Position numbers and translations under genes: made by a program. Under the pieces are notes generated by a model. That model saw only the letters and a list, made by a program, of their open reading frames with translations, did no database searches and was not told the origin of the DNA. Positions 1 through 64,000 of a DNA stretch of 64,000 bases are shown here, piece after piece. The stretch's first letter is position 1. Every line of letters begins with the position of its first letter. The DNA comes from Thiogranum longum (GTDB lineage: Bacteria; Pseudomonadota; Gammaproteobacteria; DSM-19610), in NCBI RefSeq assembly GCF_004339085.1, contig NZ_SMFX01000001.1, positions 1,129,227 through 1,193,226 of the forward strand, written 5' to 3'.

Positions 1-314
1 TCGATACGGGCAGCACAAATGAAGTCATTTTCGGACAACCCCGCTACTGAATGTGTAGTGAAGCTGACCATGCAACGGTTGTAGCCGACTTCAAGGTCCG
101 GGTGGTGATCTTCACGGTGCACTACCCAGGCCACGGCATTGACGAAAGCAACCGTCCGGTAATAGTTGTCGAAGCGAAAGCTGCGCCGGATTGCAAGGCC
201 GTCATCGCTCATCGACCAATCAGTGTTGATCTGCGCCATGAGCGCGGCGGCCTCATCGTTTTCAAGCCTTCGGGTTTCACGCTGGCAGTGCCTCTCTTCC
301 AGTGCCTGTGTCAC
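1..314 (-). CDS. phhB: Pterin-4a-carbinolamine dehydratase (partial, C-terminus off window)
   Basis: Dehydrates 4a-hydroxytetrahydrobiopterin, recycling the pterin cofactor; the family also has a widespread pterin-maintenance role. The reverse strand reads through a HREDHHPDLEVGYNR motif and a SFTTHSVAGLSENDF-type motif, both hallmarks of the family (the HH pair is catalytic). The start is taken as GTG at 314-312, since no ATG or other start lies in frame further upstream. About 104 codons are visible and the stop is beyond base 1. It begins 8 bases after the cytochrome stop codon, so it is probably the last gene of the same minus-strand operon. No aromatic amino-acid hydroxylase (phhA) is visible here. 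Confidence 0.88.
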   Translation of the reverse strand, partial: MTQALEERHCQRETRRLENDEAAALMAQINTDWSMSDDGLAIRRSFRFDNYYRTVAFVNAVAWVVHREDHHPDLEVGYNRCMVSFTTHSVAGLSENDFICAARI

Positions 315-322
315 AGGTTCAC

Positions 323-595
323 CTACTTGAACTTGTAGAAGGTTTCGTCCAGGTATTGCACCACATCGTCAATGTCTTCCTTGAACCACTGTGCTCCAAC
401 ATTCAGCTCGCAGCGGTTGACCTGTTTCATCAGTGCTTCGCGGCTGGTGACAAACCGGTCTGGCCGGGTATAGACACTGGTGTCGTGGCATTCCGTGCAT
501 TGCTTATCGTGCAGTTTCTTGCCGTTGTCGATATCCGCCCATGCGATACCGCTGGCCAGTGCCAGAACAATTCCTGCTGTCAGAATAATCTTCAT
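323..595 (-). CDS. Small periplasmic monohaem cytochrome c
   Basis: A 90-residue exported class I-type c cytochrome. Residues 1-20 form a signal peptide with an AWA cleavage site, and one CTECH haem-attachment motif lies at residues 33-37. The mature part of about 70 residues is short even for this class. The distal Met ligand is not obvious to me: M57 is the only candidate in the mature domain. It probably shuttles electrons in the periplasm, but partner and pathway cannot be read from the sequence. It lies 11 bases downstream of the M48 protease gene and 8 bases before phhB, so the three are likely co-transcribed. Confidence 0.85.
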   Translation of the reverse strand: MKIILTAGIVLALASGIAWADIDNGKKLHDKQCTECHDTSVYTRPDRFVTSREALMKQVNRCELNVGAQWFKEDIDDVVQYLDETFYKFK

Positions 596-606
596 GATGC
601 CTCTCC

Positions 607-1851
607 TTATCGCGTTTTTCCGGACAGGTGCGCGACACGCACCGGTGCCGGTGGATGTGAGTCGTAGAATGCCGAATACAAGGGATCCGGCGTGAGGGTG
701 CTGGCATTTTCCTTGTACATTTTAACCAGCGCGTGAATCAGGTCACTGGCGCTGGCCTGTTGTGCAGCGTAATCGTCTGCCTCGAACTCATGCTTGCGCG
801 AGAACCAGGACGACAGGGGTTGCAGAAAGATTGTGAACACCGGTGACACCATCATGAATAACAGAAGCGCCAGCGCGTTTGATTGGGTCTGTACGCCCAG
901 TCCCTGGTAGAACCAGGGTTGCTGACTCAGCCAGCCCAGCAGCGCGAGTCCCGCCAGGCTCATCAACATCATGGTAAAAATGCGTTTTTGTACATGCTTG
1001 CGTTTGAAGTGCCCCAGTTCGTGGGCCAGCACGGCTTCGATTTCATCAGCATCAAGCGTTTCAAGCAGTGTATCGAAGAATACAATACGCTTGTTCTGGC
1101 CCATTCCGGTGAAATAGGCATTGCCGTGACCGGAGCGGCGCGAGCCATCCATAACGTAGATCCCCTTGCTTTTGAATCCGCAACGGTCGAGCAGGGACTG
1201 GATGCGTTGTTGCAATTTGTCGTCGTCGAGCAGGGTGAACTTGTTGAACAGCGGTGCGATTACTGCGGGGTAGGCCCATAGCATCAACAGGCTGAAGCCT
1301 GTCCACAACAACCACAACCAAAGCCACCACAGGCTGCCGGATTCCTGCATCAGCCACAGTGCAGCCCAGGCCAGCGGGACACCGAGAGCCAGCATGAGCA
1401 GTGTTTGCTTCAACATGTCTCCAAGCCAGGTGCCTAAGGTGGTCTTGTTGAAGCCGAAGCGCTCTTCAAGCACAAAGGTGTGGTAAAGCGAGAACGGCAG
1501 ATCCAGCACAGCCATAATCATGAATGCACTGATCATCAGTGCCACCCCGGTCGGAACCGGTTGCCAGCCAAAACCCTGCCACAGGTCACTTAGCCATTGC
1601 AGTCCCCCACCCAGTGTCCAGCCAAGTAACAGCAGGTTGCTCCAGAGTAACTCAAGGCGGCCAAGGCGGGTGTTGGCCAGCGTGTAGTCGGCTGCTTTCT
1701 TGTGGGCATCGAGCGGAATCTTGTCGGCAAAGGCATCCGGCACCCTGTTGCGATTGAGGCTGACGGCGCGAATCTGGCGTTGAGCAAGCCATAGTTTTAC
1801 GCCCAGTGAAAGGGCGAGGGCAATAACAAAAATCCAGCTGAATGTATTCAT
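607..1851 (-). CDS. M48-family membrane zinc metalloprotease (Ste24/CAAX protease-like)
   Basis: A 414-residue integral membrane zinc endopeptidase. It has an N-terminal membrane segment (about 4-22), further hydrophobic stretches near 70-120, 145-195 and 295-345, the HELGH zinc motif at 277-281 and a third ligand in EFEAD at 355-359. Length and the multi-span N-terminus fit the Ste24-type CAAX-protease branch rather than the shorter HtpX. In bacteria, which lack protein prenylation, these enzymes are thought to serve membrane protein quality control; the substrate is not predictable. It is divergent from orn and leads a minus-strand operon with the cytochrome and phhB. Confidence 0.9.
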
Positions 1852-1932
1852 GGGTATAGATTCGTCATGATTCGGGAATCATCAAAGGTTAGCCTTTGCT
1901 ACAATGCAGCACAACCTCAGGGAGTATCAGGA

Positions 1933-2484
1933 ATGTCAGACAGAAAAACCAATCTCATCTGGATCGACCTGGAAATGACCGGGCTGGACACTTTTAATGA
2001 CCGGATCATCGAAATCGCCACCATCGTAACCGATTCACAGCTGGAAATACTCGCCGAAGGCCCCATGCTGGCGGTGCACCAGCCGGATGAGATCATGGGT
2101 GCCATGGATGAATGGAATACCAACCAGCACGGCAAATCCGGCCTCACACAGCGTGTCAAGGACAGTGCCCTGAGCGTGCAGGATGTCGAGCGCATGACCC
2201 TGGAGTTTCTGCAACAGCACGTCGACAAGGGCGCTTCACCGATGTGTGGCAATTCTATCTGTCAGGATCGTCGCTTTATGGCGCGGTTGATGCCGGAACT
2301 GGAAGCCTTCTTCCATTACCGTAACCTGGATGTCAGTACGCTCAAGGAACTGGGCAAGCGCTGGGCGCCCGAGGTGACGGCCGGGTTCAAAAAAGACTCT
2401 GCACATCTGGCGATGGATGATACCCGTGATTCCATCAATGAACTCAGGTATTACCGGGAGCACCTGTTCCGGAGTTTTGACTGA
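1933..2484 (+). CDS. orn: Oligoribonuclease
   Basis: A 3'-5' exoribonuclease that degrades 2-5 nt RNAs and pGpG, completing mRNA decay and c-di-GMP turnover. The 183-residue DEDDh fold is complete: DLEMTGLD near residues 12-19 supplies the first acidic pair, and [10 protein letters not shown] near 158-167 supplies the catalytic His and last Asp. The frame is open upstream, but the ATG at 1933 gives the canonical MSDRKTN start and has a GGGAG sequence about 8 bases upstream. Orn is typical of gamma- and betaproteobacteria. It converges with the rhodanese gene, with only 2 bases between stop codons. Confidence 0.97.
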
Positions 2485-2486
2485 GT

Positions 2487-3302
2487 TTAATCGACCGGCG
2501 TATCAGGTCGGTTTCCCCAGTCAGACCAGGCGCCAGGGTAGCCTTTCACGTGTGGGTAGCCCAGCGATTTGAGCATGATGCAGGCATGCGATGAACGATG
2601 GTGTGACTGGCAATAGCACAACACTTCCTTGTCAGGTGTAATGCCACGTGTTTCGAGCATGGTGCGTAGTTCGGCTTCCGGTTTGAAGCGCAGGTTACGA
2701 CTCTGGTCCATGGTGTCTACCCAGTTCAGCAATTGTGCGCCGGGTATATGACCACCACGCGCGGCCAGCTTTTTCTCACCGTTGAATTCCTGTGGTGTAC
2801 GGCTGTCCAGTGGAACGAAGTCTGCGTCACCGAGGCGACCGAGGATATACTCGGCGTCTGCCACCGGCCCGTCCTGGTAAAACACCGGGTAATGGCCCGT
2901 ACCGGGTTGAACATTGTCACGACTTGCCGGGAAGCCTTCGCTGATCCAGCTCACCAGTCCGCCATTCAGCAGTGAGAAGTGCTTGTGGCCAATGCAGTCC
3001 AGTGTCCACAGCAGGCGGCTGGCCCAGCCGCCGCCTTCGTCATCATAAGCCACTACGTGGGTGTCAGGACTGACACCGCTGGCTTCCAGCAGTTGCTGAA
3101 GATCATTCAGGTGCGGCAACAGGCCCATGACGGGTTTTTCCACACGCACGAACTGTGAGCCCTGCATGTAGATGGCGCCCGGTACATGAAACTCGGCATA
3201 GCGTACCGGTTTGGAAATATGCACCACCACCAGTTTATCGCCACCGAGGGCGGCTTCGAGTTGTTCGGGTTCAGTAATGAGGGGCAGGAGAGGTTCGGTC
3301 AT
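2487..3302 (-). CDS. Two-domain rhodanese / thiosulfate sulfurtransferase
   Basis: A 271-residue cytoplasmic sulfurtransferase made of two rhodanese domains (about 8-125 and 145-265), the SseA/thiosulfate:cyanide sulfurtransferase architecture. The C-terminal active-site loop CQSHHRSS starts at Cys231, the predicted persulfide carrier; the N-terminal domain has no cysteine in its loop and is structural. The active loop differs from the CRKGVTA (thiosulfate) and CGSGVTA (3-mercaptopyruvate) types, so the natural donor is uncertain. It is transcribed alone, convergent with orn, and is one of two rhodaneses plus tusA in this window. Confidence 0.9.
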   Translation of the reverse strand: MTEPLLPLITEPEQLEAALGGDKLVVVHISKPVRYAEFHVPGAIYMQGSQFVRVEKPVMGLLPHLNDLQQLLEASGVSPDTHVVAYDDEGGGWASRLLWTLDCIGHKHFSLLNGGLVSWISEGFPASRDNVQPGTGHYPVFYQDGPVADAEYILGRLGDADFVPLDSRTPQEFNGEKKLAARGGHIPGAQLLNWVDTMDQSRNLRFKPEAELRTMLETRGITPDKEVLCYCQSHHRSSHACIMLKSLGYPHVKGYPGAWSDWGNRPDTPVD

Positions 3303-3380
3303 ACGGTAATATTATAGCGTCAGATGGGCCTGGCGGGCTTCTGCCCTGCGTTGGTGTGAACCTATGTCTAGTCTTCGTGC

Positions 3381-4598
3381 TTATTCAGGAGCCAGGTCAG
3401 CCAGTAACTCAACCCAGTGTACGACCTCTTTATCCGCGCCAGCTTGCAGTTGCAGCAGACACCCGATATTTGCAGTGGCAATGAGTTCCGGCTGTTTTTC
3501 CTGCAGCGCATCGATTTTATTGCGTGCGAGCTGCTTTGACAGTTTCGGTTGCAGGATAGAGTAGGTGCCCGCGGAGCCACAGCACAGGTGTTTGTCGCGC
3601 ACGGGAGTCAGGGTGTAACCGGCCCGGGTCAGGATGTCTTCGACAATACCATCCAGTTGTTGGGCGTGTTGCAGTGAGCAGGGTGAATGAAAGGCGATAC
3701 GACGACCTTTCACCGGGCCGAGGGCATCTGGATTCTCATCACGAACAACCTCGCTGAGATCCCGGGTCATGTCGACCATGCGTGCGGCGCGTTGTGCATA
3801 GTCCGGGTCATCGGCGAGTAACTGCGCGTATTCCTTTAACATGGGCGTGCACCCGGTTGCCGTGCTGACAATCGCCTCGGCACCCAGTTCGATGGCCGGC
3901 CACCAGGCATCGATATTCCGGCGTGCACTTTGCCGCGCACGTTCTGTGTCGCCAAGGTGGAAGTGCAGTGCGCCGCAACAACCACTGCCGGATGGAATGC
4001 TGAGATCGATTCCCAGTCGGTCAAACAGCCGGATGGCCAGGGCATTGATATGAGGTGCGGCGGCGGGTTGTACACAGCCATCCAGCAGCAGCATGGTTCG
4101 CTCGTGCTGGCCTGGCGTGAAGTGCGGCAGTTTATGTCGTGGCGGGATGCGTTTTTTCAGTGAGCGTGGCAGCAGGGGGCGTACCAGCCGACCCAGCGAC
4201 AGCAAGGGTCTGATGCGTGCGGTTTCGGAAAACATAAACTGGATCAGCCGGCGCTGCAGGCGTTGAGGCAGCGGGCGAGGCACCTGTTGTTCTACCCGTT
4301 CACGGCCTATGTCGAGCAGCTTGTGGTATTCGACCCCGGACGGGCAGGTGGTTTCACAGGCGCGGCAGGTCAGGCAACGGTCCAGGTGTTGCTGCAGGGT
4401 GGCAGTGGCGGGTGCGCCTTCCAGGACCTGCTTGATCTGGTAGATGCGGCCGCGCGGGCCATCGAGTTCGTCACCAAGCAGTTGGTAGGTCGGGCAGGTG
4501 GCGTTGCAGAAACCGCAATGCACGCAACTTCGGATCACCTGGTCGGCGGTTTTACCGAGAGGCGTTGCAAGTAGTGTCGGGCTGAGTCGCGTCTGCAT
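3381..4598 (-). CDS. glcF: Glycolate oxidase iron-sulfur subunit
   Basis: The electron-transfer subunit of glycolate oxidase, which oxidises glycolate to glyoxylate with GlcD and GlcE at the membrane. The 405 residues hold two 4Fe-4S ferredoxin motifs (Cys25, 28, 31, 35 and Cys75, 78, 81, 85), followed by two CCG domains marked by GCCGALHFH and LCCGSAGTY. Only 2 bases separate it from glcE upstream, so translation is probably coupled. In autotrophs this enzyme clears the 2-phosphoglycolate made by Rubisco oxygenation; the window shows neither Rubisco nor phosphoglycolate phosphatase, so that role is inference. Confidence 0.95.
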   Translation of the reverse strand: MQTRLSPTLLATPLGKTADQVIRSCVHCGFCNATCPTYQLLGDELDGPRGRIYQIKQVLEGAPATATLQQHLDRCLTCRACETTCPSGVEYHKLLDIGRERVEQQVPRPLPQRLQRRLIQFMFSETARIRPLLSLGRLVRPLLPRSLKKRIPPRHKLPHFTPGQHERTMLLLDGCVQPAAAPHINALAIRLFDRLGIDLSIPSGSGCCGALHFHLGDTERARQSARRNIDAWWPAIELGAEAIVSTATGCTPMLKEYAQLLADDPDYAQRAARMVDMTRDLSEVVRDENPDALGPVKGRRIAFHSPCSLQHAQQLDGIVEDILTRAGYTLTPVRDKHLCCGSAGTYSILQPKLSKQLARNKIDALQEKQPELIATANIGCLLQLQAGADKEVVHWVELLADLAPE

Positions 4599-4600
4599 AA

Positions 4601-5671
4601 TCAGAGTTCAGGATACAGGCGGCCGGGGTTGAGGATACCGGCAGGATCCATGGCGCGCTTGATGCGTTGTTGCAGTTTCAGCAGTGGCGTTGGCAGTGGA
4701 TGGAAAACCTCGATACGCTCCGTTGCGTTGCGGAACAGGGTGGCGTGGCCACCAATACTGGTGACCAGGCGACGAATTTGTTCGGGGTTGTCGTTACTGT
4801 ACAGCCAGCGCTGTGCGCCGCCCCAGTCGATGAACCAGTCACCTTTGACGGCCAGTGGCGGGGTTGCCGGCGGCACCGAGAGTCGCCACAGCGGGTCCGG
4901 GCGGTTGAAGAACGGGTGCTTGTGGTCGCGCAGGTTGTCCCACCAGTCGGGCAGGCTTTCCAGAAGGCTGTCGCCGAGCCGGTGTTGCGCATGGCGCAGG
5001 CCGTCCTCGTTACCGGACAGGCGCAGGTACAGGTGGTCCTCGTACCAGCAGGCTGCGGACAGGGGCAGCGGGCGACCACTCCAGTCGGCGAAACGTCGCA
5101 GGGCTTCTGCCTGGTTGCACACCTGTTTTAACGTATATTCGCACGCCGGGCGTGGCAGCACCTTGAGCGAAACCTCGGCGATCAGGCCCAGCGTGCCGAG
5201 TGAACCGGCCATCAGGCGGGAAACATCATAACCGGCGACATTTTTCATGACCTGCCCGCCGAAATGCAGGGGTTCACCTTTGCCATTGATGACCCGGGTG
5301 CCCAGCACGAAGTCACGCGCTGCACCGTGATACGGTCGGCGCGGCCCGGACAGCCCGCATGCAATGGTACCGCCCAGTGTAGCGTTTTCACTGAAGTGTG
5401 GTGGTTCGAAGGCCAGCATCTGGTTGTTGTCAGACAGCCGTGTTTCGATGTCCCGTAACGGGGTACCGCTGCGTGCCTGGATAACCAGTTCGGAGGGTTC
5501 GTAGCTGATGATGCCGCAGTGCCTCGTCGTGTCGAGTGATATGGCATTGATGTCCGGCCGACGCCCGTAAAACATTTTGCTGCCACCACCTGTGATGGCC
5601 AGTGGGGTGCCTTTTTCTTCGGCATCGCGAATCTGCTCGCAGAATGTTTCGGTCAGGTCAGTATTGGTCAC
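4601..5671 (-). CDS. glcE: Glycolate oxidase FAD-binding subunit
   Basis: The second flavoprotein-fold subunit of glycolate oxidase. The 356 residues contain an N-terminal FAD_binding_4 (PCMH) domain with GGGSKMF near residues 28-34 and the conserved ATLGGTIACGLSGPRRPYHG stretch near 92-111. It is shorter than GlcD and lacks its full substrate-binding cap, as usual for GlcE. It sits between glcD and glcF with 2-base gaps on each side, the standard glcDEF order, and forms the three-subunit complex with them. Confidence 0.95.
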   Translation of the reverse strand: MTNTDLTETFCEQIRDAEEKGTPLAITGGGSKMFYGRRPDINAISLDTTRHCGIISYEPSELVIQARSGTPLRDIETRLSDNNQMLAFEPPHFSENATLGGTIACGLSGPRRPYHGAARDFVLGTRVINGKGEPLHFGGQVMKNVAGYDVSRLMAGSLGTLGLIAEVSLKVLPRPACEYTLKQVCNQAEALRRFADWSGRPLPLSAACWYEDHLYLRLSGNEDGLRHAQHRLGDSLLESLPDWWDNLRDHKHPFFNRPDPLWRLSVPPATPPLAVKGDWFIDWGGAQRWLYSNDNPEQIRRLVTSIGGHATLFRNATERIEVFHPLPTPLLKLQQRIKRAMDPAGILNPGRLYPEL

Positions 5672-5673
5672 AG

Positions 5674-7125
5674 TCAGAAACGTTCCAGTTCGGGGAAGGG
5701 GAGTTCACCATGATGTACATGCATGCTGCCAAACTCGGCGCAGCGCGCCAGTGTGGGAACCGCTTTACCGGGGTTGAGCAGGCCATTGGCATCGAAGGCC
5801 TGTTTGATGGCATGGAACTGTTGCAGCTCGGCCTCGTTGAACTGTACACACATCTGGTCGATCTTTTCCATACCCACGCCGTGTTCACCGGTGATGGTGC
5901 CGCCCACGGCGATACAGAGTTCGAGTATGCGCGCACCAAATTCCTCGGTGCGTTCCAGTTCACCGGGTTTATTGGCATCGTAGAGTATCAGCGGATGCAG
6001 GTTGCCATCGCCGGCATGGAATACATTGGCTACGGGCAAACCGTATGCTTTCGACCACTGCGCAATGGTGGACAGTACCTGGCCGAGATGCTTGCGTGGA
6101 ATGGTACCATCCATGCAGTAGTAATCCGGTGACAGTCGGCCGACAGCCGGGAAAGCCGCCTTGCGACCGGCCCAGAAGCGCAGGCGTTCGGCCTCATCGC
6201 GTGCACGGCGGACTTCGTTTGCGCCACTTGCCTGCAGCAGTTGCGTGACTTTATCGATCTGTACCTCGACTTCGTGCTGTTCGCCATCGAGTTCACAAAG
6301 CAGTATGGCTGCGGCATCGGTCGGATAGCCGGCATGAACAAAGTCTTCGGCGGCGCGTACTGCCAGTGTATCCATCAGTTCCAGCCCGGCAGGTAATATG
6401 CCCTGTGAAATAATATCGGCCACTGCCTGACCAGCGGCCGCGACTGAATCGAAAGCTGCCAGTACAACCTGTGCCTGTTCCGGTGCGGGCAGTAATCGCA
6501 CAGTAACTTCAACGATGACACCAAGCAGTCCTTCTGAGCCGGTCAGCAGGGCGAGCAGGTCGTAGCCGGCGCTGTCCAGCGAAGGGCTGCCGATGGTGAG
6601 TAATTCGCCTTCGATAGTGATCAGCTTCAGTTCGGCAATGTTATGCACGGTCAGGCCGTATTTGAGGCAGTGCACACCGCCGGCATTCTCGGCGACGTTA
6701 CCGCCGATGGAACAGGCGATCTGTGACGACGGGTCTGGCGCGTAATACAGCCCGTGTTCTGCAACGGCCTGTGTGATCGCCAGGTTGCGTACGCCGGGTT
6801 GAACACGTGCCAGCCGGTTGGGCAGGTCGATATCGATAATCCGGCTGAACTTTGCCAGGCCCAGCAGTACACCGTTGTCCAGTGGCAGTGCACCACCACT
6901 CAGGCCGGTACCGGCGCCGCGTGCCACGACCGGGACATTATGTGTATGACAATAAGCCAGAATGAATTGCACCTGCTCGATTGTTTCCGGGAGTAACACC
7001 AGCCACGGCAGACGCCGGTAGGCGGACAGTCCGTCACATTCGTAGGGGCGCAGTTCGGCTTCATCCTTCAGGATGCAGCGGGCCGGCAGGTCAGATAGTC
7101 CGGCGATGAATGTATTGCGATCCAT
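5674..7125 (-). CDS. glcD: Glycolate oxidase catalytic subunit (FAD-linked)
   Basis: FAD-dependent glycolate dehydrogenase subunit. The 483 residues have the PCMH FAD domain with GAGTGLSGGALP near residues 71-82, SSQIACSIGGNVAENAGG near 137-154, and the C-terminal FAD-oxidase cap with an HAGDGNLHP metal/substrate-site motif near 365 and GEHGVG near 413. It passes electrons via GlcF to the quinone pool. It lies 14 bases after pgm and 2 before glcE, so pgm-glcD-glcE-glcF reads as one transcript. No GlcC-type regulator or glycolate permease is adjacent. Confidence 0.96.
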   Translation of the reverse strand: MDRNTFIAGLSDLPARCILKDEAELRPYECDGLSAYRRLPWLVLLPETIEQVQFILAYCHTHNVPVVARGAGTGLSGGALPLDNGVLLGLAKFSRIIDIDLPNRLARVQPGVRNLAITQAVAEHGLYYAPDPSSQIACSIGGNVAENAGGVHCLKYGLTVHNIAELKLITIEGELLTIGSPSLDSAGYDLLALLTGSEGLLGVIVEVTVRLLPAPEQAQVVLAAFDSVAAAGQAVADIISQGILPAGLELMDTLAVRAAEDFVHAGYPTDAAAILLCELDGEQHEVEVQIDKVTQLLQASGANEVRRARDEAERLRFWAGRKAAFPAVGRLSPDYYCMDGTIPRKHLGQVLSTIAQWSKAYGLPVANVFHAGDGNLHPLILYDANKPGELERTEEFGARILELCIAVGGTITGEHGVGMEKIDQMCVQFNEAELQQFHAIKQAFDANGLLNPGKAVPTLARCAEFGSMHVHHGELPFPELERF

Positions 7126-7139
7126 GGAATAAATCCGTA

Positions 7140-8822
<1,683 letters not shown>

Positions 8823-8931
8823 TCAACAATCTGTGCGCGTCAAGAAAACCCTGATGGCGCCGATGTATCCCATGGATAAACATCAACAAGTCAATGATCG
8901 AAGGATCATTCTACTATGCTAACATGCGGCT

Positions 8932-9450
8932 ATGCGCTATTCAGGTAAACAGGTTGTCCATCCCGGTGTGCGTGCACGCGATCTGCCCGCGCTTATGGAA
9001 CTGTATGAGCTGAATTATATTCAGTTACGTCAGTTGATCCCCGATGTTGACCTGGTACAGGACCGCGTAGTGTCAAGGGTAAACGGGGCGCTGGACCTGT
9101 ACCTGACTGTCCGCGAACGCTGTAAATACACCACCACACTACATCTCAGTTATCGCTTCGAAGGTGATGAGAGCAGTACACTTGCCCCGGATATCGTAGT
9201 GCGCCTGTACCATGACGCCCAGGTGGCCGAGGTTATTTCACGCGGCAAGGGCCGCAGCCCGAATGCTCCCGGTTTTGACCGCTTTCACCACGACTACCCC
9301 ATCGAGGCACGTTGGCGGGTCAATCGCTTTCTGCAAAAATGGCTGGGGTTTTGCCTGCGTCACGGGCACAGCTTTTCTCCGGCCCGCGAGCAATTCGAGC
9401 AGGCGCTGCAAACCCTTGAAACAGACCAGATTGAAAGCCTCGAGTCCTGA
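8932..9450 (+). CDS. DUF1249 family protein (YqiB-like)
   Basis: A 172-residue cytoplasmic protein of unknown function in the DUF1249/YqiB family. The match is clear in the core: an LYELNYIQLRQLIP segment near residue 24, VRLYHDAQVAEV near 90, and the tail segment on RVNRFLQKWLGFCLRHGH near 129-146 all follow E. coli YqiB. It is about 30 residues longer than YqiB, with extra N- and C-terminal ends. The ATG at 8932 is the first in frame. In enterics yqiB lies near nudF and cpdA; neither is here. The next gene, iscR, has its own promoter in the short gap. Confidence 0.85.
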   Translation: MRYSGKQVVHPGVRARDLPALMELYELNYIQLRQLIPDVDLVQDRVVSRVNGALDLYLTVRERCKYTTTLHLSYRFEGDESSTLAPDIVVRLYHDAQVAEVISRGKGRSPNAPGFDRFHHDYPIEARWRVNRFLQKWLGFCLRHGHSFSPAREQFEQALQTLETDQIESLES

Positions 9451-9460
9451 TTACCAAGTA

Positions 9461-9493
9461 ATACTTGACTAAATTGCTGGGTTTATTTATGTT
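9461..9493 (+). promoter_or_regulatory. iscR promoter with IscR type 1 half-site
   Basis: A sigma-70-type promoter with -35 TTGACT (9465-9470), a 17-base spacer and -10 TATGTT (9488-9493). The -35 is embedded in ATACTTGACTAAATT (9461-9475), which matches all of the left part of the type 1 IscR consensus (ATASYYGACTRWWWY); the right half fits poorly. This layout, repressor site over the -35, is that of autoregulated iscR promoters, so holo-IscR probably represses its own gene. Confidence 0.7.
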
Positions 9494-9531
9494 GGCAGCT
9501 GTTATCAGCAGCGCCTGTCGCAGGATTACCC

Positions 9532-10014
9532 ATGAGACTTTCCACCAAGGGCCGTTATGCCGTCACTGCAATGATGGATATCGCGATTCATGACCCGGAA
9601 GGGCCGGTTACATTGGCCGATATTTCCCATTGCCAGAGCATTTCACTGTCGTACCTGGAACAGTTGTTTGCCAAGTTGCGCAAACAGAGTCTGGTGTGTG
9701 GCGTACGAGGCCCGGGGGGCGGTTACCGTCTGGCTCGCCCGGCAAACGAGATCACAATTGCTGAAATCATCGCGGCAGTTGATGAAAAGGTCGATGCGAC
9801 CTGTGGCGGCGAGAGTCATTGCGACGAAGAACAGACCTGTCTGACACACGAGCTTTGGTGCGGCCTGTCGAAAAAGATTTATACATTCCTGGACAGTATC
9901 ACGTTGGAGAGCTTTCTCAGCCGGCCTTCTGTACAGGAAGTCATTCGCCGTCAGGCTGAGGAAGCGAGTGGCGAGGATGAACGAAAAGTCGAGCCGCCAG
10001 TCCCGGCAGCCTGA
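9532..10014 (+). CDS. iscR: Iron-sulfur cluster regulator IscR (Rrf2 family), without isc genes
   Basis: A 160-residue winged-helix regulator that binds a 2Fe-2S cluster and senses cluster demand. The N-terminus MRLSTKGRYAVTAMMD and PGGGYRLAR wing are canonical. The cluster ligands Cys91, Cys97, Cys103 and His106 are all present in CGGESHCDEEQTCLTH. A matching promoter and operator lie upstream (9461-9493). Unusually, iscS, iscU and iscA do not follow; the next gene is a 51-residue membrane peptide and then a terminator, so this is an orphan iscR acting in trans or a second copy. Confidence 0.93.
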   Translation: MRLSTKGRYAVTAMMDIAIHDPEGPVTLADISHCQSISLSYLEQLFAKLRKQSLVCGVRGPGGGYRLARPANEITIAEIIAAVDEKVDATCGGESHCDEEQTCLTHELWCGLSKKIYTFLDSITLESFLSRPSVQEVIRRQAEEASGEDERKVEPPVPAA

Positions 10015-10148
10015 AGAATATACCCGTATGCCCGGAATTGTGATGTGTGTCCTGTTCACAGCATGATCCGTTCACAGAAATTTCTCTTTTGTCCTTCCAT
10101 ACTGCAATCGTCAAATAGCGTTGTACCCAAAGGATCAGGAGAAAGACC

Positions 10149-10304
10149 ATGTTGCAGTATATTTTATTAGTGATTGCCGCCGTTACCGTCATTGCCGGAC
10201 CCTCTCTCGAGTCCCTGGCCAGTGCCGGTCAGTCGATGGACTATGTGGTGGCTTTTGGTGTGGCCTTGATGCTCAAACCCTGGCTGTCAGGCCATCTGGA
10301 ATAA
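10149..10304 (+). CDS. Small hydrophobic membrane peptide, 51 aa
   Basis: A short gene preceded by AGGAGA at an 8-base spacing, a good ribosome-binding site. The product starts MLQYILLVIAAVTVIAGP and ends LKPWLSGHLE. It has a first hydrophobic segment (residues 3-18), a polar link of about 12 residues and a second, weaker one (about 32-45), so it is probably a one- or two-span inner membrane peptide. I do not recognise the family. It lies 134 bases after iscR and ends 7 bases before a good hairpin terminator; co-transcription with iscR is possible but it may have its own promoter. Confidence 0.6.
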   Translation: MLQYILLVIAAVTVIAGPSLESLASAGQSMDYVVAFGVALMLKPWLSGHLE

Positions 10305-10311
10305 AACCCGG

Positions 10312-10353
10312 AAACCCGTCATTGCGACGTTAGTAATGGCGGGTTTCATTTCT
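10312..10353 (+). terminator. Rho-independent terminator after the 51-aa peptide gene
   Basis: Inverted repeat AAACCCGTCATT (10312-10323) and AATGGCGGGTTT (10335-10346), one mismatch in 12, with an 11-base loop and a T-rich tail. It separates the plus-strand iscR unit from the convergent DUF938 gene. Confidence 0.75.
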
Positions 10354-10357
10354 TGAG

Positions 10358-10954
10358 TCAATCCGCCTTCAGCCACGTCAGGATCCGGTTATTGGCTGGC
10401 ATTTCATAATCCCTTTTCAGTTCCAGTCCGGCCGTTCCGGCCAGTTCGTTTAACGCCTCGAAATCCCTTACGGCACTCAGCGGGTCACGCTGTTTCAGCC
10501 ATTGATCAAAGCGCGCATTACTTTCACTGGTATAGCGTCCGTTGTAGTTGAACGGACCATAGAGACAGAACACGCCGCCTTGCTCCAGTACTTCCCCCGC
10601 GCCGGAGAACAGGCACTGTACCTGCGGCCAGGAAATGATGTGCGCGGTGTTGGCGCTGAATACGGCATCGTACTTTGTCTCTGGCCAGGCGTCCTTGCAG
10701 ACGTCGAGACAGACAGGTGCCAGGATATTGGGTGGCGCAGTATCTTCGGCCAGCCATGCGTGAATACCTTCGTGCATGGCTGGCACTTCACTGGTTTGCC
10801 AGACCAGGTCCGGGAACTCACCTGCAAGATAGACAGCGTGCTGGCCTGTGCCACTGCCGATTTCAAGCAGGTGCCTACGCCCGTATATTTCCTGCTTCAA
10901 TACCTCGAGGATGGATTCCCGGTTCTGGTCACAGGATTCGGAATAGGGCTTCAT
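10358..10954 (-). CDS. DUF938 family SAM-dependent methyltransferase
   Basis: A 198-residue class I methyltransferase fold of the DUF938 family, substrate unknown. Motif I is LLEIGSGTGQHAVYLA (residues 29-44), with SANTAHIISW near 104 and GPFNYNGRYTSESNA near 138 being typical of DUF938. The family is often annotated near membrane or lipid genes but no activity is established that I can name. Its start overlaps the end of the upstream hydrolase gene by 4 bases, implying translational coupling in a three-gene minus-strand operon with the DUF4105 gene. Confidence 0.88.
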   Translation of the reverse strand: MKPYSESCDQNRESILEVLKQEIYGRRHLLEIGSGTGQHAVYLAGEFPDLVWQTSEVPAMHEGIHAWLAEDTAPPNILAPVCLDVCKDAWPETKYDAVFSANTAHIISWPQVQCLFSGAGEVLEQGGVFCLYGPFNYNGRYTSESNARFDQWLKQRDPLSAVRDFEALNELAGTAGLELKRDYEMPANNRILTWLKAD

Positions 10955-11805
10955 GTACAGGCTCCGGTTCTTTTACCCAGGGTGTGGAGAATGTCCAGCA
11001 GTTTGCGCCGATTGCTTTCCGGGTTAAAGGCATCATTGTGATCACCAACGAGATCCACGCGATATTTGGGTGGCAGGGCGGCGGCGAAAAGTTTGTCGAC
11101 ATGATAAGCGGGGACAATAGTATCGTCTGGACTGTGGAGGATATAGACGGGTAGTGGAGAGATTTCGCTTATGAATGCAGCCGGGCGATAACGGTTGCTG
11201 ATAGTAAGGGATAATGGCCACTTGAACAGGCGAGTGAACCAGTGGCGTGATAGTGCATCCCGACTGATTTCCCGGTAGTCGCTGAAAGCACTGACGCTTA
11301 TCAGACCGTTGAGCCTCTGTTTTTGCGGGTAGCTGGCAGTGGCATAGATGGCGAGACTGGCACCGAAGCTATGGCCCAGCACGGTGAGCTTGTGTCCGTG
11401 CAAACAGCTTTCTCTGGCGGTCCATGCAAGCATATTGCCGGCGTCCTTCTGTACACCGTCAATATCAGGCGTTCCTGTGGACTGCCCGTAGCCACGATAG
11501 TCGAACATATAGACTTCAAATCCATGTTTGGGTAGCCAGTAGGTGGCTCCCAGGTGGGCGCTGACATTTTGACCGTTGCCGTGTAAAAAAAGCACTGTAC
11601 CCCGGATGGGTGCACTGGCTGGCAGGTGCCAGCCATGCAGTACGGCATCACCACTTTTTATGAACAGCTCATCGACGGGTACTCCGATTTGCCCCGGGTC
11701 GATAAATTGTTCATGGCTGGGCTGGAAAATGACGTTGGTGCAGGCGCTGGTAAAGATCAGCACAACGGCCAGAAATACACTTGCTACGGATTTCAGAAAT
11801 ACCAA
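10951..11805 (-). CDS. Alpha/beta hydrolase, predicted lipoprotein
   Basis: A 284-residue serine hydrolase of the Abhd13/BEM46-like group. The N-terminal hydrophobic segment ends in FTSAC, a plausible if imperfect lipobox with Cys22, so the enzyme is probably membrane-anchored outside the cytoplasm. LFLHGNGQN near 72-80 gives the oxyanion region, GHSFGAS places the nucleophile at Ser146, and the acid and base are probably Asp227 or Asp228 and His256. The substrate is unknown. Its start lies 13 bases inside the DUF4105 gene and its end overlaps the DUF938 gene by 4 bases, a tightly packed operon. Confidence 0.85.
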   Translation of the reverse strand: MVFLKSVASVFLAVVLIFTSACTNVIFQPSHEQFIDPGQIGVPVDELFIKSGDAVLHGWHLPASAPIRGTVLFLHGNGQNVSAHLGATYWLPKHGFEVYMFDYRGYGQSTGTPDIDGVQKDAGNMLAWTARESCLHGHKLTVLGHSFGASLAIYATASYPQKQRLNGLISVSAFSDYREISRDALSRHWFTRLFKWPLSLTISNRYRPAAFISEISPLPVYILHSPDDTIVPAYHVDKLFAAALPPKYRVDLVGDHNDAFNPESNRRKLLDILHTLGKRTGACT

Positions 11806-13700
11806 TTCAGCATGGCCTCGAATTCGTTGATACGGTTACCGCGTTCATGGCGATGTTCGAGCCGGTAGCGGAAGGCGCGCTGTGCTCCAATCGGGAAGCT
11901 TTGGCGCCAACGGGCTGCCAGTGTTGTGTCTGATTCCCCTGCTGCAAACCGGACGCCTGTCAGCGATAGTTCGGCTGTAGAGTGTTTAAAGAAAAACAAC
12001 GAGCCGGTGGACAGGCCGCCGCCCAGGGAATAATTGTCCTGAAATGCCTTTGCCACTTTGAGGCGCCCCCTGAGGAGCAGGTAAAACAGGTGTTGGTCTC
12101 CCATGCGATAGCTGAGGCCACTACTTCCGCCGACCTGTATGCCGGTCGCACGCCCGCTATTGGTCATCATACGCTCAATGCCGGTGTCAATGCCCCACGA
12201 TACCGGCTTGAAGAAGTTGTCGCGGGGTGACAGAGACAGAATGTCGATAATGGTGAAGCGATCCAGTTGCAGGCTATTGTCAGTCGGGGTGTAGCGTGCC
12301 CTGAAATCCAGAAAGTTTATCTGGGAGCCACGTGAGTAGCCGGCCAGAGGGTCAAGAATGTCATGATATGCCGGTCTGAATCGCAGGCTCAGGAAACTGT
12401 CGCCATTCCGTGATCCACCACCGACAGCCAGTCGTGTAGTCCGGTGCCCCTGTTCAGGTTGGTATGCAGGCTGTTGTACCGGTGGCCATACATTACCAGC
12501 TGGCAAACGACTTCGTTCTGCCAGTAAACGATAGCTTTGTGAAGCACTGGTGGCGGACCCGTTTCGGTGCAGCAGCTGGTAGCGGTTATAGTCATAGGCC
12601 AGTTCGAGGATGCGTGAGCGTGTAACCTTGTTATCGACTGTTCCAAGTCGTTTTTCGCTGGCGGGATCTGTGTCGGTAGAAAGATGTTCAACCAACTCTT
12701 TTGCAGACGGGTCAAGCGAGTCGAGGTGTTGTCGTATCAGGGTTGTCGTTGCGGGTCTGTAGACTGCCCTGTCAGCCATGCCGGCATCTACAACTGCACG
12801 TACCGTATCGGATGGTATGGCCTTGACAGAGAAATCACCTGTGAGCTGGCTTCCCTGCCGTGCCACTTCCAGCAGCGACAGAACATGATATGAACAGTTT
12901 TCGGTAAGGAAATAATAGTCAAAGTTTATGTGTCTGACTTCCCAGGCATGTCGCATTAGTTGGTCAATTTCAGCCTGGTCCAGATTCAGGTCGTATTCCC
13001 AGATATCCCGGCTTTCAATGTCGCTGTACTGTTTTATTTTCTCGTAGTAGGGGACGATGGAAAAAAGGCCGGGGTAACCCCCGAACAATCCCTTGAAGCT
13101 GTATGCGAGTCCGCCATCATTTTCGTCAGCATTGGCTGCATAGTTAAGTGCATAGGCGGCCAGCGGGGTCGATTTCCGGTAATCGGAAGGTGTCAGTCGC
13201 AGCAGGGTGTGCCCGAACATGGAGGAAGGGCTGTTGAGGTAAGCCGCAGGGAACACGAGTGTTGCATGTTCTGCGCTCAGTGTTTGGCGCCATTTCGACA
13301 GGGTATTGCAGTGTACAGCAGGAAGGCCGAGTGCAGTGAGGTCGAGTTTCCGGTCAAGCCAGTACAGGCGGGCAGGAAAACGGCACTGGGGGTGATCATC
13401 ACTGTCGCCCGGCTGATAAAAAGCCTGCAGGGTTGCAGTCAGCTCGGCTTCGGGGGAAGTTTTGCCATTCAGGGCATTAAAGAACTCTGTGTCGTCGGCC
13501 TGGCTCTGGTAACCAGGATGCTTTTTCTTGTAATGAACCAGTTTAAGCCAATAGTCGTCCTGTGAAAGCTTTTGCTGCCCGGCCCTGGCCACAGCGCTTT
13601 CTGCTGGCGTCGGTGTGGCTGCGATGACAGTGCCAAAGGAGAGTAGCATGGCAAGCAGCACTGCAAGTGCCGCATGGTATATGGGCAGGTTATTGGTCAT
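11793..13700 (-). CDS. DUF4105 (Lnb-type periplasmic domain) exported protein with C-terminal barrel-like region
   Basis: A 635-residue exported protein. A signal peptide covers about residues 1-28 when the ATG at 13700-13698 is used; a longer TTG start at 13742 is less consistent with the signal peptide. The central DUF4105 domain shows the conserved FGHTLLRL (His164) and ENCSYHVL (Cys269), which could form a His/Cys pair of a papain-like fold; this is inference. The last 200 or so residues have short alternating strands ending in aromatic WYF, as in outer-membrane barrels. Related proteins are common in proteobacteria and uncharacterised. First gene of the operon with the lipoprotein hydrolase and DUF938 methyltransferase. 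Confidence 0.82.
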   Translation of the reverse strand: MTNNLPIYHAALAVLLAMLLSFGTVIAATPTPAESAVARAGQQKLSQDDYWLKLVHYKKKHPGYQSQADDTEFFNALNGKTSPEAELTATLQAFYQPGDSDDHPQCRFPARLYWLDRKLDLTALGLPAVHCNTLSKWRQTLSAEHATLVFPAAYLNSPSSMFGHTLLRLTPSDYRKSTPLAAYALNYAANADENDGGLAYSFKGLFGGYPGLFSIVPYYEKIKQYSDIESRDIWEYDLNLDQAEIDQLMRHAWEVRHINFDYYFLTENCSYHVLSLLEVARQGSQLTGDFSVKAIPSDTVRAVVDAGMADRAVYRPATTTLIRQHLDSLDPSAKELVEHLSTDTDPASEKRLGTVDNKVTRSRILELAYDYNRYQLLHRNGSATSASQSYRLLAERSRLPAGNVWPPVQQPAYQPEQGHRTTRLAVGGGSRNGDSFLSLRFRPAYHDILDPLAGYSRGSQINFLDFRARYTPTDNSLQLDRFTIIDILSLSPRDNFFKPVSWGIDTGIERMMTNSGRATGIQVGGSSGLSYRMGDQHLFYLLLRGRLKVAKAFQDNYSLGGGLSTGSLFFFKHSTAELSLTGVRFAAGESDTTLAARWRQSFPIGAQRAFRYRLEHRHERGNRINEFEAMLNWYF

Positions 13701-13781
13701 CTGTGAAAGGTCAGACAAAGGTGGGGGGCTGTGCCCGTCCAACTGCAGTAACAGCGCAGCTGCAAGAGTATATCATTGGTG

Positions 13782-13817
13782 TAAAACCGCCTGCCGTCTA
13801 CTATAACAGCAGGCGGT
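13782..13817 (-). terminator. Rho-independent terminator of the DUF3015 gene
   Basis: Perfect 9-bp inverted repeat ACCGCCTGC (13786-13794) and GCAGGCGGT (13809-13817), 14-base loop, followed on the minus strand by a TTTT run. It starts 5 bases beyond the DUF3015 stop codon and isolates that gene from the DUF4105 operon. Confidence 0.8.
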
Positions 13818-13822
13818 AGAGG

Positions 13823-14299
13823 TTAACTGGCGTATTTTGCCAGCATTTCATCCTGTTTCATAACCTGGTTCAGGGCACTGATGACGTCACTGCTGTGCAC
13901 GCTGTCGCTGCTGAAGATAGTAGCGAATTGTGCATGAGAGACAGTCTTGAAGTGACTGCTGTCCTCAGCAGAAATACCCATCAGGTTGGCCAGAGTGTCG
14001 AGTGCTTCACCTGTACCAGTTGCCATATCACGTGCAACCTTATCCATGTTGTTGTCAAGGAAATCAGCTGCAGCAACAGATATCGGCTGATCTACTTCAC
14101 AACCCAGTGTGCCAGATGTCATACCAAAGGTCTGGTTTCCGAAAGTGCCATTGGTAGTTGCCGCCAGTACGTGAGGTGCAACACCGCTTTGTCCCTCGAA
14201 GATCATGGCGCCAACGCCACAACCCGAACCGTTGTCATTTGCAGCAAATGCTGTGCTGGAACCCGCCAAAATTGTCATTGCCAGTATTGTTTTCTTCAT
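13823..14299 (-). CDS. DUF3015 family periplasmic protein
   Basis: A 158-residue exported protein of unknown function. MKKTILAMTILAGSSTAFAA is a textbook signal peptide cleaved at AFA. The mature region shows the family pattern GCGVGAMIFEGQSG, then an SGTLGCEVDQPIS segment with the second conserved Cys, and a C-terminal helix. The two cysteines probably form a disulfide. The start at 14299 is preferred over an ATG 9 bases upstream, because AAGGAG sits 10 bases before it and only 1 base before the other. Single gene with its own terminator. Confidence 0.85.
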   Translation of the reverse strand: MKKTILAMTILAGSSTAFAANDNGSGCGVGAMIFEGQSGVAPHVLAATTNGTFGNQTFGMTSGTLGCEVDQPISVAAADFLDNNMDKVARDMATGTGEALDTLANLMGISAEDSSHFKTVSHAQFATIFSSDSVHSSDVISALNQVMKQDEMLAKYAS

Positions 14300-14435
14300 C
14301 CTGTGCATACTCCTTGTCTCTGGTTGGATTTTAGTGCTAAAACGGGTGGTGCTGTAATTATTTTATGCTCCGGGTTACGTGGCCTGTATGTCCCCCAAGG
14401 CATAGGTGGAATTTATATTGGTTGATTGCGATTGT

Positions 14436-15056
14436 CTATAGCGATGGCTGTGGATTTCGAAGCCACTCTGTTACTCGCCGGTAAAGCTGGGCCGGGTTCT
14501 GGCTGCTCGTGACTGCCAGTGCCAATGCCTGGTTTGACCATGCGGGCAGACGCTGGAAATTTTCCTGGGCCAGTTTATCCAGTGTATCCCGGTAATCTCC
14601 ATGGCCACGGGCGACATCACGCCTGATATTTATGAACTGCGACCACACAAACCGCTTCAGGATGGCGTCTTGCTGGCTCTGGGTTGCAGGCTCTTTGGGT
14701 TCGAGCTCGATAATATAATGGCCGGGTGAGTACTCCATCATGTTACCGGACATTGCATCGGTCAACCAGGATGGCCATGAGGTCAGGTTGAAAAGGGAGG
14801 TTTTATTGAGAGACTTCTTTACCCGCATTTGCATGGTCTTGTAGCCAGGCTTTTTGAAGGTGATGAACTTGTGTTTAAACACTTCGCGATCCAGGTCTAT
14901 CGAGAAAGGAACTTCGCCGACTTTCTTGCCTTCGACGAAGGCCTCAATGCCTGATTGCTCAGATTCGAAACTGACCGTATCACTGGATGGTGAGAAAAGT
15001 GTGGCACAACCTGTTATCAGAACAGAAAAGCACAGGATAAAGATGATCTTTGGCAT
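14436..15056 (-). CDS. PEGA-like lipoprotein
   Basis: A 206-residue predicted lipoprotein. ITGC gives a clean lipobox with Cys17. Residues about 25-80 look like a PEGA-type beta domain (the FVEGKKVGEVPFSIDLD stretch followed by a KPGYKTMQMRV strand). The C-terminal half is helical with no family I recognise. Such proteins are often located at the inner or outer membrane facing the periplasm; the role is unknown. Transcribed alone on the minus strand, between the DUF3015 gene and the inositol-phosphatase family gene. Confidence 0.72.
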   Translation of the reverse strand: MPKIIFILCFSVLITGCATLFSPSSDTVSFESEQSGIEAFVEGKKVGEVPFSIDLDREVFKHKFITFKKPGYKTMQMRVKKSLNKTSLFNLTSWPSWLTDAMSGNMMEYSPGHYIIELEPKEPATQSQQDAILKRFVWSQFINIRRDVARGHGDYRDTLDKLAQENFQRLPAWSNQALALAVTSSQNPAQLYRRVTEWLRNPQPSL

Positions 15057-15144
15057 TAGGTGTGTCCTTGTTGTTATGGTTTTTGAGAATGCATGAACCT
15101 GATTATTTTTACTCGAAGCATTCTATAACAGGCAATGGTGTTGC

Positions 15145-15951
15145 TCAATTGCGCTGAGAAGTAACACCCAGCCATTCTATCCACTGCCTGAAAATATCGG
15201 GATCCAGGGCCGCTGCCGCGGAGCGTGGCGTGAGTGTTGCACTGAACACCGGTTCGCCCTCAAGCGTAAGTGCCGAGCCACCTGCTTCCTCAAGAATCAG
15301 AAGGCCTGCCGCATAATCCCATAGTTTCTGTTGGCCGTGCAGGTAAACGTGGCAGCGGCCTGCGGCCAGCCAGCACCAGTCAAGCGCTACTGCACCGAAG
15401 CTGCGTTGTGATTTATAGGGCGGGCTGGCTGCCAGCCGGCTCGCCAGTTCAGGTGCCAGGCGCTTCAGGTCTATGAGCGCCATGCCTTCGGACAGCGGGC
15501 TTGCCAGCCGCTGTGGCTTCAGCCGTTGATCGTTCATCCATGCGCCTTCACCGCGCACAGCAGAAAAACACTCCTTGCGGCTGGGGTCGTAGACGACACC
15601 TGCTTCTACCCGGCCGTTGTGGATAAGCGCAACGGAAACGGCGTAGTAGGGTACGCCGGCTGAAAAATTACTGGTACCATCGAGTGGATCGATGCACCAG
15701 ACGCCACTGTCACTGTGTTGTAACGCGCGCTGTTGCTCAGGCTCGGGCATTTCTTCACCCAGTAAATCAAATTCAGGCCATTCGGCGTTCAACGCCTGCG
15801 CCAGGGCATCCTGCATAACCACATCGGCCTCGGTCACAAGGCTGCCATCCGGCTTGCGTGAGCCAGAATGGCAACAGAAGCGTGGGGGAAGTTCCCGGTC
15901 GGATATTTCCCGGATAATAGTGGTCAGGCGTGACAGGTCTGGTGAATTCAT
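15145..15951 (-). CDS. Inositol-monophosphatase family phosphatase
   Basis: A 268-residue Mg-dependent phosphatase of the FIG/IMPase superfamily. Metal-site motifs are GEEM at 65-68 and WCIDPLDGTSNF with Asp88 and Asp91, plus a late GAVALDWCWLAAGR-type motif near 185-198. It could be SuhB-like, a CysQ-like nucleotide phosphatase or a histidinol phosphatase; sequence alone does not decide, though the DGTSNF form differs from the DGTxNF of SuhB only slightly. It is divergent from the plus-strand methyltransferase at 16019. Confidence 0.85.
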   Translation of the reverse strand: MNSPDLSRLTTIIREISDRELPPRFCCHSGSRKPDGSLVTEADVVMQDALAQALNAEWPEFDLLGEEMPEPEQQRALQHSDSGVWCIDPLDGTSNFSAGVPYYAVSVALIHNGRVEAGVVYDPSRKECFSAVRGEGAWMNDQRLKPQRLASPLSEGMALIDLKRLAPELASRLAASPPYKSQRSFGAVALDWCWLAAGRCHVYLHGQQKLWDYAAGLLILEEAGGSALTLEGEPVFSATLTPRSAAAALDPDIFRQWIEWLGVTSQRN

Positions 15952-16018
15952 GGATTACCTGAGGGCATCGAGTTGCTATGATCTGTAGTCTGTAGATATT
16001 GTCGCACAAAGGATACTC

Positions 16019-16876
16019 ATGGGCATAAAGAAAACCCGGCACAAAAAGAGCGGTAAATCAGCAAAAGCGCAGAAGAGCAGCAAGCCGCGCAAGGCCGAAA
16101 CCGAGGACAAATATGTCCTCTATGAGAAGTCAGTACAGGCCACGGATTTTGAATACGAGTTTATCGACACCAACTTTACCCGCATTCGCGGGCGTACTGC
16201 AAAACTGCTGCGCGAGGATTTCTGCGGCACGGCGAAAATGTGCAGTGAATGGGTCCGGGGCCGTCCCGACAATCAGGCGGTTGGCGTGGACTTTGATCCT
16301 GAGGTGCTGGAGTGGAGTCGTAACAACCACATTGCCGGTCTGGAGCCCGAACAGCGTGCCCGCGTTACGCTGTTGCAGAGTGATGTACGTTCGGTGAAGA
16401 CAGACCCGGTTGATATCGTGCTGGCGATGAATTTCAGTTGGCAGATCTTTGAAGAGCGCAAGGTCCTGGTCGACTATTTCACGTCTGTGCGAAACAGCCT
16501 GGTGGATGACGGCGTATTGTTTATGGATGCATTCGGCGGTTACGAGGCCTACCAGGAGCTCGAGGAAAAAACCAAACACGATGGGTTCAATTATATCTGG
16601 GAGCAGGAAAGTTATGATCCGGTGACCGGACACATGGTGTGCAATATTCATTTTACATTCAAGGATGGTTCAAAAATGGAGAAGGCGTTCCATTATGAAT
16701 GGCGTCTGTACGGCCTGCCTGAACTGAAAGAAATCCTGCTCGATGCCGGTTTCTCCAATGTCACCATTTATCTGCAGGGTTGGGACGAGGATGACGAACC
16801 GGACGGTGATTTTGTGCCCGCCGAACACGGCGAAGCCGATCCCGGCTGGATCGCAATGATCAGCGCAGAAAAATAA
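16019..16876 (+). CDS. Class I SAM-dependent methyltransferase with basic N-terminal tail
   Basis: A 285-residue protein whose first 28 residues are almost entirely Lys, Arg, Ser and Ala, a disordered tail that could contact RNA. The methyltransferase core follows: a LREDFCGTAKMCSEW segment near 64-78 in place of a typical glycine-rich motif I, GVDFDPEVLEWS near 90, and VLAMNFSWQIF near 138. A conserved acidic tail ends the protein. I recognise the general family seen in many bacteria but not its substrate. The ATG at 16019 is followed directly by the basic tail; no alternative start is better. Confidence 0.78.
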   Translation: MGIKKTRHKKSGKSAKAQKSSKPRKAETEDKYVLYEKSVQATDFEYEFIDTNFTRIRGRTAKLLREDFCGTAKMCSEWVRGRPDNQAVGVDFDPEVLEWSRNNHIAGLEPEQRARVTLLQSDVRSVKTDPVDIVLAMNFSWQIFEERKVLVDYFTSVRNSLVDDGVLFMDAFGGYEAYQELEEKTKHDGFNYIWEQESYDPVTGHMVCNIHFTFKDGSKMEKAFHYEWRLYGLPELKEILLDAGFSNVTIYLQGWDEDDEPDGDFVPAEHGEADPGWIAMISAEK

Positions 16877-17015
16877 CGCGTATGGGGAAAAAGTACGCCG
16901 TCAGCCTGCTGATCATAGAGCGGGCACCGCGGGGTTAAATGCGTATTTCAGGCGGGCGGGTCACAATTTGTCAGACAGTATTCCCGGTAAAAAAAGGCCG
17001 TTTAGTCTCGATGGG

Positions 17016-17057
17016 TTGACAAACTGTCTGGTATGTAATAAAAAGTGAACGTTCACT
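17016..17057 (+). promoter_or_regulatory. tusA promoter with perfect 14-bp palindromic operator
   Basis: TTGACA at 17016-17021 is a consensus -35; an A/T-rich -10 candidate (TAAAAA, 17039-17044) follows at 17 bases. Directly after it lies AGTGAACGTTCACT (17044-17057), a perfect palindrome just upstream of the tusA ribosome-binding site. Its size and symmetry suit a TetR-family dimer, and a TetR gene lies downstream at 17369. Binding by that protein is inference. A looser inverted pair, CAGACAGT (16972-16979) and ACTGTCTG (17023-17030), flanks the promoter. Confidence 0.65.
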
Positions 17058-17077
17058 AACTAAATGAGGTGTACGTT

Positions 17078-17308
17078 ATGACTGCTTTTGACCTTGAACT
17101 CGACGCACGTGGACTGAATTGCCCTTTACCGATCCTGAGGGCAAAGAAGAGCATTCAGACACTGGCATCTGGCCAGGTATTGCGTATTGTTGCCACAGAT
17201 CCAGGTTCCGTGAAGGATTTTGAGGCGTTCTGTAAACAGACCGGGAACGAACTGATGGATACCGTTCAGGATGGTGGAGAGTACTCCTTTAACATCCGCA
17301 AAGGGTAG
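17078..17308 (+). CDS. tusA: TusA-family sulfur carrier protein
   Basis: A 76-residue sulfur-transfer protein carrying persulfide on Cys15 within the conserved RGLNCPLPI (CPxP) motif. TusA passes sulfur from cysteine desulfurase for tRNA thiolation and, in sulfur oxidisers, works with rhodanese and DsrE partners in the oxidation pathway. Here it is a single gene with none of the tusBCD, dsrE or hdr genes beside it. The ATG at 17078 is chosen because GAGG lies 8 bases upstream. A palindromic operator controls it and a strong terminator follows, so its expression is probably regulated separately from the TetR gene. Confidence 0.92.
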   Translation: MTAFDLELDARGLNCPLPILRAKKSIQTLASGQVLRIVATDPGSVKDFEAFCKQTGNELMDTVQDGGEYSFNIRKG

Positions 17309-17316
17309 TGATAGAG

Positions 17317-17350
17317 CGGAACCTCATGCTGCCTGGTGAGGTTCCGTTAT
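17317..17350 (+). terminator. Rho-independent terminator after tusA
   Basis: Perfect 10-bp inverted repeat CGGAACCTCA (17317-17326) and TGAGGTTCCG (17337-17346) with a 10-base loop and TTAT tail. It sits between the tusA stop and the TetR start codon, so the TetR gene depends on read-through or its own promoter. Confidence 0.8.
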
Positions 17351-17368
17351 TCAACCGAAGGAAGTAGC

Positions 17369-17983
17369 TTGACCAAACGACTCAAGGCCTCTGAACGCAA
17401 GGCGGCCATACTGGCGGTTGCAAAGGTATTGTTTTCCGACAAGGGCTACCACGGTGTGTCGGTGGATGAGATAGCGCGCCGGGTCGGTGTCAGCCCTGCC
17501 ATTCTGTATCGCCATTTCCCGTCCAAGGAGTCGCTGTACGAGGAGGTGCTGAACCAGACTGCCTGCAAGCGTGAAAGCTATGTCGAAGCCGTGGTGCAAA
17601 GCGACGGCAGTTTCAGTGAAGTGTTGCGTATGATAACTCGACGCTATGTCGAAAGTGTGTCACGTGACCCTGACTATTTGCGCATGGAATTACAAAGTGC
17701 ACTGGAAGGCAGTGTGGCTACCCGGCAGTTTTTCGAGCATCGCTGGAGGCCGTTTACTGACTATATTGAAGTTACCATCCGTGAATTACAGCCAACCGGA
17801 AAAGTGCAGCATACTGACGGCCGTATTGCGGCACTGATGTTCCAGGGCATGTTGCGTGAGGCACTGTATGCCAAGTGTATCTTTCACACGCCGCGTTACC
17901 AGGAACTGGACCTCAATGAACTTACGGACTATCTGGTGACACTATTCTTTCGGGCGATCGGCTACCGGGAATGGTCTGAATAA
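17369..17983 (+). CDS. TetR/AcrR-family transcriptional regulator
   Basis: A 204-residue repressor. The helix-turn-helix spans about residues 25-53 (SVDEIARRVGVSPAILYRHF and then PSKESLYEEVL). The ligand domain is not assignable. The start is taken as TTG at 17369, which has GAAGGAAG about 5 bases upstream and lies past the tusA terminator; a longer start at 17336 would fall inside the hairpin. It probably binds the perfect palindrome upstream of tusA. Its inducer could be a sulfur species or a lipid-like ligand; nothing in the sequence tells which. Confidence 0.85.
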   Translation: MTKRLKASERKAAILAVAKVLFSDKGYHGVSVDEIARRVGVSPAILYRHFPSKESLYEEVLNQTACKRESYVEAVVQSDGSFSEVLRMITRRYVESVSRDPDYLRMELQSALEGSVATRQFFEHRWRPFTDYIEVTIRELQPTGKVQHTDGRIAALMFQGMLREALYAKCIFHTPRYQELDLNELTDYLVTLFFRAIGYREWSE

Positions 17984-18125
17984 ATAAAGTACCCCTGCTG
18001 TTGCTCAAGTTTGGTGCATGGAAGCCGTAATTACCAAACAGATTCACACCTGATTAAATCATTAATAATACTATGGTTTATGTTGGGTCGTGTTAAACAA
18101 CCTGTTATGGCGATGGGGTACAACA

Positions 18126-18548
18126 ATGTTCAGAAAAATTGCAGTTTTTCTTATAGGTGGCTGGCTGATTTCACTGGCTTCGCCGCTGCTGGCAGAGTCA
18201 GTTCCGGAAAGCATTGATGGAACGACACGTGTAATCGCAGAGGATGTCATTGAACTGGTTTCCAGTAACCCTGATGTGGTTATCATCGACGCACGTAAAT
18301 CCAGTGACCGAGAAAAGGGGTTTATCGAAGGTTCTATCGGGCTGCCGGATACTGAAACGACTGAAGCTTCTCTTGCTTCCCACATCCCCTCCAGGGATAG
18401 CGCAATCCTTTTTTACTGTAATGGTGAGAAGTGTGGTCGTAGTGTCAAGTCTGCAAAAATGGCAGTTGCCCTGGGTTACAAGAATGTTTACTGGTTCCGT
18501 GGTGGCTGGGCTGAGTGGATGGAAAAGGGTTATCCCGTAGCCAAATGA
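18126..18548 (+). CDS. Periplasmic single-domain rhodanese
   Basis: A 140-residue exported rhodanese. Residues 1-23 form a signal peptide with an LLA cleavage site. The rhodanese core runs from about 33 to 138, with VVIIDARKSSDREKGFIEGS as the first motif, the active loop YCNGEKCGRS with Cys98 as the predicted persulfide residue (Cys103 in the loop could form a disulfide), and a final RGGWAEWMEKGYPV motif. The ATG at 18126 gives a proper signal peptide; a frame extension upstream to 18090 does not. It is followed 78 bases later by a chemoreceptor gene and preceded by the tusA-TetR pair. Confidence 0.88.
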   Translation: MFRKIAVFLIGGWLISLASPLLAESVPESIDGTTRVIAEDVIELVSSNPDVVIIDARKSSDREKGFIEGSIGLPDTETTEASLASHIPSRDSAILFYCNGEKCGRSVKSAKMAVALGYKNVYWFRGGWAEWMEKGYPVAK

Positions 18549-18626
18549 AGAACGCCAGGGGGACGGATATCCTGGTACCTGTCTTCCTGTAAAAATATTG
18601 TCGTATCGTGAAGCAGGGATGAAGTG

Positions 18627-20504
18627 ATGAGCATTGAGAAGCTTTCTATCAAGGGTTTAACGATTGGCATCCTGCTGTTTCTGGGTGCAAGCACCATGTT
18701 GCTCTCTGCATTGTCGATTCCTCAGTACAGGGACGCTGCTATCACCTCCGAATCCCGAACACTTTCCCGGGTACTGGAAATTTCTGCGCGTCAAAGTCTG
18801 TTTGATCTGGAGGAACTGGCGGTTGAGCTCGGTCGCGACAGCCAGAAAGACAAGACATTCCGCTCATCATTCAGGCGTCTTGCAAAAAATCCGGATGATG
18901 CTGCAACCCGGGCGTCTCTCATCGAGATGCTAAATGGACAGTTCAGGCAGCGCTACGTCACAGCAAACCTTGTAGATTTGTTGCAGTTGCGTGTGTATGA
19001 CACAAGTTTTAACCCGGTTGTTGCCAGTACCGGCGGCAGCCCGAAACTTGTTTCCAGCGGCATGACGCCAGCCCTGCTTGACAAGGCTGCCAGTCGCAGT
19101 GGCGCAGAGCGCCTGAAGGCGTTGCCGATACTCTGGAGTTCGCCTGCCGGACCGGCCTACTCAGTCCTTGTTCCGGTTGGTGGTTTGCGCCTGATGGGAT
19201 ATCTGGAAGTGATCGTTGACCCATCGCATAACCTGCAGGCAATCGAGGATATGATACTGGCACCGCTCAGCATTGCAGTATATGGCGGTGAAACGCGTTA
19301 TAAAAGTGATGCGTGGGACGATGAGAAGGCAGGTTACATACAGGTGGATTATCTGCTCCCGGCAGACGATGGAGCGCCGTTACTGGAAATTTCCCTGCTC
19401 GAGAACCTGGAACAGCTTTATGCCGATGTTAACCAGACTGGATGGACGGTCATCCTGTCATTTGCAACCTTGATTGTGGTGGGGCTGGGTGTTGCCCTGT
19501 ATTTACTGAGACGCCACCTGTTTTTACCGATCCGTGGTCTGGTCGACAACATGCAGCGGTGCTCAACGGGTGACCTGACAGTCCAGGTAGATAGCAAGGG
19601 GTTGAAGGAGTGCCATGTACTGGGTGAGGCACTGATAGAGCTGGTGAATAATCTGCGCAAGGATGTGAGTGAAATCTTCAGCAGTTCCACGCAGCTTGCC
19701 AGTGCCGCAGAAGAACTGTCAGCTATCACATCAGAAACCGGCGATGCCGTGAAACAGCAACGATCAGAGACAGAACATGCCGCCAATGCCATGAGTGAGA
19801 TGACAGCTGCAGTTCAGGAGGTCGCGCAAAGTGCCACCAACGCGGCAGATGAGGCCCGCGCGGCTGATGAAGAAGCCTTGCAGGGTAAACAGGTTGTCTC
19901 AAAGACCACGGCTGCGATCAAGTTACTGTCCGGGGAAGTAGATAATGCTTCAGTGGTTATACGCAAGCTTGAAAGTGACAGTGAGCATATCAGTCGGATC
20001 CTGGATGTCATACGCGGTATCGCTGAACAGACAAATCTGCTGGCGCTGAATGCCGCAATCGAAGCAGCGCGCGCCGGTGAGCAGGGGCGCGGTTTTGCCG
20101 TGGTCGCAGACGAGGTCCGTTCGCTGGCGAACCGGACCCAGGAATCGACCCAGGAAATCCAGGCCATGATAGAACAGCTGCAGACGGGTGCGGTCGATGC
20201 TGTCGAAGTCATGTCGAAAGGCCGTGACCTGGCCAACGAAAGTGTGGAAATGGCCAGCGAGGCAGGTAGTGCGCTGGAACGGATCACCAGGGCCGTGGAT
20301 GTTATCAATAACATGAACACACAGATTGCAGCCGCTGCCGAGGAGCAAAGTGCCGTTGCTGTCGAGGTGGACAGGAATGTCACCAATATACACCAGATTG
20401 CTAACACGACAGCCGATGGAGCCACACAGACAGCCAGTGCCAGCGATGAACTGGCACGCCTGGCCTCGCAGCTACAGCAAATGGTTTCTCACTTCAAACT
20501 TTGA
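18627..20504 (+). CDS. Methyl-accepting chemotaxis protein
   Basis: A 625-residue transmembrane chemoreceptor. TM1 covers about residues 10-31, a periplasmic sensor region of about 240 residues follows, TM2 is about 272-294, then a HAMP domain, and a cytoplasmic signalling hairpin whose conserved tip includes [20 protein letters not shown] (about 466-485) and [20 protein letters not shown]. There is no C-terminal NWETF-type pentapeptide for CheR/CheB docking. The ligand is unknown. No che genes lie nearby. The ATG at 18627 is used; a GTG precedes it directly. The periplasmic rhodanese just upstream raises the possibility of sulfur-compound sensing, which is inference. Confidence 0.93.
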
Positions 20505-20619
20505 GATTCAGTGAGTCGTTTCAGCGGCTGAGTTATATCAGAGTAGATCAGCGCATGATAAATGTGCCGTTCGCAATTCCTTTTTCTCTCCTGTCTTGAT
20601 TTGATAGCTGGTTTCCAGA

Positions 20620-20665
20620 CGGGCTTTCCTGAACATTACCGATCGGTAATGTTCAGGAAAGCCCG
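20620..20665. repeat. 46-bp perfect palindrome
   Basis: Bases 20620-20642 and 20643-20665 are exact reverse complements with no loop. The left arm runs CGGGCTTTCC-TGAACATTAC-CGA and the right arm mirrors it. Centre: ATTACCGATCGGTAAT. It lies about 115 bases after the chemoreceptor stop and about 100 before the open frame of a truncated porin. There is no T-run on either side typical of a terminator. It could be a cruciform-forming or protein-binding site, a rearrangement scar or an assembly fold-back. Confidence 0.9.
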
Positions 20666-20763
20666 GGGCAATGTCTGTTTTATACACTTTCCCCCTACCA
20701 GGATACCCGATTATTTCTGGCCTTGTGTCAGAAGGTCCGGGTCATGGTGAACAATCCATATAA

Positions 20764-21696
20764 CAGGAATCTGGCCGGACGTGTGTTTACATACTGGCGG
20801 AATTCGAGTGGGATTCCGACAAGTTCGGTTTTAGCAATCGCCAGTCAAACCGGTCCAGCAATGAAACGTCGGCTAATATCCAGGTGAACGCGAGTGTCAC
20901 ACCCTGGTCCTTTGCAAAGGGTGAGTTCGTTCTGGACTATGATACGGATACCGACCGGCTGGAAGTTGACGAGGCTGTCCTCTCTCTGGAACGCAATGCC
21001 TGGGAACTGACCTACGGGCATCAATACCTGCCTTTTGGTGTGTACTTCAGTCATTTCGCCAGCGGGCCACTGCTGGAATTCGGCGAAACGCGTGATATAG
21101 CCACAACCCTGACCTATGATTTCCAGGACCGTGCAGAACTGTCCGTAGCGGCCTATCAAGGGCAGGGTCAGGGAATCAATGGCAAAGGTTCAAGGCTGGA
21201 CTGGGCGCTGGGTATGGAGACCTGGCTTGGCGAGTCAGTATCGTTTGGCGTCAGTTACCAGTCCGATCTGGCCGATGCTGCCAGTGACCTATTGAGCGAT
21301 ACGCGCCACCGCTATACGCGAAGGGTATCCGGCCTGAGTGGTTACATGCTCTGGACCTCTGACCATTTTGAGGTGACGGCCGAGTTTCTCGGTGCCTTAC
21401 GCTCGTTCCGTGAACTCCAGGCTGACAGGAATCAGCCGCTGGCCTGGAACCTTGAGGTTACCAATTTTCTTAACCCCAATTTTGACTGGGCGTTACGTCT
21501 GGAGGGGAGTGATGAACTCGAAGATGCACCGGAACTGCGTTATGGCGCCTCCGTCAGTTTCAGGGCCGGTCGATATGGTAGTCTGACGCTTGACTATCTG
21601 CATAGTCGCTTCAAACATAATTTCGCAAACGATGACGCTGGCAATACGCTCAGCCATGATGACCAGTTCGCACTACAACTTTCCATTGCATTCTAG
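20764..21696 (+). pseudogene. 5'-truncated LbtU-family outer-membrane porin
   Basis: The C-terminal part of an LbtU-type siderophore/porin beta-barrel. Recognisable stretches are LEVDEAVLSLERNAWELTYG, QYLPFGVYFSHFASGPL, EFGETRD and repeated amphipathic strands ending in FALQLSIAF, an outer-membrane terminal signature with final Phe. The frame is open from 20764 (a stop is at 20761-20763), but only GTG at 20884 could start it, without a ribosome-binding site. There is no signal peptide and the N-terminal third of the family is missing. The sequence in frame before 20884 (AEFEWDSDKFGFSN) still looks like barrel, so the gene is probably a remnant. Confidence 0.7.
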
Positions 21697-21713
21697 ATTT
21701 TGCATTGTAGTGG

Positions 21714-22265
21714 TTACCTGGTGCTGAATTCACCGTTTGGGATTCCGTCGAGTGTCCATTCTCCGACCCGGTAGCGCACCAGTCGCAAGGTCGGAAAACC
21801 GATGTGTGCCGTCATGCGGCGTACCTGCCGGTTGCGACCTTCTCCCAGCACAAGTTTTATCCAGCGGGTCGGGATGGCTTTGCGCTCCCGGATTGGCGGA
21901 TTACGTGGCCAGAGGTCAGGCGGATCCATCAATTCCACCTGTGCCGGCAGGGCAGGGCCGTCTTTCAGTGTGACGCCTTCACGTAACGGCTGCAGGTCGT
22001 CATCAGTTGGATCACCTTCTACCTGCACCCAGTATTCCTTGGTCTTGCCGTACTTCGGGTTGGCGATACGTTGCTGCAGTTTGCCGTCATCAGTCAGTAC
22101 CAGAAGCCCTTCACTATCGTAGTCAAGACGGCCGGCGCAGTAGATACCCGGTATGTCGATATAGTCTGCCAGTGTAGCCCTGGGCCCCCGAGAGGTATTC
22201 ATCTCACCGCCCTCTGTGGTGAACTGCGAGAGCACCTGGAACGGTTTGTTGAACAGTACGATCAC
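21714..22265 (-). CDS. rluE: 23S rRNA pseudouridine synthase E
   Basis: Converts U2457 of 23S rRNA to pseudouridine in E. coli. The 183-residue protein has the catalytic [17 protein letters not shown] motif (Asp48) and the RsuA/RluE-family R-QVRRM stretch near residues 149-156. It lacks an S4 domain, as RluE does. Only 17 bases separate it from the convergent porin remnant. Its ATG overlaps the lon stop by 4 bases, so it is the second gene of a lon-rluE transcript, an arrangement that puts an rRNA modification gene under heat-shock control. Confidence 0.92.
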
Positions 22266-24655
22266 CTGTTGAATACGATCGCTACCACATCATCAAACTT
22301 TTCGGCAAAATTGACCTTGATTCCTTCGCGGATATGTTCGGGGATTTCCTCGAAATCACCGCGATTGGCGGCTGGCAATATCAGTTCACGGATATTCACC
22401 CGCCTTGCAGCAATAACTTTTTCACGTATGCCGCCCACCGGCAATACCTGTCCCGTCAGTGTCAGCTCGCCGGTCATGGCCAGGTTGCGGCGCGGGCGGC
22501 GGTTCATTGCCAGTGACAACAATGCACATGCCATGGTGATACCGGCGCTGGGGCCGTCCTTCGGGGTGGCGCCAGCGGGTACGTGCAGGTGGATCAGCGA
22601 CTTTTCGAAAAAGTCCGCTGATGCCCCCCATCGCTCGGCGTTGGCGAGGATATGGCTATAGGCGATTTCTGCTGACTCACGCATCACATCACCCAGTTGA
22701 CCGGTCAGTTTGAAACCACGCGTAAAGCTGTGAATGCGTGTCGCCTCGATACTCAGCGTGGCACCGCCCATGGCAGTCCAGGCCAGCCCGGTAATGATGC
22801 CGACGCCGGACATGGGTTTCTCACGGCTGAAGATCGGTTTGCCAAGGTAATCTTCCACGTCTTTTGCGCGGACATGAATGGGTGTTTTTTCACCTTCGAG
22901 TATCTTGACGACTGCCTTGCGGGCGATCTTGCCCAGGTATTTTTCCAGTCGTCGAACACCGGCTTCACGGGCATAGTCTTCAACAATCTTGCGCAGTGCG
23001 GCCTTGTCGATACGAAGCTGCCCGCGTGATTTCAGGCCATTGCGTTCGAGCTGGCGTGGCAGCAGGTGGTGGCGCGCAATATCCATTTTCTCGCTGGCGA
23101 GATAACCGGACAGCTGGATAATTTCCATGCGATCCAGTAGCGGGCCGGGGATGGTATCGAGCTGGTTGGCAGTACAGATGAACAGCGTTTTGGACAGGTC
23201 AAACGAGACGTCCAGGTAATGATCCAGGAAATCGCTGTTTTGCTCGGGGTCGAGGACTTCCAGCAGCGCAGAGGCGGGGTCGCCCTGGTAGGATGCACCG
23301 ACCTTGTCGATCTCGTCCAGCATGATGACCGGGTTGGCGGACTGCGTGTCCTTGATGGCCTGGATAAATTTGCCCGGCATGGCGCCTATATAGGTGCGGC
23401 GGTGACCCTTGATCTCGGCCTCGTCCCGCATGCCGCCCAGCGAGAAGCGGAAGAACCTGCGCCCCAGCGCACGGGCAATGGAGCGCCCCAGCGAAGTTTT
23501 ACCGACACCGGGTGGACCGACGAACAGGATGATCGAGCCGGATACCTCACCCTTCATAATGCCGACACCGATAAACTCCATAATACGCTGCTTTATATCT
23601 TCCAGACCATCGTGGTCCTCGTCGAGGATGCGCCGTGCCTCGGTGAGATCCAGCTGGTCTTTTGTATGCACGCCCCAGGGCAGGCTGGTCAGCCAGTCAA
23701 GGTAGTTCCGGGTGGTGGCGTACTCCGGTGAGCCGGTTTCCAGCACCGCAAACTTGTCCATTTCTTCCTTGATGCGTTTTTCTGCGGCTTCAGACAGTGT
23801 CAGTGCTGCCAGCCTTTCCCTGAATTTATCCACTTCTGCCGTGCGGTCATCCTTGGATATACCCAGTTCTTTCTGGATCACTTTCATTTGTTCGCGCAGG
23901 ATATGCTCGCGCTGGTGCTCTTGCATGTCTTCTTCGACCTGCTTGCGGATCTGCGCCTGGGTCTTTGCGACTTCCAGTTCCTTGATCAGCAGAGCATGAA
24001 CGCGTTGCAGTCGTTCAAGTAAATCGACGGCCTCGAGCACTTCCTGCTGCTCATGCCTGGCCGAGGTTGTCAGGCTGGCCGCAAAGTCGGCCAGGTGTGA
24101 AGGGTCATTTGGGTGAAAATTATCCAGGAACAGCTTGAACTCCTCGCCATACAGCGGGTTCAGTGGCACCAGTTCCTTGATGGTGTTGATGATGGCGATG
24201 GCGTAGGCCTTGGTTTCCGGGTCTTCGTCATAAGCCGGTTCAGGGAAATAACGAACCTGCGCCGTAAAAGGAATTTCCTTGCCGATCCATTCGGTAACAC
24301 GGAAACGCTGCACACCCTCCAGTAATACCTGCAGGCGTCCGTCGACACGGCCGATACGGTGTATACGTGCGACCGTACCCATTTTGTAGAAGTCTTTTAT
24401 CGTGGCCTGTTCAGCTCGCTCGGTATTGGCCAGCAGTAGTCCGATCACCCCGTTAGAATTTTCCTGTGCCAGTCGAACAGTGGCTTCCCAGGTGTCAGGG
24501 TCGATCAGCAGGGGGATTACCTGGCCGGGAAAGAACGGGCGTTCGGTCTGTGGCAGTACAGGGATGGTAGTGGGCAGGGCATCCTGCGCGCGGATCAGCT
24601 CGCTGGCGCCTGCATCATTTTCATCGATGTAATCGTTGCTTTCCTGATTGTCCAT
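22262..24655 (-). CDS. lon: ATP-dependent protease Lon (La)
   Basis: Cytoplasmic AAA+ serine protease degrading misfolded and regulatory proteins. The 797 residues comprise the N-terminal substrate domain (to about 235), a coiled coil, the AAA+ module with Walker A GPPGVGKT at 380-387 and Walker [11 protein letters not shown], and the protease domain with PKDGPSAG (catalytic Ser) and [12 protein letters not shown] (catalytic Lys). The start is set at ATG 24655; a longer GTG frame at 24706 would run through the sigma-32 promoter. No clpP or clpX lies upstream. It precedes rluE with a 4-base overlap. Confidence 0.96.
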
Positions 24656-25150
24656 AGTCAGTTTTCTTATTGGCTGTGTCGGGTTATAGAGATGGTGTGT
24701 GCGCAAGGATAAATCAAGCGGAGATAAAAAGGATTTTTGTCTTGCAGGTTATCCACAGTTTCTGTGGATAACTTTGTGGATTAAGTCGGCCAAAGGCTAG
24801 CGAATGCCTGAAAATACGCTTTCGATGTTAAATCGTGCATTTTTTAACCAATTTATAATAATTTATATTAATCATAAAGTTGTGGGATGTTTGTCGACTA
24901 TGAATCAACCGGAAGCAGGTTCGTGCAATGATTATCTTACTGTTTGATGACACCTGTGTATAAGCGGTGTTGGCTGGAATGGTTCAGGCACGGATGTCAA
25001 GGGGTGAGACAGAAAATATCGAAGCCTGGAAGCGCTTTTTTCGAGGCAGTTTCATGGTGCAAAAAACCGTGGTCCGGCCAGCGGGGCAACATTCCCGCCA
25101 GGAATTGCCGCTATACTGCATGCCTCGTTTAAAAGGATAAAAAGAAGCTG
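24656..25150. other. Gene-free divergent region with DnaA boxes and AT-rich tract (oriC-like)
   Basis: Between divergent lon and ppnN there is no credible gene. It holds the lon promoter, then DnaA-box matches: TTATCCACA (24749-24757), TGTGGATAA (24763-24771), near-match TGTGGATTA (24775-24783), and TGTGTATAA (24955-24963, the R2-type box on the other strand). Between them 24840-24879 is about 90% A+T, like an unwinding element, and AATCATAAAGTTG (24870-24882) misses the IHF consensus by one base. A TATACT -10 candidate for ppnN is at 25112-25117. Origin function is not established, because no dnaA, dnaN or mnmG is in view. Confidence 0.5.
24690..24718 (-). promoter_or_regulatory. Sigma-32 (heat-shock) type promoter of lon
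   Basis: On the minus strand CTTGAT (24718-24713) is followed after 15 bases by CACCATCT (24697-24690). This compares with the RpoH consensus CTTGAA-N13-15-CCCCATNT, one mismatch in each box. The predicted transcript start lies about 25-30 bases before the lon ATG. Lon is a known RpoH target in related bacteria. Confidence 0.7.
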
Positions 25151-26521
25151 ATGGATTACGAAGTCGTCGATGCCCGCATCAGTCCGGAAGGACGCCTGGA
25201 CGTATTGTCCAAATCTGAAGTCAACCGCCTGCTCGATACCAGCCAGGGTGGCCTGTACGGCCTGTTCAGGAATTGTTCGCTGGCCGTGCTCAACTGTGGC
25301 AGCTCACTGGATGACGGCAAGGAATTACTGGAGCGTTACCCGGATTTTGCCATTCGTATCATCCAGCAGGAGCGCGGTATCAAGCTGGAGGTCACAGGTG
25401 CCCCGGCGCATGCCTTTGTTGACGGTGTGATGATAAAAGGTATCAATGAGCACCTGTTTGCGGTGCTTCGCGATGTGATCTACGTCAGCGACGAGATTGA
25501 TGACAATCCGAAAATCAATCTCGACACACCGGATGGTGTGACCAGCGCGGTGTTTCATATATTACGTAATGCGCGTGTCCTTGTGCCACGCGCCGAGCCC
25601 AATCTTGTGGTGTGCTGGGGAGGACACTCCATCAGCCGCGAAGAGTATGACTATTCAAAGGAAATCGGTTACCAGATGGGCCTGCGAGGTCTGGATATCT
25701 GTACCGGTTGCGGTCCGGGTGCCATGAAAGGTCCCATGAAGGGTGCGAACATCGGTCATGCAAAGCAGCGCGTCAGTCCCGGTGTCTACCTCGGCATTAC
25801 CGAGCCGGGAATTATTGCAGCGGAGTCGCCGAACCCTATCGTTAACAACCTGGTTATCATGCCGGACATCGAGAAGCGTCTGGAAGCTTTTGTGCGCACC
25901 GGGCACGGTATTGTAGTGTTTCCCGGTGGCGCAGGAACCGCAGAAGAGATCCTCTATCTGCTCGGCATACTGCTGCATCCGGAAAATGCAGAAATGCCAT
26001 TTCCACTGATCTTTACCGGCCCCAAACACGCAGAAGAGTATTTCCGGCGTATCAATCAGTTTATTCTCGACACGCTGGGTATCGAGGCACAACAGCGCTA
26101 CAAGATTATTATTGATGATCCGGAGCGTGTGGCGCGTGAAATGGCCGAAGGCATTCGCCAGGTACGTGAGTTCCGCAAGTTGCACGGTGACGCCTATTAT
26201 TACAACTGGATGCTGAAGATCGATGCCGAGTTCCAGCAGCCGTTTGAGCCTACACACGAGAACATGCGCTCACTGGCATTACACAAGAACCAGCAGCCGC
26301 ACGAGCTGGCGGCCAACCTGCGACGGGTGTTTTCCGGTGTGGTGGCCGGTAATGTCAAGGACGAGGGTATACGTTCCATCGAGGAACATGGTCATTTCGA
26401 GATTCGTGGCGATACGGAGATACTGGAGCCTATGGACGAATTGCTGAGCTCGTTTGTCGCCCAGCACCGCATGAAGCTGCCCGGCAAGAAATACGTTCCC
26501 TGTTACCGGATTATCAAGTAG
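25151..26521 (+). CDS. ppnN: Nucleotide 5'-monophosphate nucleosidase (LOG family)
   Basis: Cleaves nucleoside monophosphates to base and ribose-5-phosphate; E. coli PpnN (YgdH) is stimulated by (p)ppGpp. The 456 residues match it over the full length, with N-terminal regulatory domain, the Rossmann core containing CWGGHSISREEY near 155, CTGCGPGAMKGPMKGA near 184, and the catalytic PGGAGTAEE at 258-266. AAAAGGATAAAAAG precedes the ATG. It lies 9 bases before dsbB. Confidence 0.94.
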   Translation: MDYEVVDARISPEGRLDVLSKSEVNRLLDTSQGGLYGLFRNCSLAVLNCGSSLDDGKELLERYPDFAIRIIQQERGIKLEVTGAPAHAFVDGVMIKGINEHLFAVLRDVIYVSDEIDDNPKINLDTPDGVTSAVFHILRNARVLVPRAEPNLVVCWGGHSISREEYDYSKEIGYQMGLRGLDICTGCGPGAMKGPMKGANIGHAKQRVSPGVYLGITEPGIIAAESPNPIVNNLVIMPDIEKRLEAFVRTGHGIVVFPGGAGTAEEILYLLGILLHPENAEMPFPLIFTGPKHAEEYFRRINQFILDTLGIEAQQRYKIIIDDPERVAREMAEGIRQVREFRKLHGDAYYYNWMLKIDAEFQQPFEPTHENMRSLALHKNQQPHELAANLRRVFSGVVAGNVKDEGIRSIEEHGHFEIRGDTEILEPMDELLSSFVAQHRMKLPGKKYVPCYRIIK

Positions 26522-26530
26522 GCGTTACCG

Positions 26531-27043
26531 ATGCGTGACAGACTGTACCGCATAGCCCGTAGTGCACCTTACTGGGTTGCGCTTGCGCTGCTGGCCCTTG
26601 CGATGGAAGGTGTGGCACTGTTCTACCAGTACAAGCTGGAGTACTGGCCCTGTGTCCTGTGCATTCATGTGCGCGTCTGGCTGCTGGGGCTTGTTGTTGC
26701 CGGGGCGCTGGGCTTGCTGGTGCGCCGTCAGCGGTGGATGCTGGTGCTGGCGCATCTTCTGGTCGTGGTGGTGGCTGGCGGCATGCTGGAGCGTTCCCTG
26801 AAGTTGCTGGGCACCGAACGCGGCACCATCGAGGGTAGTTGTGCCATGGAATCGGGCCTGCCAGCCTGGTTTGCACTGGATAAGTGGTTCCCTTCCGTAT
26901 TCCAGGTCATGGAACCGTGTGGTTACACCCCTGAGCTGTTGTTTGGTATCACCATGGCCGAGGCGCTGGTGGTATTTTCCGTTGGATTACTTGTACTGGG
27001 AAGTGTGATGACACTGGCTACGCTGACGACCCGTTCGAACTGA
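26531..27043 (+). CDS. dsbB: Disulfide bond formation protein DsbB
   Basis: Inner-membrane quinone reductase that reoxidises DsbA. The 170 residues have four membrane segments (about 13-32, 45-64, 69-88 and 138-160). Both cysteine pairs are present: Cys41 and Cys44 in WPCVLCIH, and Cys104 and Cys130 in the second periplasmic loop. The arginine after the first pair (R48 region) that binds quinone is present. It starts 9 bases after ppnN and converges with the glutaredoxin-like gene with no space between them. Confidence 0.92.
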   Translation: MRDRLYRIARSAPYWVALALLALAMEGVALFYQYKLEYWPCVLCIHVRVWLLGLVVAGALGLLVRRQRWMLVLAHLLVVVVAGGMLERSLKLLGTERGTIEGSCAMESGLPAWFALDKWFPSVFQVMEPCGYTPELLFGITMAEALVVFSVGLLVLGSVMTLATLTTRSN

Positions 27044-27430
27044 TCAGCCGAAGTGCTGGTCCAGCCATTCGATAATCCGGTCAGACTCATACAGCCATAA
27101 AACCTGGCCGTCTTCACGGGATATTCTCAGGCAGGGAACCTTGACCTCACCGCCACCTTCCAGCAATTCCTGGCGGTACAGGGGATTTTTCTGTGCATCA
27201 CGCAGCTCGATATTCAGTGAAAGTCGCCTCATGGCCTGCCGGGTCTTGATACAGAATGGACAGGTGCGAAACTGGTAGATCGCCAGGTGACGGGTGGCTT
27301 CATCAACGCGTTGCTGCTCGGCCTCCGTGCGCAGCTTGCCTTTTGGCGCGGTGATTTTTTCCCATAGCAGTAAAAACGGGCCAACTATGGCGCGCACCAG
27401 TTTAAAAAACATCCGGATAAGTATTCTCAT
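27044..27430 (-). CDS. Glutaredoxin-domain protein with N-terminal hydrophobic segment
   Basis: A 128-residue protein. The C-terminal 75 residues are a glutaredoxin fold with CPFC at 57-60, the cis-Pro motif VPCL near residue 98 and a final YESDRIIEWLDQHF helix. The first 30 residues are hydrophobic and basic, likely a membrane anchor. It is thought to reduce disulfides or glutathione adducts, its partner unknown. It lies 8 bases after the MgtC-family gene, so the two are co-transcribed, and its stop abuts that of dsbB. Confidence 0.85.
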   Translation of the reverse strand: MRILIRMFFKLVRAIVGPFLLLWEKITAPKGKLRTEAEQQRVDEATRHLAIYQFRTCPFCIKTRQAMRRLSLNIELRDAQKNPLYRQELLEGGGEVKVPCLRISREDGQVLWLYESDRIIEWLDQHFG

Positions 27431-27438
27431 GGCTGGAC

Positions 27439-28128
27439 TCAGGTCGGGATAATGCTGAATTCGCTAACCTGTTCCATATTGGTCAGGGTTTCCGCAAGGT
27501 TGAAGAAATTCTTGGTGTCGCGGGAGCGCACTGTCATTTCGTATTCAAAAAATTTGCCGCCACCGTCCAGTGTGTAGCTGGAATCGAAGGATTTGATCTG
27601 GTGTTCTGCAATCAGTTCACGCAGCAGGGTTTCGTCATAGGTCTTTTTATCCCTGATGAAGCGTACGCGGAAGCGGGCATAGGTTTGTGCCGGCAGCTTG
27701 TTTTCTATCCAGCGGAAAACCGAAAGGGTGATGATGGTAAGGCCGGCGGCAAAAAAAGCCGGGTAGTAGAAACCCATGCCGATAACGATGCCGATCGAGG
27801 CGGTCATCCAGATCGATGCCGCCGTGGTCAGGCCACGTACCGACAGACCTTCCTTGATAATCACCCCGGCGCCCAGGAAACCGATGCCGGTCATGATGCC
27901 CTGTGCCAGGCGGGTGGGGTCGGCGCGTATGGTATCCATGTACTGCTCTGGCACCAGCGTCCACTGGTAGACCATCAGTACCATGAGCAGGCTGGATGAG
28001 ACGCATACCAGTGCGTGGGTACGAAAACCGGCCTCGCGACCGTGTAGGGCGCGTTCCAGCCCGATTATGCCGCCAGCCAGGAATGCCAGCAGCAGGCGAG
28101 AAGCAATCAACAGGTAGTCATAATCCAT
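27439..28128 (-). CDS. MgtC/SapB family membrane protein
   Basis: A 229-residue inner-membrane protein. The first 140 residues are the MgtC domain, with hydrophobic segments near 5-25, 40-57, 75-97 and 110-140 and the family motifs GGIIGLERALHGREAGFRTH and GIMTGIGFLGAGVIIKEG. The last 75 residues form a cytoplasmic ACT-like domain. MgtC proteins modulate F-type ATPase and Mg/phosphate balance in pathogens; the role in a free-living host is unclear. The ATG at 28128 is used in place of longer frames lacking a plausible signal. Confidence 0.9.
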   Translation of the reverse strand: MDYDYLLIASRLLLAFLAGGIIGLERALHGREAGFRTHALVCVSSSLLMVLMVYQWTLVPEQYMDTIRADPTRLAQGIMTGIGFLGAGVIIKEGLSVRGLTTAASIWMTASIGIVIGMGFYYPAFFAAGLTIITLSVFRWIENKLPAQTYARFRVRFIRDKKTYDETLLRELIAEHQIKSFDSSYTLDGGGKFFEYEMTVRSRDTKNFFNLAETLTNMEQVSEFSIIPT

Positions 28129-28371
28129 GATTTCAGGTGTTGCGAGTCGTGTTGTGTCTGTGCGAATGGGAATGATACCAGAGCAAAGGGTGCCGCGCGG
28201 CATAGGTTTTGGTCAATACACCGATAGATTGGACATTTATCCGGTGGACACAGCAGAATTTTGTTCTAGTCTTAGGGGCAAGAGCCTGTGTCAGATTGCG
28301 GGATATGGAATGCATGGCCATTGACAGGCGTCTGCATTGGTATGTCTGATCATTAATGAAAGGGAAGATTG

Positions 28372-28413
28372 ATGAATAGCACAACCGTCGGGAGGAGGCA
28401 GGCTTGTCAATAA
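28372..28413 (+). CDS. Possible 13-aa leader peptide overlapping the peroxiredoxin start
   Basis: ATG AAT AGC to TAA encodes MNSTTVGRRQACQ, with GGGAAG ending 5 bases before its ATG. Its two consecutive rare AGG codons are also the GGGAGGAGG ribosome-binding site of the downstream peroxiredoxin, whose TTG start (28404) lies inside it. Translation of the leader could therefore couple to or occlude the peroxiredoxin start. Too short for any protein-level support; may be fortuitous. Confidence 0.3.
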   Translation: MNSTTVGRRQACQ

Positions 28414-29048
28414 GACTGGGGGATATTGCACCGGATTTCACTGCGGCTACGACACAGGGGACGATCCATTTTCACGACTGGATCGGGGAGGACTGGGCCA
28501 TGCTCATGTCTCACCCGGCGGACTTCACTCCTGTCTGTACCACCGAGCTGGGTTATGTCGCAAGTATTCGCACGGAGTTTGACCGTCGTCACGTCAAGGT
28601 CATCAGTCTCAGCGTGGATTCACTGGAATCGCATGACCGCTGGGCACGGGATATCGAGGATACACATGGCTTCCCGCTCAATTATCCCTTGATAGCTGAT
28701 CCAAAGGCCGAAATCGCCCGGCTGTACGACATGATTCACCCCAATGCGGACAGCCTGCTGACGGTGCGCAGTGTTTTTATTATCGGCCCTGACAAATGCA
28801 TCAAGGCATCACTGACCTATCCTGTCAACACAGGGCGTAACTTCGACGAAATACTGCGGCTTATTGACTCCCTGCAACTGACCGGAGATTTCGATGTGGC
28901 AACACCGGTCAACTGGCGGCCCGGCGATGATGTGATTATTGCGCCAACACTCAGCGATGCCCATGCGCGGCGCCTGTTTCCAGAGGGTTGGACCATGCTG
29001 GTGAAGCCCTATATCCGTATTGTGCAGCAACCTGTCAGGGACACCTGA
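28404..29048 (+). CDS. 1-Cys peroxiredoxin (Prx6 type)
   Basis: Reduces hydrogen peroxide and organic hydroperoxides. The 214-residue protein has the peroxidatic Cys45 in FTPVCTTELG and the Prx6-type C-terminal arm with a WRPGDDVIIAP motif near residue 170. The only other Cys (in GPDKCIKAS) is not in the resolving position of 2-Cys enzymes. The start is TTG at 28404, backed by a strong GGGAGGAGG site about 6 bases upstream; no ATG is available in frame. It begins a plus-strand run with recQ. Confidence 0.92.
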   Translation: MSIRLGDIAPDFTAATTQGTIHFHDWIGEDWAMLMSHPADFTPVCTTELGYVASIRTEFDRRHVKVISLSVDSLESHDRWARDIEDTHGFPLNYPLIADPKAEIARLYDMIHPNADSLLTVRSVFIIGPDKCIKASLTYPVNTGRNFDEILRLIDSLQLTGDFDVATPVNWRPGDDVIIAPTLSDAHARRLFPEGWTMLVKPYIRIVQQPVRDT

Positions 29049-29123
29049 CCCCGCGCGTTTCCCGATTTCTCCAGAAACCTCTATACTGCGCAGCTGTTAT
29101 AAGCCAGTGGCAGGGAGGCCGGG

Positions 29124-30962
29124 ATGGCTGAAATAATCGGGGGGTACAGCGTGGCGATGCCACAGGAAACCTTGCAGCGGGTTTTCGGGTACAACAGTTT
29201 TCGTGCCGACCAGCAGGAAATCATCGACGCATTGATCCGTGGTGAAGATGCTTTCGTACTGATGCCTACCGGTGGGGGCAAGTCATTATGCTACCAACTG
29301 CCGGCATTACACCGCAGTGGCGTGGGTATTGTGGTTTCGCCGCTAATTTCACTCATGAAGGACCAGGTCGATGCGTTGCGGGCCAACGGCGTCGAAGCCG
29401 CCTTCTATAATTCTTCACTAGGCTCGGAAGATGCCAGGCAGGTCCTGGCAAAACTGCACGCCGGTACGCTCGACCTTCTCTATATCGCGCCGGAGCGCCT
29501 GCTATCCGGAGATTTCCTGAAACGCCTGGAAGATGTCGATATCGCCCTGTTTGCTGTCGACGAGGCACACTGTGTTTCCCAGTGGGGGCACGATTTCCGG
29601 CCCGAGTATGTGCAACTGGGCCAGTTGCGTCACCGGTTCCCGGGGATTCCACTGGTGGCATTGACAGCGACCGCTGACCCCCAGACGCGCGAGGATATTG
29701 TCCAGCAGCTAAGACTTGGGCGTGCGCAGCGTTACGTCGCCAGTTTTGACCGGCCAAATATTCGCTATACCGTACTCGACAAGCATAAACCCTTTGACCA
29801 GATGATGCGGTTTCTTGAGGAGCGGCGTGATGAATCGGGTATTGTCTATGCCCTGTCACGCAAGCGTGTGGAAGACGTTGCAGAAAAACTCTTCGGAGCC
29901 GGTATTAATGCGGATGCCTACCATGCGGGCCTGCCGGCACAGCACCGTGCCGAAGTGCAGGAGCGTTTTTTGCGTGATGACCTCCAGGTCGTGGTTGCGA
30001 CTGTGGCATTTGGTATGGGCATCGACAAGCCGAACGTGCGCTTTGTCGTGCACTACGACATGCCAAAGCATATTGAAGGTTATTACCAGGAAACCGGCCG
30101 AGCCGGCCGTGATGGCCTGCCATCCGAGGCACTACTCCTGTACGGCGCGCAGGATGTGGTGACTGCGCGGCGCCTGGTGGAAGGAAATGCCAATCCGGAA
30201 CAGCGGCGTATCGAACTGCATAAACTCAATGCCATGACAGGTTTTGCGGAAAGTCTGACCTGTCGGCGGCGGGTACTGCTCGGGTATTTCGGCGAGCGCC
30301 AGCAGCAAGGCTGCGGTAACTGTGATGTTTGCCTCAGTCCGCCTGAACGGTTTGATGCCACTGATGATGCCCGCAAGGCATTATCCTGCGTCTACCGTGT
30401 TGGGCAGCGCTTTGGTGTAAAGCACGTGGTGGATGTCCTTCGGGGTGCTGATACCGAACGGATTCGCAGTCTGGGTCATAGTCAACTTTCGACATGGGGT
30501 ATTGGCGCACACCACAGTGAACAGGTGTGGATGTCCATCATTCGTCAGCTGATTCACCATGGCTACCTGCTACAGGATATCGCGGCCTACTCGGTACTGA
30601 AATTAACTGATGCTGCACGACCATTGTTACGTGGTGAAGAGAACCTGGAACTGGCCCTGCCACGCGTCAAGGCGAAGGCGAAGAAAAAACCGGCGGCAGC
30701 GCGCGATGCCGGTCCGTATGACGAGGCACTGTTCGAGCATCTGCGCGAATTGCGAAAGCGTCTGGCAGACGAGCAGGGTGTTCCACCCTACATTGTGTTT
30801 GGTGATGCCACGCTCATACAAATGGCCGCACAACAGCCGCTGGATAATGATCAGCTACTCGCGATTTCCGGTGTCGGGCAGGCCAAGCTGGAAAAGTATG
30901 GCAGGGATTTTCTCGATGCGATTACAGAGTTCAGCCTGTCATCATCGTCGAACCTTTCATGA
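29124..30962 (+). CDS. recQ: ATP-dependent DNA helicase RecQ
   Basis: A 3'-5' helicase for recombination repair and fork processing. The 612 residues have Walker [11 protein letters not shown] at about 48-57, [17 protein letters not shown] as motif II and the RecQ loop, helicase C motifs [18 protein letters not shown] and [10 protein letters not shown], the zinc-binding C-X-(n) CGNC-C cluster near 385-402, the RQC winged helix and a C-terminal HRDC domain from about 530. GGGAGG lies 7 bases before the ATG. Stand-alone gene 75 bases after the peroxiredoxin. Confidence 0.96.
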
Positions 30963-31033
30963 GAGTGGTGTTATTTTCCGCATGAAGCTCGCGCGGGCGG
31001 ACGCCGGTGATACGTAAACAAAAGGCTTTTACC

Positions 31034-31849
31034 ATGGTTAATATCAATAGTGCCTTCACGGGAAATATTCCGGAAAACTACGATCGCTATCTGGGGCCGA
31101 TGTTCTTCCACTGCTGCGCCGAAGATCTTGCCGGACGCGTCTCAGGTTACCCGGCACAGAAGGTGCTGGAGATTGCGGCAGGTACTGGTATCGCTACACG
31201 ACTGCTGCGTGACTTCCTGCCGGACGAAGTTCAACTGGTGGCCAGTGATCTGAACCCCGATATGCTCAGGCATGCCGAGCAGAAGTTTTCAGCGGCCGAA
31301 AACATCAGCTTTCAGCCCGCTGATGCCATGCAATTACCCTTTGGGAAGGCACAATTCGACGTGGTGGTTTGCCAGTTTGGCATCATGTTTTGCCCGGACA
31401 AGATACAGGCCTTTAGCGAAGCACACCGTGTGCTCACCCCCGGTGGGCGCCTGCAGTTCAGTGTCTGGGGGTCGCTTGCCCACAACCCGTTGCCACGTAC
31501 GACCAACGAGATTCTTGCAAATTATTTTGATGGTGATGCGCCGGCATTTCTGCATGTGCCGTTCAGCTACTACGACCCGGTGGAAATACAGCAGGATATG
31601 GAAGACGCCGGTTTTGATGATATTGAATTCACCACCCTTGATGGCGAATGTGTTTTCTCCAGGCCCCGGCACGCTGCACTGGGTATAGTGACCGGTTCCC
31701 CGCTGCGCATTGAGATCGAACAGCGTGGCGACACCGCCGTAGATGATGTGGTGGATGGCGTGGCTTCGGGCCTTGGCAAGACATTCGGTGAGCGGGATTG
31801 TCGTGTGCCGATGCGCTGGATGGTGATTTCCGCCAGCCGGGTGGAGTAG
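31034..31849 (+). CDS. Class I SAM-dependent methyltransferase
   Basis: A 271-residue methyltransferase of the Methyltransf_11/ubiE-like group. Motif I is [15 protein letters not shown] (about 40-54), [13 protein letters not shown] follows as motif post-I, then [15 protein letters not shown] as motif II, and [16 protein letters not shown] as motif III. The substrate is unknown. ATG 31034 is chosen over a GTG 27 bases earlier because AAAGG precedes it at 8 bases and the product starts in the typical way. Confidence 0.85.
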
Positions 31850-31965
31850 GCCGGGCGTACGCGGGGCCCGGGATTGAGCGCGGGCGGGCCAGCGGGCCGG
31901 ATTTGTGCGATAATAGGCGGCTTCGGCTTCATGCCTTTCAAAAACAGCACCTTCGGTACATTATC

Positions 31966-33579
31966 TTGATTTCTACAGCCAATATCACCATGCAGTTCGG
32001 GGCCAAGCCCCTGTTTGAAAATATCTCCGTCAAGTTCGGCAACGGCAACCGCTACGGTCTCATCGGCGCCAACGGTTGCGGCAAGTCCACCCTGATGAAA
32101 ATACTCGGTGGTGACCTCGAAGCCACCGCCGGTACGGTGATGGTCGAACCCAATATCCGGGTCGGCAAGCTGCGCCAGGATCAGTTCGCGTTTGAAGAAT
32201 ATACCGTCATCGATACGGTCATCATGGGGCATGCTGATCTGTGGGCCGTCAAGCAGGAGCGCGACCGTATTTACTCGCTGCCGGAGATGAGCGAGGAAGA
32301 CGGTATGAAAGTCGCAGACCTCGAGGTTCAGTTCGCTGAAATGGATGGTTACAGCGCCGAGGCGCGTGCCGGTGAATTGTTGCTCGGGCTGGAAATTCCG
32401 ATTGAGCAGCACAATGGCCTGATGAGCACTGTGGCACCAGGCTGGAAACTGCGCGTATTGCTGGCACAGGCACTGTTTGCCGATCCGGATATCATGCTGC
32501 TCGACGAACCGACCAACAACCTCGATATCAATACCATTCGCTGGCTGGAAGACGTGCTTAACGAGCGCAGCAGCACAATGGTCATCATTTCGCATGACCG
32601 CCATTTCCTCAACAGCGTATGCACACACATGGCCGATCTTGACTACGGTGAGTTACGCGTTTACCCGGGCAACTACGACGAATACATGACGGCTGCGACA
32701 CAGGTACGTGAGCAACAGCAGGCAGACAATGCGCGCAAGAAGGCCAAAATCGCCGAATTACAGGCATTCGTCAGTCGCTTCTCCGCCAATGCGTCCAAGG
32801 CCAAGCAGGCGACATCGAGAGCGCGTCAGATGGACAAAATCAAACTTGATGACATTAAACCCTCGAGTCGGGTAAATCCCTATATCCGTTTTGAGCAGGA
32901 CAAGAAGCTGTACCGTCTGGCGCTGGAAGTTGAAGGGTTGTCGCGCGGCTGGGAAGAAGAGAAGCCACTGTTTAGCGAGCTCAACCTGCTGGTCGAAGTC
33001 GGCGAGCGTATCGCTATTATCGGTCCAAACGGTATCGGCAAGACTACCTTGTTGCGTTGTCTGGCCGGCGATCTTGAACCTGACAATGGCGAGATGAAAC
33101 TTTCCGAGAATGCCGAGCTGGGTTACTTCGCGCAGGATCATGCGGACGACTTTGCCGAAGACACGAACCTGTTCGACTGGATGGACCAGTGGAAACAGGC
33201 GGGCGATGACGAGCAGGCTGTGCGTGGCATACTCGGACGTATGCTGTTCTCGCAGGACGAGATCAAGAAATCCGTCAAGGTGATTTCCGGTGGTGAGCAG
33301 GGTCGTATGCTGTTCGGAAAACTGATGCAGCAGAAGCCGAATATCATGATGATGGACGAGCCGACCAATCACCTCGACATGGAATCCATCGAGTCGCTAA
33401 ATACTGCACTGGAACACTACCCCGGTACCCTGGTCTTCGTCAGCCACGATCGTGAATTCGTGTCATCACTGGCAACGCGCATTATCGAACTGACGCCGCA
33501 GGGTCTGGTTGATTACCAGGGTACCTACGAAGACTACCTGCGCAGTCAGGAGCAGTCTGACAAGGCTGCCAGCGCCTGA
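31966..33579 (+). CDS. ybiT: ABC-F family ATPase (YbiT type)
   Basis: A soluble tandem-ATPase ABC-F protein that acts on the ribosome; the exact role of the YbiT group is not settled. The 537 residues have two nucleotide-binding domains: GANGCGKST near 37-45 with [10 protein letters not shown] and a degenerate signature ([14 protein letters not shown]), and GPNGIGKTT with ISGGEQGRM and [10 protein letters not shown]. The linker between them is charged and helical. The start is TTG at 31966, giving [12 protein letters not shown], which aligns with MLVSSNVTMQFG of E. coli YbiT; an upstream frame from 31798 overlaps the methyltransferase and is rejected. Confidence 0.9.
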
Positions 33580-33590
33580 TCGAACTGACT

Positions 33591-34160
33591 GTGATCGATG
33601 CGGACGAAGAAGCCTGTATTCTTCACACGCGTCGCTGGGTCGAGGATATTATTGTCGCTCACGGCTTTTGTCCGTTTGCCGGGCGTGAAGTGGAGCGCGG
33701 GAGTATTCGCTACACGGTCAGCCCGCAATCAAGGCTGGCCGCTGCGCTGGAAGTGCTGATCGATGAATGCCTGCTGCTGGATGCAGACGGTGCAATTGAA
33801 ACAACCTTGCTGATATATCCCGTCGGCTTCGAAGTGTTCGAGGACTACCTTGAATTTGCCGCCCTGGCGGAAGACCTGCTGGTTGCGCAGGGGTATGAAG
33901 GCGTTTATCAGCTTGCAACATTCCACCCGGACTATTGCTTTGCGGACTCAGCGGAAGATGACCCCGCCAACTACACTAACCGCTCTCCGTATCCGCTGTT
34001 GCACCTGTTACGTGAAGACAGCCTGGAAAAAGCGATTGCCGGACACTCTGACCCTGAGGGAATCCCGGAGCGGAACGTGTCATATGCACGTGAGCTGGGA
34101 TTGAACAAATTGCGCGAACTGCTTGAGAAAGCGCGAAAAAATCAGGGGGCTACGGACTAA
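33591..34160 (+). CDS. DUF1415 family protein
   Basis: A 189-residue cytoplasmic protein of unknown function in the DUF1415 family. The typical start with WVEDIIVAHGFCPFAGRE (about residues 16-33) and the FHPDYCFADSAEDDPANYTNRSPYP stretch (first part near 110) identify it. The start is GTG at 33591. It is 11 bases after the ABC-F gene, so the two are probably one transcript, ended by the hairpin at 34194. Confidence 0.88.
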   Translation: MIDADEEACILHTRRWVEDIIVAHGFCPFAGREVERGSIRYTVSPQSRLAAALEVLIDECLLLDADGAIETTLLIYPVGFEVFEDYLEFAALAEDLLVAQGYEGVYQLATFHPDYCFADSAEDDPANYTNRSPYPLLHLLREDSLEKAIAGHSDPEGIPERNVSYARELGLNKLRELLEKARKNQGATD

Positions 34161-34193
34161 CCGGCCGCTCGTTATTACCCTGCAGTAAAGCGC

Positions 34194-34214
34194 GTGGCCC
34201 TGCAAGAGGGCCAC
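34194..34214. terminator. Bidirectional hairpin between DUF1415 and DUF4332 genes
   Basis: Perfect 8-bp inverted repeat GTGGCCCT (34194-34201) and AGGGCCAC (34207-34214) with a 5-base loop. It lies between two convergent genes. There is no strong T-tract on either side, so intrinsic termination may be weak. Confidence 0.5.
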
Positions 34215-34233
34215 TTCAGTGCATTGCGGATGC

Positions 34234-34641
34234 CTAGTGGGAAATCATCGGATCCAGGGCTTTAGCCTGTTCGATCCAGCCGGCTACTGTTTTCTCTGAC
34301 GGGACAGTGCGCGTCAGTTTTTTGGTTTCGTTGATTTCTGCCATTTTGGCTGCCAGGTTTTCCGCATTGCGATTGCGTAGCTCCTTGACTGTATCGACGC
34401 CGGCGGCTTCGAGTAGTTCAGAGTATTCGCCACCCACTCCGGAAATACGCATCAGGTCAGCCATGTTGGCCCATTTCAACAGTTGTTTCTCGGGCAATCC
34501 TGTAGTTTCTGCGGTTGTCTTTCTGCCATTCTTGTCACAACACAGCTTCAGTAATTCTTCTGTGGTGGTGATGTTTGCGGCAGACAGTTTTTCGCTGTAG
34601 GCGGGCCCAATACCCTCAATTTCCTGTATCTTGTATGACAT
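34234..34641 (-). CDS. DUF4332 (helix-hairpin-helix) domain protein
   Basis: A 135-residue soluble protein. Two helix-hairpin-helix-like repeats are visible, IEGIGPAYSEKLSAANI at about 8-24 and ISGVGGEYSELLEAAGV at about 67-83, as in DUF4332 proteins. Such repeats are DNA-binding in other proteins, but DUF4332 function is unknown. Divergent from the DUF937 gene at 34785, with a 12-bp perfect inverted repeat between them. Confidence 0.85.
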   Translation of the reverse strand: MSYKIQEIEGIGPAYSEKLSAANITTTEELLKLCCDKNGRKTTAETTGLPEKQLLKWANMADLMRISGVGGEYSELLEAAGVDTVKELRNRNAENLAAKMAEINETKKLTRTVPSEKTVAGWIEQAKALDPMISH

Positions 34642-34669
34642 GCAGACAGTCTCCTGGTTATTGAATCAG

Positions 34670-34704
34670 CATTTCCGGATGCCTTCTCCATTCATCCGGA
34701 AATG
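34670..34704. repeat. 12-bp perfect inverted repeat in divergent intergenic region
   Basis: CATTTCCGGATG (34670-34681) and CATCCGGAAATG (34693-34704) with an 11-base loop, between the divergent DUF4332 and DUF937 genes. A promoter candidate for the plus-strand gene lies beyond it: TTGAAA at 34723-34728 and TATAGT at 34748-34753 (19-base spacer). It could be a shared operator or an RNA hairpin in the DUF4332 5' leader. Confidence 0.7.
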
Positions 34705-34784
34705 TATTACACTGGTTCCGGTTTGAAACCAGACTATGCATAGAGTTTATAGTGAATGGAACCTGAATCAAGGGGCATAGACGA

Positions 34785-35198
34785 ATGGACATACTTCAGA
34801 TTGGAACCGACATACTGAAAAGCAAGCTGGGTAACCAGGCCGGTGCAGGAAATGACGCGGTTTCCGCTGTATTGAAGAAGCTGGTTGGTAACGGGAATGA
34901 CTTTGATATTGCAGGTCTGCTGTCAGGTCTGCAGACCGGTGGACTGGCCTCGATGGCTTCTTCCTGGCTCGGCGACGGAGCCAATGAGGGTATTTCGCCA
35001 AATCAGATCAAGGAGGTACTGGGCGGTGACAAGGTGGCTGCGGCGGCAAGTGAACTCGGGACCGATGAACAAACGCTGCTGGGGGGGTTGTCTGATGCTT
35101 TGCCTCAAATGGTCGACAAGGCAAGCAGTGGCGGCTCACTGCTGGATTCTGTTGGCGGCCTTGGCGGCGCCATGGACATGGCAAAGAAGTTCTTCTGA
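34785..35198 (+). CDS. DUF937 (YidB-like) family protein
   Basis: A 137-residue protein, Gly/Ser-rich with alternating short helices, typical of DUF937/YidB. Family stretches are SWLGDGANEGISPNQIKEVL near 60-79 and LGTDEQTLLGGLSDALPQMVDKAS near 90-113. The biochemical role is unknown. Its ATG gives MDILQIGTDILKSKLG. It lies 27 bases before the HerA-like ATPase gene, probably one transcript. Confidence 0.85.
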   Translation: MDILQIGTDILKSKLGNQAGAGNDAVSAVLKKLVGNGNDFDIAGLLSGLQTGGLASMASSWLGDGANEGISPNQIKEVLGGDKVAAAASELGTDEQTLLGGLSDALPQMVDKASSGGSLLDSVGGLGGAMDMAKKFF

Positions 35199-35225
35199 TC
35201 CTGCCAGGTAACAACGGGAAATAAA

Positions 35226-36701
35226 ATGAATACTGACCAGTTGCTCTACCTGGGCAAGGGTGACAAACCTGTTTGTCTGAATATGAAGATGGCAAACCGG
35301 CATGGCCTGATTGCCGGTGCAACGGGCACCGGTAAAACGGTAACGCTACGCGTCATGGCAGAAGGTTTTTCCGAACGGGGTGTGCCGGTGTTTATCGCCG
35401 ATGCAAAGGGCGACCTGTCCGGGCTGTGCATGCCAGGTGAAATGATAAAACCGTTTGTAAAGCGTGCCGAGGAAATCGGGCTTGAAGACTATGCCCCCAG
35501 CGCCTGCCCGGTCACATTCTGGGACCTGTTCGGCAAGAAAGGGCACCGCTTGCGGTCGACGGTTTCGGAAATCGGCCCCTTGTTGCTGGCCCGCATGCTT
35601 GATCTGAACGACACCCAGGAGGGCGTGTTGTATGCGACCTTCCAGATTGCCGACGACGAGGGCATGCTACTGCTTGATCTCAAGGATTTACGGGCAATGC
35701 TGAATTTTGTCGGTGAAAATGCCAGGCGTCTTTCGAGCGAGTACGGCAATATCACCAAGGCATCGATCGGGGCAATTCAGCGTCGCCTGCTGGTGCTGCA
35801 ACAACAGGGTGGGAAGCAGTTCCTCGGTGAACCGGCCCTGGATATCCGCGATTTTATGCGTACTACTGATGATGGGCGTGGTTACGTCAATCTGCTGGCT
35901 GCAGACAAACTTATGCAGCAGCCCCGTTTGTATGCGACCTTTCTGCTGTGGCTGATGTCGGAGCTGTTTGAGGAAATGCCGGAAATCGGAGACGTGGACA
36001 AGCCCCGGCTGGTGTTCTTTTTTGATGAAGCTCATCTGCTGTTTGACGGCGCGCCAAAATCGCTGGTCGACAAGGTTGAGCAGGTTGTACGGCTGATTCG
36101 TTCAAAAGGCGTGGGGATTTATTTCATCACCCAGAGCCCTCTGGATATTCCCGACAAAGTCCTGGGGCAGCTGGGTAACCGGGTGCAACACGCCTTGCGC
36201 GCCTTTACGCCAAGAGACCAGAAGGCGGTGCGCGCAGCGGCAGAAACTTTTCGGGCAAATCCGAAATTCAAAGCGGCGGAAGCCATCAAGAACCTCGGGG
36301 TTGGCGAGGCACTCGTATCGACGCTGACACTAAAAGGTGCGCCGGGTGTCGTACAGATCACCCGTATCCGGCCACCGTCTTCAGCGATGAAGCCGGTAAC
36401 CGCCGCCAGGCGTCGCGAGATTATCGAGCAAAGTGAACTTGGTGAGCGGTATGACACATCTGTCGACCGCAAGTCAGCCTACGAATTACTGATGCAACGC
36501 GCGGAAAAAGCCGCCGATGCGGCCGAACGCGAGGCTGTGCCGAAACAGAAGGCCGCCGCAAGGAAGTCCCGCTCAGGGTCCTCGGGAAGAAAGCGTCAGG
36601 GCATAATGGAGACCATGGCAAAAAGTGTCGCCAGAACAATCGGTAGTTCATTTGGCCGACGTATCGTACGCGGGATACTCGGTTCACTGTTAAAAGGCTG
36701 A
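35226..36701 (+). CDS. HerA-like ATPase (YjgR/DUF853 family)
   Basis: A 491-residue P-loop ATPase of the FtsK-HerA class. Walker A is GATGTGKTVT (31-40), followed by FIADAKGDLSGL, and Walker B is FFFDEAHLLF near 265; an arginine-containing IFITQSPLDIPD segment follows. The C-terminal 60 residues are basic and rich in Lys and Ala, possibly for nucleic acid binding. E. coli YjgR is uncharacterised, so only ATPase activity can be predicted. No nurA-type nuclease adjoins it. Confidence 0.9.
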   Translation: MNTDQLLYLGKGDKPVCLNMKMANRHGLIAGATGTGKTVTLRVMAEGFSERGVPVFIADAKGDLSGLCMPGEMIKPFVKRAEEIGLEDYAPSACPVTFWDLFGKKGHRLRSTVSEIGPLLLARMLDLNDTQEGVLYATFQIADDEGMLLLDLKDLRAMLNFVGENARRLSSEYGNITKASIGAIQRRLLVLQQQGGKQFLGEPALDIRDFMRTTDDGRGYVNLLAADKLMQQPRLYATFLLWLMSELFEEMPEIGDVDKPRLVFFFDEAHLLFDGAPKSLVDKVEQVVRLIRSKGVGIYFITQSPLDIPDKVLGQLGNRVQHALRAFTPRDQKAVRAAAETFRANPKFKAAEAIKNLGVGEALVSTLTLKGAPGVVQITRIRPPSSAMKPVTAARRREIIEQSELGERYDTSVDRKSAYELLMQRAEKAADAAEREAVPKQKAAARKSRSGSSGRKRQGIMETMAKSVARTIGSSFGRRIVRGILGSLLKG

Positions 36702-36754
36702 CCGGTTTACACAGTCCGGCCATGAGTTGTCATTAAAGTAATCAGGAGAAAAAA

Positions 36755-37168
36755 ATGTTTGAACCTATTCAGATTCCGTTCGGCTGCGTCATGATGTTCA
36801 ATGTAGTAGATCTCAAGGAAGGTGTGACCCCGTCAGATGTCGAGCTTGCGCTTGGCGAGATGTGTAACGTGGTAAAAAATACCTACGGGGATGACAAGGG
36901 TGGTTTTATAGCCGGCCAGGTATTCAAGTACTCCGGCTTTGTTTCCGAGGAGGGCAGTGTTGGTGAGCCGCCGGAAAGTGACCAGGTTGCCGCCAAGATC
37001 AAGCAGGGTGAGCTGGCAATCGTGACCTACTGGCAATCGTTCGAGCAGCATGAGAAGAGCCATGCCGACAAGGTGTTCAAGGAAAAATTCTCCGCGCTGG
37101 CCGAGTTCTGTGACGAAACGTATGAACTGGGTTATGAAATGCTCTGGCAGGGTGTGCCCGAAGACTAG
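36755..37168 (+). CDS. Unknown protein, possible dimeric alpha/beta-barrel (ABM-like)
   Basis: A 137-residue soluble acidic protein, no signal peptide. Features are MMFNVVDLKEGVTPSDVEL near 13-31, GGFIAGQVFKYSGF near 49-62 and AIVTYWQSFEQHEKSHADK near 88-106. The strand-helix pattern and the WxSFEQHEKSHADKVF segment resemble antibiotic-biosynthesis-monooxygenase/dimeric barrel folds, but I do not recognise a named family and propose no reaction. AGGAG lies about 7 bases before the ATG. Its stop codon shares a CTAG with arfB. Confidence 0.75.
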   Translation: MFEPIQIPFGCVMMFNVVDLKEGVTPSDVELALGEMCNVVKNTYGDDKGGFIAGQVFKYSGFVSEEGSVGEPPESDQVAAKIKQGELAIVTYWQSFEQHEKSHADKVFKEKFSALAEFCDETYELGYEMLWQGVPED

Positions 37169-37575
37169 TAAACCTTTCCACGAAGCGCCTTGTTCTGACT
37201 GTGCTTGCGCTTGCTGTCCAGCCGCTTGCGTTGTGAGCTGCGGCTGGGTCTGGTGGGCTTGCGGGTTTTTTGTACACGTGTTGCTTCGCGGATCCAGTCG
37301 GCAAGGCGTTGCAGGGCGTCCTGCCGGTTCTTTTCCTGACTGCGATGTTGCTGCGCCTTGATCACCAGTATGCCGTCCTTGCTGAGACGGCTGTCACGCT
37401 GCGCCAGCAATCGTTGGCGAACATCCTCAGGTAGTGAGGCGGTATTCACATTGAAACGCAGGTGCACCGCGCTGGATACCTTGTTGACGTTCTGGCCACC
37501 AGCGCCCTGCGCACGAATGGCACTGATCTCGATGTCGTGATCAGGAATAATAATATTTCGCGATACGTGTAACAT
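37165..37575 (-). CDS. arfB: Alternative ribosome-rescue factor / peptidyl-tRNA hydrolase ArfB
   Basis: Releases nascent peptides from ribosomes stalled on truncated mRNAs. The 136 residues carry the catalytic GGQ at 26-28 and a basic C-terminal tail (rich in Arg, Lys and Ser) that enters the empty mRNA channel. The release-factor codon-recognition domain is absent, as expected. It overlaps the end of the convergent unknown gene by 4 bases, using the palindrome CTAG for both stop codons. Confidence 0.94.
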   Translation of the reverse strand: MLHVSRNIIIPDHDIEISAIRAQGAGGQNVNKVSSAVHLRFNVNTASLPEDVRQRLLAQRDSRLSKDGILVIKAQQHRSQEKNRQDALQRLADWIREATRVQKTRKPTRPSRSSQRKRLDSKRKHSQNKALRGKVY

Positions 37576-37589
37576 TTTCTCTTACCCTG

Positions 37590-37619
37590 AAAACAGAAAA
37601 CCCCGCCGAGGCGGGGTTT
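37590..37619 (-). terminator. Rho-independent terminator of the cold-shock gene
   Basis: AAACCCCGCC (37598-37607) and GGCGGGGTTT (37610-37619) form a perfect 10-bp stem with a GA loop. On the minus strand it is followed by a TTTTCTGTTTT tail. A second inverted repeat AAGCTGAAAA (37627-37636) and TTTTCAGCTT (37638-37647) overlaps the csp stop codon. Confidence 0.85.
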
Positions 37620-37645
37620 CCGGTATAAGCTGAAAACTTTTCAGC

Positions 37646-37849
37646 TTACTGCGGCATTACCTTGGCAGCCTGCAGACCCTTCGGGCCCTGCTCGACTTCA
37701 AACTCAACCGTCTGGCCTTCGTTCAGCGTCTTGAAGCCGGAGCCTTCGATTGCGGAGAAGTGTACAAACACATCATCGCCGCCATCGGACGGTGCGATAA
37801 AGCCAAAACCTTTGGATTCGTTAAACCATTTAACGGTACCTGTAACCAT
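37646..37849 (-). CDS. Cold-shock protein (CspA family)
   Basis: A 67-residue OB-fold RNA chaperone. RNP1 KGFGFIAP near 13-20 and RNP2 VFVHFS near 27-32 are intact. It melts mRNA structure at low temperature; some family members are constitutive, so cold induction is not proven. The gene has a long leader (the next upstream gene starts 234 bases away) with a hairpin at 37969-37986, which fits the structured cold-shock 5' UTR, and its own strong terminator. Confidence 0.95.
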
Positions 37850-38083
37850 TGCTATTTACCTCTTGTATAGATTAGGTGTAGTCAATTGCCGATCATGGTG
37901 TGGTGTACAGGAGTTACCTAAATGGAGCTTCTGATGGACCTTGAACGTGCAACTTGATTTTCAATGCAATCCGTCTCGGGACGGATCAGCAGCCCCCGAT
38001 ATCCGGATTACGGCAATAACTATACACCATTTTCACAAAAATACACCTTGCGGCCCAATATTTTAGGAAATTCTTATTAAGAT
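37850..38083 (-). promoter_or_regulatory. Cold-shock gene leader region
   Basis: A 234-base gap on the minus strand upstream of the csp ATG. It has a stem ATCCGTC (37969-37975) and GACGGAT (37980-37986) with a 4-base loop. A TATAGT -10 candidate is readable on the minus strand near 38020, which would leave a 5' UTR of roughly 160 nt, typical of CspA genes. No -35 stands out. Assignment is tentative. Confidence 0.4.
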
Positions 38084-40975
38084 TCAGGTGGAAACAATAA
38101 CGCGCAATGCGTCGAGTCGCAGGTGGGCGGTTTCGATCACCCGGTTGATCTCGTTCAGCTGTTGCTCGAAGTAGTGAATCTCTTCGTCGCGCACGTTGGG
38201 ATTTTGATGTTGTAATGCTTTCAATCGGTCAATTTCCGCCCCCAGTGTGTGCGTTGCCTGCTGATGTGCCTGCTCAAGAATTTCCGGTGCCTGTTGATGG
38301 GCGAGTTGCTCGCATTGCGCGACCATGCGGCGCAGGTCAGCCTCCTTGGCTTTGGCAATCCTGTTGGCAGTTTCAGCATTGACGGTCTTGCGAAGGTTGT
38401 ACACATCGTCGATACCCAGCTGCTCCTCGTGCCGTTTGCCACGTTCGTCCAGTACCACACGAACTGTGGTAGGGGGCAGGTAGCGGCCGGTTTGCAGGGA
38501 TTCGACGGCAGCGGGTTCCAGCACAAACAGGGCCTCCAGCATCAGTGTGCCGGGTTGTGCGCCCTGGTAAGCCACCGCAGATAGTGCCGTGTTGCCCAGC
38601 TCGCTGGATTGCACCATGTCCAGGGCGCTGCTGACCAGCGGGTGGTCCCAGCTCAGGAACTGGACATCCTCGTTGGCCAGCGCAATATCCCGTTCATAGG
38701 TAATCGTCATGCCGTCATCCGGCAGGCCGGGGAAACGGGTGAGCATGTGCTCGCCTGGGCTGATGTAATAACAGCCTTCGCGGTGCAGCTCGCTGTTGAC
38801 ATCGTGACAGTTGAAAAGGCGTTCCATGTAGGCTGGCAACCGATTGTGGCGGTCTTCGGCAAGTGCGCGTTCACGCAAGTGGTTGGCAATGTCCGGTCGG
38901 CAGGAGTTGAGCTCCAGCAGGCGGTCACGCCCGCGTGCCAGCTCGGCATTGAGTTGTTCATGCAGGGTGCGTGTGTCATCCACGAGCGGTGTCATATCGC
39001 GGTCAGGGTGTTTCAGGTGCTCGAGCAGCGATTCCTGCAGCTGAGTATAAACCGCGTGGCCGGCCGGACAGGTGTGCTCGAAAGCGCCCAGCCCCTCATG
39101 TATCCACCGGAACAGTGCAGCCTGAGCACTTTGCTGCAGGTAGGGTACCTGTATCCGGATAGTCTCTTGTTGACCGATACGATCCAGCCTGCCAATGCGC
39201 TGTTCCAGAAGATCCGGGTTGAGTGGCAGGTCGAACAGCACCAGGTGGTGCGCAAACTGGAAGTTGCGCCCCTCGCTGCCGATTTCCGAGCACACCAGTA
39301 CTTGCGTGCCTTCAACAGGGTCGGCAAAGAAGGCAGCTGCACGATCACGTTCGATCAGTGACAGGCCCTCATGGAACACGGCGGCGTGAATACCGCTGCG
39401 CTGTTTCAGATAGTCGGCCAATTCCAGTGCCGATTCGGCGCTGGCAGTGATGACCAGCACTTTGTCAGGCCGGATGGCAGCAAGCTGTTCCACCAGCCAG
39501 GGAACGCGCGGGTCAAATGTCGTCCAGGCTGCAGCGTCGGTGGTGGAGGTGGCCCGGTAGAGGCGTTCCGGCGTGAGCAGCAGACCGGTTTCCTCGCCTT
39601 CCAGAATTTCGGCGTGCGCCAGGCTGGCTATATAGTGTTCCGGCAAGGGCAGGGCATGTGCATGCACTTCTCGTCCCGGAAAACCTTTTACTGCGGCACG
39701 CGTATTGCGAAACAGGACGCGCCCGGTCCCGTGGCGATCGAGTAATTGTTCGACAAGCGTATTCCGGATTTCAGTCTGCTCGGGCACACCGGGAGGCAAG
39801 GACGTCAGCTGGTCAAGCAGGGCGCGACTGTCGGCATCATCGAGCTGGGCTTCCAGTGTCTGGCGAGCAGTGGCATCTATTGTCGAACCTTCGAGCAGGC
39901 TCTCTACCGCCTGGGCAACGGGTTCATAGGCGGCTTCTTCAGCAAGGAAAGCTTCATAGTCAGCGAAGCGGTCCGGGTCCAGCAGACGCAACCGCGCGAA
40001 GTGACCGGCCTTGCCAAGTTGTTCCGGCGTGGCCGTCAGCAACAGCACGCCACGGGTGTTGCGTGAAAGCTGCTCGACCAGTTGGTACTCAGGACTGGAA
40101 ACCTCCGGCGACCAGAGCAGGTGGTGTGCTTCATCGACAATCAGCAGGTCCCACTCGCCGTCTACGGCCTGTTCGGCGTACTGCGGGTTATCACGCAGAA
40201 ATTCCAGGCTGCACAGTACCAGTTGTTCGCTGTGGAACGGGTTGCCAGCGTCATTTTCTTCGGCAACAGCTTCGCAGCGCTCAGCATCAAATACGCTGAA
40301 GAACAGGTTGAAACGCCTTAACATTTCCACCAGCCACTGGTGTACCAGGCTTTCCGGTACGATGATGAGTGCACGCCGTGCGCGTTCGGTAAGTAGCTGG
40401 CGGTGCAGGATCAGGCCTGCTTCAATCGTCTTGCCCAGCCCCACTTCATCGGCCAGCAGCACGCGTGGCGCATAGCGGCCTGAGACTTCGTGAGCAATAT
40501 ACAACTGGTGAGGGATCAGGCTGGTGCGGCAACCGGTCAGTCCACGCAGGTCCGAATGTGTCAGCCGGTTGAGGTGCTGCAAGGTTTCGTGGCGCAGTTC
40601 GAACCATTTGTTTTTATCGATCTGGCCATTGAACAGTCGCTCGGTCGGTCGGTTGAGTTGCATGAAATTGTTCAGCTGAGACTCGGAGATCCGCGCCGGC
40701 TGCCCGTTTTCATCATGACCGATATAGGTGAACAGTCCGTCTTGTTCATCGATGCTTTCCACGACCAGAGCATTGCCGTCAGCGTCAATGACAGTGTCGC
40801 CGGGGACGAACTGAACGCGGGTAAGTGGTGCAGTTTCCCGGGCGTAGGTACGGGTTTCACCGGTAGCCATGAACAGCACGGTGACGGTGCGGTGCTCTAC
40901 CGATAAAACGGTTCCCAGGCCCATTTGTGTTTCGGCGACGCTGATCCAGCGTTGCCCGGGTATAAATTCCTGCAC
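38084..40975 (-). CDS. rapA: RNA polymerase-associated helicase RapA
   Basis: A SWI2/SNF2 ATPase that recycles RNA polymerase after transcription. The 963 residues start with the N-terminal Tudor-like domains (EFIPGQRWISVAETQMGLG), followed by the helicase with DEVGLGKTIEAGLI (176-189), DEAHHLLW as motif II, and the C-terminal lobe with IGSEGRNFQFAHHLVLFD and QRIGRLDRIGQ as motifs V and VI, and then the RapA-specific C-terminus. Full length against the family norm of about 968. Transcribed alone, divergent from efpL. Confidence 0.96.
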   Translation of the reverse strand: MQEFIPGQRWISVAETQMGLGTVLSVEHRTVTVLFMATGETRTYARETAPLTRVQFVPGDTVIDADGNALVVESIDEQDGLFTYIGHDENGQPARISESQLNNFMQLNRPTERLFNGQIDKNKWFELRHETLQHLNRLTHSDLRGLTGCRTSLIPHQLYIAHEVSGRYAPRVLLADEVGLGKTIEAGLILHRQLLTERARRALIIVPESLVHQWLVEMLRRFNLFFSVFDAERCEAVAEENDAGNPFHSEQLVLCSLEFLRDNPQYAEQAVDGEWDLLIVDEAHHLLWSPEVSSPEYQLVEQLSRNTRGVLLLTATPEQLGKAGHFARLRLLDPDRFADYEAFLAEEAAYEPVAQAVESLLEGSTIDATARQTLEAQLDDADSRALLDQLTSLPPGVPEQTEIRNTLVEQLLDRHGTGRVLFRNTRAAVKGFPGREVHAHALPLPEHYIASLAHAEILEGEETGLLLTPERLYRATSTTDAAAWTTFDPRVPWLVEQLAAIRPDKVLVITASAESALELADYLKQRSGIHAAVFHEGLSLIERDRAAAFFADPVEGTQVLVCSEIGSEGRNFQFAHHLVLFDLPLNPDLLEQRIGRLDRIGQQETIRIQVPYLQQSAQAALFRWIHEGLGAFEHTCPAGHAVYTQLQESLLEHLKHPDRDMTPLVDDTRTLHEQLNAELARGRDRLLELNSCRPDIANHLRERALAEDRHNRLPAYMERLFNCHDVNSELHREGCYYISPGEHMLTRFPGLPDDGMTITYERDIALANEDVQFLSWDHPLVSSALDMVQSSELGNTALSAVAYQGAQPGTLMLEALFVLEPAAVESLQTGRYLPPTTVRVVLDERGKRHEEQLGIDDVYNLRKTVNAETANRIAKAKEADLRRMVAQCEQLAHQQAPEILEQAHQQATHTLGAEIDRLKALQHQNPNVRDEEIHYFEQQLNEINRVIETAHLRLDALRVIVST

Positions 40976-41146
40976 GGACTATCCTTCAAATATACGAGCG
41001 GCGCTATGGTAGAGGATATCCGTGAGAATTCATAACCCGGGTATGCAGCATTCGCCAGGAACCCCCTTTACTGTCAGTTGGCCCCCACTCGCGCTGCATC
41101 CGGGTTAGAATGCACCCATCTTGAAGAAATAGCAGAGAAATACCCG

Positions 41147-41710
41147 ATGAAAGCCAATGAAATCAGGAAGGGCATGGTGTTCCAGCTTGACGGGAAGAAC
41201 ATCCTTGTGAAACACGTACAGGTACAGTCTCCGTCATCGCGTAGCGGCAGCACGCTGTACAAGGTGCGTGGCCAGGACCTGGTATCGCGGCAGAAGTTCG
41301 AGCGCAGCTTCAAGGGTGACGAGATGGTCGAGCCGGTGGATATGACACGAAGCGCAGTGCAAATGCTGTACCGCGACGGTGATGGCTGCACCTTCATGGA
41401 TATCAAGAGTTACGAGCAGTATACCCTGTCGGACGAGGCGCTTGAGGACGAGCTGGATTTCCTGAGTGATGGGCTGGAGGGCATTACTGCGCTGGTTGCC
41501 GATGGTGCTGTGCTGGCTATCGAGCTGCCCGCCACGGTGGCACTGGAAATTACCGACTGTGCGCCGGGCATGAAAGCGGCGTCTTCTTCCGCACGCACCA
41601 AACCTGCGACGCTTGCCACCGGGCTGATTGTACAGGTGCCGGAATACCTGACGCCGGGTGAAGTCATCAAAGTGAACAGCGAGACGCGCGAATTCATCTC
41701 ACGCGCGTAA
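41147..41710 (+). CDS. efpL: Elongation factor P-like protein EfpL (YeiP)
   Basis: An EF-P paralogue that relieves ribosome stalling at proline-rich motifs. The 187 residues have the KOW-like N-domain, two OB domains, and the terminal IQVPEYLxPGE-type motif. The tip loop VQSPSSRSGSTLYK has an Arg (Arg32), equivalent to the loop Arg of E. coli EfpL, in place of the modified Lys of EF-P. The ATG at 41147 gives MKANEIRKGMV, the conserved start; the frame is open to 41078 but without similarity. It lies 9 bases before ygiQ. Confidence 0.93.
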   Translation: MKANEIRKGMVFQLDGKNILVKHVQVQSPSSRSGSTLYKVRGQDLVSRQKFERSFKGDEMVEPVDMTRSAVQMLYRDGDGCTFMDIKSYEQYTLSDEALEDELDFLSDGLEGITALVADGAVLAIELPATVALEITDCAPGMKAASSSARTKPATLATGLIVQVPEYLTPGEVIKVNSETREFISRA

Positions 41711-41719
41711 CAACACATT

Positions 41720-43885
41720 ATGCAACCACCTAAAGCCCTGTTTTCATACCGGCCCTACTGGGCAAAGCGCTTCGGCACGGCGCCATTGCTGCCGTGTACG
41801 CGCGAGGAGATGGATGATCTCGGCTGGGACTCCTGCGATATCATTCTTGTGACGGGTGATGCCTATGTCGACCATCCCAGCTTCGGAATGGCGGTAATCG
41901 GCCGGGTACTGGAGGCACAGGGTTTCCGTGTTGGCATCATTGCCCAGCCGGACTGGACCAGCAGCGACGACTTTGCGCGACTGGGGCGCCCCAATCTTTT
42001 CTGGGGGGTCACCGCCGGTAACATGGATTCCATGGTCAACCGTTACACCTCGGACCGCAAGGTGCGTTCCGACGATGCCTATACGCCGGGCGGAAAGGGC
42101 GGTAGCCGGCCGGACCGCTCTGTGTTGGTGTATGCGCAGCGCTGCCGCGAGGCGTTTTCCGATGTGCCGCTGATTATCGGTGGCATCGAAGCCAGCCTGC
42201 GACGCATCGCGCATTACGATTACTGGTCGGACAAGGTGCGCCGTTCAATCCTGCTGGATGCCAGGGCCGATCTTCTGGTGTACGGCAATGGTGAACGTCA
42301 GGTGGTGGAGATTGCTCACCGGCTGGCAGCGGGTGAACCGGTCGATCAGTTACATGATATTCGCGGCACGGGGTTTGTAACCAACGGCATCCCCGAAGGC
42401 TGGACGGAGATTGACTCACAGGAGATCGATTCGCCCGGCAGGGTTGAGCCACACCCCGATCCGTACGCCTCGCGGGAAGAAAGCAAACCCTGTGACATTG
42501 CTGCGCCGGTCGATGGAGAGATCAGTGTTCCTGTCCTGCGCCGGGTGAAGGTTGATCGTGAGCATAGCTATATTCGCATGCCTTCCTGTGAAGCTGTAAA
42601 AAAGGACCCGGTCATGTACGCGCATGCCTCGCGCGTTATGCACCTCGAAACCAACCCGGGAAATGCGCGTGTCATCGTTCAGCGCCACGGCAAGCGTGAT
42701 GTATGGCTGAATCCGCCACCCATTCCATTGACGACCCGGGAGCTCGACCGGGTTTTCGAGTTGCCTTACACGCGACAGCCTCACGCGTCGTACAACGATG
42801 AACGTATTCCCGCCTACGAGATGATCCGCTTTTCGGTCAATATCATGCGCGGTTGTTTTGGCGGCTGCACCTTCTGTTCTATCACCGAACACGAAGGGCG
42901 CATCATCCAGAACCGTTCAGAAGACTCTGTGGTGCGGGAAATCGAGACCATCCGTGACACGGTGCCCGGTTTTACGGGCGTGATTTCGGATGTCGGTGGT
43001 CCGACTGCCAATATGTACCGGCTGGCTTGCAAGAGCCCGAAGATAGAGGCCGCCTGTCGCAGGCCTTCCTGCGTGTATCCCGGTATCTGTTCCAATCTTG
43101 AAACGGACCATGCTCCACTGGTCCGGCTGTACCGTCGGGTGCGCGAATTGCCGGGTATCAAGAAAGTGCTGGTCGCATCAGGGCTGCGTTACGACCTGGC
43201 CGTGAAGTCCCCGGAGTATGTGAAGGAACTGGTCACTCATCATGTCGGTGGTTACCTGAAGATCGCGCCCGAGCATACCGAAGACGCACCGTTGTCGAAA
43301 ATGATGAAGCCCGGCATGGGTGCCTATGATGTCTTCAAGGCAATGTTCGAGAAGTACACCCGGGAAGCGGGAAAAAAGCAGTACCTGATTCCCTATTTTA
43401 TAGCGGCACACCCCGGTACTACCGATGAAGATATGATGAATCTTGCCCTGTGGCTGAAGCGTAATGGTTTTCGCGCCGACCAGGTGCAGACGTTCCTGCC
43501 ATCCCCCATGGCTACGGCTACCGCCATGTATCACTCCGGCAAGAGCCCGTTGCGCCGTGTACGCCGTAACAGTGAAACCGTGCCGATTCCCAAGGGCCTG
43601 CGCGTGCGCCGCCTGCACAAGGCTTTCCTGCGTTATCACGATGCCAACAACTGGCCTTTACTGCGCGATGCCCTGAAGCGTATGGGTCGCGCTGACCTGA
43701 TCGGAAACGGCAAAAATCATCTCATCCCCACCTGGCAACCACGCGGTACCGGCGAGGCACAGGAAGGCCGGCGCGGGAAAGCCGTCAAGGGCAAAACGTT
43801 TCGTACCCAGCACACCGGGTTGCCGGATGCGTCCGGAAATCGTGGCAGGACGGGTCGAAAGAACAAGAGCAGAACTGTCCGTTAG
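41720..43885 (+). CDS. ygiQ: YgiQ family radical SAM protein
   Basis: A 721-residue radical SAM enzyme of unknown substrate. The N-terminal UPF0313 domain ([22 protein letters not shown] near 35-56) precedes the radical SAM core with CFGGCTFC (Cys379, 383, 386) for the 4Fe-4S cluster and the C-terminal domain with [17 protein letters not shown]. The last 45 residues are very basic (Arg, Lys, Gly), possibly for RNA binding. It follows efpL by 9 bases, probably one transcript. Function unknown in E. coli also. Confidence 0.94.
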
Positions 43886-43935
43886 TCCAGGTCTTGATTC
43901 ATTCTCGTATCCAGCCGGGGCCTGGCTGTATACTT

Positions 43936-44472
43936 TCAGGTTCGGGAGTCTTTGTCGGTGCTCTGGTCATTGCCTGGTTCAGAGTAGCGAACATCCAGTA
44001 CCCGGTAATCTGATGCTCTCTCGCCGATACGTACTTCAACCTCATCATCTATGGCTTTTTTCATCAGCGCCCTCGCCATGGGTGAGTCCATACTGATCCA
44101 GCCTTTGCGCGGGTCGAATTCATCGGGGCCAACAATACGATAGGTGACTTCTTCACCGTCATCGTTCTCCAGTGTCGCCCATGCACCGAAAAAGATGCGT
44201 GTCTGGTCACTTGGGGGATCGGAAACCACGTTCAGTTCCGGAAGACGCTTTTGCAGGTAACGGATTCGCCGATCTATTTCGCGCAGTTCTTTTTTCCGGT
44301 AAATGTATTCGGCATTTTCGGAGCGGTCGCCCTCGGCCGCGGCGGCAGACAGGGCTTTGGTGACTTCAGCACGACGTTTCCATATGTCACTGAGTTCCTG
44401 TTGCAGGCCGTCATAGCCCGTACGGGTGATATACAGCGATGATTCGGGTTGTGGTGGTCGGTAGCGTCCCAT
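43936..44472 (-). CDS. greB: Transcription elongation factor GreB
   Basis: Stimulates transcript cleavage by backtracked RNA polymerase. The 178 residues show the N-terminal coiled coil with an EGDRSENAEYIYRKKELREI segment near 47-66 that carries the conserved tip acidic residues, and a C-terminal domain. The RKKELREIDRRIRYL tract is the GreB (not GreA) pattern. It converges with ygiQ and is divergent from sprT, whose start lies 60 bases away. Confidence 0.94.
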   Translation of the reverse strand: MGRYRPPQPESSLYITRTGYDGLQQELSDIWKRRAEVTKALSAAAAEGDRSENAEYIYRKKELREIDRRIRYLQKRLPELNVVSDPPSDQTRIFFGAWATLENDDGEEVTYRIVGPDEFDPRKGWISMDSPMARALMKKAIDDEVEVRIGERASDYRVLDVRYSEPGNDQSTDKDSRT

Positions 44473-44531
44473 GCATGACAGTATACAGGTGTGGCAATAT
44501 TCCCGGGTCCCTGTCAGGGCAGTTTTTGGTT

Positions 44532-45065
44532 ATGATGTCAGCCATGTCTCTCGAGTTGATCAATACACCACAGCAGGCGCAGGTACGTCAGGCCACACAG
44601 GACTGTATTGTACGTGCGGCAAGTCTGTTTGAACGGAAATTTTTCATGCCGCCAGTGCAGTTTGATTTATCCGGTCGTGCGGCAGGGCAATACCGCGTAT
44701 TGCGTGGCGAGGCTGCGATTCGTTATAACCCCTGGATCTTCGCGCGTTACTTTGAAGATAATCTTAACGAGACTGTGCCGCACGAAGTGGCTCATTTTGT
44801 GGTTGACCAGCTCTGGGGTCTGCGCCGGGTGCGTGCACATGGTGCGGAATGGCGCTCAGTGATGCGTGCACTCGGCGCTGAGCCTCACGTAACGGCGCGC
44901 TACGACCTGACCGGTTTGCCGGTCCGTCGGCAACGTCGCTTCCCGTACCGCTGTGCCTGCCAGACACACCAGCTGACCAGTTGTCGTCATAATCGTGTAC
45001 AGCGTGGCGAAGCACGGTACCACTGTCGGCAGTGTGGCGAGGCACTGGTGAGAGAAGAACCATGA
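44532..45065 (+). CDS. sprT: SprT-family zinc metalloprotease-like protein
   Basis: A SprT/Spartan-type domain protein. The 177 residues have HEVAH (His84, Glu85, His88) and a C-terminal zinc ribbon with four Cys (YRCAC near 144 and YHCRQC near 170). The E. coli protein is uncharacterised; the eukaryotic relative Spartan cleaves DNA-protein crosslinks, but that role is not shown for bacteria. Start choice lies between 44532 and 44544; neither has a strong ribosome-binding site. Its TGA overlaps the next gene by 4 bases (ATGA). Confidence 0.88.
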   Translation: MMSAMSLELINTPQQAQVRQATQDCIVRAASLFERKFFMPPVQFDLSGRAAGQYRVLRGEAAIRYNPWIFARYFEDNLNETVPHEVAHFVVDQLWGLRRVRAHGAEWRSVMRALGAEPHVTARYDLTGLPVRRQRRFPYRCACQTHQLTSCRHNRVQRGEARYHCRQCGEALVREEP

Positions 45066-45340
45066 GCAATTGGCAGGTCTATATGATTTTGTGCAGCGAT
45101 AATTCGTTGTACACCGGGATCAGCAATAACGCCGAGCGGCGTTTTCAACAGCATACCAGCCAGCGTGGTGCACGCTACTTCCGTGGCAGAGAGCCACAAC
45201 ACCTGGTGTATCTGGAAGGGGGGCACGACCGCAGCAGTGCCAGCCGGCGCGAAGCAGCGATCAAGAAACTCAGGCGCAGTGACAAGGTGCGTCTCATTCG
45301 TTCGGAGCACAATAAAATAAGCGGTATTCAGGCCCGGTAA
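45062..45340 (+). CDS. GIY-YIG nuclease domain protein (UPF0213/YhbQ type)
   Basis: A 92-residue stand-alone GIY-YIG domain: VYMILCSDNSLYTGIS (6-21) holds the two motif halves, Arg26-Arg27 supplies the catalytic Arg, and a Glu (near 72) lies in an EAAIKKLRR helix. YhbQ-type proteins have weak DNA nuclease activity; the biological role is open. Its ATG overlaps the sprT TGA, so the two are translationally coupled. The pairing of a SprT protease with a GIY-YIG nuclease is suggestive of DNA-protein repair but is inference. Confidence 0.88.
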   Translation: MSNWQVYMILCSDNSLYTGISNNAERRFQQHTSQRGARYFRGREPQHLVYLEGGHDRSSASRREAAIKKLRRSDKVRLIRSEHNKISGIQAR

Positions 45341-45523
45341 ACGTTCCGCGATAAACGCCGGGGGGTAGTAAACAACCTCCGGATTAGTGAAGCGCTTATA
45401 TCCTGCCAGCACATCGATTCATATAGGAATTTATCGCAGCGACGTTTATTATCCTGCCATGAAGGTGAATTGCACCGCGCTTGTCCTGCATCCGGACATC
45501 TCACTTCGGGTCATGCCGCGGGC

Positions 45524-46411
45524 ATGAGCCACGATCACGTACACCAGCACGATATTGAAAGTATGGGTGACCGGCGACTGCTGCTCGCCATTATTGCCAA
45601 TATGCTGCTGACGGTGGCACAGGTGGTGGGCGGAATAGTGTCCGGCAGTCTGTCACTGGTGGCCGATGCCTTGCACAACTTCAGTGATGCAAGCTCGCTG
45701 CTGATTGCATGGCTGGCACGCAGGATCGGGCGACAGCCTGCTGATGACTTGCGAACATTCGGTTACCGGCGCGCCGAGGTGATCGCGGCACTGGTAAACC
45801 TGGTGTCGCTGGTGATTATCGGGATTTACCTGCTCTACGAGGCGGTGTGGCGGATCTTTCAGCCACAGGTTATAGAGGGCTGGATTGTCGTAATTGTTGC
45901 CGGTGTCGCGCTGGTAGTGGATGTGGCTACCGCAATACTGACCTGGACCATGTCAAAAAACAGCATGAATATCCGCGCTGCCTTCCTGCACAATGTCTCG
46001 GACGCGCTGGCCTCGGTGGGCGTGGTAATCGCAGGTACTCTGATCCTGCTGTACGGCTGGTACTGGACGGATACGCTGTTGACGCTGGTGATCGCGGCCT
46101 ATGTGCTGTACCAGGCGTTCGGCATGCTACCGCAAACCATCCATCTGCTGATGGAAGGCACACCGGAAGGTGTGTCGATTGCGGATGTCAGGGCGGCGAT
46201 GGAAGCGGTGGAGGGGGTGCGGAATGTACACCACATTCACCTGTGGCAAATTGATGAACACCGTAGCGCGCTGGAGGCGCATATTGTCATTGATCGCTTT
46301 GAAGATACTGCCAGAATCAAGGCTGCATTAAAGGATCGTCTGGGTGATATGTTTGATATTACTCACTCGACGCTGGAGTTCGAGATTGAGAACTGCGGGG
46401 ATGGAAGCTGA
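45524..46411 (+). CDS. Cation diffusion facilitator (zinc/metal exporter)
   Basis: A 295-residue inner-membrane proton/metal antiporter of the CDF family (ZitB/CzcD type). A His-rich N-terminus (SHDHVHQHD) precedes six membrane segments; metal sites are ADALHNFSD near 47-55 in TM2 and an HNVSDALAS motif near 152-160 in TM5. The C-terminal cytoplasmic domain with HHIHLWQIDEHRSALEAHI follows. The ATG at 45524 is used. A short unrelated frame (45459-45527) ends with TGA overlapping this ATG. The gene converges with slyD. Confidence 0.92.
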   Translation: MSHDHVHQHDIESMGDRRLLLAIIANMLLTVAQVVGGIVSGSLSLVADALHNFSDASSLLIAWLARRIGRQPADDLRTFGYRRAEVIAALVNLVSLVIIGIYLLYEAVWRIFQPQVIEGWIVVIVAGVALVVDVATAILTWTMSKNSMNIRAAFLHNVSDALASVGVVIAGTLILLYGWYWTDTLLTLVIAAYVLYQAFGMLPQTIHLLMEGTPEGVSIADVRAAMEAVEGVRNVHHIHLWQIDEHRSALEAHIVIDRFEDTARIKAALKDRLGDMFDITHSTLEFEIENCGDGS

Positions 46412-46435
46412 AACAGGTTCAGGCAATATCCTGCC

Positions 46436-46465
46436 CCGTTATACCGGCCTGGGCCGGCATAACGG
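46436..46465. repeat. Hairpin between convergent CDF exporter and slyD genes
   Basis: A 14-bp inverted repeat with one mismatch: CCGTTATACCGGCC (46436-46449) and GGCCGGCATAACGG (46452-46465), 2-base loop. It may stop transcription from both sides, but there is no T-tract on either. Confidence 0.55.
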
Positions 46466-46506
46466 TATGTGCAGGGTTCCCCGGTGTAAACCCGGCTGAC
46501 GGGTGA

Positions 46507-46992
46507 TCAGTCGTGGTCGTGTCCATCCGGGCCATGTACATGGCCGTGCTGGAGTTCTTCTTCTGACGCATCACGAACATCCATGACTTCAACGTCGAAG
46601 TTAAGATCAACACCGGCCAGCGGGTGGTTGCCATCGACCGTGACGGTGTCATCTTCGACCTTGACCACGGTTACAACCAGTGTCTCTCCGCCAGGGCCCT
46701 GGGCGTGAAACTGCATGCCGGTTTCGATTTCGACATCATCCGGGAACATGTTGCGCGGAACAGTCTGGGTCTTTTCAGCATCGCGTTCGCCGTAGCCTTC
46801 TGCTGCGGTCACTGCAACATCCATTTTGTCGCCAGCGTTCTTGCCGGTCAGGGCATTTTCCAGTCCGGGTATAATGTTATTGGCGCCGTGCAAGTAGGCA
46901 AAGGTGCCGTCTTTGGACTCGTCGATGACGTTGCCATCTTTATCTTTCAGGGTGTAATTCAAGGTGACGACCTTGTTTTGCTCAATCGGCAT
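46507..46992 (-). CDS. slyD: FKBP-type peptidyl-prolyl isomerase SlyD
   Basis: A 161-residue prolyl isomerase, chaperone and metal-binding protein. The FKBP domain starts at NKVVTLNYTLKDKDGNVIDES, with the insert-in-flap domain in the middle (GYGERDAEKTQTVPR) and a metal-binding His-rich tail HGHVHGPDGHDHD. SlyD delivers nickel to hydrogenase in E. coli; no hydrogenase lies here. The start is ATG 46992. Both convergent neighbours, the CDF exporter and slyD, are His-rich metal handlers. Confidence 0.94.
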   Translation of the reverse strand: MPIEQNKVVTLNYTLKDKDGNVIDESKDGTFAYLHGANNIIPGLENALTGKNAGDKMDVAVTAAEGYGERDAEKTQTVPRNMFPDDVEIETGMQFHAQGPGGETLVVTVVKVEDDTVTVDGNHPLAGVDLNFDVEVMDVRDASEEELQHGHVHGPDGHDHD

Positions 46993-47089
46993 GAAGCAAT
47001 CCTCGACCCGCTGGGTCTGCAAGTAAAAAAACAGCGACCAACCATACAGGAAAGTCCTCCGGAATGAAATTTCCGGCCAGATTCCAGGC

Positions 47090-47716
47090 TCAGGGACCGC
47101 AGTCCGAATCCGCGTTTTCCATCCCGTGCATCAGGATGTCATAGACCCTTTTCCCCAGTGCCTCGATCCTGTCCTTCGGCGCCGCCGGGTCGATCAACAT
47201 GCCGCTGGCAATGAACATTGCGAGGCCGTGGACTGTCGCCAGGCTGGTCAGCACCAGGTCCATGGTTTCATGATCGGAGTACAGCTTTTCACGTTTTCCG
47301 TTCTCGATAATAGAGGACAGACTGCCTACTGCCGCGTCGATTGCCTGCTGAATGTCTGCGCCACTGGTCTCGGGTGACAGGCCAGGTCTGAACATGAGGT
47401 CAGCAATTTCCGGGTTCCGGGCAACATAAAAAATGTATCCCATACCGGCTTCATACAGCTGTTTTCGCGGATCTTCCGGAAACCTGCGTTCTGCTTCCTG
47501 ACAAATATCCTGCAGTGCCACAAACCCGGTTGCGGCAATGGCTTCCAGTAATGCAGTCTTATTGCTGAAATGACGATAGGGTGCGCCATGACTGACGCCC
47601 AGCGCCGTTGCCAGTCCCCGTAAACTGAGACCGACAAGGCCTTTTTTCTTCAGTACCGGTACTGCCGCCTGGATCAGTGCCTGGCGGAGATTTCCATGAT
47701 GGTAGTTTTTACTCAT
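47090..47716 (-). CDS. TetR/AcrR-family transcriptional regulator
   Basis: A 208-residue repressor: MSKNYHHGNLRQALIQAA start, helix-turn-helix near 29-51 (LRGLATALGVSHGAPYRHF), and a C-terminal TetR_C_33-like ligand domain. It is divergent from the exported protein at 47799; the shared 82-base region contains two GTAG-N7-CTAC elements, plausible operators. Its ATG is at 47716, a few bases before the first element. The inducer is unknown. Confidence 0.88.
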   Translation of the reverse strand: MSKNYHHGNLRQALIQAAVPVLKKKGLVGLSLRGLATALGVSHGAPYRHFSNKTALLEAIAATGFVALQDICQEAERRFPEDPRKQLYEAGMGYIFYVARNPEIADLMFRPGLSPETSGADIQQAIDAAVGSLSSIIENGKREKLYSDHETMDLVLTSLATVHGLAMFIASGMLIDPAAPKDRIEALGKRVYDILMHGMENADSDCGP

Positions 47717-47719
47717 TAA

Positions 47720-47773
47720 GTAGACATTTTCTACATCGGGCGCTAGACTTGCAAGCAAGTAGTAACCGTCTAC
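47720..47773. promoter_or_regulatory. Paired TetR operator candidates GTAG-N7-CTAC
   Basis: GTAGACATTTTCTAC (47720-47734) and GTAGTAACCGTCTAC (47759-47773) share the 15-bp architecture GTAG-N7-CTAC, centre to centre 39 bases. Between them ACTTGC and GCAAGT (47747-47752, 47755-47760) make a further short dyad. They lie between the divergent TetR gene and the exported-protein gene, so the regulator probably represses both itself and its neighbour. Confidence 0.55.
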
Positions 47774-47798
47774 ATCAAAAGAATCGGGGGACGTTGTG

Positions 47799-49067
47799 AT
47801 GCGCCACTACTGTATATGGTTGTTCGCCTGTTGTCTGGGTGGAGCGGGTCTGGCCACAGGAACGGTTGCCATGGCGCAGTCCGGTGCGATATCGGTTTCG
47901 GGTTGCAGGTCAGCTGATGCGCTGGCGGTTATGTCCGCCGACAAACTGCCGGCTTTGCTCGGCACACCGGTAAACCGGATCGGTTTGCTGAGTTATCGTG
48001 AGAAACAACTATCCCCGATACGATTGCAAATAGACCAACGTGATGGTGACGGACGCTATCTGCTGGACGACAAACCTGAGCCAGGCCGCCAGCTACCGGT
48101 GTTGGGGCCGAATGATGAAATCGTTTTCAGGCTGGCTGATCGCGGCACCAGGTACCCGGCAAACACACCGAACAGCGGCGAAGGGGCACTGGTCGAGATC
48201 GAGGTCATCGATGCAATGGGCGGGCCGTCAGGCTGGGTCTACGCTGTGCTGTCCAGCCCTGTAAGGGGTGTATCGGGTAACAATCATATGACTTACGAGA
48301 CAGCAGCAGACCGTGTCGAAAGCGGTATTTACAAAATCGGCTTTTCCCCTCAACACCCGTTCATAATCGACAGCTTCCAGTGGAGAACCCCAGCCGGTGA
48401 CTGGACGCCGAACCTGCTTGATACCATGAAGATCCGCCACCAGGGGAAGATGTTCGGTTTCATTTCGTTCAGACGCACGACAAGGGACTACAGTTCTCGC
48501 CTGACCCGGGTCAAGGTCGGACCGCTACGCGTGATACGGCGTACGGAAAACCGCGTTCGCATCATGTGGAAACTGAAAACCCCGACACTGTATATCGACT
48601 ACATAATGATGCCGGACAGCTTTGTCATGGATACCATCGTAAATATACCGTTTAACCTGGGGCTCTTTTTCAGTGACGTTGAAACACTGACCACGGTCGA
48701 CTGGCGCAATGATCCGGCACTACCGGAACAGGTGATTCGTTCGCCGTACACCACGTCCAGCCTGCGTGTGGATGGGCAGATGTCTGCTGAAGAATCCCGC
48801 TTCAATACGATCAACGGTACGCACCTGTCAGTACACAGTGACTATGGTTCTGTTTCTCTTGGGCTGGATATTCCCGAGGATTTTTCCATTCAGCCGTGGT
48901 TATATTTGCGCGACAGAATGGATGTTGTTGACCCGCCGGAAAATCAGCCGGGCCAGTTCGGCAATGTCGGGTACCGGACGACGGGTTGGGAGAGTATCGA
49001 TACTGAAGTACACCACCTGAAAATCACCACCTGCATGGCGGCGGCGGAAGCGGGAAGCGTCCGCTAA
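47799..49067 (+). CDS. Unrecognised exported protein, TetR-linked
   Basis: A 422-residue protein with a signal peptide (about 1-28, AMA cleavage). The mature protein is rich in predicted beta strand with no transmembrane segment and few Cys (one near residue 37 and one near the end, perhaps a disulfide). Stretches such as LPVLGPNDEIVFRLADRGTR near 105 and SFRRTTRDYSSRLTRVKVGPL are not from a family I know. It could be periplasmic or surface exposed. It is transcribed divergently from the TetR gene across the paired operators; a GTG directly before its ATG is an alternative start. Confidence 0.72.
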   Translation: MRHYCIWLFACCLGGAGLATGTVAMAQSGAISVSGCRSADALAVMSADKLPALLGTPVNRIGLLSYREKQLSPIRLQIDQRDGDGRYLLDDKPEPGRQLPVLGPNDEIVFRLADRGTRYPANTPNSGEGALVEIEVIDAMGGPSGWVYAVLSSPVRGVSGNNHMTYETAADRVESGIYKIGFSPQHPFIIDSFQWRTPAGDWTPNLLDTMKIRHQGKMFGFISFRRTTRDYSSRLTRVKVGPLRVIRRTENRVRIMWKLKTPTLYIDYIMMPDSFVMDTIVNIPFNLGLFFSDVETLTTVDWRNDPALPEQVIRSPYTTSSLRVDGQMSAEESRFNTINGTHLSVHSDYGSVSLGLDIPEDFSIQPWLYLRDRMDVVDPPENQPGQFGNVGYRTTGWESIDTEVHHLKITTCMAAAEAGSVR

Positions 49068-49222
49068 TGACCGGTATAGATTGAGCGGATTCCTGCGTGG
49101 CAGGCGACCTGTAGAGGCGTGTTATTAACGCGGCTGAAAAACAAACTGGCCAATCCGCGCTCCCGCAGGCTTCCAGACCTGGTGTAAATACCGCATAATC
49201 AAACGCTTTCTCACGTTTCGGA

Positions 49223-50080
49223 GTGGTAGCGGTGAAATTCGATATCGACGGGTTTCGGGCCTGGAAGCACAAGAAGGTAACCCTGTTGGGGATGTCGGGG
49301 GTCGGCAAGACCTACCTGTCGTCGCTGCTGTGCGGACACGACTGGTTCCATTATTCCGGTGATTACCGTATTGGTACCCGCTATCTTGACGAAGCGATTC
49401 TTGACCTGATCAAGCAGCAGGCCATGCAGGTGCCTTTCCTGAAAAACCTGTTGCGTCGCGACTGGATTTATATCCGTAACAACATCAAGGTCAATGACCT
49501 GGGGCCAGTGCTGAGTTTTGTCGGCAAGCTGGGTGATCCCGAACGGGGCGGTGTGCCACTGGATGAGTTCGTGCGTCGCCAGGCCGCGTATCACGATGCC
49601 GAGATTGCCGCCATGCGTGATGTGCCGGCTTTTATTCACAAGGCCCAGCAGATTTACGGCTACCCGCATTTTGTCAATGATGTAGGCGGCAGCCTGTGTG
49701 AGCTGGAGGAGCCTTCAGTGATCGACCTGTTGGTTGAGCACACGCTGATTCTCTATATCCAGGTAACGGACAAGGAAGAAGAGGCGAAGCTCATAGCGCG
49801 CGCGCAGAGTGATCCAAAGCCACTGTATTACCGTCCCGGGTTCCTCAGCGAGCAGCTGGATATCTACCTGGCGGAACAGGGGCTGGCGTATGCAGCAGAG
49901 ATGGATCCGGATGATTTTACCCGCTGGGTTTTCCCGCGCCTGTTTCATTCGCGAATTCCCCGTTATGAGGCGATTGCCAGACCGCACGGTTATACCGTGA
50001 CTTCACAGGAAGTCGCGCAGGTGCGTGATGAGAAGGATTTCCTCAACCTCCTGGAAACCGTTATCGAACGTACGGACTGA
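49223..50080 (+). CDS. Unrecognised P-loop ATPase / kinase-like protein
   Basis: A 285-residue cytoplasmic protein. Walker A is GMSGVGKT at residues 23-30, followed by a WFHYSGDYRIGTRYLDEAI segment that resembles the nucleotide/shikimate-kinase region after the P-loop. A hydrophobic LILYIQV strand near 173-179 is in a typical Walker B place, but without a clear Asp. I do not recognise the family. Start is GTG at 49223 or GTG at 49232; neither has a strong ribosome-binding site. It ends 6 bases before metA, so the two are one operon. Confidence 0.78.
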   Translation: MVAVKFDIDGFRAWKHKKVTLLGMSGVGKTYLSSLLCGHDWFHYSGDYRIGTRYLDEAILDLIKQQAMQVPFLKNLLRRDWIYIRNNIKVNDLGPVLSFVGKLGDPERGGVPLDEFVRRQAAYHDAEIAAMRDVPAFIHKAQQIYGYPHFVNDVGGSLCELEEPSVIDLLVEHTLILYIQVTDKEEEAKLIARAQSDPKPLYYRPGFLSEQLDIYLAEQGLAYAAEMDPDDFTRWVFPRLFHSRIPRYEAIARPHGYTVTSQEVAQVRDEKDFLNLLETVIERTD

Positions 50081-50086
50081 CGCATC

Positions 50087-51157
50087 ATGCCACTGGTTGC
50101 CCACAATGAATTGCCGACCTTCAAGCGCCTCAAGCAGGAAGGAACGCGCGTGCTCGCACCAAACCGTGCGTCACAGCAGGATATTCGTGAACTGCACATC
50201 GGTTTGCTGAACATGATGCCCGATGCGGCACTGGCGGCGACCGAACGACAGTTCTTTCGCCTGGTCGGTGAAAGTAACCCGATTGCCCAGTTTTATGTGC
50301 ATCCCTTTACCCTGCCGGAACTGGAGCGCGGCAAAGAGGCGCAGGCATACATCGACGCCTATTACGAGCCGTTCGAAAAAATCCGGGATGAAGGGCTGGA
50401 TGCACTGATTATCACCGGCGCCAATGTGGTCGGCCCCCGGCTGGGAGATCAGCCATTCTGGGAGCCGTTGAAGGCGGTTGTGGACTGGTCGTTTGAGCAT
50501 GTTACTTCAACATTGTGTTCCTGCCTGGCAACCCATGCCGTATTGCAGTTCCGGCATAACAAGGTACGCGTCCCGCAGGATGACAAGGTCTGGGGTGTGT
50601 TTCCGCACCGCGTGGTAGACAAGCTGCACCCGCTGGTCAATGACGTCAACACGCGTTTCGATGTCCCGCATTCTCGCTGGAATGCAGTGACACCGGAACA
50701 GTTTCGTGACGCCGGTCTGCATGTACTGGTGGAGAGTGAAGTAGGCGTACACCTTGCGACCAGCGCGGATGGATTGCGTGTTGTATTTTTCCAGGGGCAT
50801 CCCGAGTACGACACCGTCTCGTTGCTGAAAGAATACAAACGAGAGGTATTCCTGTGGTTAGGTGGTCAGCGCGATGGCTATCCCCCATTCCCGGCCAATT
50901 ATCTCGGTCCACGTGCACAGGCTGTACTGAACGAGTACCGGCTTCGGCTGGACGCAGTGCGCAGGGAAAATATGGACAGGCCGGATTTCCCCGAGGCGCA
51001 ACTGGTCAGCCTGCTGGATAACACCTGGCACGATACTGCGGAAGCCGTGGTCGGTAACTGGATAGGGCTGGTCTACCAGGTGACCCACAGTGACCGCAGG
51101 ATGCCCTTCATGGAGGGTGTCGATCCCGGGGACCCGCTCGGGTTGTACAGCGACTGA
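50087..51157 (+). CDS. metA: Homoserine O-acyltransferase MetA (predicted succinyl-CoA type)
   Basis: First committed step of methionine synthesis, acylating homoserine. The 356 residues match the MetA/HTS family: nucleophile Cys146 in the SCLATHAVLQ stretch, and the His238 and Glu240 pair in FFQGHPEYD. Residue 111 is Gly (ITGANV), which in this family goes with succinyl-CoA; Glu there goes with acetyl-CoA. It is about 45 residues longer than E. coli MetA, with a C-terminal extension. It lies 6 bases after the P-loop ATPase gene. Confidence 0.92.
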   Translation: MPLVAHNELPTFKRLKQEGTRVLAPNRASQQDIRELHIGLLNMMPDAALAATERQFFRLVGESNPIAQFYVHPFTLPELERGKEAQAYIDAYYEPFEKIRDEGLDALIITGANVVGPRLGDQPFWEPLKAVVDWSFEHVTSTLCSCLATHAVLQFRHNKVRVPQDDKVWGVFPHRVVDKLHPLVNDVNTRFDVPHSRWNAVTPEQFRDAGLHVLVESEVGVHLATSADGLRVVFFQGHPEYDTVSLLKEYKREVFLWLGGQRDGYPPFPANYLGPRAQAVLNEYRLRLDAVRRENMDRPDFPEAQLVSLLDNTWHDTAEAVVGNWIGLVYQVTHSDRRMPFMEGVDPGDPLGLYSD

Positions 51158-51226
51158 GAAGCTGGTTTCAGGCATTGGTCGCATACCCGATGTCTGTGCA
51201 CCCGTTTTACTTGCATTCATTCTGTT

Positions 51227-51293
51227 CCCGGTCTAAAACTCTGGTTAGAAACCCGGTCTAACCCATGGAGTTGGCGTAACTCTTGCCTATAGT
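51227..51293 (+). promoter_or_regulatory. sucA promoter region with direct repeats
   Basis: CCCGGTCTAA occurs at 51227-51236 and 51252-51261, 25 bases apart. Between and overlapping them GGTTAGA (51243-51249) and TCTAACC (51257-51263) form an inverted pair. A TATAGT -10 candidate is at 51288-51293, with only a weak -35 at the expected place. This fits a promoter controlled by a regulator that binds the repeats. Confidence 0.5.
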
Positions 51294-51340
51294 TAACAAG
51301 TGTCGGAAAGCCGTCGCTCAACTGGCAGGGACAACCAAGA

Positions 51341-54211
51341 ATGGATGACATCACCCGGCCCAAGGGCTTGCTGGAGTTCTGGGAAGATTCGCAACTCGCG
51401 GGTCACAATGCGGCGTACCTCGAAGATCTCTACGAGCGTTATTTGACGGATCCGGCCAATGTGCCTGAGCAGTGGCGGACCTTCTTCCAGACGCTGCCAC
51501 GGGTCAACGGTCACGGTGCCGAGCCGTCACACTCGACCATTCGTGAAACGTTCCGTGCCATGACGCGGCAGCCGTTTGCAGTACGCCGTTCTGAGCCCTG
51601 CAAGCCGGGCGCCCCCGTGCATGAAGAAAAGCAGATCCGCGTCCTGCAGCTGATCAACGCATTCCGCTTCCGTGCGCACCAGGTTGCCGATATTGACCCG
51701 TTGGGTTTGCGCGAGAAACCGGATCTTGCAGAACTGACACCTGAATTCCATGGCCTTGCCGAGGCTGACCTCGATACCCTGTTCGATACCGGTTCCCTGG
51801 CCATTGGCGAGCGTGCCACCCTGCGCGATATCGTCACGAAGCTCCATGAAATCTACTGTGGCAGCATCGGTGCCGAATACATGCATATTACCGAAACGCA
51901 GGAAAAACGCTGGATACAGGAGCGTATCGAGCGCGCGGGAGGGCGCGCGTCGCTTGAGGCCGAGGCGCGACTGCATATCCTGCAACGCCTGACGGCTGCA
52001 GAAGGGCTTGAGCGTTACCTGCATACCCGCTATGTCGGGCAGAAACGTTTTTCGCTGGAAGGTGGCGATTCACTGATTCCGTTACTCGATGAATTGATCC
52101 GGCGTGGCGCCACACATGGTGTTAAGGAAGCCAGTATCGGCATGGCACACCGTGGTCGCCTCAATGTGTTGATCAATATTGTGGGCAAAACAGCTGCCGA
52201 GCTGTTTGAAGAGTTCGAAGGCAAGGCCGGAAAACATTTTAACGGTTCTGGCGATGTAAAATATCACCAGGGTTTCTCGTCAGATCTGCGAACCGAAAAC
52301 GGCAGGGTGCATGTCAATCTCGCCTTCAACCCTTCCCACCTGGAAATTGTCGGACCAGTGGTAGAGGGTTCAGTGCGCGCACGCCAGCAACGTAGTGGCG
52401 ATGATGAAGGCCGTCGTGTTGTCCCGATCCTGATTCATGGCGATGCAGCATTTGCCGGGCAGGGCGTGGTGATGGAAACCATCAACATGTCACAGTCTCG
52501 CGGGTATTCCACCAAGGGAACCGTGCACATCGTTGTCAATAACCAGATCGGTTTTACCACCAGTAGTCAGAAGGATGCGCGCTCAACCCTGTACTGCACG
52601 GATATTGCCAAGATGGTCAATGCACCTATTCTTCACGTTAACGGTGATGACCCGGATGCCGTTATTAGCGTGACACAACTGGCACTGGACTACCGGATGA
52701 ATTTCCACAAGGACGTGGTGATTGACCTCGTATGCTACCGCCGTCATGGCCACAGCGAAGCCGATGAACCGACGGCGACCCAGCCTGTAATGTACGCGGC
52801 CATTCGCGATCACAAAACACCGCGCGCACTTTATGCGGAACGCCTGGTAAAAGAGGGCGTGTGTCACGAAACTGTTCCGAAACAGATAATGGATGCCTGT
52901 CGTGATCGTCTTGACCGCGGTGAGACAGCCGTAGACGGACTGATGACCAGGGAAGAAGCCCGTTACCCCTGGGCGGTAGACTGGGAGCCTTACCTGGCGC
53001 AGGCCTGTACTGCATTTCTGGACACCACCGTTTCCATTGAACGATTGCGCCAGTTGTGGCGCAGCCTGGATCATATGCCGGATGGTTTTGAGCTGAACCC
53101 GAACGTGGGCAAGATTATCAGTAACCGGCGCAAAATGGCGGCCGGTGCCTTGCCGATAGACTGGGGCTTCGCGGAAACGCTGGCCTACGCCTCGCTGGTG
53201 GACGAAGGTTACCCGGTGCGACTGTCCGGGCAGGACAGCGGGCGCGGCACGTTTTTCCATCGTCATGCAGTATTGTATTGTCAGAAAGATGGTTCGGCTT
53301 ATATTCCACTGCGTAATATCCGTGAAGGACAGGCTAATTTTCTGGTTATAAATTCACTGTTGTCGGAAGAGGCTGTGCTGGCTTTCGAGTATGGTTATGC
53401 AACCACTGACCCGAATACACTGGTGATCTGGGAAGCACAGTTCGGTGACTTTGCCAACAATGCACAGGTTGTCATCGACCAGTTCATCAGCGCCGGTGAA
53501 CAAAAATGGAACCGGCTTTGCGGCCTTGTCATGCTGTTACCGCACGGTTTGGAAGGCCAGGGGCCGGAACATTCTTCGGCACGCCTGGAGCGTTACCTGC
53601 AGCTGTGTGCCGAGCACAACATGCAGGTTTGCGTACCAACCACACCGGCCCAGATTTTCCATCTTTTACGCCGCCAGATTATGCTCGAATGCCGCAAGCC
53701 ACTTGTAGTCATGTCGCCCAAAAGCCTGTTGCGGCACCGTCTTGCGGTCAGCACCCTGGAAGATCTCAGTGAAGGGGACTTCCAGCCTGTGATCCCCGAG
53801 GTGGATGAGTTGTCCGATAGTACGGTCAGGCGTGTCGTGTTGTGCAGCGGCAAGGTGTACTACGAGCTGCTGGAAAAACGCCGCGAGCAGAAAATCAAGG
53901 ATATCGCCATACTGCGTGTCGAGCGTTTATACCCGTTCCCCAAGGCGCAATTGCATAAACAGCTGGAGCGATACCCGAATGCGAATGAAATTATCTGGTG
54001 CCAGGAAGAGCCACAAAATCAGGGTGCATGGTTCTCGATTAAACATCACCTGGATGCAACGCTGCCGGACCCCTCGCGATTACGCTATATCGGGCGACCA
54101 TTTTCAGCCGCACCTGCGGTCGGATATGCCTGGTTGCATTTGCAGCAGCAGCACAAGCTTGTATCAGAAGCGCTTGGATCTGATCCCGTTCTTAAACAAA
54201 CCGATACCTGA
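51341..54211 (+). CDS. sucA: 2-oxoglutarate dehydrogenase E1 component
   Basis: Thiamine-diphosphate-dependent decarboxylase of the TCA cycle, E1 of the 2-oxoglutarate dehydrogenase complex. The 956 residues include the N-terminal E2-binding helix ([20 protein letters not shown]), the THDP-binding stretch starting [11 protein letters not shown] near 367, [10 protein letters not shown], and the C-terminal transketolase-like domain. Length equals the family norm. Its upstream gap of 183 bases holds the promoter and repeats; sucB follows 11 bases after. Confidence 0.97.
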
Positions 54212-54222
54212 AGGGATACGTG

Positions 54223-55461
54223 ATGTCGATTGAACTCAAGGTTCCTGTTTTCCCCGAATCCGTTGCGGATGGAACCATTTTGTCGTGGAACAAAAAACCC
54301 GGCGATACGGTGAAGCGGGATGAGTCGCTGGTAGATATTGAAACAGACAAGGTGGTGTTTGAAGTCCCGGCGCCAAAAGAGGGTGTACTTGAAGAAATCC
54401 TTGAAGATGCCGGTGCGGTAGTCACTTCCGGACAGGTAATCGGGCGCATGCGTGAGGAAGCGGCACAGGATGTTGCGGATATGCCGGAAACTGCCGGAGT
54501 GACTGCTACAGCTGAACAGGACGAAATGCCATTCGCAACACCGGCGGCGAGAAAGCTGATTGAGGAGAACGGGCTGGATATCCACTCCATCCCTGCCACC
54601 GGCAGCGGTCACCGCATTCTCAAGGAAGACGTGCTGGCGGCGCTGGAGCAGGCACCTGAGCCAGACCGGAAAACTCCGGCTGAAAATTCTGTTCAGGTTG
54701 CTTCGGCAGACCAGACACCTGCGCTTGCTCGCAGTGAAGAACCCGCTGCGATAAACGCAGACCGTCCGGAGCAGCGCGTACCGATGACGCGCCTGCGAGC
54801 GCGTATCGCCGAACGCCTTCTGGAAGCACAACACAATGCAGCGATGCTGACGACCTTTAACGAGGTCAACATGCAGCCGGTCATGGACCTGCGTGCCCGC
54901 CACCGGGATGCCTTTGAGAAACGCTACGGGGTTCGTCTCGGTTTCATGTCATTCTTTGTCAAGGCGGCCATCGAGGGACTGCGTCGTTTTCCCGAGCTCA
55001 ATGCGTCGATTGACGGAACAGATATCGTCTATCACGGATTTTTCGATATTGGTGTTGCAGTATCATCGCCACGTGGCCTGGTCGTGCCCGTACTGCGTGA
55101 TGCCGACCGTATGGCCATGGCGGATGTCGAGATACAGATACGTGACTATGCGGGCAAGGCACGGGATGGCTCCCTGTCGCTGGAAGATATTACCGGTGGA
55201 ACCTTTACCCTGACCAATGGTGGTGTATTCGGATCATTGTTATCAACACCCATTCTGAACCCGCCCCAAAGTGGCATACTTGGACTGCACAAGATCCAGG
55301 ATCGACCCGTGGCAGAGGATGGCGAGGTCGTTATCCGGCCAATGATGAATATTGCACTCTCCTATGATCACCGGCTGGTTGACGGGCGTGAAGCCGTTCA
55401 GTTCCTGGTGACGATCAAGGATATGCTTGAGGACCCGGCACGGCTGATGCTGGGTGTGTGA
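54223..55461 (+). CDS. sucB: 2-oxoglutarate dehydrogenase E2 (dihydrolipoyl succinyltransferase)
   Basis: Core acyltransferase of the complex. The 412 residues start with one lipoyl domain, lipoyl-Lys43 in the [11 protein letters not shown] motif, then a Pro/Ala/Glu linker, a peripheral-subunit-binding domain ([20 protein letters not shown]), a second linker and the catalytic domain with [13 protein letters not shown] near 380-392 (His and Asp). GTG directly precedes the ATG at 54223; ATG is preferred. It is followed 5 bases later by lpd. Confidence 0.96.
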
Positions 55462-55466
55462 ACTGA

Positions 55467-56918
55467 ATGTCGAATGAATACCAGGTCATAGTCGTGGGTG
55501 CGGGGCCGGCCGGTTACGTGGCCGCGATTCGCTGCGCGCAACTCGGCTTGAAAACAGCCTGTATCGATGACTGGACTGATACGGACGGAAAGCCTGCACT
55601 GGGTGGAACCTGCCTCAATGTCGGTTGCATTCCCTCCAAGGCACTGCTTGAGTCCTCGGAGCAGTATGCACATGCCCGGCAGGGGCTGGATGCACATGGC
55701 ATCAACGTGACGGGTGTCAGTCTTGACCTCGATGTCATGATGCAGCGTAAACAGCAGGTAGTGCATGAACTGACCCAGGGCATTGCGCAGTTATTCAGGG
55801 CCAACGGTGTGACACACATACAGGGACGTGCACAGCTTGGTGCAGACCGTGAAGTCCTGGTTCGGCAGGGTGAAGATGAAATATCGCTGCGTGCCGGGCA
55901 TATCATTCTGGCCCCTGGTTCTTCACCGGTACAGTTACCCGGTATTACGCATGACGGAAAATACATTGTTGACTCCTCCGACGCACTGGCATTCGATAAC
56001 GTCCCGGCGAGACTGGGTATTATAGGCGCCGGTGTTATCGGGCTCGAGCTGGGCAGTGTATGGAAACGTCTTGGTAGTGAGCAGGTTGTATTGCTGGAGG
56101 CGCAGGACAGTTTCCTGCCTGTTGCAGACGAACAGGTGGCAACACAGGCGCTGCGCAGTTTCACCGGGCAGGGCCTGGATATACGGCTGGGCAGTCGTGT
56201 GACAGCCTGTGCAGTGAAAAATGATAAAGTGGAACTGGAGTATCAGGATGCGGATGGCGAACATTCCATGCAGTTCGATCGACTCGTCGTTGCCGTAGGG
56301 CGTCACCCCAACACAGAAAACCTGGCTTCGGATGAATCCGGCCTGTTGTTCGATGAATGGGGTTTTATCCATGTAGACGAACGGTGTTCGACCAATCTCC
56401 CGGGTGTGTGGGCAATCGGTGATGCAGTGCGGGGCCCGATGCTGGCGCATAAGGGGTCGGAAGAAGGCCTGATGGTTGCCGAACAGATTTCCGGCCAGGT
56501 AGGGCACATTGACTACAATACCATTCCCTCGGTGATCTACACCCTGCCGGAGATTGCCTGGGTCGGGCAGACCGAGCAGGCACTTCGTGCCCTGGGTGTG
56601 GCTTATCGCAGCGGATTGTTCCCGTTTGCCGCCAATGGACGGGCACGCGCAATGGGTCATACGGAAGGATTTATCAAGCTACTGGCGGATGAAAAGACCG
56701 ACCGTCTGCTGGGGGTGCACGCCATCGGGGCACAGGCTTCGGAGCTGGTTGCCGAAGCGGTCATAACCATGCAATTGGGTGGTAGTGCGGAAGACATTGC
56801 ATTAATGGTGTTTGCACACCCGACACTGTCGGAGTCATTCCACGAGGCGGCGCTTGCATTGCACGGGCGTGCGCTCCACATTGCCCCGGTACGGGGCAGG
56901 AAACAGAAAAAAAGCTGA
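55467..56918 (+). CDS. lpdA: Dihydrolipoyl dehydrogenase
   Basis: FAD-dependent E3 that reoxidises lipoamide to produce NADH. The 483 residues show the FAD-binding VVGAGPAGYVAAI near 10-22, the redox disulfide GGTCLNVGCIPSK (Cys49 and Cys54), the NAD-binding GAGVIGLELG near 190-199, and the C-terminal HPTLSESFHEA (His/Glu). Located directly after sucB, so it is the complex's own E3 and completes a sucAB-lpd operon. Confidence 0.95.
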   Translation: MSNEYQVIVVGAGPAGYVAAIRCAQLGLKTACIDDWTDTDGKPALGGTCLNVGCIPSKALLESSEQYAHARQGLDAHGINVTGVSLDLDVMMQRKQQVVHELTQGIAQLFRANGVTHIQGRAQLGADREVLVRQGEDEISLRAGHIILAPGSSPVQLPGITHDGKYIVDSSDALAFDNVPARLGIIGAGVIGLELGSVWKRLGSEQVVLLEAQDSFLPVADEQVATQALRSFTGQGLDIRLGSRVTACAVKNDKVELEYQDADGEHSMQFDRLVVAVGRHPNTENLASDESGLLFDEWGFIHVDERCSTNLPGVWAIGDAVRGPMLAHKGSEEGLMVAEQISGQVGHIDYNTIPSVIYTLPEIAWVGQTEQALRALGVAYRSGLFPFAANGRARAMGHTEGFIKLLADEKTDRLLGVHAIGAQASELVAEAVITMQLGGSAEDIALMVFAHPTLSESFHEAALALHGRALHIAPVRGRKQKKS

Positions 56919-56968
56919 TAAGGCCACAGGGATTCGCGCGGGTACGGGGTTTCTGGGAGAATCCCGTC

Positions 56969-59119
56969 ATGGCCTGCGAGCAGAAACCCGTTACACCACA
57001 GAGCACTGCCGGAATCGATGAATGTGTCGATGCCTTGTGGGCATCAGTACGTGATCAGTTTCACCGACGCATGGTGTGGCTGAGTGGCGATGTGGCAGAT
57101 GTATCGGCATTGGCCGGTCGACTGCTCAAACAGCAGCCGGGTATCAATATTCACTGGCACGGGGATGGCGCACCTGCGGATATACAGGTCAGCCAGGGTC
57201 GTGAAGCTTTCCAGCAGCTGGGTCGGGAATGCGATGCACTGGTTTTCAATGCCTGGTCGGGCTTCGATCCGGATGCCTTCGGCGCCCTGAGTGGCACATT
57301 GCGAGGTGGGGGGTTGCTGTTTCTGCTTACCCCGTCGGCAGCCGACTGGTCAACCTGGTCTGACCCGGAGTACACACGGATTGCGGTGGCGCAGTTTTCC
57401 GTTTCTGAGATCAGTGGCCGCTACCTGCGGCGTTTGACCCGGCTACTGCAGCAGGATGCGGGTAGTCTGTGGATAGAGTCAGGCGAAGTAAAACGCCGGC
57501 CTGTAATTCACGAAATGCCTGCACAGCAACAGACGGTTGATCTTTCACCCTGTCGTACACAAGACCAGCAATACGCTGTAGAAGCGGTTATACACGTTGT
57601 CAGCGGACACCGGCGACGCCCCGTAGTACTGCAATCCGACCGCGGGCGCGGCAAGTCTGCTGCGTTCGGTATCGCTGCGGCCCGTTTAATCAGTGAGCGT
57701 CAGCTCCGTGTCGTGGTGACTGCGCCACGCCGCCAGGCTGTTGAGGCCGTGATGGAACGTGCTTCTGCACTGCTGACCCCAGAGCAGTGCCAGTTGTTAC
57801 GCTACATGCCGCCAGATGTCCTGGTTCGCAGCGACTGCGATGCCGACCTGTTACTGGTAGACGAGGCTGCAGCCATTTCTGCGCCCTTGCTGGAACAGCT
57901 GTTGAAGCGTTATCCACGCATGGCATTTTCGACAACCGTACATGGCTATGAGGGTACTGGCCGTGGTTTTGCCGTGCGTTTCAACAACGTGCTCGATCGC
58001 TGTACCAACAGCTGGAAAACCGTCATGCTTAATACACCGGTTCGCTGGGGAGAGGGTGACCCGCTGGAGCCGCTGGTCTTCCGCCTGCTGATGCTTGACG
58101 CGAATGCGGCGCCAGATGCTGTGCTGGAAAGTGCATGCCTGGACGATGTTCAAATATCGTGCGTGGAGCGCGACCAGTTGATCGAAGACGAGACACTGTT
58201 ACGTGAACTGTTTGGTTTGCTGGTGCTGGCACATTATAAAACCCGTCCCTTCGACTTGCGTCAGTTGCTGGACGGGCCGAACCTTTCAGTCTGGTTAATG
58301 CGCATACAGGGCCATATCGCAGCAGCGGCGCTGGTTGCAGAAGAGGGCGGCTTCAGTACAGAAGACGCACAGGATATTAGCGCCGATGTGCGCAGACCAC
58401 ATGGCCACCTGCTGCCGGAAACGCTAGCTGTGCACCTTGGCCTGGTCGATGCGCCGGCGCTACGCGCGCAGCGAGTTATGCGTATTGCAGTTCACCCGGC
58501 AGTGCAAGGCCGTGGTCTGGGGTCACGATTGATCGCCTGCATCCGTGACACTGCGGCGGCAGAAGGAATTGACTACCTGGGAAGCAGTTTTGGTGCAAAC
58601 GATGACTTGCTGCGTTTCTGGCAGAATGCTGACTGGACTCCGGTGCGTATAAGCGAACGACGCGGCGCCAGTAGCGGTAGCCATTCCGTGATTGTACTCA
58701 AGCCCCTGAGCAGAACGGGTGGGGATTTGTGTGCGCGGGCGCGACAACGCTTCCTTCGGCATTTCCCGCACCAGTTGTCTGACAGCTTGCGTGATCTGGA
58801 GGCGAGAATGGTTATTGCGCTGATGCGTAATGCGCCGGACAGTATGCAAACACTGGATGATGATGATCTTGAGGATGTCAGACGCTTTGCCTTTGAGCGG
58901 CGCTTCCCGGAGTCCGCTATCGGCGCGCTGTGGGGCTGGCTGTGTAACCGTTTGATGTCGGAAAACACACTTGATACGTTGGTTGATACCGATGCCGGCC
59001 TGCTGATTGCCCGCTTCCTGCAGAAACGGGATTGGAGTACTTGCGCGCGTGATGCGGGACTTGGCGGACACGACCAGGCACTCGCACGATTGCGTGAACT
59101 GGTGCGGCAACTGCTGTAG
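56969..59119 (+). CDS. tmcA: tRNA(Met) cytidine acetyltransferase TmcA
   Basis: Makes N4-acetylcytidine at the wobble position of elongator tRNA-Met, with acetyl-CoA and ATP. The 716 residues have the N-terminal domain, the RecD-like ATPase with Walker A SDRGRGKSA (223-231) and LLVDEAAAI as Walker B (about 293-301), a GNAT domain with RIAVHPAVQGRGLGSRL (motif A), and the C-terminal tRNA-binding domain. It follows lpd by 50 bases. Confidence 0.94.
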   Translation: MACEQKPVTPQSTAGIDECVDALWASVRDQFHRRMVWLSGDVADVSALAGRLLKQQPGINIHWHGDGAPADIQVSQGREAFQQLGRECDALVFNAWSGFDPDAFGALSGTLRGGGLLFLLTPSAADWSTWSDPEYTRIAVAQFSVSEISGRYLRRLTRLLQQDAGSLWIESGEVKRRPVIHEMPAQQQTVDLSPCRTQDQQYAVEAVIHVVSGHRRRPVVLQSDRGRGKSAAFGIAAARLISERQLRVVVTAPRRQAVEAVMERASALLTPEQCQLLRYMPPDVLVRSDCDADLLLVDEAAAISAPLLEQLLKRYPRMAFSTTVHGYEGTGRGFAVRFNNVLDRCTNSWKTVMLNTPVRWGEGDPLEPLVFRLLMLDANAAPDAVLESACLDDVQISCVERDQLIEDETLLRELFGLLVLAHYKTRPFDLRQLLDGPNLSVWLMRIQGHIAAAALVAEEGGFSTEDAQDISADVRRPHGHLLPETLAVHLGLVDAPALRAQRVMRIAVHPAVQGRGLGSRLIACIRDTAAAEGIDYLGSSFGANDDLLRFWQNADWTPVRISERRGASSGSHSVIVLKPLSRTGGDLCARARQRFLRHFPHQLSDSLRDLEARMVIALMRNAPDSMQTLDDDDLEDVRRFAFERRFPESAIGALWGWLCNRLMSENTLDTLVDTDAGLLIARFLQKRDWSTCARDAGLGGHDQALARLRELVRQLL

Positions 59120-59140
59120 TGATCTGCTAGGATAGCCGCC

Positions 59141-59179
59141 ATGTCAAAGATGACTCCATCGAAGTGTGGTTCTACATGA
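59141..59179 (+). CDS. Possible 12-aa leader peptide overlapping hemH start
   Basis: ATG TCA AAG to TGA would encode MSKMTPSKCGST, its stop overlapping the hemH ATG (ATGA). It could couple translation to hemH, but no strong ribosome-binding site precedes it and a chance frame of this length is common. Confidence 0.2.
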   Translation: MSKMTPSKCGST

Positions 59180-60261
59180 GCCGTTACAGCGACGAAACTG
59201 ATTTCAGACACGACGCGCAGGATTGCACCGGTGTGTTGTTGGTTAACCTCGGTACACCGGACAAACCGGATGCCCCTTCCGTACGCCGCTATCTTGCCGA
59301 ATTTCTTTGGGACCCCCGGGTTGTCGAGATATGGCGACCACTGTGGTGGTTGATCTTGCACGGTGTCATTTTACGTATTCGCCCACGCAAGGTGGCCGCA
59401 CTGTACCGTTCTGTCTGGACCCCGGAAGGTTCGCCCTTGCTGGTCATCCCGCAGAAACAGACGGAACGGGTAGCCAAAAAACTGGCCGGGATTGTACCAG
59501 GCCGAGTCGAAACGGTACTGGCCATGCGCTATGGCTCTCCCTCTATCCAGGAAGGACTGGAAACATTACGGCAGCGAGGTGCGCGCCGTCTGCTGGTGTT
59601 GCCGCTTTACCCCCAGTATTCGGCAACTACCACAGCGTCGGTCTTCGATGAAGTGACCCGGGTGCTGGGTCAGCGACGCCTGGTGCCCGGCTTGCGTTTT
59701 ATACAGCACTATCATGACGATCCTGCCTATATCAATGCGCTGGCAGCCAGTATCCGTGAGCACTGGGATGTACACGGCAGGCCGGACAAGTTGCTGATGT
59801 CCTTTCACGGTATACCGCGACGCTGTCTGCTGGCTGGCGACCCCTATTTTTGCGAGGTTCAGAAAACAGGAAGGCTACTCGCAGAAACACTCGGGCTTGA
59901 GGATGATCAGTGGTTTCTGGCTTTCCAGTCGCGCTTCGGTCGCGAGGAATGGTTGAAGCCATATGTCGATCAGACCCTGCGTGACTGGGGGGCGGCAGGT
60001 GTTGGTCGGGTCGATGTAGTATGCCCCGGGTTCAGTGCCGATTGTCTGGAAACGCTGGAAGAGATTTCCGTGCAGAACCGTGAGACGTTCATTGAAAGTG
60101 GCGGAAGTGAGTATCACTATATCCCGGCGCTGAATGAGCGTCAGGATCACATCGAGGCGCTGTCACAGTTATTGGTGCGCAACATGGCGGGCTGGGACGA
60201 GGACTGTAATGACCCTGCCGCGCGACTGGCACGTGCGCAGGCACACGGGGCACAAGCCTGA
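59176..60261 (+). CDS. hemH: Ferrochelatase
   Basis: Inserts ferrous iron in protoporphyrin IX, the last step of protohaem synthesis. The 361 residues show the family VLLVNLGTPDKPDAPSVRRYL start, LMSFHGIPRRCL with the catalytic His, and an FQSRFGREEWLKP segment with the acidic residues, then VVCPGFSADCLETLEEI near the end. The ATG at 59176 is preferred over a GTG 12 bases upstream. Cytoplasmic, membrane-associated. It lies 56 bases after tmcA and 12 before the DUF523 gene. Confidence 0.95.
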   Translation: MSRYSDETDFRHDAQDCTGVLLVNLGTPDKPDAPSVRRYLAEFLWDPRVVEIWRPLWWLILHGVILRIRPRKVAALYRSVWTPEGSPLLVIPQKQTERVAKKLAGIVPGRVETVLAMRYGSPSIQEGLETLRQRGARRLLVLPLYPQYSATTTASVFDEVTRVLGQRRLVPGLRFIQHYHDDPAYINALAASIREHWDVHGRPDKLLMSFHGIPRRCLLAGDPYFCEVQKTGRLLAETLGLEDDQWFLAFQSRFGREEWLKPYVDQTLRDWGAAGVGRVDVVCPGFSADCLETLEEISVQNRETFIESGGSEYHYIPALNERQDHIEALSQLLVRNMAGWDEDCNDPAARLARAQAHGAQA

Positions 60262-60273
60262 CAGGCGGTTGTC

Positions 60274-60804
60274 GTGGAACAACCGAATCGACCACGTGTA
60301 GCCGTAAGCAGTTGCCTGTTGGGTGAGCCTGTACGTTACGATGGTGGTCACAAGCGCAGTGATTGTGTCACCGACCTGCTTTCAACCTGTTTTGACTGGT
60401 TTCCCGTATGTCCCGAAGTCGCTATCGGTCTGGGTGTGCCTCGTCCCCCCATCCAGCTGGTAAAACTGCATGACGGCGTACACGCACTCGGTGCAGACAA
60501 TCCGTCACTGGATGTAACCGCGGCGCTGCAGGCCTGCGCACAACAGTTGGCAGTTCAGCTGGCTGATGCCAATGGCTATATTTTTAAAAGCCGTTCGCCC
60601 AGTTGTGGTCTGACAGATGCCGACCTGTTTAATAGCGAGGGCTACGTGACCGGACAGGCGCCGGGCATTTTCGCCGCAACGATTCAAGCGTGCTTGCCGG
60701 ACCTGCCATTAATCGATGAAATACTCCTCGATGACCCGGTTGCACGTGAGGCATTTATCCAGCAGGTAAAAGTTTACCGGCCGGCAGGGGAGGAGCTGAA
60801 ATGA
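60274..60804 (+). CDS. DUF523 family Cys-rich protein
   Basis: A 176-residue protein of the DUF523 family, function unknown. The family pattern is complete: VAVSSCLLGEPVRYDGGHK near the start, FPVCPEVAIGLGVPRPPI near 43-60, and YIFKSRSPSCGL near 102-113. The conserved cysteines (near residues 14, 46 and 111) suggest a metal or cluster site, as in some fused DUF523-DUF1722 proteins. GTG start at 60274. It overlaps the next gene by 4 bases. Confidence 0.88.
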   Translation: MEQPNRPRVAVSSCLLGEPVRYDGGHKRSDCVTDLLSTCFDWFPVCPEVAIGLGVPRPPIQLVKLHDGVHALGADNPSLDVTAALQACAQQLAVQLADANGYIFKSRSPSCGLTDADLFNSEGYVTGQAPGIFAATIQACLPDLPLIDEILLDDPVAREAFIQQVKVYRPAGEELK

Positions 60805-61097
60805 GCCTGGGTGTACTGGCACTGCAGCGCGCCAGAAAACAACTGGATGCCTTTTGTCTGCAACACAGTACCCCGGGTGGTGAGCTGAGTTGCCAGCCTG
60901 TCGAGGACAGCCTGTTGCTTCACTGTGAAGGGCAGGCGGTGGTTAAAATTCAGTTGAATGAAACGCGTTGGCATATTTTCTGGCAGCGTGATGACGGGCA
61001 ATGGATAGCCTGGCCTCATTTACCGGTTTGTGACGACATTCAGCAGGTGATTGAACAACTTGACCAGGCACCGCTGCATGTTCACTGGGGTGGCTAG
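60801..61097 (+). CDS. DUF3024-like small protein
   Basis: A 98-residue soluble protein. The central LSCQPVEDSLLLHCEG and RWHIFWQRDDGQWIAW stretches resemble DUF3024 proteins, whose function is unknown. Its ATG overlaps the DUF523 stop (ATGA), so the pair is translationally coupled. Converges with mltD. Confidence 0.72.
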   Translation: MSLGVLALQRARKQLDAFCLQHSTPGGELSCQPVEDSLLLHCEGQAVVKIQLNETRWHIFWQRDDGQWIAWPHLPVCDDIQQVIEQLDQAPLHVHWGG

Positions 61098-61127
61098 TGG
61101 CATCTGCACACTGACTCTTGAATGTAT

Positions 61128-62735
61128 TCAGGTGCCGGTCTGGCGTGTGACGTCAATGTAGAGTTTCAGATGCTGGCCAGGCTGTAGATAACCTTTCTTT
61201 GAAAGGCCGTTCCAGCGGCGCAGGTCGCTGACACGAACCTTGAAGCGGCTGGAAATGCGTGACAGGGAATCGCCTTTGCGTACCGTGTAGTGAATGGCTT
61301 GTTGCCGGGTGCCCGGGTGTGCACTGTTCCGGGATGGCTGTTTTGTCCACAACACCAGCTTTTGACCCACTCGCAGCGGGTCGCCGGGTGCCATGCCATT
61401 CCAGGAAGCCAGCTTGCGCATGCTGATTTTGTACTGCCTCGACAGGTCCCAGAAGGTGTCGCCCCGGGTGACAATATGCTGACTGCGTTGACCCTTCCGG
61501 TCAGTGTTTTGTTTACGGTTCAGGCGCTGTTTTGCGCTGAGACGGTAGTTCTCCTGTCCCTTGCTCGACACCGGTACCAGCAGGTGGTTACCCGCACGAA
61601 TTGAGTGGCCGCGAATCTGGTTGGCGGCCTTCAGTGCATCCACCGTAGTGTGGTAGCGTCGGGCAATATGTCCGAGTGTCTGGCCACTCACCACTTTGTG
61701 GCGGACCCACTGAATACGTTTCTTCGGCGGTAGTCCGGCGATGGCTTCACGAAATTGTTCGGCCTGACTATTTGGAATCAGCAGCCGGTGCGGTCCTTTC
61801 GGCGGTGTTGCCCACTGGTTGAAGCCGGGGTTGAAGCGATACAGTGCGTCAAGGTCAATACCGGCAAGATCCGCAGCAATGGCCAGATCGATCTGGCCAC
61901 CAGTATCGATAACGTCGAATGCCGGTTGTATGTCCACCGGCTCAAGCGATACGTTATATTTTTCCGGTGAATTGACGAGTTGCTTCAGGGCGACCAGCTT
62001 GGGCACATAGTCACGTGTTTCACGAGGCAGGTTAAGATCCCAGAAGCTGATCGGTTTGCCTTTCTTGCGGTTGCGGCGAATTGCCTTGCCAACGGTGCCT
62101 TCACCGGAGTTGTAGGCAGCCAGCGCCAGCATCCAGTCACCATCGAAGCGTTTGTTCAGGTATTCGAGATAGTCGAGTGCGGCGCGCGTGGATTCGATCA
62201 GATCGCGCCGGCCGTCGTACCACCAGTCCTGTTTCAGTTTGAAGCGCTTCCCTGTGGCGGGGATGAACTGCCACAGTCCGGCGGCGCGTCCGTGTGAATA
62301 GGCGAAAGGATCGTAGGCGCTTTCGACAATAGGCAGCAAGGCAATCTCGGCGGGCAGGTTACGTTGCTGGACCTGCTGCAAAATGTAGGCTGCATAGCGG
62401 CTGGCGCGCTGGCTGACACGACGCATGTACTCGGGATGTCTTGCGTACCAGTTGCGTTGTGTACGAACACGTTCGTTATTGTTCGCCGGCAGTCCGAAAT
62501 CCCGGCGCATGGACTCCCACAGGTCGGTCGAGGCCAGTGCGGCGGGTGTATCGGACAGAATACCGCTCAGGGGCTGGGCCGAGGCAAGCAGGGTGGCGCC
62601 CGCTCCGGGGCGCGAAAGGGTTTGTTCAACCGGGTCAGGAGCTGACGAAATTCCCTCTGCGACAGGCGGCTGTGTCGCGCAGGCGCACAGTAGCAGGGCG
62701 GTTGTCGGGAGCAGCAGTCGGATTCGCTTGAGCAT
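61128..62735 (-). CDS. mltD: Membrane-bound lytic murein transglycosylase D (MltD), 3 LysM domains
   Basis: Cleaves peptidoglycan glycan strands between N-acetylmuramic acid and N-acetylglucosamine. The 535 residues begin with a lipoprotein signal (Cys19, LCAC; an odd extra Cys17 precedes it), then the SLT domain with catalytic Glu in LPIVESAYDPFAYSHGRAAG and LAAYNSGEGTV, and three LysM repeats beginning near residues 338, 410 and 475 that bind murein. E. coli MltD has two LysM repeats, so this is an extended form. Divergent from the methyltransferase at 62881. Confidence 0.94.
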   Translation of the reverse strand: MLKRIRLLLPTTALLLCACATQPPVAEGISSAPDPVEQTLSRPGAGATLLASAQPLSGILSDTPAALASTDLWESMRRDFGLPANNNERVRTQRNWYARHPEYMRRVSQRASRYAAYILQQVQQRNLPAEIALLPIVESAYDPFAYSHGRAAGLWQFIPATGKRFKLKQDWWYDGRRDLIESTRAALDYLEYLNKRFDGDWMLALAAYNSGEGTVGKAIRRNRKKGKPISFWDLNLPRETRDYVPKLVALKQLVNSPEKYNVSLEPVDIQPAFDVIDTGGQIDLAIAADLAGIDLDALYRFNPGFNQWATPPKGPHRLLIPNSQAEQFREAIAGLPPKKRIQWVRHKVVSGQTLGHIARRYHTTVDALKAANQIRGHSIRAGNHLLVPVSSKGQENYRLSAKQRLNRKQNTDRKGQRSQHIVTRGDTFWDLSRQYKISMRKLASWNGMAPGDPLRVGQKLVLWTKQPSRNSAHPGTRQQAIHYTVRKGDSLSRISSRFKVRVSDLRRWNGLSKKGYLQPGQHLKLYIDVTRQTGT

Positions 62736-62880
62736 AATATCTCTATCGGCGGAGAGCCGGTGTCATTGAGCGACAAGTGGGTGATCGGTAAAGAATTTCA
62801 GTAAAAATTAGCCGATATGCTGACAGCCTCGAGCGGGCGCGTCAAGCACTGTAGCTGATCCCCCGGTATGCGTTATGATC

Positions 62881-63666
62881 ATGCCGGTAATGGTCAGAAA
62901 CAGAGACTTTCATAGCGGCATTGCCCGGCTTGATATGCTGCGGGAGTGGTGTGGGCGACCGCTTGGGCGTCATCTGGCAGAGGCCGAGCAGGCTGCTTTG
63001 CGCGACGTACTGAGTGATGTATTCGGTTATCACCTGGTAGTAATAGACCCGAGCTGTGAGATCGACTCACTGCAAGCAAGCCGCATAATCCATAGAATCG
63101 TACAGACGCGCAGCAGCAGTGGACTCGCGCTTCGTCCCGACCTGCTTTCGGAGAGTGAGCAACTGCCGTACCAGTCTGATTGTATTGATGCTTTTGTACT
63201 GCCACACGCGCTCGAGATCGCAGAGGATCCCCACCAGGTGTTACGTGAAATCGATCGTTGCCTGGTTGCTGAAGGCCATCTCATCGTTCTGGGGTTCAAT
63301 CCTTATGGTTGGTGGGGTCTGCGCCGTATGCTGGGCCGCAAGCAGCGTGCTGGCCCGTGGGCATTACGCTTTATCGGTCTTGCCCGGCTGAAAGACTGGT
63401 TGTCATTACTGGGCTTCGACACGGTTCACACGCGTTATCTCTTTCCACACCCACCCTGGAGTTATGGGCTTGGCAGGGATCGTTGGGGCGTTCTTGAACG
63501 TCTGCACCGGGAGCGCTGGCCACTGTTGGCAGCGTCCTACCTGCTGGTGGCGAAGAAACGGGTTGCGACCCTGACACCGATCAAGCCACGCTGGCGACCG
63601 CGCCGCGCCATTCTTGCCGGCGGGGTGATTGAATCACGAGATGGAGGTTTGCCAGGACATGGCTGA
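62881..63666 (+). CDS. Class I SAM-dependent methyltransferase upstream of rnhA
   Basis: A 261-residue methyltransferase of the type encoded beside rnhA in many gammaproteobacteria (YafS-like). [23 protein letters not shown] near 96-118 is the motif II region, and [19 protein letters not shown] near 134-152 is typical of this group. Motif I is not well conserved, and the substrate is unknown. The start lies among in-frame ATGs at 62875, 62881 and 62890; none has a strong ribosome-binding site. Its end overlaps the rnhA start by 8 bases. Confidence 0.82.
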
Positions 63667-64000
63667 GAAGGAGGTTGCAACAGCCCGGCAAGGTGCCCGG
63701 GGTGACGTGGAGATTTTTACCGATGGTGCCTGCAAGGGAAATCCGGGGCCGGGAGGATGGGGGGCATTGTTACGTTACAATGGACACGAAAGAGAACTGT
63801 TCGGCGGCGAGCCTGAGACGACCAATAATCGCATGGAGCTGATGGCAGCCATTCAGGCACTGGAAAGCCTTACACGACCTTGCACGGTCAATCTTACAAC
63901 CGACTCTGTCTATGTACGTAGCGGTATAACGGAATGGATGCCCAACTGGAAAAAGCGCGGCTGGAAAACGGCCGCGCGCAAGCCGGTCAAGAACGTAGAT
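63659..64000 (+). CDS. rnhA: Ribonuclease HI (partial, C-terminus off window)
   Basis: Degrades RNA in RNA-DNA hybrids. The visible 114 codons hold [20 protein letters not shown] (first catalytic Asp), [13 protein letters not shown] (catalytic Glu) and [11 protein letters not shown] (second Asp), all canonical; the final His/Asp region is beyond the edge. The ATG at 63659 is used, with GGAGG 11 bases upstream; an in-frame ATG at 63641 is also possible. The first dozen residues are extra against E. coli RnhA. Confidence 0.93.

Follow-up and report, generated by a model that had tools for sequence, protein, structure and literature searches.

A DARS, an element that recycles ADP-DnaA, is very probably located between lon and ppnN in Thiogranum longum (probability about 0.87, estimated from sequence comparison), with its accessory sites apparently arranged in an order different from that of Escherichia coli DARS2. 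The window, a stretch of 64,000 nucleotides that was analyzed as a whole, corresponds to positions 1,129,227-1,193,226 of a closed chromosome of 2,916,906 bp. Based on ppnN, the nearest named relatives are Thiohalobacter MAGs. The original prediction described four DnaA boxes, a one-mismatch IHF match and a tract of roughly 90% A+T (24840-24879) in the gene-free region between divergently oriented lon and ppnN. All four boxes and the IHF match were found at the positions given in Table 1, the A+T content of the tract was indeed 90%, and the identities of both flanking genes were confirmed by NCBIfam.

Table 1. Features of the lon-ppnN region and position of the second core. Coordinates are those of the window, except for the second core; offsets are counted from the start of box I.
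Feature	Position	Strand	Remarks
lon	22262..24655	-	ATG at 24655; NCBIfam TIGR00763, 942 bits
DARS-type core, boxes I-III	24749..24783	+	start-to-start spacing 14 + 12 bp; 0 mismatches to core pattern
DnaA box I, TTATCCACA	24749..24757	+	faces box II; conserved in L011 and L012
DnaA box II, TTATCCACA (forward letters TGTGGATAA)	24763..24771	-	conserved in L011 and L012
DnaA box III, TAATCCACA (forward letters TGTGGATTA)	24775..24783	-	one mismatch; same strand as box II
Motif GTTAAATCG	24827..24835	+	+78; common to most family loci, by inspection of listed arms
A+T-rich arm	24829..24904		+80 to +155; peak of A+T profile over 55 loci
Fis consensus GNNYANNNNNTRNNC	24835..24849		+86; exact match in window, second site, L011 and L012
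IHF-like site AATCATAAAGTTG	24870..24882	+	+121; one mismatch from WATCARNNNNTTR
Distal DnaA box TTATACACA (forward letters TGTGTATAA)	24955..24963	-	+206; same strand as boxes II and III
ppnN	25151..26521	+	NCBIfam NF038390, 765 bits
Second DARS-type core	G000:C1:2043239-2043273 (L091 5240-5274)	opposite to window core	1 core mismatch

In the core of the window site, box I on the plus strand is separated by 5 bp from box II on the minus strand, which is followed after 3 bp by box III, also on the minus strand. This geometry was captured in a 35-bp core pattern (TTATCCACA-N5-TGTGGATAA-N3-TGTGNATTA). The number of DnaA boxes by itself is weak evidence: 16 boxes with at most one mismatch occurred in the window, with 10.5 expected, and this count was reached in 6 of 100 shuffles. 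The arrangement of the boxes is far beyond chance, since the window site and the second site showed 0 and 1 mismatches to the core pattern, respectively, while the best chance matches in 0.6 Mb sampled from this genome had 9 mismatches, with none below. Mismatches to the same pattern numbered 1 for DARS1, 5 for DARS2, 8 for datA, 10 for the organism's own dnaA-dnaN region and 11 for E. coli oriC. A genome-wide search for the paired-box motif, allowing up to 3 mismatches, returned two places only, the window site and the second site (paired-box part at 2,043,251-2,043,273). A search for a paired box with a 6-base gap and 2 mismatches, which served as an accidental negative control, gave no match, and neither did a plasmid search with the region.

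A DARS core is marked by equal spacing of its boxes and by the opposite orientation of box I (review, PMC5742627). In all four sites compared, the window site, the second site, DARS1 (L155, boxes at 2108 (+), 2122 (-) and 2134 (-)) and DARS2 (L156, TTATTCACC at 1636, CTATCCACA at 1650 and TTCTTCACA at 1662), box I was opposite to boxes II and III, with a spacing of 14 and 12 bp. This identity of strands and spacing argues for the DARS reading. DARS1 further resembles the window site in being intergenic and in lying on a replichore away from oriC. It differs in its position upstream of uvrB, in the absence of an IHF-like site at +120 and in the absence of a consensus distal box at +200 to +207, where only a one-mismatch box (TTTTTAACA) is found at +203. 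The published minimal DARS1 element measures about 101 bp (PMC5742627). DARS2 and the window site have the same core spacing. In both, the side of box III carries an A+T-rich arm with IHF and Fis matches, and another DnaA box follows at a distance of about 200 bp. In DARS2, however, the IHF matches (+93/+109) precede the Fis match (+145), whereas in the window Fis (+86) precedes IHF (+121); moreover, the perfect DARS2 box at +211 and the distal box of the window are on opposite strands, and DARS2 lies upstream of mutH. E. coli DARS2 contains two IHF sites 3 bp apart (PMC4245941). Sequence comparison suggests that the general plan is common to the window site and DARS2 and that the accessory order is different. 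Counting against the DARS reading are neighbors that differ from uvrB and mutH and, apparently, a Fis/IHF order and a distal-box strand unlike those of DARS2.

The DARS2 core was placed at L156 1636 in agreement with deletion primers (PMC4585315) and double boxes defined by ChIP (PMC11317965); based on these primers and the ChIP table, a candidate core at L156 1952 was rejected. Upstream of mutH, positions 1952-1986 of L156 contain a degenerate three-box set with 14/12 spacing (TTATCCCAG, TGTGGATAA, GGTGTAAGA), 316 bp from the DARS2 core. Its II/III pair lies under a separate DARS2 ChIP peak (PMC11317965).

Loci for comparison were gathered with the 35-bp core alone, so that features of the adjacent arm provide an independent test. 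The 60 loci examined in detail were those returned by the search rather than a random draw, and arm statistics were calculated for a non-redundant set of 52. In 38 of these 52, a DnaA box that fits the consensus and has the orientation of boxes II and III was present at +200 to +207; the remainder of the interval from +40 to +390 contained just 2 consensus boxes. IHF-like matches at +118 to +124 occurred in 26 of the 52 loci (dinucleotide shuffling gave an expectation of 0.8 and a maximum of 4 in 200 shuffles), and a Fis consensus starting exactly at +86 in 15 (0.0 expected). Positions of the Fis match, the IHF match and the distal box were +86, +121 and +206 in the window and +86, +120 and +204 at the second site. 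The distal box of the window (TGTGTATAA) fully fits the R-box consensus TTWTNCACA. Among 15 listed loci between L011 and L076 (L011 and L012 included), 13 had a Fis consensus at +86 or nearby, L026 being a named exception. Methylobacter loci were slightly respaced: Fis was mostly at +86, but the IHF match was shifted to about +133 and the distal box (TTTTCCACA) to about +238. In Methylobacter tundripaludum (L029 and L030), the core is about 1.8-2 kb upstream of ppnN. As for the IHF and Fis sites known from DARS2, consensus matches were thus found at conserved positions and in an order unlike that of E. coli. These matches are weak consensus motifs and the corresponding sites are best regarded as putative. 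In the two closest relatives (L011 and L012), the comparison proposed along with the original prediction showed conservation of the boxes between lon and ppnN, including the distal box. Box III was kept in L012 and had one further mismatch in L011, where no IHF match was found at one mismatch.

At least one core was detected in 19 of 20 genomes of the family, in 254 of 369 genomes of the class (gammaproteobacterial) and in 171 of 398 genomes of the phylum sample; taxonomic breadth is expressed here by these three kinship classes. A reversed-pattern control yielded no core in any of the family, class and phylum samples, and several well-sampled families outside the class in the phylum sample had no core. 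When gaps of 0-12 and 0-8 bases were permitted and box letters were kept exact, 112 genomes matched. Among the matches listed, the first gap was 5 in every one and the second gap was 3 in all except two (G306 and G384). The frequency of the core within the class, its fixed gaps and the fixed positions of the Fis, IHF and distal-box matches all argue for a DARS. DARS elements have been reported in close relatives of E. coli, Vibrio and Shewanella being the most remote (PMC8682772). A search of open-access literature yielded no DARS survey that reaches past these relatives, and the original 2009 paper may report more. Judged by the core pattern, the same exact arrangement is present in most sampled gammaproteobacterial genomes, well beyond this published range.

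On the T. longum chromosome, dnaA is located at 123.4 kb and the dnaA-dnaN-recF locus at about 120-125 kb, approximately 1.03 Mb from the window site, with rpmH, yidC and mnmE also beside dnaA (gene names read from translations). A perfect dif was found at 1,612,269. The sign of the GC skew, calculated from 10-kb samples taken approximately every 50 kb, switched from minus to plus in the interval of about 100-250 kb and reverted near 1.6 Mb. Based on the dnaA, dif and skew positions, the window site is well inside the right replichore, at 0.69 of the dnaA-dif distance. The second core, flanked by an NnrS gene and a spermidine-synthase-like gene, shares the Fis, IHF and distal-box layout of the window site and is its near-mirror on the left replichore, at 0.70 of the corresponding distance. 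Among 10 two-site genomes that are closed or nearly so, a convenience choice, 8 had their sites on opposite replichores, which is only suggestive of such a placement. A mid-replichore rule was rejected: relative distances from dnaA in other closed genomes ranged from 0.04 to 0.98 of the arm, and symmetry is therefore not a rule. The E. coli elements were placed relative to dif and to an oriC position that agrees with annotation.

The original prediction considered a possible replication origin. DnaA boxes, A+T-rich DNA and an IHF-like site in a divergent, gene-free region are indeed shared with E. coli oriC, but a main or secondary origin at this site is extremely improbable. In the skew check proposed along with the original prediction, the sampled minimum was near dnaA rather than at the window site (1.154 Mb), and the site is not beside dnaA/dnaN or mnmG. 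The positions of the dnaA-dnaN-recF locus, of the sampled skew minimum and of dif thus indicate that it is not oriC. In addition, the region at 120-124 kb carries a box cluster of its own, E. coli oriC is unlike the core (11 mismatches to the core pattern), and a second copy of the core is present on the opposite replichore. A datA/DARS-like role had also been mentioned. Its DARS half was borne out by a core geometry equal to that of DARS1 and DARS2, while its datA half was not. A site that soaks up DnaA or, like datA, promotes with IHF the hydrolysis of ATP on DnaA, thereby lowering initiation, would fit the IHF-like site between groups of DnaA boxes, and some titration is a property of any high-affinity cluster. 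We nevertheless consider this explanation unlikely. Although datA shares DnaA boxes, an IHF site and a 3-bp double box with the window site, it lacks a head-to-head box I at 5 bp, which is invariant here, so that its box arrangement, judged on the core pattern, does not correspond to that of the window site (8 mismatches). Moreover, the four to five strong boxes are few for titration.

Less probable still is a primary role of the boxes as an operator, with DnaA regulating lon (or ppnN) transcription, as the original prediction had alternatively proposed. A distance of 94 bp separates the lon start codon from box I upstream of it, a lon-side position is retained in L011, L012 and L161 (a family member in which lon adjoins the core), and a double role has a precedent in E. 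coli DARS1, upstream of uvrB, a listed DnaA-regulated gene (PMC11317965). However, the same element adjoins NnrS, spermidine-synthase-like and DUF4136 genes elsewhere. This variation in neighboring genes argues against plain regulation of lon or ppnN. Promoter-like matches in the region did not exceed chance (one, with 1.2 expected), and the arm with fixed spacing spans 215 bp, beyond the needs of an operator. A side effect of the element on lon is possible. A location in non-coding DNA outside oriC, as for DARS, was found for the window core, and no open frame of more than 150 codons covered the core in 55 of 60 loci.

The genome encodes a Fis homologue (53% identity), and IHF is expected to be present. 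Hda is also encoded (TIGR03420, 282 bits with a cut-off of 195), which provides an ADP-DnaA-making route (Hda/RIDA), and ADP-DnaA should therefore be produced. Together with the location away from the origin, the presence of Hda and of the Fis homologue supports the DARS reading. In E. coli, ADP-DnaA molecules on boxes I and II are in head-to-head contact, ADP leaves and the apo-DnaA takes up ATP, while DARS2 is activated by IHF and Fis bound at set distances (PMC5742627, PMC4245941, PMC8682772). By analogy, ADP-DnaA on the head-to-head boxes I and II of T. longum would, with box III, form an oligomer that loses ADP, and the released apo-DnaA would take up ATP, enabling oriC to fire again. Bends introduced by Fis and IHF in the A+T-rich arm probably return DnaA on the distal box to the core, and such bending probably gates reactivation in the cell cycle.

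A wider interpretation, to which we assign even odds, is that DARS is a class-wide gammaproteobacterial device, usually present in 1-3 copies. Outside E. coli relatives, its common form would be a module composed of the core, sites for Fis and IHF, and the distal box, with a length of about 215 bp (about 250 bp in Methylobacter). Bending of the DNA in this module would deliver an additional DnaA to the core and thereby switch reactivation on or off, and the two E. coli elements, DARS1 and DARS2, would represent rearranged forms of it. The invariant core in approximately two thirds of the sampled genomes makes the role of DnaA ATP/ADP recycling in replication timing testable outside the model organism. 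Furthermore, conservation of the distal box and the divergent order of Fis and IHF sites offer concrete mutations for the study of nucleoprotein-complex assembly.

Outside the class, core matches occurred in families f207, f215 and f211, some as overlapping pairs on both strands, and some of these matches may be origin regions rather than DARS. Unusually many matches were observed in a class genome (7 in G060) and in a genome outside the class (8 in G416). An exact 30-bp part of the core was present in 33 viral contigs (L242-L274), among which two sequences, with GTTTC and ACCTT spacers, recur. No distal box accompanies them at +200, and they may represent either host DNA or DnaA sites carried by phages. 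In Methylobacter genomes (L017, L020, L023, L041 and others), the region 180-260 bp ahead of ppnN contains two to three same-strand DnaA boxes approximately 60 bp apart, which are distinct from the DARS core located 2 kb further up.
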